A stretch of 21,818 nucleotides of DNA. Source: a virus. The translations under genes and the position numbers were made by a program. Location of the stretch: IMG/VR virus record IMGVR_UViG_3300005265_000149, positions 1-21,818 of that record; one strand, written 5' to 3'. The notes under the pieces were generated by a model, which searched no databases, was not told the origin of the DNA, and saw nothing but the letters and a program-made list of their open reading frames with translations. This document shows, piece after piece, positions 1 to 21,818 of the stretch (positions are counted from its first letter, which is position 1; each line of letters begins with the position of its first letter).

Positions 1-92
1 AACAATTTCTGTTCTGTCTTCTCCGACAAAAAAGGAATATTTACCTTTTTATTTAATTGCCTTGCTATCTCTTTGATTATTGAATCGCTCAT
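1..92 (-). CDS. Partial unknown phage gene (N-terminal 30 codons)
   Basis: A reading frame starts at an ATG at 92-90 and runs off the left edge without a stop. The start is supported by an AAGGAGGAACA leader directly upstream. The gene is 9 bp downstream of the stop of the neighbouring tail-type gene and on the same strand, so it belongs to the same late operon. The visible N-terminus begins MSDSIIKEIARQLNKK and looks helical and charged, without a signal peptide or membrane segment. Too little is visible to name a family; in this position a small tail-assembly protein is possible, but that is only inferred from location. Confidence 0.7.
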   Translation of the reverse strand, partial: MSDSIIKEIARQLNKKVNIPFLSEKTEQKL

Positions 93-101
93 TGTTCCTC
101 C

Positions 102-839
102 TTATTCCCAATGCCCCACTTTTTCTATTGTTACATTTGGGATACCCTGTTCTTCCTGTACAACCTCATCAATTACTATTTGACAATAGGTAGAACCGAA
201 GTTTACTGCCAGAACCTCTTTGTCACCATCATTAAATAGAGAACCAGTTACACGAATTACATCTTGTCCTGCAAAGCCAGGATACCTTCTAGTATTATCA
301 AAACTATAATTAAAGAATATGCTACTACTATCTAATATGAAAGACATTGTCCTTGTTACTTTGAAAACATATCCAAAATAATGGCGATAATCCTCTTTAT
401 TCCGAACATCTTTTTCTGTTTTTATATATATTTTACTTTTAGAGCCGTCAAATTCCTCATCTATATTAACTATTACATTTTTAATGTAATAGAACTCATT
501 ATTTTGTTTATCTTCCAAAAGTATATTTATTTTCTTATTAAGATAATCAGTATCTAAAATGTCAAGATTAGCAGGAGTAACCTCTGAAATTGCTCCCTCT
601 AATGTGCCTTTTCTAACTCCATATAGAACTATGCCACTGTTCAGTTCTGTCTTTTCAGCATCGCCAATCAAAAATTTTACACTATTTTTATAAAAATCCC
701 CAACCTTTAAAGAACCATCACGAAAAGCAAGAACCTGCTCATATGTAGGTGGAAAAGACAAAGAACCTTCTGAGGCAAGTCTAATATACATAGTATATTT
801 ACGGCTTATACCTCTTGTTGAATTATAAGAAAAACTCAT
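102..839 (-). CDS. Tail-type structural protein, paralogue 1 of 3 (245 aa)
   Basis: This 245-residue protein is clearly paralogous to the next gene (850-1590); by eye about two thirds of aligned residues are identical. It also shares its first 155 residues with the shorter gene at 1612-2097. Shared landmarks are a Y-x-S-T/R-R-GI-x-R-x-Y start, a GDFYKNSVK-like block near residue 47, EKTELNSG near 62, an SEVTP block near 85 and an LLEDxxNxEF block near 107. Residues about 155-245 are an extra C-terminal domain absent from the short paralogue. No signal peptide or membrane segment is seen. The position after the capsid gene and the approximate length of the core suggest a tail tube or tail-terminator-like role. 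I do not recognise a named family, so the function is inferred from synteny. Confidence 0.75.
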   Translation of the reverse strand: MSFSYNSTRGISRKYTMYIRLASEGSLSFPPTYEQVLAFRDGSLKVGDFYKNSVKFLIGDAEKTELNSGIVLYGVRKGTLEGAISEVTPANLDILDTDYLNKKINILLEDKQNNEFYYIKNVIVNIDEEFDGSKSKIYIKTEKDVRNKEDYRHYFGYVFKVTRTMSFILDSSSIFFNYSFDNTRRYPGFAGQDVIRVTGSLFNDGDKEVLAVNFGSTYCQIVIDEVVQEEQGIPNVTIEKVGHWE

Positions 840-849
840 ACCTATCTCC

Positions 850-1590
850 TTATTCCCAAGTTCCCACTTTTTCTATTGTTACCTCAGGGGTTCCCTGTTC
901 CTCTTTTAATGTTCCATCAACCAGTATAAAGCAGTCCCCAGCACCAAAACTCACTTCCAAAACCTCATAATCACCATCGTTAAAGAGAGAGCCAGATACA
1001 CGAATAATATCTTCTTGGGCAAAACCAGGAAGGATTTTTGTATGATCAAAATCATAATCAAATATGATTTTAGAGGTTGCCTCGTCAAAAGAAGTATTAC
1101 TTGGAGTTACTTTGAAAATATACCCAAAATATTTCCTGTAATCCTCTTTATTCAGAAATTCTTTTTCTATTTTCAGGTATATCTTACTTTTAGAGCCGTC
1201 AAATTCCTCATCTATATTAATCACTACATCACCAATGTAATAGAATTCATTATTCTGCTCATCTTCCAACAAAACATTTACTTTTTTTGTGTTATAAAAT
1301 TCATCCAATACATCAGAGTTATCTGGAGTAACCTCTGAGATTGCTCCTTCTAATGAGCCTTTTCTAATTCCATATAGAACTGTGCTACTATTCAGTTCTG
1401 TCTTTTCAGCATCGCCAATGTTAAATTTTATACTATTTTTATAGAAATCTCCGACTTTTAATGCATTACTCCGAAAAGTAATAACTTCAAAATATGTAGG
1501 AGGGAAAGGCAGTGATGCTTGTGATGCAAGGCGGATATACATAGTATATCTACGGTTTATGCCTCTTCTTGAGTCATAAAAGAAATCCAT
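850..1590 (-). CDS. Tail-type structural protein, paralogue 2 of 3 (246 aa)
   Basis: The protein matches paralogue 1 along its whole length, including the C-terminal extension that ends in a VTIEKVGTWE-type tail. The two genes are 10 bp apart and clearly arose by tandem duplication. The core shared with the 161-residue gene includes GDFYKNSIK, EKTELNS, ISEVTP and LLEDEQNNEFYYI. The start is the ATG at 1590, with a short purine-rich leader in the preceding 21-bp gap. Keeping two long versions beside one short version suggests specialised subunits of one tail layer rather than redundancy, but this is inference. No catalytic motif is visible. Confidence 0.75.
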   Translation of the reverse strand: MDFFYDSRRGINRRYTMYIRLASQASLPFPPTYFEVITFRSNALKVGDFYKNSIKFNIGDAEKTELNSSTVLYGIRKGSLEGAISEVTPDNSDVLDEFYNTKKVNVLLEDEQNNEFYYIGDVVINIDEEFDGSKSKIYLKIEKEFLNKEDYRKYFGYIFKVTPSNTSFDEATSKIIFDYDFDHTKILPGFAQEDIIRVSGSLFNDGDYEVLEVSFGAGDCFILVDGTLKEEQGTPEVTIEKVGTWE

Positions 1591-1611
1591 AATTCCCCCG
1601 AGAGATATTTT

Positions 1612-2097
1612 CTATGCTGCCGGGATTGCGCCATAATATCTAAAATCAGATTTCAAGATTACTTCTTTGTCCCCTTTTAGTGGGATATTCACTTTACCAT
1701 TGCTTTCAAACTCCTCTCCCACTTCCAGTATCATATATTTGATCACAATAAATTCTTGATTATCAACATCTTCTAGCAGTATGTCAACAGGAGTATTATC
1801 AAATGTATTAAGAGCGAGAAGGTTGTCAGGAGTAACTTCTGATACTATTGCCTCAAAGTGTCCTGTTTTTACGCCGTATATAACAGCGCCCGAATTTAAC
1901 TCTTCCTTTTCCGTTGATTCTATCTTTGTCTTTACGCTACTCTTTCTACAGTCGCCTATATGAGTTGCCGTAGTATCCCTGAACGTCTCATATGCTGCTT
2001 TGTTCCATCCCGATGGGTCAAGACTTTCGTCACCGGCTGCAATATATACCTCATATTTTCTACTTATTCCTTTTGTTGAGCCGTATGTATAAGCCAT
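1612..2097 (-). CDS. Tail tube-like structural protein, paralogue 3 of 3 (161 aa)
   Basis: This is the short member of the three tandem paralogues: it has the core domain but not the roughly 90-residue C-terminal extension. Core blocks are GDCRKSSVKTK near residue 47, EELNSGAVIYGVKTG near 65, SEVTPDNLLAL near 86 and LLEDVDNQEFIVIK near 106. Its size and its place directly after the major capsid gene fit a major tail tube protein, which is my best guess. I cannot confirm the fold from sequence alone. The start at 2097 is supported by an AAAGGAGAG leader. The 49-bp gap upstream holds a hairpin built on a CACAGAG-type repeat. Confidence 0.75.
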   Translation of the reverse strand: MAYTYGSTKGISRKYEVYIAAGDESLDPSGWNKAAYETFRDTTATHIGDCRKSSVKTKIESTEKEELNSGAVIYGVKTGHFEAIVSEVTPDNLLALNTFDNTPVDILLEDVDNQEFIVIKYMILEVGEEFESNGKVNIPLKGDKEVILKSDFRYYGAIPAA

Positions 2098-2112
2098 TGT
2101 TTCTCTCCTTTC

Positions 2113-2141
2113 TCACCACAGTGGACTCTGTGGCGAAAAAT
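2113..2141. repeat. CACAGAG-type repeat with hairpin between capsid and tail genes
   Basis: CCACAG (2116-2121) and CTGTGG (2128-2133) form a 6-bp inverted repeat with a 6-nt loop. The surrounding bases resemble the other CACAGAG/CTCTGTGG elements in this window. It sits between the capsid stop and the ribosome binding site of the next gene. There is no U-tract, so it is not a terminator. Confidence 0.5.
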
Positions 2142-2146
2142 CCCGA

Positions 2147-3022
2147 CTAACTATTAGTATTTGCGTATTTGGTGTAAATATACTCACCAGCACCTTGCTG
2201 TTCTGTTCCACCAAACACAGAATAAATGTTCAAGTAATCGCCTGGGATACCTGCTGCAGGCTGTAGTTTTGCTCCGAATTCCTTCTGTCTTGCGAAACCA
2301 AGTGCTAACTTACTCATAAACCAGCATGCCTTTCTGACACGACTGGCTGGAGTGTCTGTCCAGTTGCCCCCAGTAGTAACTTCTACCATCTTGGAATACA
2401 GAACCACTTCAAATCCTAAAACATTCCCAACTACTCCTTCTGGAATGCCTAAATCGTTTCTATATTCTCTTTTAACGAGTTGAGGAATATCAAACAACTG
2501 ATCTTCAAGATTTGGACCTATTACACATACTCTACCGTTCTCTGGCGCTTCTGCATCATTTAGATATGCTCGTGCATCCCTGAAATCTTGGAAAGTTAAC
2601 ACATCATTTACATCATCAGCAAAGTTGACTTTTGCCCCAGCATTACTATATGCAAGCTTCATTATGAAATATTCATAAGCATCCAGAAGTCCATCTTTAG
2701 CATTTGCTGAATATATATCCAGCAAAGAGAGGTTTGTTTGAGCATTATCAATATCATTTATGATCTGTGGTACGCCCTTTTTTTGATCAAAATTAATATC
2801 AATTGTAGATTTGGTGGGAGAAACAAAATCGCCCAGATCTATTGGCATGTCTACAGCATCAACTTTGCTTATTTTTGGTCCGTGATATCCTGATGCTGAC
2901 TTTCCTAATACTAATGGTGTATAATCAGTAACATAAGAAAAGAGTCGCTTTTTCTTACTTTCTAACTCTTTTTTCATTTGTTCTAATGTTTTTGTTCCCC
3001 ATAGTTCTGGATAGAAACCCAT
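2147..3022 (-). CDS. Major capsid protein (291 aa)
   Basis: The gene directly follows the protease/scaffold gene, as in Mu-like head modules, and has the length of a compact HK97-fold coat protein. The N-terminal 30 residues are helical and charged. The middle carries a STIDINFDQKKG stretch (E-loop to spine region in such proteins) followed by a long helix-like region (LLDIYSANAKDGLLDAYEYF, near 97-116). The C-terminal half contains a GRVCVIGPNLEDQL block and a VGNVLGFEVVLY strand pattern typical of the P22/HK97 coat A-domain. The ATG at 3022 is preceded by AAGGAAGG. No signal peptide or membrane segment is present. Assignment rests on synteny and fold-like pattern; it has not been compared with any database. 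Confidence 0.8.
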   Translation of the reverse strand: MGFYPELWGTKTLEQMKKELESKKKRLFSYVTDYTPLVLGKSASGYHGPKISKVDAVDMPIDLGDFVSPTKSTIDINFDQKKGVPQIINDIDNAQTNLSLLDIYSANAKDGLLDAYEYFIMKLAYSNAGAKVNFADDVNDVLTFQDFRDARAYLNDAEAPENGRVCVIGPNLEDQLFDIPQLVKREYRNDLGIPEGVVGNVLGFEVVLYSKMVEVTTGGNWTDTPASRVRKACWFMSKLALGFARQKEFGAKLQPAAGIPGDYLNIYSVFGGTEQQGAGEYIYTKYANTNS

Positions 3023-3038
3023 TTTTTACCTTCCTTTC

Positions 3039-4358
3039 TTACCCATAAATATATTTTTCACGCAATTTTTCTACAAGTTGTGGATTATCTTTTTGCATTT
3101 TTATCATTCTCTTAGGGTCAGAGAGCAGATCTTCATAAGTGAGTTCATCATCTTTTTTGAAATTTAAATCCGCTGTATCAGTTAGATTGTGTGGCTTACA
3201 AGTTTTGAGATACTTTTCAAATTTCTCCTTATCTGCAAGACATAGTTCAATTGCCCATTCTTTTTGTGATGGTAAAAGCAATTTTTCGTCAATTGCTTTA
3301 TTGATAATAGTTTCTGCAGATGTCTTTGCTTGTTCCTTTTCTGTCTCTTCAATCTTTTTAGTTGCTTTTTGAAGTTTACCTTCTAATTCTTTCTTCTCTA
3401 TTTCTAGTTGCATCTTTGCTTCAATGAGTGCCTCATATTTTTCTTGTAATTCAGCGAAATCCATAAAATCCTCCTTTGAATATTTTGATAATTCAGGTGC
3501 TTTTAGGTCTAAATCTTTATAATGAGCCTTTAGATGATTATAAACTTGTTTCTTTGCCTCACCTGTATCAACTCCACCTCTTGCTCCTTTCAGTGCTGAC
3601 ATTGCTGCAAAAACCCCTTTTCTAGAAATGACTAATTTTCCATTCTCAACATAATGATGAGGCAGTTTATATCCTGCAAAATTCTCTATATCTTCATCAT
3701 CATACAAAGCGAACCCAAGACGATATTTACTCCAATCAATTGTATCTTTGTCCCCAGAGCCATCTTTACTTGCCCATTTTTTTAATTGTTTTATTGCCTT
3801 GTTCTTATCCCATGCAGATTCACTAATTGATTTAATATGATGAGTCTTAACAGCTCTTTTTGCATTAGAAAATATCTCTGTGTCCTCTGTGTCTCTGTGG
3901 CTAAATTTATTAATAATTGGATTAAGTTCTTCTAAAAACGGTACATTTGTGAGCCCAACCGAATGTAATCGTGTGCCTATACTCTTTCCGGTTGTTCTAT
4001 CTTGAGCATCAAATTCAATTACAGGTGAGAGATATTTATATTCTTTATTTTGAAGATGCTCTTTTGCCTTTTTGGTCCATTCAAGTTCAATACACCACAC
4101 TCCATCATCTCTAATTTCCAATTCCTTAATCCAGCCAGCAGCAGGTGCAGGCTGACCATTCCATAGTGAATTCAAAGTCTGATGCTCATAATCAATCACA
4201 GTATCAACAGTAGATTTCTTAAAATTATCCAGGACCATTTCCGCATCAGTTTCATCAAATGCAAAATTATGATTTCTCTCACGCCATCTACCGAATGGGA
4301 TAAGATGGATTTCGTCTGGAATCTTGCCTTCCAGTTCAACCTTAAAAGCAATAAACAT
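3039..4358 (-). CDS. Mu gpI-type head maturation protease with C-terminal scaffold (439 aa)
   Basis: Residues 1-150 resemble the Mu gpI protease family: IHLIPFGRW near 18, DYEHQTLN near 57, the PAAGWIKELE block near 72, and a KYLSPVIEFD strand followed by LHSVGLTNVPFLEELNPI. Residues about 152-165 (SHRDTEDTEIFSN) are the translation of a dispersed CACAGAGACACAGAG repeat. Residues about 170-285 form a separate domain with W-S-K-Y-R-x-G-F, YKLPHHYVENGKLV and GARGGVDTGEAKKQ, a pattern also seen in other phage prohead proteins. From about 305 a long charged coiled coil follows, as expected for a scaffold that is cleaved with the protease. It cleaves capsid-interior proteins during head maturation. 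The start at 4358 has an AAAGGATG leader. Confidence 0.82.
   Translation of the reverse strand: MFIAFKVELEGKIPDEIHLIPFGRWRERNHNFAFDETDAEMVLDNFKKSTVDTVIDYEHQTLNSLWNGQPAPAAGWIKELEIRDDGVWCIELEWTKKAKEHLQNKEYKYLSPVIEFDAQDRTTGKSIGTRLHSVGLTNVPFLEELNPIINKFSHRDTEDTEIFSNAKRAVKTHHIKSISESAWDKNKAIKQLKKWASKDGSGDKDTIDWSKYRLGFALYDDEDIENFAGYKLPHHYVENGKLVISRKGVFAAMSALKGARGGVDTGEAKKQVYNHLKAHYKDLDLKAPELSKYSKEDFMDFAELQEKYEALIEAKMQLEIEKKELEGKLQKATKKIEETEKEQAKTSAETIINKAIDEKLLLPSQKEWAIELCLADKEKFEKYLKTCKPHNLTDTADLNFKKDDELTYEDLLSDPKRMIKMQKDNPQLVEKLREKYIYG
3875..3907. repeat. HRDTE-type dispersed repeat inside the protease gene
   Basis: The plus strand reads CTCTGTGTCCTCTGTGTCTC followed by TGTGGCT. On the coding strand it is translated in frame as SHRDTEDTE. 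Related copies lie at 4946, 7009, 10067 and 15515. It falls between the protease part and the GARGGVD domain of the host gene, so the insertion was tolerated in a linker. Confidence 0.75.
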
Positions 4359-4400
4359 ATTTCATCCTTTCTGTAAAAAAACTAATATAGTAATGATTTT

Positions 4401-4455
4401 TGTCAACTAAACACTGGTGAAATACCAGTGGCATTTTACCCAGTATTTCTTGACA
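4401..4455. promoter_or_regulatory. Palindrome flanked by divergent TTGACA boxes; candidate late promoter/operator
   Basis: CACTGGT (4412-4418) and ACCAGTG (4424-4430) form a perfect 7-bp inverted repeat with a 5-nt centre. A TTGACA box faces right at 4450-4455 and another faces left at 4406-4401. The protease/capsid operon leaves to the left and the terminase operon to the right. A TACATT at 4472-4477 gives a passable rightward -10 with a 16-bp spacer; no good leftward -10 is seen. The palindrome could bind a late activator or repressor. Confidence 0.5.
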
Positions 4456-4483
4456 GAGATTGCTTTATTATTACATTTTTTAT

Positions 4484-4942
4484 ATGTATATAGAAGAAAA
4501 AATTCAGTGTAAAAAATTGTTTCTACAAGGTATTCCTATAAGGGAAATTGCAAAAACAACTGGTATTGGTTATCGCACGATATATAGATGGAAAAGTATT
4601 GAAAATTGGGACAAAGAATATGAAAAATTACAATTAGGGAATATAGGAATATCAGTTACACTTAAAAACGCTGCTATCAAGGTAATAAAACGTCTTGAGC
4701 AAGCAACAGAGGAAACAGGGGGAAAAGAGGAAGTTGCTCGTATTGCAGATACATTGGCGAAACTATCCAAAATAATGGATAGATTTGACCCCCAAAAAGT
4801 AATTTTTGCTGACTTAATGCATCTTTTTAATGTGCTTGTAGAATTTGCAGAGATGAAATCTGACAGCGATTTCTTAAGTAAATTACAAACCTATATCCCA
4901 GAGATAAGTAATTACATATTACATAAATTTGATGTAGATTAG
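4484..4942 (+). CDS. Terminase small subunit (152 aa), Mu gp27-like role
   Basis: The gene lies directly before the large terminase. Residues about 20-45 form a helix-turn-helix (IREIAKTTGIGYRTIYRWKS) of the kind that recognises phage packaging DNA in small terminases. The remainder is helical, including VARIADTLAKLSKIMDRF, consistent with an oligomerisation region. I chose the ATG at 4484; a TTG at 4460 would add eight hydrophobic, aromatic residues of no obvious use. No Shine-Dalgarno precedes 4484, and the candidate promoter at 4450-4477 would start transcription close to the ATG, so translation may be leaderless. The role is inferred from synteny and the HTH. Confidence 0.75.
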   Translation: MYIEEKIQCKKLFLQGIPIREIAKTTGIGYRTIYRWKSIENWDKEYEKLQLGNIGISVTLKNAAIKVIKRLEQATEETGGKEEVARIADTLAKLSKIMDRFDPQKVIFADLMHLFNVLVEFAEMKSDSDFLSKLQTYIPEISNYILHKFDVD

Positions 4943-4945
4943 ATA

Positions 4946-4966
4946 TCTGTGCCTCTGTGGTGAAAA
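4946..4966. repeat. CTCTGTGG-type dispersed repeat before the large terminase
   Basis: TCTGTGCCTCTGTGGTGAAA fills nearly the whole gap between the two terminase genes. It lies where a ribosome binding site would be expected, and no Shine-Dalgarno is visible before the ATG at 4969. It belongs to the same family as the copies at 3875, 7009 and 15515. Confidence 0.65.
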
Positions 4967-4968
4967 TA

Positions 4969-6453
4969 ATGAATATAAAAAACCGAAAAGAATACGAAAA
5001 AGAACTACAAGCCTTGATTGATAGAATCAAGCGTCATGCTATCCCTTTTCCTAATGATACATTAGAAAAAAAAGAAGCAAGAAAAAAACGCTGTCTAAAT
5101 GATTTCTTTCTATTCTGCAAAACTTATTTTCCGCATTACTTCACAAAACCATTCGGAAAGTTTCATCATAAATTAATTCAAATTGCAAAGAAACAACAAT
5201 GTATCTCTGCAATAGCAGGACCACGAGGGCATGGAAAAACTGTTATTTTATCAATTGCTTATCCAATTTATCTTGCATTGAAAGAGCAGATTCATTTTCC
5301 TGTTTTTATATCAGAGAATAAAGATATAGCAAAGGCAAAAGTAGATGCAATGCGTGCAGAATTCACTTATAATGCTCGGATAATAAACGATTTTGGTAAA
5401 CAGATACGCACTGGTGATTGGCAAGATTACGATTTCACTATCTCAACTGGAGCACGATTCCTTGCTCAAGGATATAGACAAATGATAAAAGGACTGCTAC
5501 ACGGTCCTTATAGACCGGATTATGTTGTTTTTGATGATTTAGAAGGTCATCTATCAATAGATTCAGAGCGAATTTCAAAAAAAAAATTGGACTATATTAG
5601 AGGCGATGCATTCGGCGCACTGTCAAAAAATGGTAGAGTGCTGTGGCTCGCTAATCTAACTCATTCTGGCTCTGCAATTGCAAGATTTAAGAATGAATGT
5701 GATGAGCATCCAGAGAACCAACAGACAAGATTTTATTTATTTAAGGCAATAGATGATAATGGCAACCTACTCTGGCCTGAAGGTTTCACGAAAAAAGATT
5801 TAGATAAGATAAAAAATGCTATGGGAACTGTTAATTTTGAGCGTCATTATCAGATGAATCCTATTGTGGAAGGCGATGTTTTTAAAGAGCAATGGTTTAA
5901 ATTTATGGAATCCTTGTCTCCAGACAAGGATTTTATTAAGATTGTAACCTATATTGACCCATCACTTTCATCTAAAAAAACTGCTGACTATAAGGCAATA
6001 ATAACAATTGGATGGGATGGCGATAATTATTGTATTATTGATTGTTTTATACGAAAATGCTCAATTGAAACAATGATTGATTATTCTTATGATATATATT
6101 GGAGATATAAGCCCTGCATAATTGCTATGGAGGATAATTTTTGGCAACAGATTTTATTTCAAGATTATGATAGGAAAGCAAAAGAAAAGGGTTTTCATCT
6201 ACCTATAACAGGAGTAAATAATACAGTCCCAAAAACAATGAGAATTGAATCCTTGTCTCCACTTATAGAGCGTGGAAAAATATTATTTAATAGAAATATA
6301 GGTGATACAAAAATTTTAATTGAGCAATTACTCGGGTTCCCTGGTTTTCCAAATGATGATGGTCCAGACGCGCTGGAAGGAGCGATAAAACTGATAGAGA
6401 CCGTATCTGCAAAGCCAGTTTATTATAGTATAAAAAGGCGACAAAAATGGTAA
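4969..6453 (+). CDS. Terminase large subunit (494 aa), Mu gp28-like
   Basis: This is the ATP-driven DNA packaging motor and headful nuclease. Walker A is GPRGHGKT at residues 84-91 and Walker B is VVFDDLE at 186-192. A coupling-type motif (WLANLTHSGSA) follows near 226. The C-terminal RNase H-like nuclease begins with TYIDPSLSSKKTADYKA near 327-343 (first acidic residue D330), continues with AMEDNFWQ (E388) and ends with an NDDGPDALEGA block that supplies the last acidic residues. Length is usual for Mu-like large terminases. I chose ATG 4969 over the GTG at 4957, since the GTG lies inside the repeat that occupies the upstream gap. Synteny with the small subunit supports the call. Confidence 0.93.
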   Translation: MNIKNRKEYEKELQALIDRIKRHAIPFPNDTLEKKEARKKRCLNDFFLFCKTYFPHYFTKPFGKFHHKLIQIAKKQQCISAIAGPRGHGKTVILSIAYPIYLALKEQIHFPVFISENKDIAKAKVDAMRAEFTYNARIINDFGKQIRTGDWQDYDFTISTGARFLAQGYRQMIKGLLHGPYRPDYVVFDDLEGHLSIDSERISKKKLDYIRGDAFGALSKNGRVLWLANLTHSGSAIARFKNECDEHPENQQTRFYLFKAIDDNGNLLWPEGFTKKDLDKIKNAMGTVNFERHYQMNPIVEGDVFKEQWFKFMESLSPDKDFIKIVTYIDPSLSSKKTADYKAIITIGWDGDNYCIIDCFIRKCSIETMIDYSYDIYWRYKPCIIAMEDNFWQQILFQDYDRKAKEKGFHLPITGVNNTVPKTMRIESLSPLIERGKILFNRNIGDTKILIEQLLGFPGFPNDDGPDALEGAIKLIETVSAKPVYYSIKRRQKW

Positions 6454-6468
6454 GGCTGAGGTCAGATA

Positions 6469-7002
6469 ATGTCATGGATAAGTGATTTACAAAACAAAAT
6501 AGATAACAAAAGCAAGATTCAGAAGGTAATTGGGCAACTTGCAGTAAGAAGTATTCAAAGAAATTTTGATGCTTGTGGTAGACCAGAACGATGGCAGGGA
6601 TCAATTCGTGCTAAAATGAAGGGCGGAAAAACATTAACTTTAAGTGCTAAACTCAGGAACTCTATTGTTGCTAAAGTGCAAGGAGATATTATACGAATCG
6701 GCTCTAATTTAAGATATGCTAAAATACATCAGGAAGGTGGAGTCATTACCCCGAAAAGTGCTAAAATGCTTGCTATCCCACTCACTGCTATTGCAAAAGT
6801 TCAGGAACCAAAGGATTTTGATAATTTGTTTGTGTATAAATCTGCTAATAATAAGGTCTTTTTAGCACAAAGTAAAGATAAGAAACTTGTGTGTCATTAC
6901 TTATTAAAAAGAAAAGTAGTAATCCCAGCCAGGCCTTTTTTAGTTATTCCAGAAGAGGATAAAGAGAGTTATATTACAGCAATTAGAGGCCACTTTTTTT
7001 AG
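6469..7002 (+). CDS. Phage virion morphogenesis protein, Mu gpG-like (177 aa)
   Basis: The sequence fits the phage virion morphogenesis family: an N-terminal helix, an RSIQRNFDACGRPERWQGS block near residue 28, a KTLTLSAKLRNSI block near 52, and IRIGSNLRYAKIHQEGG near 74 (the Y-A-x-I-H-Q-x-G-G signature). A C-terminal IPARPFLVIPEED block near 146 completes the pattern. In Mu this protein acts in head-tail joining or tail assembly. An insertion between the H-Q-E-G-G and PARPFL motifs (about residues 95-140) is longer than in many relatives. The start has a GAGGT leader. It is 16 bp after the terminase gene and in the same operon. Confidence 0.9.
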   Translation: MSWISDLQNKIDNKSKIQKVIGQLAVRSIQRNFDACGRPERWQGSIRAKMKGGKTLTLSAKLRNSIVAKVQGDIIRIGSNLRYAKIHQEGGVITPKSAKMLAIPLTAIAKVQEPKDFDNLFVYKSANNKVFLAQSKDKKLVCHYLLKRKVVIPARPFLVIPEEDKESYITAIRGHFF

Positions 7003-7008
7003 TAAATT

Positions 7009-7038
7009 CTCTATATTCTCTGTGACTCTGTGGCAAAA
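7009..7038. repeat. CTCTGTGG-type dispersed repeat before the DUF1834-like gene
   Basis: TCTCTGTGACTCTGTGGCAA (7017-7036) is preceded by TTCTCTATA. It fills the gap between the gpG-like gene and the AAAGGAGA ribosome binding site of the next gene. It is of the same family as 3875, 4946 and 15515. Confidence 0.65.
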
Positions 7039-7047
7039 GGAGATAAA

Positions 7048-7449
7048 ATGTTTGATCAGATACAAGATAAGATAATACTTGCATTAAAAGAGATAGATAC
7101 ATTAAAAACAGTAGAAGATTATGAAGGTCAGTTTGAAGAGGATATTGATGAGATACAAAAACGGTTCCCTGTGGCTTTTGTGGACATTGATTCTATAAAT
7201 CCAGAAGAAGAATTAAATTCTAGTAAGCAATTAGAACGGGCGGTATATGAAATTTTTGTCGGGTGTAAGTCATTACGCAGGACTATAAAGAGAGATGCTG
7301 TGTATGAATTGATTAAAAGTATAAAAGAGAAACTCCATAATAATACGCTTGAACTTGATATTGAACCTCTTAAATTTGATGGTGTAAGAAAATTAGTATC
7401 ATTGCCATCAATCATTGTCTATGGGATACGATTTGAGACGGTTTATTAG
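7048..7449 (+). CDS. DUF1834-like phage protein, Mu gp37-like (133 aa)
   Basis: The pattern matches the small DUF1834 (Mu gp37) proteins: an N-terminal helix (MFDQIQDKIILALKEID), a P-V-A-F-V-D strand near 48, a central strand with a positively charged turn (VGCKSLRRTIKRDAVYELI), and the closing helix and strands KEKLHNNTLELDIEPLKF followed by a Y-x-I-x-F-E-T ending. These proteins act in tail or neck assembly next to gpG. The ATG at 7048 is chosen over an upstream GTG (7030) because AAAGGAGA lies 5-6 bp before it and the GTG is inside the dispersed repeat. The length is typical for the family. Confidence 0.75.
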   Translation: MFDQIQDKIILALKEIDTLKTVEDYEGQFEEDIDEIQKRFPVAFVDIDSINPEEELNSSKQLERAVYEIFVGCKSLRRTIKRDAVYELIKSIKEKLHNNTLELDIEPLKFDGVRKLVSLPSIIVYGIRFETVY

Positions 7450-7490
7450 TTTAAGTCATAGAGCGTAATGCATAAGGAAGGAGGAGAGAT

Positions 7491-8015
7491 ATGAAGAATA
7501 TAGTTTTGATAGCAGGGCATTCTATAGAAAAACCAGGGGCAATAGTCAAAGGAATAAAAGAATATTCTCTCTCAAAAGTAATAGTTGATGCTATTACTTT
7601 TGCAGGTGATCTGCCAGTCAAGGTTCATACTTTTAACATAAAGAGATTACTCGCTAAAATAGATATGGTAAATAGAATAAATCCAGACCTTGCGATAGAA
7701 CTCCACTGGAATGCTTGTAATAATAATAATGTAAAAGGTAGCGAGGTTTTTCATTATCCTACGAGTAAAATCGGTAAGAAATGTGCAGAGGAATATTGCT
7801 CAATATTTGAGCAAGTATCAGGTGTAAAAACAAGAGGTGCAAAACCTGACAATCAATCACAATATGATTCACTTGCATGGTGCAGAAAAACTAAATGCCC
7901 AGCGATTTTGATAGAAAATGAATTCCTAACATATAAAAATTTTAATAAAGCATTATATTATTATCTATCTGTTGCAGCAATGATGAGATTTTTCTATAAA
8001 ATAAAGTATTTATAA
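7491..8015 (+). CDS. N-acetylmuramoyl-L-alanine amidase (Amidase_3-type endolysin, 174 aa)
   Basis: This enzyme cuts the amide bond between N-acetylmuramic acid and the stem peptide and is the probable lysis enzyme. The Amidase_3 zinc ligands are visible: His10 in LIAGHS, Glu24 in IKEYS and His72 in ELHWNA. The catalytic glutamate is probably Glu142 in LIENEFLT, matching the usual E-x-G-F-x-S/T-N. No signal peptide is present, so release would need a holin; no clear holin adjoins it. A strong AAGGAAGGAGGAGAG leader precedes the ATG. The last codons and the stop lie inside the first copy of a 101-bp tandem duplication, so the 3' end of the gene is itself duplicated downstream. Confidence 0.88.
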   Translation: MKNIVLIAGHSIEKPGAIVKGIKEYSLSKVIVDAITFAGDLPVKVHTFNIKRLLAKIDMVNRINPDLAIELHWNACNNNNVKGSEVFHYPTSKIGKKCAEEYCSIFEQVSGVKTRGAKPDNQSQYDSLAWCRKTKCPAILIENEFLTYKNFNKALYYYLSVAAMMRFFYKIKYL

Positions 8016-8206
8016 TCATAATAGAACACAGATTTCGCAGATAACACAGATGGACACGGATAAAAACTAAAAAATCAATCAGTGAAAATCAGTGTAATCA
8101 GTGTCAGTATTTATAATCATAATAGAACACAGATTTCGCAGATAACACAGATGGACACGGATAAAAACTAAAAAATCAATCAGTGAAAATCAGTGTAATC
8201 AGTGTC
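8005..8206. repeat. Perfect 101-bp tandem duplication carrying a dispersed repeat
   Basis: Positions 8005-8105 are repeated exactly at 8106-8206. Each copy starts with the last bases of the amidase gene (AGTATTTATAATC) and then carries a dispersed element: AACACAGATTTCGCAGATAA, then ACACAGATGGACACGG, then CAGTGAAAATCAGTGTAATC. Together with the bases up to 8343 this is the longest stretch in the window without an annotated gene. From 8207 it encodes the N-terminal part of a DUF1320-like protein that lacks a start codon. Confidence 0.95.
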
Positions 8207-8343
8207 TAAATAAAGAAGATTTCTATACTATAATAGATTTAATATCTCTTGATGAACTTACTGATAATGATGATGATTTATTAAATAATGCAATTGATAA
8301 TGCTATATCTTTTGTTGGAAATTTTATTAGAGGTAATTATAAG

Positions 8344-8622
8344 ATGCCAGATGAGAATCTTCACCAGATACTTAAATCTATTGTAATTGATATTGTTTTA
8401 TATAATTTACACGCAAAGATTGCAGGTAAGGATATTCCAGAAATTCGTCATAAAAGATATGATAATTCAATTAAACTTCTTGAGAAAATATCAAAGGGCG
8501 AAATAAAAATCGGATTATCAAAATCAGAACAAACCGAGAATGTTTTTAGACCAGAATGGATTTCTAACAAGAGAATATTCCCAGAGGATAGAACAGTATC
8601 AGAGGGGGTTGGCGATGTTTAA
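8344..8622 (+). CDS. DUF1320-like phage protein (Mu gp36-like), 5' end disrupted
   Basis: The frame encodes a DUF1320-type head/neck accessory protein: the family pattern of LTDDD, an alternating A-I-x-x-A helix, Y-x-x-P, then a helix with IVIDIVLYNLHA and a YDNSIKLLEKISKGEIKIGL ending. Recognisable family sequence already starts near 8209 (NKEDFYTIIDLISLDELTDN), but between the in-frame stop at 8143 and 8344 there is no ATG, GTG or TTG. The first usable start is therefore the ATG at 8344, which would drop about 45 conserved residues. The missing start coincides with the edge of the 101-bp duplicated repeat. The 3' end overlaps the start of the portal gene, so translation of the two is coupled. 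It may be functionally dead or use a non-standard start such as ATA. Confidence 0.65.
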   Translation: MPDENLHQILKSIVIDIVLYNLHAKIAGKDIPEIRHKRYDNSIKLLEKISKGEIKIGLSKSEQTENVFRPEWISNKRIFPEDRTVSEGVGDV

Positions 8623-11600
8623 GATATTAAAGAGAAAAGATAAAAAACCCAGAAAATTACTGAATGAAATCACATACATAAAAGATCCTACAATAACTTT
8701 TGCATTAACATCAGAATTCACTCCTTCTGAGTTAAAACAAGCGATACATCAGTTCAGAGGTAAATATCCTGTTGATACGCCATCATTACTAAACCTACAA
8801 AAAATATTTGATGTTATGATGGATTATGACCCTACTTTACAAGGATTAATTGAGACAAGAGTTCTGGCTATTACTGGAAAGGATTATCAGTTTATATCTG
8901 CTGATGAAACGAAAAACGCTATTGAGCAGGCTGATTTTTGTAAGAATAATATTGAAAAATTATTCCCTGGATTGCTTAGAGAATTACTCTATACACGACT
9001 ACGGGGAGTATCTGTTATTGAAAAGATTTTTGATATACAGAATAATAAAATTGTTCTTGATAAAATTAAATCTTATAAAAGGGATTTATTTAGGATAAAA
9101 GATGGCACTATAGTGTATAAAGATGAGAATGGTCAGGTCTATGAATTAAATGAAGATAAATTTATTGTTCTATACGAACCAATGCCTATTTTATTACCAG
9201 TTGCGATATTTTATCTTTATAAATTTTATGCACTAAAAAACTGGGCTATTTATAGCGAAATATATGGGCAACCGCTCCGTGTTGGAAAATATAGGCAAGG
9301 TTCGTCAAAAGAAGATATTCAAACACTTAAAGATATGGTTTATAACTTGGGCAGTGATGCAGCTGCTGTAATATCTGAGAATACATTGATAGATTTCATT
9401 GAAGCATCACAAAAGCAAGCATCAATTGCAGTTTATAAAGATATGGCTGAATATGTAGATAAATGTGTTGCTATAAGAATATTAGGACAAGCACAGACAT
9501 CGGATACTCAAGGACAAATCGGAGCATTAGCAAAAGCAAAAGTTGCTGATTTGATTCGCAATGATATTTTACTCGCTGATGCTAAATGGCTTGAACAACA
9601 AATTGATAATATTTCTAAACAATTATGTGAATTAAATTTTAGCAATCCACAGCCACCCTCTTTTGATATTATAACCAAGCCACCTGTTGATATGAAACAA
9701 AGAATTGAAATAGATGAGAAATTATGGAATATGGGTGCTGTGGACTTCCCGGAAGATTATTTTCATAAGACATATAATATCCCTCTGCAAGAACCAAAAA
9801 AAAATAAAACAGTTCCCGCTCTGGAAAGCAGGGATACATATATGATAGTAAATATAAAAGGCAGCCCAAAAAGTGGGCAATATATCAGAAAAGTAGCAAA
9901 AATATTCAATAAGTTTGAAAAAGAACTCCAAAAGTCCAATAATTATGATGCACTATTTGAGACAATCGGGGATAAAAAGAAAAAGGAATCATTTGTTAAA
10001 GAATATGGAGAGATTTTTGCAGAGGCACTTAAATTAGCATATCTGAAAGGTCATTATCCTAAAAAGAAAATCTCTGCGTCTTTGCGTCTTTGCGGTAAGG
10101 AAGATGACTTTGACATTGATTATACTTTGTTTGATAAGAAAGCATTAAAGAATTTTGAAGAAGAAGCGTTCATTGTTGCTGGTATAAATATAGAAGAAGC
10201 ACTTGCAGATATAAAAAAATCAGCAGAAAAAGCAATATCACAGGGCATTCCTTTTATGGATTTTAAGAATGAAATCAAACTAAAGGGTTATACTATTGAG
10301 AATCCGTATTATCTTCGCACTAATTTTGATACTGGAATAAATAGTGCATATTTAGCAGGTAAATGGCAGGATTACGAAGATACAAAGGATGTTTTTCCTT
10401 ATCTTAAATATAAAACAGTTGGGGATGAATTGGTAAGGGAATCGCATGCTGAATTAGATGGCTATGTCCTGCCTCTTGACGACCCTTTCTGGGATACATA
10501 TTATCCGCCGAACGACTGGAACTGCTTTGATAAAGATACCGAAGTATATACAAATAAAGGATGGTTAAAATTTACAGAATTAAAAAATGATGAATTGTTT
10601 CTATCATTAGATCCTAATAATAAAAATGTAGAATGGGTTAGATCTATAAGACCTATATCATATCATTATAAAGGTAAAATGATTAAAATCAAAGGTCGGA
10701 ATTTTAATTTGATTGTTACTCCAAATCACAATATTTTAATACAAAAATCATGGGATAGACATGAGAAAAGAGATAAATTAAAATTTATAAAAGCCTCAGA
10801 AATAGCAAGTGGTGATAGATTTTATAGAACATGCCAATGGAAAGGAATAGATAAATCTATAATAAAAATAGCTGGATTAAAATTTAAAACTGAAACATTT
10901 ATAAAATTTATGGGATATTGGCTTGCTGAAGGTTCTTGTTCTATAAATAATAATAATCAATATGTAATAAAAATAGCACAAAACAATCAAATAAATAAAG
11001 AGAAAATAATTAAGAATCTTAAAGATTTTCCAACCAAATTATGGATTGGAAAAGATTGTATTTATATTAAACCAACTAAGCAATTAGGAGAATATTTAAA
11101 ACAATTTGGAAAATCTTATGAAAAATATGTACCTGATATAATTAAAAATATGTCATATAAATATTTAAAGATGTTCCTAAATGCATATAAATTAGGAGAC
11201 GGATATGATCAACCAGCAAAAATACATCCAATAAGTGGAAGAATATGTAAAGGAACACCTCATTATTTTACATCAAGTAAAAAAATGGCAGATGATCTTA
11301 CTGAAATAATATTGAAATGTGGTAAAGTACCTTCTATTAATTTAATGAAAAATAAAGGGGAAAAAGTAAAATTTAATAATGGTTCTTATATAATAAATCA
11401 TGATATATGGCGTATTAAAGAAACAAAATATCCATATTTTAATTTTAGAACTTATGAAGAGATTGATTATAATGATATGGTTTATTGTGTTGAACTTGAA
11501 AAATATCATATTCTTTGGGTAAGAAGGCGTGGCAAAACTGTATGGTGTGGAAATTGTCGCTGCTATACAGAGCAATTAACTGAAGAGGAAGCAAGTAAAG

Positions 11601-11710
11601 AAAGATTATTCAAAGAGAAACCACCGCATATCAAAATCGGTGATGAATTTAACAAAAATGCTGGTAAAACAGCACATATATTTGATAAATTTATAAAAGA
11701 AAAGGAGTAA
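8615..11710 (+). CDS. Portal (DUF935-type)-MuF head protein fusion interrupted by an intein (1031 aa)
   Basis: Residues 1 to about 410 fit the Mu gp29-like portal family (DUF935): EFTPSELKQAIHQ early, LQGLIETRVLAITG near 70-85, GVSVIEKIFD, a WAIYSEIYGQPLRVGKY block near 210-226 and a later IRILGQAQTSDTQGQIG stretch. Residues about 540 to the end are a MuF (Mu gp30, SPP1 gp7-like) head morphogenesis domain with YLRTNFDTGINSAYLAGKW, HAELDGYVLPLDDPFWDTYY and PPNDWNC/RCYTEQL. The last motif is split by a 344-residue intein at residues 637-980; without it the protein is 687 residues. Portal and MuF are separate genes in Mu. The ATG at 8615 is chosen over 8540 because AGAGGGGG lies just upstream and because residues before it do not resemble a portal. 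It overlaps the previous gene by 8 bp. Confidence 0.9.
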   Translation: MFKILKRKDKKPRKLLNEITYIKDPTITFALTSEFTPSELKQAIHQFRGKYPVDTPSLLNLQKIFDVMMDYDPTLQGLIETRVLAITGKDYQFISADETKNAIEQADFCKNNIEKLFPGLLRELLYTRLRGVSVIEKIFDIQNNKIVLDKIKSYKRDLFRIKDGTIVYKDENGQVYELNEDKFIVLYEPMPILLPVAIFYLYKFYALKNWAIYSEIYGQPLRVGKYRQGSSKEDIQTLKDMVYNLGSDAAAVISENTLIDFIEASQKQASIAVYKDMAEYVDKCVAIRILGQAQTSDTQGQIGALAKAKVADLIRNDILLADAKWLEQQIDNISKQLCELNFSNPQPPSFDIITKPPVDMKQRIEIDEKLWNMGAVDFPEDYFHKTYNIPLQEPKKNKTVPALESRDTYMIVNIKGSPKSGQYIRKVAKIFNKFEKELQKSNNYDALFETIGDKKKKESFVKEYGEIFAEALKLAYLKGHYPKKKISASLRLCGKEDDFDIDYTLFDKKALKNFEEEAFIVAGINIEEALADIKKSAEKAISQGIPFMDFKNEIKLKGYTIENPYYLRTNFDTGINSAYLAGKWQDYEDTKDVFPYLKYKTVGDELVRESHAELDGYVLPLDDPFWDTYYPPNDWNCFDKDTEVYTNKGWLKFTELKNDELFLSLDPNNKNVEWVRSIRPISYHYKGKMIKIKGRNFNLIVTPNHNILIQKSWDRHEKRDKLKFIKASEIASGDRFYRTCQWKGIDKSIIKIAGLKFKTETFIKFMGYWLAEGSCSINNNNQYVIKIAQNNQINKEKIIKNLKDFPTKLWIGKDCIYIKPTKQLGEYLKQFGKSYEKYVPDIIKNMSYKYLKMFLNAYKLGDGYDQPAKIHPISGRICKGTPHYFTSSKKMADDLTEIILKCGKVPSINLMKNKGEKVKFNNGSYIINHDIWRIKETKYPYFNFRTYEEIDYNDMVYCVELEKYHILWVRRRGKTVWCGNCRCYTEQLTEEEASKERLFKEKPPHIKIGDEFNKNAGKTAHIFDKFIKEKE
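10067..10096. repeat. CTCTGCGTCTTTGCGG-type repeat inside the portal-MuF gene
   Basis: TCTCTGCGTCTTTGCGTCTT then TGCGGTAAGG reads in frame as ISASLRLCGKE at residues about 486-496 of the fusion protein. It is a variant of the CACAGAG-type dispersed elements elsewhere in the window. It lies between the portal and MuF parts, a position that tolerates extra residues. Confidence 0.6.
10523..11554 (+). other. Intein with LAGLIDADG homing endonuclease domain (344 aa)
   Basis: The intein starts with Cys (block A CFDKDTEVYTNKGWLKFTEL) and ends with Asn followed by a Cys as first C-extein residue (VWCGN/C). Block B is NLIVTPNHNIL, with the usual T-x-x-H. Two LAGLIDADG-type helices are visible, FMGYWLAEGS and MFLNAYKLGDGYD, with the acidic residues needed for DNA cleavage. 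Block F is MVYCVELEKYHILWV. The penultimate residue is Gly instead of the common His. Removing residues 637-980 rejoins PPNDWN with CRCYTEQ, restoring the conserved MuF motif, which fixes both boundaries. All splicing residues other than the penultimate His are present, so splicing is expected. Confidence 0.93.
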
Positions 11711-11712
11711 TA

Positions 11713-12030
11713 ATGCTATTAAGAAATGATGATAACAGCAATATCATACAGGTGGGAAGTTATCCGCAATTGTATGATGATACACCAGGAACACCAGTCA
11801 AAAGCGGCGACACAATATCTGCTTTATCAAGTAAGACATTAAAGGTCCCTAACAATGCTGCAGAACTAATAATAACCCCCTCATCTGAAATATATTTACA
11901 AATGGACGGAATTAATTATCCTTTTTATGATGAGCAAGTATTTCCTGTTGCTCGTGTATCAGAAGTTATATTTTATAACCCGAATGAGACAGATGAAGTG
12001 ACAATATATTTTTGGTTTAATTGTGTATAG
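11713..12030 (+). CDS. Unknown small probable virion protein (105 aa)
   Basis: I do not recognise this protein. It is strand-rich, with no membrane segment or signal peptide, and reads like a small beta-sandwich: KSGDTISALSSKTLKVPNNA, AELIITPSSEIYLQMDG, then a YPFYDEQVFPVARVSEVIFY stretch. It lies 2 bp after the portal-MuF stop with an AAAGGAGTAATA leader overlapping that stop, so it is translated with the head genes. A head decoration or tail accessory protein would fit such a fold and place, but that is inference. Confidence 0.75.
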   Translation: MLLRNDDNSNIIQVGSYPQLYDDTPGTPVKSGDTISALSSKTLKVPNNAAELIITPSSEIYLQMDGINYPFYDEQVFPVARVSEVIFYNPNETDEVTIYFWFNCV

Positions 12031-12038
12031 AGGATATT

Positions 12039-12788
12039 ATGCGATTAGGATTAAAGAATAATTTTGGACTCACGAAAAGATGGGTAAAAAAGGGCAATGT
12101 CTGGTGTCTTGGATATAATGGGATTGATAATTATGTTGATTGTGGAAATAATGAGAGTTTGAATATTGCTGATGCGATTACGATTGAAACACTGATAAGG
12201 GTATCTGTTATTGAAGATGTTTTTAAAACAATTGTTGCAAATAGCCCAGCAGCATATGAATACAATTATTGGCTTTACCAAAGAAATAATAGGATAGGAT
12301 TTGTGATTTGGAATAATAATTCCAATACTAGTATCTTCTCAGATAATGTGATAACAGAGATAGACAATTGGTATCAAATTATTGTAACAGCACAAAAAAA
12401 TTCTACTGTTAAGATTTATATAAATGGTATTGAAGAAGGTTCGGGAATAGCAGGAAATATGATATGGCCAACTATTGAAGTAAAAATTGGAACTCTACGA
12501 GAGCCTCCAATATGTTCATTTAATGGTATAATTGATGAGGTGAGGATTTACAATAGAGTAATTGACCAAAATGAAATTGAATACAACAGTTATAATGGGA
12601 ATGTAACAAAAGCATTATTAAGTCCTCGCATAAAAAACAAATCAGGATTAGTAGGACACTGGAAATTTGAAGAAGGTAAATGGGACGAGAATAACTTTAC
12701 AAGGGATTGGTCTGGAAATAAGAATCACGGAGTTGGGATGCCATTGGGGAATCCACCTGTGTGGACAAAAATAAAGGATACATTATGA
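12039..12788 (+). CDS. LamG/concanavalin-like lectin domain protein (249 aa)
   Basis: Residues about 20-195 form a LamG-type jelly roll of the kind common in surface and virion proteins: DNYVDCGNNESLNIADAITI (the usual Y-V-x-x-G-x-x-x-S-L-x-I start), IDNWYQIIVTAQKN, VKIYINGIEEGSG and NGIIDEVRIYNRVIDQNEI (the typical D-E-V-R-I-Y-N-R end). From about 210 a second LamG-like opening (GLVGHWKFEEG, DWSGNKNHG) begins but stops after about 40 residues, so the second domain is truncated. No signal peptide is seen. It probably decorates the virion and helps bind cell-surface glycans. ATG 12039 is chosen over TTG 12021. It overlaps the next gene by ATGA. Confidence 0.8.
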   Translation: MRLGLKNNFGLTKRWVKKGNVWCLGYNGIDNYVDCGNNESLNIADAITIETLIRVSVIEDVFKTIVANSPAAYEYNYWLYQRNNRIGFVIWNNNSNTSIFSDNVITEIDNWYQIIVTAQKNSTVKIYINGIEEGSGIAGNMIWPTIEVKIGTLREPPICSFNGIIDEVRIYNRVIDQNEIEYNSYNGNVTKALLSPRIKNKSGLVGHWKFEEGKWDENNFTRDWSGNKNHGVGMPLGNPPVWTKIKDTL

Positions 12789-13063
12789 GAGCAGTTATTT
12801 TACCGATAAATGATATAACTGATACAATGATAAGAGAATGTATTGATATATCAAGAAATAACAGAAAAGATTGCTCAAACAATATATCAGATGAAGCATT
12901 TAATAAATTCAAAGACAGTTGTATTAGAAGGAACAATAACAATACCAAAGGAATGTTATTTTGGTTTGGGGATAAACCACAATCTCTTTATGGTATAACT
13001 GAAGTTGCTGATATACATATAGAGTTACAGAAACCAGAGTGGACGCAAGATAACCTTATGTAA
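12785..13063 (+). CDS. Unknown small protein (92 aa) at end of structural operon
   Basis: The ATG at 12785 overlaps the stop of the LamG gene (ATGA), so the two are translationally coupled. The protein is polar and helical in the middle (ITDTMIRECIDISRNN) with an Asn-rich linker and a short strand-rich end (ADIHIELQKPEW). I recognise no family. It is the last gene of the rightward operon and is followed by a terminator hairpin that starts 7 bp after its stop. Linkage to the LamG gene suggests a partner of a surface or tail protein. Confidence 0.7.
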   Translation: MRAVILPINDITDTMIRECIDISRNNRKDCSNNISDEAFNKFKDSCIRRNNNNTKGMLFWFGDKPQSLYGITEVADIHIELQKPEWTQDNLM

Positions 13064-13069
13064 AAGAAA

Positions 13070-13099
13070 AAGCCCCAACTCCCTGTGGAGCCGGGGCTT
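13070..13099. terminator. Bidirectional rho-independent terminator between convergent operons
   Basis: AAGCCCC (13070-13076) pairs with GGGGCTT (13093-13099) and CTCC (13079-13082) with GGAG (13087-13090), around a CTGT loop and a 2-nt internal mismatch. Read leftward it is followed by a long U-run, so it is strongest for the antirepressor operon. Read rightward it also ends the structural operon. Confidence 0.85.
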
Positions 13100-13106
13100 C
13101 TTAATG

Positions 13107-13301
13107 TTAAGGGAGAGTTCTTCTCACCTTATCTACTGCCTTATTAACAGACTTAAATAAATCTAAAAAGCAATAAAGAATATATACTTCATTATCTTTA
13201 TCTTTTGATAATAAATTAATATATTCCTCAAGAAAGCCTTCTAGAAAATCTAATTTATCCTGTATATCCAGAAGTGTTCGGGTATCTTCCACTGTTTCCA
13301 T
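13107..13301 (-). CDS. Unknown small helical protein downstream of antirepressor (64 aa)
   Basis: The ATG at 13301 is 1 bp after the antirepressor stop and has a strong GGAGGT leader inside the end of that gene. A longer in-frame reading from 13394 overlaps the antirepressor and lacks such support. The protein is acidic and helical (LLDIQDKLDFLEGFLEEYIN), with a hydrophobic second helix and a basic end (KAVDKVRR). It may be a small coiled-coil partner or regulator in the immunity cassette. I know no family for it. The terminator hairpin begins 7 bp after its stop. Confidence 0.7.
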   Translation of the reverse strand: METVEDTRTLLDIQDKLDFLEGFLEEYINLLSKDKDNEVYILYCFLDLFKSVNKAVDKVRRTLP

Positions 13302-13302
13302 A

Positions 13303-13935
13303 TTACACCTCCAAATATAGTTGGTCTGCTTCCTTATGGCAGAGATAATATCTCCCTGTTCTATGTCCACGAAGATTAGGAAGTCTAAATCCAACCTTTT
13401 TCAAAACATTCTCATATTTCTGTACTGATGAACGACTGGAATCAAGCAACTTTGCAGTTTCAATTTGCGTTAACTGTAACCAACGATAATGAAGCAATTT
13501 CTTAAACCAAATCTCACTCCTATTGCTATTGCGTTCTAAATAAAGGAATATCAACTCAGGCAACAATTGCGGATCAATCTGGCTGGCAAATTGTTTTACT
13601 CTGAAATAACTTTCTACTAATTCTCGCTGAACTCTCCACGATAAATCATCTGTTAATGACTTTACCAACATCAAATAACCGGTCTCGGTGAATAGGTTTA
13701 ATCTTACAGTCATTTTTGAAGATACACAAAATTTTTGGGTATCTTTTTTCCCTTCCAAATGGAAGTAATCTTTACCTTCAATGAAATATCTTCTGTTTCT
13801 TCTGAAATTTTCTTGAAGGTTTCCTACCGGGACTTTATGCACAATAGCAATATCTTGATAGGTTATAACTCTTTGCCCTTTGTATTCACGGACCGGCAAA
13901 GTTTGTCCGCTGATGGTTATTTGCTTTTCCATCAT
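13303..13935 (-). CDS. ORF6N-domain phage antirepressor (210 aa)
   Basis: Residues about 6-115 match the ORF6N domain of phage antirepressors: ITISGQTLPVREYKGQRVIT, then QDIAIVHKVPVGNLQENFRR, NRRYFIEGKDYFHLEG, and later LFTETGYLMLVKSLTDDLSW with an RELVESYFRV end. The C-terminal part has a helix-turn-helix (TQIETAKLLDSSRSSVQKYE, near 157-176) followed by a wing. Such proteins counter a prophage repressor and favour lytic growth. AGGAGG at 13943-13938 is 2 bp before the first ATG and 5 bp before a second ATG at 13932, so the second may be the true start. That Shine-Dalgarno is complementary to a side arm of the C4-like RNA just upstream, which suggests translational silencing. Confidence 0.87.
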   Translation of the reverse strand: MMEKQITISGQTLPVREYKGQRVITYQDIAIVHKVPVGNLQENFRRNRRYFIEGKDYFHLEGKKDTQKFCVSSKMTVRLNLFTETGYLMLVKSLTDDLSWRVQRELVESYFRVKQFASQIDPQLLPELIFLYLERNSNRSEIWFKKLLHYRWLQLTQIETAKLLDSSRSSVQKYENVLKKVGFRLPNLRGHRTGRYYLCHKEADQLYLEV

Positions 13936-13965
13936 TTCCTCCTAGCGTATTAATTCTTTTGGTAT

Positions 13966-14034
13966 AAAAAAGCCGAGATCGAATCCGCCACACTAGGAAG
14001 CGTCCCTGCCCTCACGAGCAAGGAAATCTCGGCT
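13966..14034 (-). ncRNA. C4-like antisense RNA upstream of the antirepressor
   Basis: On the minus strand the segment folds into a Y. The outer 9-bp stem is 14034-14026 with 13979-13971. One arm is an 8-bp hairpin (14023-14016 with 14011-14004) closed by a GUGA tetraloop at 14015-14012. The second arm is a 4-bp stem (14002-13999 with 13989-13986) with a 9-nt loop. Six U residues follow the outer stem, so it ends like an intrinsic terminator. The second arm (14000-13989) can pair over 12 nt, with some G-U pairs, with 13949-13938, which holds the antirepressor AGGAGG. Y shape, place and target match the C4 antisense RNA of phages P1 and P7. Confidence 0.75.
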
Positions 14035-14070
14035 CTAAATTCTAAACTTAAAACAATAAATTCCCTTTGA

Positions 14071-14091
14071 GGCAGGGACAGCCTCTAGTGT
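14071..14091 (-). other. Upstream segment complementary to the C4-like RNA arms
   Basis: The minus-strand segment is complementary, with a few mismatches, to most of 13990-14010, covering the 3' side of the tetraloop arm and the loop of the second arm. It could be a second a/b target, a decoy, or part of an alternative fold that opens the Y. Part of it overlaps the proposed -10 box, so only some of it would be transcribed from that promoter. Confidence 0.5.
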
Positions 14092-14117
14092 TTAAGATTC
14101 AGCGACAAACCTGTCAA
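14089..14117 (-). promoter_or_regulatory. Candidate promoter for C4-like RNA and antirepressor
   Basis: TTGACA (14117-14112), a 17-bp spacer and TAAACA (14094-14089) read leftward. Transcription would begin near 14083, ahead of the Y-shaped RNA and the antirepressor. The -35 lies in an inverted repeat (CCCTTTGA at 14063-14070 with TCAAAGGG at 14114-14121), a possible operator. Confidence 0.5.
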
Positions 14118-14148
14118 AGGGTGAAATGAGTGTCAAGTTTTTTAAAAA

Positions 14149-14167
14149 TTTAATCAAAACAATTAAA
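14149..14167 (-). terminator. Weak AT-only hairpin at the end of the barrel-like gene
   Basis: TTTAAT and ATTAAA form a 6-bp stem around a 7-nt loop overlapping the stop of the 14163-14564 gene. Read leftward it is followed by five U residues. All pairs are A-U, so termination would be inefficient. Confidence 0.3.
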
Positions 14168-14564
14168 AGCCAAATCCTAATCCAAAATATATTGGGGTTT
14201 GAAGCGATGTTCCTATACAGAAAAATATAATACTCTTATATCTATAAATAGCCTCAAAGCCCAAATTGATAATATCTTTAGATTCTGTTTTTTGCCAAAA
14301 ATCCCAGCCAGTTGCAGTTGATTTATACTGCTCATATTTCTCTTTTGTCCCCCAACCAGCATAAATTGCAGTTCCGAATTTATTAAAGAACTTTCCATAT
14401 CCGATATGACCACAAAAAGTAGAATGAGTTGTATTAACAAGTTCCCACCATTCATATTGTATATCTACTTCTGTGCCTTCTGTAATACCATTATTATATG
14501 AATAAAAGCCGAAATAGATAAAATCTCCTGTGTTTTTATTTTTTAAACGAAATGCATCCAACAT
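14163..14564 (-). CDS. Probable outer-membrane beta-barrel-like protein, damaged 5' end (133 aa)
   Basis: The protein alternates hydrophobic and polar residues, with many aromatic residues and Gly. It ends in aromatic strands (IYFGLGFGF), the C-terminal Phe pattern of outer-membrane barrels. Segments such as FIYFGFYSYNNG, EVDIQYEWWELV, TAIYAGWG and IINLGFEAIYRYKS look like strands. No signal peptide is present in this reading. The ATG at 14564 has no ribosome binding site. A perfect AGGAGGT plus ATG lies just upstream (14603-14587) but in another frame, closing after five codons. Removing one base there would join it to the in-frame sequence preceding 14564. It may therefore be a frameshifted or truncated accessory (moron) gene; real function is unknown. 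Confidence 0.5.
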   Translation of the reverse strand: MLDAFRLKNKNTGDFIYFGFYSYNNGITEGTEVDIQYEWWELVNTTHSTFCGHIGYGKFFNKFGTAIYAGWGTKEKYEQYKSTATGWDFWQKTESKDIINLGFEAIYRYKSIIFFCIGTSLQTPIYFGLGFGF

Positions 14565-14586
14565 TCCATAGCTAGTAAGGATAAAT

Positions 14587-14603
14587 CATTTTATTTACCT
14601 CCT
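14587..14603 (-). promoter_or_regulatory. Strong ribosome binding site and ATG leading to a 5-codon frame
   Basis: AGGAGGT (14603-14597) is 7 nt before an ATG (14589-14587) that reads M-I-Y-P-Y and then stops at TAG (14574-14572). The downstream gene is in the +1 frame and is open back to a TGA that overlaps this ATG. This points to a one-base indel, or to a mini-leader with re-initiation at 14564. Confidence 0.6.
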
Positions 14604-14701
14604 ATTTGTGTTTTCCAGTGCTGAATAATTCACTGTAATATCCATCTTTATTGTCAAAATTTTTTACATAATTTCTGTTTGTTTTTGTAAGTTCTTGTTG
14701 A

Positions 14702-14887
14702 CTATCTCTTTTTATATACAATATCATAGATAGTCGCTTCTGATAGAAAATATCTTTTTCCTAGTTTCTTACATATCTCTAAAACTTTATATCCTCGTGT
14801 CTGCATATAAAGAAATTTCTTTGTAATCTCTTTGTTTCTTTTTTCCCTGTTCCTTTTGCCTCGTTTTTTAGTTTTTGTATTTCGCAT
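14702..14887 (-). CDS. Small basic HTH protein, possibly Mor-like (61 aa)
   Basis: The N-terminal third is Arg/Lys-rich (TKKRGKRNREKRNKEITKKF). The C-terminus is a helix-turn-helix (VLEICKKLGKRYFLSEATIY) ending in DIVYKKR. The layout (R-N-x-x-I-x-x-x-F, then an HTH ending in a Y-x-I-V-like helix) recalls the C-terminal DNA-binding part of Mor/C activators of Mu-like phages, which sit at the end of the early region and switch on middle or late genes. Here it is also the last gene of the early operon, but it is much shorter than Mor and lacks its dimerisation half. It overlaps the end of the preceding gene by 20 bp and has a GGAGAGGT leader. The Mor link is tentative. Confidence 0.65.
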   Translation of the reverse strand: MRNTKTKKRGKRNREKRNKEITKKFLYMQTRGYKVLEICKKLGKRYFLSEATIYDIVYKKR

Positions 14888-15500
14888 ACCTCTCCTTTAT
14901 TTCCCTAAACTTCTCCTCTACATAAGATGCATTACCCCTTACTCTCTCAATTATGAGTTCATTAAAAAGTGAATAAATTTGTTTTGGAAGTTTATAGTTC
15001 TTATATTTGCCTTCTTTTTCTAATTGAAACACATAAAATTTCAGATCTTCAAGTTTCTTAAATGTCCACCAATCCTTTATTTTTCCTTTCTTTTTTTGCT
15101 TTTCTTTATAATCCAAATAATATTCATTCAAATATCTTTCAAAATGACAAGGTCTATAAAGTGTTGTCGGAGCAAGATACCCCCGCATTTTGTCATCATC
15201 TAACCACTGTTTTGCCTTTATAATGTGAACCTTCTTGAAGTCATCTATTGTAAATCCTTCGTTCATTCTTGCCCTAATCAATGCTTTTGTAACTTTAGAT
15301 GCAATACGATATGATTGTCCAGTTACTTTATTTAGATGTGTAATGATACATTCATACACATTAGGAGAGACGGGTTTTAAGCCCGCCTCTCTTTTTTTTT
15401 GCTCCTGTTTTATCATTCGCTGGTGGTACCTGATCAGCCGTTCATCCCAAATATCTTTGCCAAATAGTGCAATTGCTTGTTTGTATAGTTCCTTGAGCAT
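14868..15500 (-). CDS. Phage replication-type protein with Phg_2220_C domain (210 aa)
   Basis: Residues about 50-125 match the conserved phage C-terminal domain of replisome organisers (Phg_2220_C): IITHLNKVTGQSYRIASKVT, then LIRARMNEGFTIDDFKKVHI, KAKQWLDDDKMRGYL and P-x-T-L-Y-x-x-x-H-F-E-R-Y-L-N-E-Y. The usual N-terminal winged helix of those proteins is absent. Instead the first 45 residues are helical, and residues about 36-46 are encoded by an inserted palindromic repeat. The C-terminal 80 residues are highly charged helices. In lactococcal and related phages this domain accompanies origin binding or helicase loading; its job in a transposing phage is unclear. An AGAGGT leader precedes the ATG at 15500. 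Confidence 0.78.
   Translation of the reverse strand: MLKELYKQAIALFGKDIWDERLIRYHQRMIKQEQKKREAGLKPVSPNVYECIITHLNKVTGQSYRIASKVTKALIRARMNEGFTIDDFKKVHIIKAKQWLDDDKMRGYLAPTTLYRPCHFERYLNEYYLDYKEKQKKKGKIKDWWTFKKLEDLKFYVFQLEKEGKYKNYKLPKQIYSLFNELIIERVRGNASYVEEKFREIKERYAKYKN
15365..15391. repeat. Palindromic dispersed repeat within the replication-type gene
   Basis: GAGAGACGGG (15365-15374) and CCCGCCTCTC (15382-15391) form a 10-bp arm with one mismatch and a 7-nt loop. Nine T residues follow on the plus strand, so on that strand it has the shape of an intrinsic terminator. On the coding (minus) strand it reads in frame as REAGLKPVSP. Confidence 0.7.
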
Positions 15501-15514
15501 TGATACCTCTTTAT

Positions 15515-15550
15515 TAATTCACCACAGAGACACAGAGAACACAGAGAATA
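15515..15550. repeat. Best-preserved CACAGAGACACAGAG dispersed repeat
   Basis: TTCACCACAGAGACACAGAG followed by AACACAGAGAATAG lies between the DUF3164-like gene and the next gene. It is the clearest example of the family whose relatives occur at 2113, 3875, 4946, 7009 and, in variant form, 10067. Confidence 0.85.
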
Positions 15551-15574
15551 GTTTGTCTCATAGATGTGAAAAAT

Positions 15575-16144
15575 TCAGGACGATTGGTTCAAATCTTCCC
15601 TCATCTTTTTTTTCACGGAAATTATAACAGCATCAGAAATTAAGTCCATTGCTTGTTTCCAATCAGTATCATTTATTTTCAACTTCCGTAATGATAATAT
15701 CATTTTCACATCCACATTCCCTGTTTTATCTACCTTAAAAGCATTATTTACAATTGCAACTATTCTTTTATCTGATGCCTGTGACCATTTCATTATACAT
15801 TTGTCAATTTTCTGCTTTGCAATTTGCAATTTCTCATCAAAAGCAATTTTTTTTGAGATTTTCACTTCAACTTCTTTATCTCTGGTGAAGTTATATAGTT
15901 TAGTATTCCCTTGCCAATTCTCATCATATTCATTCGCTATTTGATTAAGATATTCTCTAACTATTTTTGCTATTTCTTTTTTCGCATCTTTAATGGTTTT
16001 CTGCAATAGTTTTACTTTTTTTATCACTATTTCTACCATTTGATCCCTTTTCTTTTCATTTAACGGGATGTATTTTTCCGGCACGAGCATCCCTTCTGCA
16101 TCTCTCCAGTATGTATGCCTACCCTTTTTTATTATATCAGCCAT
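15575..16144 (-). CDS. DUF3164-like early phage protein (189 aa)
   Basis: The N-terminus carries the DUF3164 pattern of a short strand and turn (GRHTYWRDAEGMLVPEKYIP) followed by a long helix, a central region with NTKLYNFTRDKEVEV and an AKQKIDKCIMKWSQ helix, then VNNAFKVDKTGNVDVKMILS and WKQAMDLISDAVI near the end. DUF3164 proteins are found in the early region of Mu-like phages and their role is not settled. Length is typical. The ATG at 16144 has an excellent AAGGAGGCAGACAAA leader. A dispersed repeat follows about 25 bp after its stop. Confidence 0.85.
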   Translation of the reverse strand: MADIIKKGRHTYWRDAEGMLVPEKYIPLNEKKRDQMVEIVIKKVKLLQKTIKDAKKEIAKIVREYLNQIANEYDENWQGNTKLYNFTRDKEVEVKISKKIAFDEKLQIAKQKIDKCIMKWSQASDKRIVAIVNNAFKVDKTGNVDVKMILSLRKLKINDTDWKQAMDLISDAVIISVKKKMREDLNQSS

Positions 16145-16157
16145 TTTGTCTGCCTCC

Positions 16158-16355
16158 TTAGAATATTTCTTTTTTATTCTTTATATTTTTAAAATTTATA
16201 CATGCTAAATGATCGTGAGCAATAAGGTGTTTATAGTGGTCAGAACGCGGACAGTTACATTCTCCTACTATCCTATCACGGACAACAAAATATAAACACC
16301 TATAACATAATTGGTGTCTGTTTTTCTCCATAAAAGCATCTTCTCTTCTGCTCAT
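16158..16355 (-). CDS. Small Cys-rich, probably metal-binding protein (65 aa)
   Basis: Five cysteines (C17, C20, C33, C35, C52) and several histidines make a single zinc-binding knuckle likely: CYRCLYF, then GECNCPRSDHYKH and HLACINF. No family name is evident. It sits between the GemA-like and DUF3164-like genes with short gaps, so it is part of the early operon. GAAGGT lies about 9 bp before the ATG at 16355; a second ATG at 16331 would keep all cysteines. It may bind nucleic acid or a protein partner, but this is inference. Confidence 0.7.
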   Translation of the reverse strand: MSRREDAFMEKNRHQLCYRCLYFVVRDRIVGECNCPRSDHYKHLIAHDHLACINFKNIKNKKEIF

Positions 16356-16360
16356 TTTTC

Positions 16361-16738
16361 TTACCTTCTACTATATCTCCGCATAATTGCAATTATACCT
16401 CTTTTTTCATTCTCATTTAACTTTTGAAAACTATCTTTATGATATTTTGCTTTTAATAACTTCTTAAACCGCCCCTCACTCCAGCCAGCACTTTCATATA
16501 ATCTTTTCACTAAATAAATACGCTTATCAAATGGGGTATGCTCATTCACAACAAAAAAGAACTTATCAAAGCGTTCCAATACTTTTGCGATCTGAACATT
16601 TGTCATTTTCGTCAAGTGCGGTTCCTGTCCAAAGCCCCATTCTGATAATAAAAAATGAAGAGCATCATAATCAAATCCCTGTTTCCTTGCGAGCATATAG
16701 ATAAGCCTGATTGCTTTCTTCTTAGATATTTTTCTCAT
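16361..16738 (-). CDS. GemA-like (Gp16/DUF1018) early regulator (125 aa)
   Basis: The order of features fits GemA: an N-terminal ISKKKAIRLIYMLARKQGFD helix, a short EWGFG turn, LTKMTNVQIAKVLERFDKF (the usual S/T-x-x-E-x-x-x-V-L-x-x-x motif), then a second unit (IYLVKRLYESAGWSEGRFKK) and a closing LNENEKRGIIAIMRRY helix. In Mu, GemA modulates host gene expression and DNA supercoiling early in infection. The gene lies in the early operon shortly after the transposition genes, as in Mu relatives. Its start overlaps the stop of the previous gene by one base. Similarity is judged by pattern only. Confidence 0.65.
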   Translation of the reverse strand: MRKISKKKAIRLIYMLARKQGFDYDALHFLLSEWGFGQEPHLTKMTNVQIAKVLERFDKFFFVVNEHTPFDKRIYLVKRLYESAGWSEGRFKKLLKAKYHKDSFQKLNENEKRGIIAIMRRYSRR

Positions 16739-17202
16739 TATTTATATCGTTTGGGATAATGTGGTAAGGGTTTTATAATTGGGCATTCTTTTACTTTAGC
16801 ATAATATTTGAATGTCTTTTCACTTTGCCAAATCGCTCCTTCCCAATATAATGCTCTTAAATATAAATTTACATTGTGTTTATCTAATTTCACAATTTCA
16901 GCAATCTTAGCGCAACTAACCCCTTTGTGAGAAGTAAGAACTGCCCATATCTTTTTTAGAGTATTAGCCCTCCGCATATCAACACTTTTTACTTTTTTTT
17001 TGTGATAATAGTGATTATAGTAATAATACTTTGGTATCTTTACGCCTTTTACTTGCGTTATTCTGCCACTTTCTCTGAATATCTGAAGATATTTTCTTAC
17101 TGTTCTAGAACTCACTCCAGTTATATCTGCTATGTCATTTGCACAAAACATTCTGTCTATCTGAATTATGTAATTCAGAATTTTTCTCTCAATCTCTGTC
17201 AT
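16738..17202 (-). CDS. Double winged-helix DNA-binding protein (154 aa)
   Basis: Two helix-turn-helix units are visible. The first is ANDIADITGVSSRTVRKYLQ near residues 21-40, with a wing (GRITQVKGVKIPKYYYY). The second is CAKIAEIVKLDKHNVNLYLR near 97-116, with a wing ending in GAIWQSEKTFKYYAK. Between them is a basic linker rich in Tyr, His and Lys. The ATG overlaps the end of the MuB-like gene by 4 bp, so the two are translationally coupled. It probably regulates the early operon or assists transposition. I know of no exact Mu counterpart. Confidence 0.75.
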   Translation of the reverse strand: MTEIERKILNYIIQIDRMFCANDIADITGVSSRTVRKYLQIFRESGRITQVKGVKIPKYYYYNHYYHKKKVKSVDMRRANTLKKIWAVLTSHKGVSCAKIAEIVKLDKHNVNLYLRALYWEGAIWQSEKTFKYYAKVKECPIIKPLPHYPKRYK

Positions 17203-17909
17203 AAATCCCCTATATCAATTATTTGCTTATTGTCTCTTTTCGCAATTTTTTCAATATAATCAAGAATTTTAATTGATTGCCTTAAATTCCCATCTGTCTT
17301 TTTATGCACATAATCTAACAGATTGTCTGTTATTTTAATATTAGATAAATTTTTATAGATATTCATTAAATCTGTTTTTGTGTTTTTTGTAAATTTATAA
17401 AAGAACGCACACCTGTCAAAATAGTGTGGATTATACACCTTTAACCGCTTTTTTGTATCTTCTTCTCCAACTAATATTATAGTTGCAAATGATTTGTCTA
17501 TAAAGTCCCTGATAATTTCTAATACATCCCATTTCTTTTCCATTATCATCAGATTTATTTCATCTATCATAATGACTAATTCTGGATTTGACTGAAACAT
17601 CTCTATACAAAGATTTTCTAGTGTTGATGTAAATCCGCTAATAATTGACTCATCCGAATTGATTAGCCAATTCAATCGTTGATATATTGCTTGTAAAAAT
17701 GATTTAGGGGTATATGTGGCATTTATTCGTAAATATCCCCAATTATTACTAAAAGCGGTTTTTTCAGCATATCTTGTTTTCCCATACCCAGGCGGACCGT
17801 AAATGAGACCCAGCCCTCGTTGTTCTGTTTTAGGACGACTCAATAACTCACTTATCATCTTATTTGCCCGTTTCACATTCTCCGTTTCAACCAGTATATT
17901 TGTTTTCAT
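17199..17909 (-). CDS. MuB-like AAA ATPase, transposition target-DNA activator (236 aa)
   Basis: The gene follows the transposase by 11 bp and shows AAA motifs: Walker A GPPGYGKT at 38-45, Walker B LVIMIDEI at 111-118, a sensor-like TIILVGEED near 143 and an arginine-containing PHYFDRCAFFYKF near 156-168. A C-terminal lid (DNLLDYVHKKTDGNLRQSIK) follows. MuB and its TniB/IstB-like relatives bind DNA in an ATP-dependent way, choose the target and stimulate the transposase. It lacks the N-terminal HTH domain of Mu's own MuB, starting near the ATPase core. An AAAGGAGA leader precedes the ATG at 17909. Confidence 0.9.
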   Translation of the reverse strand: MKTNILVETENVKRANKMISELLSRPKTEQRGLGLIYGPPGYGKTRYAEKTAFSNNWGYLRINATYTPKSFLQAIYQRLNWLINSDESIISGFTSTLENLCIEMFQSNPELVIMIDEINLMIMEKKWDVLEIIRDFIDKSFATIILVGEEDTKKRLKVYNPHYFDRCAFFYKFTKNTKTDLMNIYKNLSNIKITDNLLDYVHKKTDGNLRQSIKILDYIEKIAKRDNKQIIDIGDL

Positions 17910-17920
17910 GTCTTCTCCTT

Positions 17921-19963
17921 TTATCCTAATCCTAATTGATCTTCTAATTCTCTCAATCTTTTAGCCTTTGCTTTATTCTCTTTCTCCTCTTCACTCTCTT
18001 CATATCTAAATGATTCCATATGTTGCTTTATTCTTTTATCAATTTTTACATATATATCATCATCTTTATTTTTATGATATTCAAGAAGAATATTGGAATT
18101 CTCCTGCCCAATCAACATATTATCTATAGGATCAACATCCCCAAGCATTTCTAATTCTTTTTTTGCTAAATATTTAGTTTGTTTTTTTAGCCATGCCTGT
18201 TCTCTAATGTTCCGTTTTAATCGTTCAATGTCCAATTCTTTGCTTTCACTTATTTTTATCATTGGATGAATGCTTTTAATTGCATGTGCTTTACATATTA
18301 ATTGTTTTTCCTTATCATATACTAATATCCACCCCAAATCATTAAAATCATATCGTATATCAACCTGCTCTCCCTGCCTACCATACATATTTTTATGATA
18401 ATAATTTATACCCAGGAATTCAATTCCGTTTCTACGGATGACTCTATTTTCATCTGCTAACATCAGATAATAGAGTTCCTCCTCATTTACGCCGGGCCCC
18501 TTTCCAGCCTCCCATATCTCTCTGGGGGTTTTTCCTTTCAACCCCCGATGTGGTTTATTTACATAATAATCCATCCAGCCCTGTATCAATAGCATTGCTT
18601 CATGCAACTGAAGTGGCTTTCTTTCATATATCTTTTTAATCCATTTTTCATTTCTTAATAAATACGGTGGTTTATCTTCAATACTTCTGCCCCGATATGA
18701 AGGCATTAACCGTTCAAATGACTCATTAAAAGTACCAAAAAATCGTTCTACCGTTTTTGCTCGTGCATTATAAGGCATAGCAAAGCATTCATCAATTCCC
18801 AATCTGCAATATAATCCACCTAATTCCCATTCTAAATCTATCTCTCTTGTGAAAAACTTTGATTTAAACGCCTTGCCATTATCAAGATATACAGATTTGG
18901 GATACTTGCCTAAGTTAATAATAGCATTCCGAAGTGCATTAGAAATCGCCTGTGTATTTTCCTGAAGCATAATAGACCCACCAGCAGGATAACGAGAAGC
19001 CCAGTCCAAAAACACTATAAAAACCATCCTTGTTTGCTTGCCTGTTATTGGATTTATTATATCAAAATTCAATCTATGCCCATCTGCAATTAACACATCG
19101 CCAACATTTAACACAGACGGATCTCGCTGGACATACTTAATCATTTTGTTTGTAAGAACTGATTCGCCTTCACGCAACAATGTTACTATATCTTTATGTT
19201 CGTTTGTATAATCTTCTAAAAACCTCCGCATCGTTGCGTCAGAACATTTAATCTCTATTTGTTCCTTTTTGAATTTATACTTCACAAGATTTATACATGT
19301 GCCTATTGATATACTGTTTTGATGCAGATAAAATTTTAATAATTGTTTTTTTACTTGCTCTGGAACCTTCCTCCCCTTTTTTGATTTGTTATATTTTAAT
19401 ATAAGTGATGTGTAATCATTACCTGAATCTCGATATATCTTTATCCAATGACGAACCGTACTCTCTTTTATTTTACCAACGATATTATAAATATTCTCAT
19501 CAAGATTAGAAGTGTTATATGCATTAACATATTCAGTGAAAGCCGATGTTTTCTTTTTGCCTTTTCGTTTTGCTGAATTCATGTATTTAATGATATTTCT
19601 ACACAAAAGCCCCTTTGCCTTTGCTAATTTATCCTCCTGATGCAGCGCAGGCAAAGAACCCTGTGCTACATCAAAGGGATAATCTGCTTTTTGGTTACTC
19701 GGGTTACTCGGTTTTTGGTTACTCGGGTTACTCGGTTCTTGGTTACTCGGGTTACTCGGTTCTTGGTTACTCGGGTTACTCGGTTTTTGGTTACTCGGGT
19801 TACTCGGTTTTTGGTTACTCGGGACAAAATAATATTTAATTTTAATATTTCCTTTTACAACCTCTATTTTCTCTTCCCATCCTTCTTTTTTTGCTCTTTT
19901 ATAAACCGCAGGGCGAGAAATATTCAACATCTTTGATATTTGCTTAGTAGTAAGCCATTTCAT
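17921..19963 (-). CDS. MuA-type DDE transposase (680 aa)
   Basis: The enzyme cuts and joins phage ends to target DNA. The N-terminus is an HTH (WLTTKQISKMLNISRPAVYK). A repeat-rich linker (about 47-110) follows, with 8-residue SNQKPSNP units and a YPFDVAQG segment. A second DNA-binding region is at about 120-260, with KESTVRHWIKIYRDSG. The rve-type catalytic core has Asp294 in LIADGHRLNF, Asp361 in VYLDNGKAFKS and Glu406 in ARAKTVERFFGTF; all three acidic residues are present. A Mu-transposase C-terminal barrel and a charged tail follow. I chose the ATG at 19963, with AAGGA 7 nt upstream, over 20014, which lacks one and overlaps the previous gene. Confidence 0.93.
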   Translation of the reverse strand: MKWLTTKQISKMLNISRPAVYKRAKKEGWEEKIEVVKGNIKIKYYFVPSNQKPSNPSNQKPSNPSNQEPSNPSNQEPSNPSNQKPSNPSNQKADYPFDVAQGSLPALHQEDKLAKAKGLLCRNIIKYMNSAKRKGKKKTSAFTEYVNAYNTSNLDENIYNIVGKIKESTVRHWIKIYRDSGNDYTSLILKYNKSKKGRKVPEQVKKQLLKFYLHQNSISIGTCINLVKYKFKKEQIEIKCSDATMRRFLEDYTNEHKDIVTLLREGESVLTNKMIKYVQRDPSVLNVGDVLIADGHRLNFDIINPITGKQTRMVFIVFLDWASRYPAGGSIMLQENTQAISNALRNAIINLGKYPKSVYLDNGKAFKSKFFTREIDLEWELGGLYCRLGIDECFAMPYNARAKTVERFFGTFNESFERLMPSYRGRSIEDKPPYLLRNEKWIKKIYERKPLQLHEAMLLIQGWMDYYVNKPHRGLKGKTPREIWEAGKGPGVNEEELYYLMLADENRVIRRNGIEFLGINYYHKNMYGRQGEQVDIRYDFNDLGWILVYDKEKQLICKAHAIKSIHPMIKISESKELDIERLKRNIREQAWLKKQTKYLAKKELEMLGDVDPIDNMLIGQENSNILLEYHKNKDDDIYVKIDKRIKQHMESFRYEESEEEKENKAKAKRLRELEDQLGLG
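19638..19673. repeat. Imperfect palindromic repeat in the transposase linker (DVAQG-type)
   Basis: TGATGCAGCGCAGG (19638-19651) and CCTGTGCTACATCA (19660-19673) pair at 12 of 14 positions around an 8-nt loop. The coding strand reads FDVAQGSLPALHQ, which recalls DVAQG-type dispersed repeats of uncultured bacteria. It lies just after the 24-bp tandem repeats. Confidence 0.65.
19693..19823. repeat. 24-bp tandem repeat array in the transposase linker
   Basis: Five 24-bp units (starts 19693, 19717, 19741, 19765 and 19789) and an 11-bp partial unit have the core GGTTACTCGGGTTACTCGG followed by TTTTT or TTCTT. Coding strand units read SNQKPSNP or SNQEPSNP. Each unit itself holds two GGTTACTCGG half-units. 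Unit length is a multiple of three, so the frame is kept. There are no spacers, so it is not CRISPR. Confidence 0.95.
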
Positions 19964-19997
19964 AATATTGTCCTTATTCTTGGGCATTATTTTAGTT

Positions 19998-20255
19998 TTA
20001 AAATGGAATATCATCGTTAATACATTCAGTAATTTCTTCCACTATCTTTTTTGAATATCCTGTCCACTGATAATAAGGCATAGAGTCCTTAAATATTATT
20101 GCAGTAGGAACGCTTCTTACTGCATATTTTGTAATAGATTCAGGGTTTTCCTCTATGGAAATAATTCCATTTGGCTCTATGCCATTCCTTTCCAGTCCAT
20201 CTATCAATTTGTGGCAATATCTACAGCTGCTACTTATGAATATATATAATTCCAT
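19998..20255 (-). CDS. Glutaredoxin/thioredoxin-like protein (85 aa)
   Basis: The start LYIFISSSCRYCHKLIDGLE gives a first strand followed by a CxxC active site (Cys11-Arg-Tyr-Cys14) at the head of a helix. The sequence YAVRSVPTAIIF supplies the cis-proline (VPT) and next strand, and YQWTGYSKKIVEEI the final helix. This is a complete glutaredoxin/NrdH-like fold. It probably reduces a disulfide, for example in ribonucleotide reductase or another phage or host protein; no such partner is in the window. The ATG at 20255 is chosen because GAGGAA lies 5 nt upstream; a longer reading from 20288 has no leader. Its 3' end lies just upstream of the transposase start. Confidence 0.83.
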   Translation of the reverse strand: MELYIFISSSCRYCHKLIDGLERNGIEPNGIISIEENPESITKYAVRSVPTAIIFKDSMPYYQWTGYSKKIVEEITECINDDIPF

Positions 20256-20300
20256 CACTATTCCTCTAAAATGCTTGTTAGCATCCATTTATAGAGCATA

Positions 20301-20528
20301 CTATATTGCTATTATATTAAAACAATCTGAGCAATAGGCATCACCTCTCCAAAACCATGGATTAAGGATTGGTTTTCCACACCTGCAGCAGAAAGTTGCT
20401 TTTGACCATTTACATTCGTCCATTGCTTTTATAGAAACAAGCCCCAATATACGACATCTAAATAAAATAGTATCTCTTGTTTCCATTGTTTCAATAAGAT
20501 TTGTGCATTCCTTACATGTCTTTTTCAT
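20301..20528 (-). CDS. Zinc-ribbon/LIM-like small protein (75 aa)
   Basis: Nine cysteines are spread over 75 residues: C5/C8 (CKEC), C25, C39, C47/C48/C50 (CCRC) and C66/C69 (CSDC). The second half, CRCGKPI then WRGDAYCSDCF, is a typical treble-clef or LIM-like zinc knuckle, and the first half could form another site with C5, C8, C25 and C39. No membrane segment is present. It is in the early operon, with AAGGAAAAATATT before its ATG. It may bind nucleic acid or a protein, but no precise role can be given. Confidence 0.75.
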   Translation of the reverse strand: MKKTCKECTNLIETMETRDTILFRCRILGLVSIKAMDECKWSKATFCCRCGKPILNPWFWRGDAYCSDCFNIIAI

Positions 20529-20547
20529 AATATTTTTCCTTATTTTA

Positions 20548-20578
20548 GGGTGGCATTAGATAGCAAATAACGCCACCC
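20548..20578 (-). other. Intercistronic hairpin in the early operon
   Basis: GGGTGGCATTA (20548-20558) and TAACGCCACCC (20568-20578) pair at 10 of 11 positions with a 9-nt loop. No U-tract follows on the leftward transcript. It may protect the upstream message or attenuate weakly. Confidence 0.5.
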
Positions 20579-20586
20579 ATAGAGTT

Positions 20587-20727
20587 TCACACTTCTGGAA
20601 TATTGCTTTGCAGATAACTCCCCAGAAACTTCATTCTCTTACTTTTATCAATTTCTAATTTAACAGCAGATATTCCTCCTATAAGCACTGTAACAGCAAA
20701 CCCGATAATTAATATCTCTAACCACAT
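20587..20727 (-). CDS. Tiny single-span membrane protein (46 aa)
   Basis: The 46-residue product begins MWLEILIIGFAVTVLIGG, one hydrophobic segment of about 20 residues, followed by a charged cytoplasmic-type tail (KLEIDKSKRMKF). GAGGAGG lies 5 nt before the ATG. The ATG shares a base with the stop of the next upstream gene (TAATG), so both are translated together. I recognise no family. Coupling to another small membrane protein in the early operon could mean a two-part membrane function such as superinfection exclusion, which is inference. Confidence 0.7.
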   Translation of the reverse strand: MWLEILIIGFAVTVLIGGISAVKLEIDKSKRMKFLGSYLQSNIPEV

Positions 20728-20888
20728 TATATCCTCCTCTTATCCCTTATTCCATCGTATATTACTGCTATAATAAGTGCTAATGCATACGGCAGTATCA
20801 CTATAGCGTTTATTGGAAGATTCACCAAATATCTATAATATCCAACAATTACAGAAATCAAAAGTCCGACAAACATTATGTTTATCAT
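20727..20888 (-). CDS. Small two-span membrane protein (53 aa)
   Basis: The product has two hydrophobic stretches, IMFVGLLISVIVGYY and AIVILPYALALIIAVIY, separated by a short polar turn, and a basic C-terminus (DGIRDKRRI). AGGAGAAGAG precedes the ATG. It follows the HTH gene by 14 bp and overlaps the next gene by one base. It is therefore part of the early operon. The layout is that of a small hairpin-type inner-membrane protein, seen in holins and in exclusion proteins, but placement among early genes makes a holin less likely. Confidence 0.7.
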   Translation of the reverse strand: MINIMFVGLLISVIVGYYRYLVNLPINAIVILPYALALIIAVIYDGIRDKRRI

Positions 20889-20902
20889 CTCTTCTCCTAT
20901 TC

Positions 20903-21106
20903 TTAATTTATATATTTTTTTAGATGTTGTAGGTATGGAGATAATTCTTTTCTAATAATTGGGCGGTATTTTTTGGCTATTCTATCACCATTTATGATCC
21001 TTGTTAGATAAGACTGAGAGATTCCTATCTTTTTAGCGAGTTCTTTTCTCTTTATATTGCTTAGTAAAAGTGCTATTTGTAAGCGTTTTGTTGCTGTTTT
21101 ATCCAT
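20903..21106 (-). CDS. Small HTH regulator, Ner-like by position (67 aa)
   Basis: The product has an HTH (RKELAKKIGISQSYLTRIIN, near residues 22-41) in a short lambda-repressor-like fold, and a basic C-terminal helix. It is the first gene of the leftward early operon, opposite the XRE repressor, which is where Mu has Ner. Ner shuts down early transcription after infection. I chose the ATG at 21106, with GGGGAGA just upstream; a longer reading from 21142 adds twelve residues without a leader and runs into the -35 region of the opposing promoter. Sequence match to Ner itself is not evident, so the name is by position. Confidence 0.75.
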   Translation of the reverse strand: MDKTATKRLQIALLLSNIKRKELAKKIGISQSYLTRIINGDRIAKKYRPIIRKELSPYLQHLKKYIN

Positions 21107-21135
21107 ATTCTCCCCTATAATTTCTTGATATAAAA

Positions 21136-21201
21136 TTGACACTTTTTTTTATTTAGTCATTAAAGTGCCAAAGGAATGAAATTTGATAATTATGTCAAAT
21201 T
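21136..21201. promoter_or_regulatory. Operator-like region between the divergent regulators
   Basis: Two inverted repeats are visible. One pairs TGACACTTT (21137-21145) with AAAGTGCCA (21162-21170), 8 of 9. The other pairs AATTTGA (21180-21186) with TCAAATT (21195-21201). TTGACA boxes face right at 21136-21141 and left at 21198-21193. A TTAAAG at 21160-21165 is a weak rightward -10; no good leftward -10 was found. Confidence 0.5.
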
Positions 21202-21256
21202 ATTTTTTGCTTTTTTTGATAAAAATTTTTACATATCTAACAAAAGAGGGATTATT

Positions 21257-21652
21257 ATGCTATCTAATAGGATAAAAAAAATTAGAAAAATTTTAGATTT
21301 AACTCAAACAGAATTTGGTAATAAATTACAAATACCTTTTTCTACTATATCAAGATATGAAAATGGAGAAGTTAAGCCTGGTTTTGATGTATTATACAAA
21401 ATAGGCAAAATATATGATGTTAATATGAATTGGTTATTTACAGGAGAGGGCAGTATGTTTAAGGGTAGTGGTAATGGTGCGGTGAATGTACAAACAAAGA
21501 TAGCCGAGTTAGAGGCGGAGGTAACTCGGCTAAAAAAAGAAATTTCAAAATTGGAAAAAGATAATAAAACACTTAATACTGAACTATTAGGGCGGTTAAG
21601 AGAGTTGTTAAGATTGCATAAGAAATTAGAATTATCCCAGATAAGGAGTTAA
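21257..21652 (+). CDS. XRE-family phage repressor with leucine-zipper tail (131 aa)
   Basis: Residues about 5-65 are an XRE/Cro-CI HTH: IKKIRKILDLTQTEFGNKLQ, IPFSTISRYENGEVKPGFDV, then LYKIGKIYDVNMNWLFTGEG, the last being the usual L-x-G-E-G end. A Gly/Ser linker leads to a coiled coil (KIAELEAEVTRLKKEISKLE) with leucines at heptad spacing, likely the dimerisation element in place of a peptidase domain. No Ser/Lys peptidase motif is present, so RecA-triggered self-cleavage is unlikely; release may depend on the ORF6N antirepressor. ATG 21257 is chosen over 21176 because AGAGGG precedes it. It lies beside the phage end, like c in Mu. Confidence 0.87.
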   Translation: MLSNRIKKIRKILDLTQTEFGNKLQIPFSTISRYENGEVKPGFDVLYKIGKIYDVNMNWLFTGEGSMFKGSGNGAVNVQTKIAELEAEVTRLKKEISKLEKDNKTLNTELLGRLRELLRLHKKLELSQIRS

Positions 21653-21660
21653 ATAAAAAA

Positions 21661-21701
21661 TTCTCAAACCCGTTGCAACTTTTCTCAAACCCAGTGCAAC
21701 A
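21661..21701. mobile_element. Phage end with two transposase-site-like direct repeats
   Basis: TTCTCAAACCCGTTGCAAC (21661-21679) and TTCTCAAACCCAGTGCAAC (21682-21700) differ at two positions and start 21 bp apart, two helical turns. Read from the other strand the outer one begins TGTTGCAC, giving the terminal TG usual for Mu-type elements. The place just beyond the repressor matches the Mu left end. The exact terminal base is inferred. Confidence 0.7.
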
Positions 21702-21818
21702 AAAAGTAAAAAAAATAACATTTTTACCAAACTAAAATTCAGCAAAAAACTCTTAATATACTAATTTATAAATAAATACCAATTATCTATAAATTACCAT
21801 ACTTACTGCCACCCCACA
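21702..21818. other. Probable host flank, no gene seen
   Basis: The segment is very AT-rich with no open frame, hairpin or repeat that I can support. If the phage end is at 21701, the first five bases (AAAAG) would be one copy of a 5-bp target duplication, testable at the other phage end. Confidence 0.45.

Follow-up and report, generated by a model that had tools for sequence, protein, structure and literature searches.

We identified an RNA cassette in the leader of a phage antirepressor gene that shares its parts and their order with the C4 system of phages P1 and P7, and we consider it probable (roughly 0.83) that a C4-type antisense cassette controls this ORF6N antirepressor. The DNA analyzed (the window) is a 21,818-nucleotide stretch from a Mu-like, AT-rich phage (GC 0.326). 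The same cassette is found in three other environmental phage contigs (L005, L135 and L137). The features of the window, all on the minus strand, are as follows:

14131..14136 (-): TTGACA, the probable -35 of the leader promoter (kept upstream of the C4-like RNA in four contigs)
14057..14107 (-): a1b1-like pseudo-target that can pair with the C4-like RNA and mimics the ant Shine-Dalgarno (SD) region (duplex energy, layout of the relatives)
13966..14034 (-): C4-like Y-shaped RNA with the U-run of a putative intrinsic terminator (fold, matches to model R2, paired outer stem)
14003..14024 (-): arm 1, 9 bp, with a GUGA tetraloop at 14015-14012 (fold; CGTGAG is common to 4 of 4 relatives, the window included)
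13986..14002 (-): arm 2, with b' (CUUCCUAGUGUG, 14000-13989) on its loop and 3' side, complementary to the SD (pairing)
13981..13985 (-): junction segment a' (GAUUC), which can pair with GAAUU 5' of the SD (pairing; relatives alike)
13966..13971 (-): U6 directly 3' of the outer stem (sequence; T-runs at the same place in L005, L135 and L137)
13938..13956 (-): target, comprising a2 (GAAUU, 13956-13952) and b2 (UACGCUAGGAGG, 13949-13938), which holds the SD AGGAGG (sequence, pairing)
13303..13935 (-): ORF6N antirepressor gene, 210 aa, ATG start (Pfam PF10543, 3.2e-18; PHROG anti-repressor, 4e-35; 44% identical to that of L005)

A first-pass annotation of this DNA had named the downstream ORF an ORF6N antirepressor, and both profile matches agree. 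The start codon lies 30 nt past the 3' end of the RNA with no ORF between, which places the RNA in the leader of the ant operon, as is the case for C4. The same annotation took ORF6N to be a different antirepressor family from that of the known C4 systems. This does not hold, as the Ant protein of the P1-like phage RCS47 consists of ORF6N and ANT domains, and canonical Rfam C4 is also found upstream of many ORF6N antirepressors.

The 69-nt minus-strand RNA (14034-13966) has a computed fold of a three-way Y at -32 kcal/mol, an energy reached by none of 200 dinucleotide shuffles (z -3.5). This agrees with the earlier description of a Y with a GUGA-capped arm and a terminal U-run. The RNA consists of a 10-bp outer stem, the 9-bp arm 1, a 4-bp arm 2 with the loop UCCUAGUGU, and the terminal U6. 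The outer stem, tetraloop arm 1, open-loop arm 2 and unpaired 3' junction follow one another in the order of the RF01695 consensus. The outer stem is predicted to double as an intrinsic terminator. A T-run follows it in L005, L135 and L137 as well, whereas none of 6 canonical C4 loci and only 1 of 32 sRNA-Xcc1 loci have one. A second C4-like RNA considered on the plus strand (14055-14150) was rejected; its fold is within chance (z 0.18), and its likeness to C4 is that of the complement of a1b1.

Two segments of the RNA are complementary to the SD region of the antirepressor, as in C4. The arm-2 segment CUUCCUAGUGUG (14000-13989) pairs with UACGCUAGGAGG (13949-13938) over 12 contiguous nucleotides, and the junction GAUUC (13985-13981) pairs with GAAUU (13956-13952). 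Of 1000 shuffled RNAs, 12 contained a contiguous run of 12 nt, and 3 attained the energy of the whole RNA:SD duplex. The 12-nt pairing over AGGAGG proposed in the first-pass annotation is thus found where it was placed and exceeds what shuffled sequences give. That account of the parts was correct for the Y and the SD pairing, but it omitted the junction pairing, the a1b1-like copy (14107-14057) and TTGACA (14136-14131).

The a1b1-like segment pairs with the C4-like RNA over most of its length at -55.7 kcal/mol. Shuffled RNAs average -35.6 +- 4.2 kcal/mol and none of 500 was as strong; with the leader shuffled, p is 0.000 in the window. The segment occupies the a1b1 position of the P1 system, and both its pairing and its position identify it as the upstream copy. 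Within it, nucleotides 14100-14082 (GAATCTTAAACACTAGAGG) resemble the ant SD region (GAATTAATACGCTAGGAGG). Single alignments of this SD mimic are weak (p 0.02-0.14 in the four leaders). However, in the window, L005, L135 and L137 alike, the mimic aligns best from leader offset 58-60 of 125 onward, and it is persuasive because these positions coincide rather than because of any single alignment score. The distance from TTGACA to the C4-like RNA downstream is 103, 101, 101 and 95 nt in the window, L005, L135 and L137, respectively, and the spacer is 17 nt in each. The window's -10, CAGGTT at 14113-14108, is weak, and a promoter scan of the window does not list the TTGACA promoter.

The L005 contig belongs to a different Mu-like phage (MuA 41% identical over 506 aa, ORF6N protein 44%). 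L135 and L137 came from a pattern search built on arm 1 plus the anti-SD core; neither had been used to derive the pattern. Model R2, built from the four members, scores them at 76-81 bits, and the next best match in the 72 sources searched has 14 bits. Common to all four are the upstream TTGACA, the SD mimic, the Y RNA and the T-run at the outer stem, with 36-51 nt from the end of the outer stem to the start codon. A T-run terminator after the a1b1 part is also present in L135 and L137 and is not clear in the window. The L135 cassette guards a Bro-N antirepressor gene. The L137 cassette (4984-5208), from a Mu-like phage, is followed by a 74-aa ORF that has no known domain and is not clearly an antirepressor; it may be a new regulator or a leader ORF of the Icd type.

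The outer stem is 100% paired in all four members, with G-C to C-G and G-C to A-U changes affecting both sides. A third change, U-A to C-G, is apparent by eye when the one-base gap is set at the stem (GAUU in the window and L005, GACU in L135 and L137). These covariation counts do not beat column shuffles because only four members were found, and they are supportive only. The arms and their targets also change together. After a constant CUUCC, UAGUGUG pairs with UACGCUA in the window, UUGGGUUU with AAACUCAA beyond a short bulge in L005, UUGUG with CACAA in L137, and UUG with CAA in L135. Similarly, each junction matches its own target (GAUUC:GAAUU in the window, GGUC:GACC in L005, GAC:GUC in L137 and GAAC:GUUC in L135). 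The p values for pairing with the SD are 0.003 (window), 0.001 (L005), 0.012 (L137) and 0.166 (L135), and those for pairing with the leader are 0.000, 0.002, 0.000 and 0.028, in the same order. Of 25 C4-type RNAs, the cognate one is the best binder of the SD and of the leader, both in the window and in L005. Anatomy and complementarity are kept in four phage contigs while the sequence changes. The first-pass annotation had named two grounds for abandoning its reading, namely the lack of both a C4 match and covariation, or SDs not complementary to the arm. There is no C4 match, but in the relatives arm and target pairs covary and the SDs are complementary, so neither ground applies; the outer-stem counts stay within column shuffles.

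An ordinary rho-independent terminator or structured leader might be complementary to the SD by chance, CUUCC-like sequence being anti-SD by nature. The anti-SD core UUCC alone fits any SD, and the SD pairing of L135 lies within shuffles. However, with the SD core fixed and the remaining target shuffled, the pairing still reaches past the core in the window (p = 0.019) and L005 (p = 0.005). The concerted changes of arm and target, an a1b1 mimic whose offset is the same in the four leaders despite their divergence, and a position and order matching those of canonical C4 loci also argue against chance, which we regard as highly improbable.

Other searches for the cassette returned few candidates. 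The repeated-core pattern GCAGGGAC..TAGTG had four matches in viral contigs, none of them C4-like, and the pattern GAGATTYCCNNNCTCGTGAG and an outer-stem/terminator pattern each had the L005 phage as the only real match. A MuA search of viral contigs gave no relatives. There was no real match to model R1 in 299 Bacillota genomes or to model R2 in 398 Pseudomonadota genomes, and the loop core is absent from the isolate phages searched. Four weak R2 matches (E 0.003-0.008) were set aside as they have no cassette layout. A further candidate in a Mu-like contig (L080:2379-2465) has a Y fold with the arm-2 loop UCCACAGG facing the SD CCUGUGGG / CCTGTGGG, an upstream copy AACCTGTGG, and no Rfam match; its pairing energies are within those of shuffles and it was not counted.

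An Rfam scan of the whole window returned no family at its gathering score. The C4 (RF01695), c4-a1b1 (RF03163) and sRNA-Xcc1 (RF02221) models had no match at E<=10 on 13900-14160 (261 bases), and an RF01695 search of G000 had none either. The window RNA accordingly reaches neither the 45-bit gathering threshold of RF01695 nor the 53-bit threshold of RF02221. Positive controls for RF01695 score 62-75 bits. The C4 model matches upstream of ant in RCS47 and upstream of ORF6N antirepressors in L006-L010, L012, L013 and L020, with a further match in L087; upstream of C4 in the controls there are matches to c4-a1b1 (L012, L020) and isrK (L012, L020, L022). The C4 covariance model check suggested in the first-pass annotation is therefore negative, although E<=10 was allowed. 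Its C4-like antisense reading is well supported by the Y architecture, the bipartite a'/b' pairing, the a1b1 mimic and the three divergent relatives; membership in RF01695 is not. The window RNA falls outside RF01695 by test and is best described, from its sequence and predicted fold, as a variant of the C4 kind that forms a separate sequence family, with the outer stem fused to an apparent intrinsic terminator. The absence of an Rfam C4 or c4-a1b1 match, the small number of members (four), the L135 SD pairing (p 0.17), the modest SD pairing of L137 and its domainless downstream ORF, and the predicted cis pairing of a1b1 with the C4-like RNA in the window count against the cassette reading.

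The arm order of the Y, the anti-SD arm-2 loop and the upstream mimic are common to both RF01695 and RF02221, and it is possible, though doubtful, that the window RNA is a degenerate member of one of them and not a separate family. Neither model matches at E up to 10 on the 261 bases, RF01695 finds nothing in G000, and R2 run over the canonical C4 and sRNA-Xcc1 RNAs reports none of them. Additionally, the outer stem in the window family is 9-10 bp and ends on a U-run, compared with about 17 bp and no U-run in canonical C4.

We propose that a promoter at approximately 14136-14108 makes a leader that would contain, in order, the a1b1-like segment, the C4-like RNA, the SD and ant. The Y would close on the U-run, where much of the transcription probably stops, freeing an RNA of roughly 70 nt. 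Such release by termination is likely, since U6 directly follows the outer stem; the three relatives have a U-run there too, and canonical C4 does not. The freed RNA would bind the bipartite ant SD site on the read-through mRNA by two segments, b' in the arm-2 loop and a' in the 3' junction. With the SD covered, ant translation would be blocked and the prophage kept quiet, whereas Ant, when made, would presumably relieve the phage repressor. The a1b1 copy may compete for the C4-like RNA, in cis or in trans, and so tune the switch. The order of promoter, a1b1, C4, SD and ant is that of P1 and P7, and canonical C4 and c4-a1b1 likewise precede ORF6N antirepressors elsewhere.

In the window only, pairing of a1b1 with C4 in cis (42 pairs in the MFE structure) is favoured over the Y by about 7-11 kcal/mol, the upper value applying when the transcript is taken to begin near 14101. 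In L005, L135, L137 and four canonical C4 loci, the penalty for forming the Y is no more than about 1 kcal/mol. Because the a1b1:C4 helix outcompetes the Y in the window, free Y RNA may be rarer there. The window may lean toward cis control, or the predicted transcript start may be wrong.

These energies bear on an arrangement that acts exclusively in cis as an attenuator, with the Y as terminator and a1b1 as antiterminator. Pairing of a1b1 with C4 would then give read-through and formation of the Y would give a stop, with no RNA acting in trans. The outer stem closed by a U-run in 4 of 4 relatives, the window included, agrees with this, as does the a1b1:C4 helix of the window, which is predicted to break the terminator stem and to be ~11 kcal/mol more stable. 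However, an attenuator has no need of SD complementarity, yet 4 of 4 RNAs have anti-SD arm-2 loops and junctions matching sequence upstream of the SD. The Y state is also as stable as any alternative in L005, L135 and L137, and we consider attenuation alone unlikely. Another reading of rather low probability, which we put forward tentatively, is that the antisense RNA is itself the terminator structure and a1b1 the antiterminator, so that ant would be controlled twice, by attenuation in cis and by masking of the SD in trans. The cis branch may dominate in the window, given the 42 predicted a1b1:C4 pairs.

Among the closest known systems is P1/P7 C4 (RF01695) with c4-a1b1 (RF03163). There too, the leader of an antirepressor operon encodes a Y RNA whose arm-2 loop and 3' junction are complementary to the SD region of ant, an a1b1 mimic lies upstream and, in RCS47, the Ant protein has an ORF6N domain. 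Apart from the outer stem, the systems differ in the distance from the RNA 3' end to ant (272 nt in RCS47 and 30 nt in the window, where there is no icd ORF between). The canonical C4 models do not match the window RNA, which comes from an AT-rich Mu-like phage. P1 C4 is cut from its precursor. The expression of Ant in P1 is regulated by the C4 antisense RNA and Icd (PMC8201110).

IsrK of Gifsy-1 is a small RNA upstream of the stable STnc1160, with which it has complementary sequence; both precede orf45 and anrP, an anti-repressor gene (PMC4825925). The IsrK model (IsrK/STnc1160, RF01394) matches at the a1b1 position in L012, L020 and L022. However, IsrK activates anrP translation in trans, whereas the window cassette is predicted to repress. 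The P4 CI RNA, with seqA and seqC, is a phage immunity RNA derived from the leader that encodes it, and sites complementary to it lie on either side (PMC4825925). By description, it acts by transcription termination, whereas the downstream site in the window covers the SD.

A 2010 survey assigned the C4 RNA motif to Proteobacteria and their phages (PMC2864571). Sequence models for C4 find close relatives only, and the same RNA logic, a leader antisense RNA with a target mimic guarding an antirepressor, appears to recur in Mu-like phages with unrelated sequence and a fused terminator. The cassette family yields a search rule based on architecture and complementarity.

The sRNA-Xcc1 RNA (RF02221) also resembles a C4-type leader antisense RNA. 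It is found just upstream of ORF6N at two loci (L068:2369-2454 and L085:2172-2258); in both, the arm-2 loop fits the SD downstream, and the junction fits a copy upstream. We analyzed 32 RF02221 loci, of which 30 were newly drawn from Pseudomonadota (L105-L134) in addition to L068 and L085. In most of them, 8-13 nt of complementary sequence lie upstream, as a rule at a distance of 70-137 nt and in many cases with p<=0.05; about half have downstream matches of 7-10 nt. The downstream ORFs sampled include Bro-N, KilA-N, P22_AR_N, Rha, ORF6N and SymE. The likeness to the window RNA is in the Y-shaped leader RNA, the arm-2 loop complementary to a downstream SD and the upstream copy about 70-137 nt away. 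However, sRNA-Xcc1 is a different sequence family whose model misses the window, and as a rule it has no terminal U-run. Published descriptions present sRNA-Xcc1 as an integron sRNA linked to virulence, and it has been placed upstream of symE in integron cassettes with no mechanism given (PMC12444791). Our literature search found no paper tying it to an antirepressor. Taken with the window cassette, the sRNA-Xcc1 result suggests that C4-type control, far from being peculiar to P1, is in general use for phage antirepressors and some toxins.

Several further observations were made in these contigs. Matches to the type II hammerhead ribozyme score well above gathering in two viral contigs with ORF6N genes, L074:5181-5246 (-) and L085:4045-4115 (+). 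Repeats resembling CRISPR-DR14 lie near ORF6N genes in the viral-classed contigs L055, L031 and L058, with many on both sides in L055.

In the window itself, positions 8540-11710 encode a portal/minor head fusion protein that appears to carry an intein-like insertion (the NCFDKDTEVYTNKGW stretch). A PHROG 'thymidylate synthase' profile matches residues 660-774. The L005 phage has the same fusion without the insertion. The N-terminal part of the Mu-type transposase (19640-19840) has SNQKPSNP/SNQEPSNP repeats, and short HRDTE(D/N)TE peptides occur in further ORFs of the window. A TTENTEKK stretch is also present in the L005 phage transposase, and the shared peptide stretches suggest that the hosts of the two phages are related.
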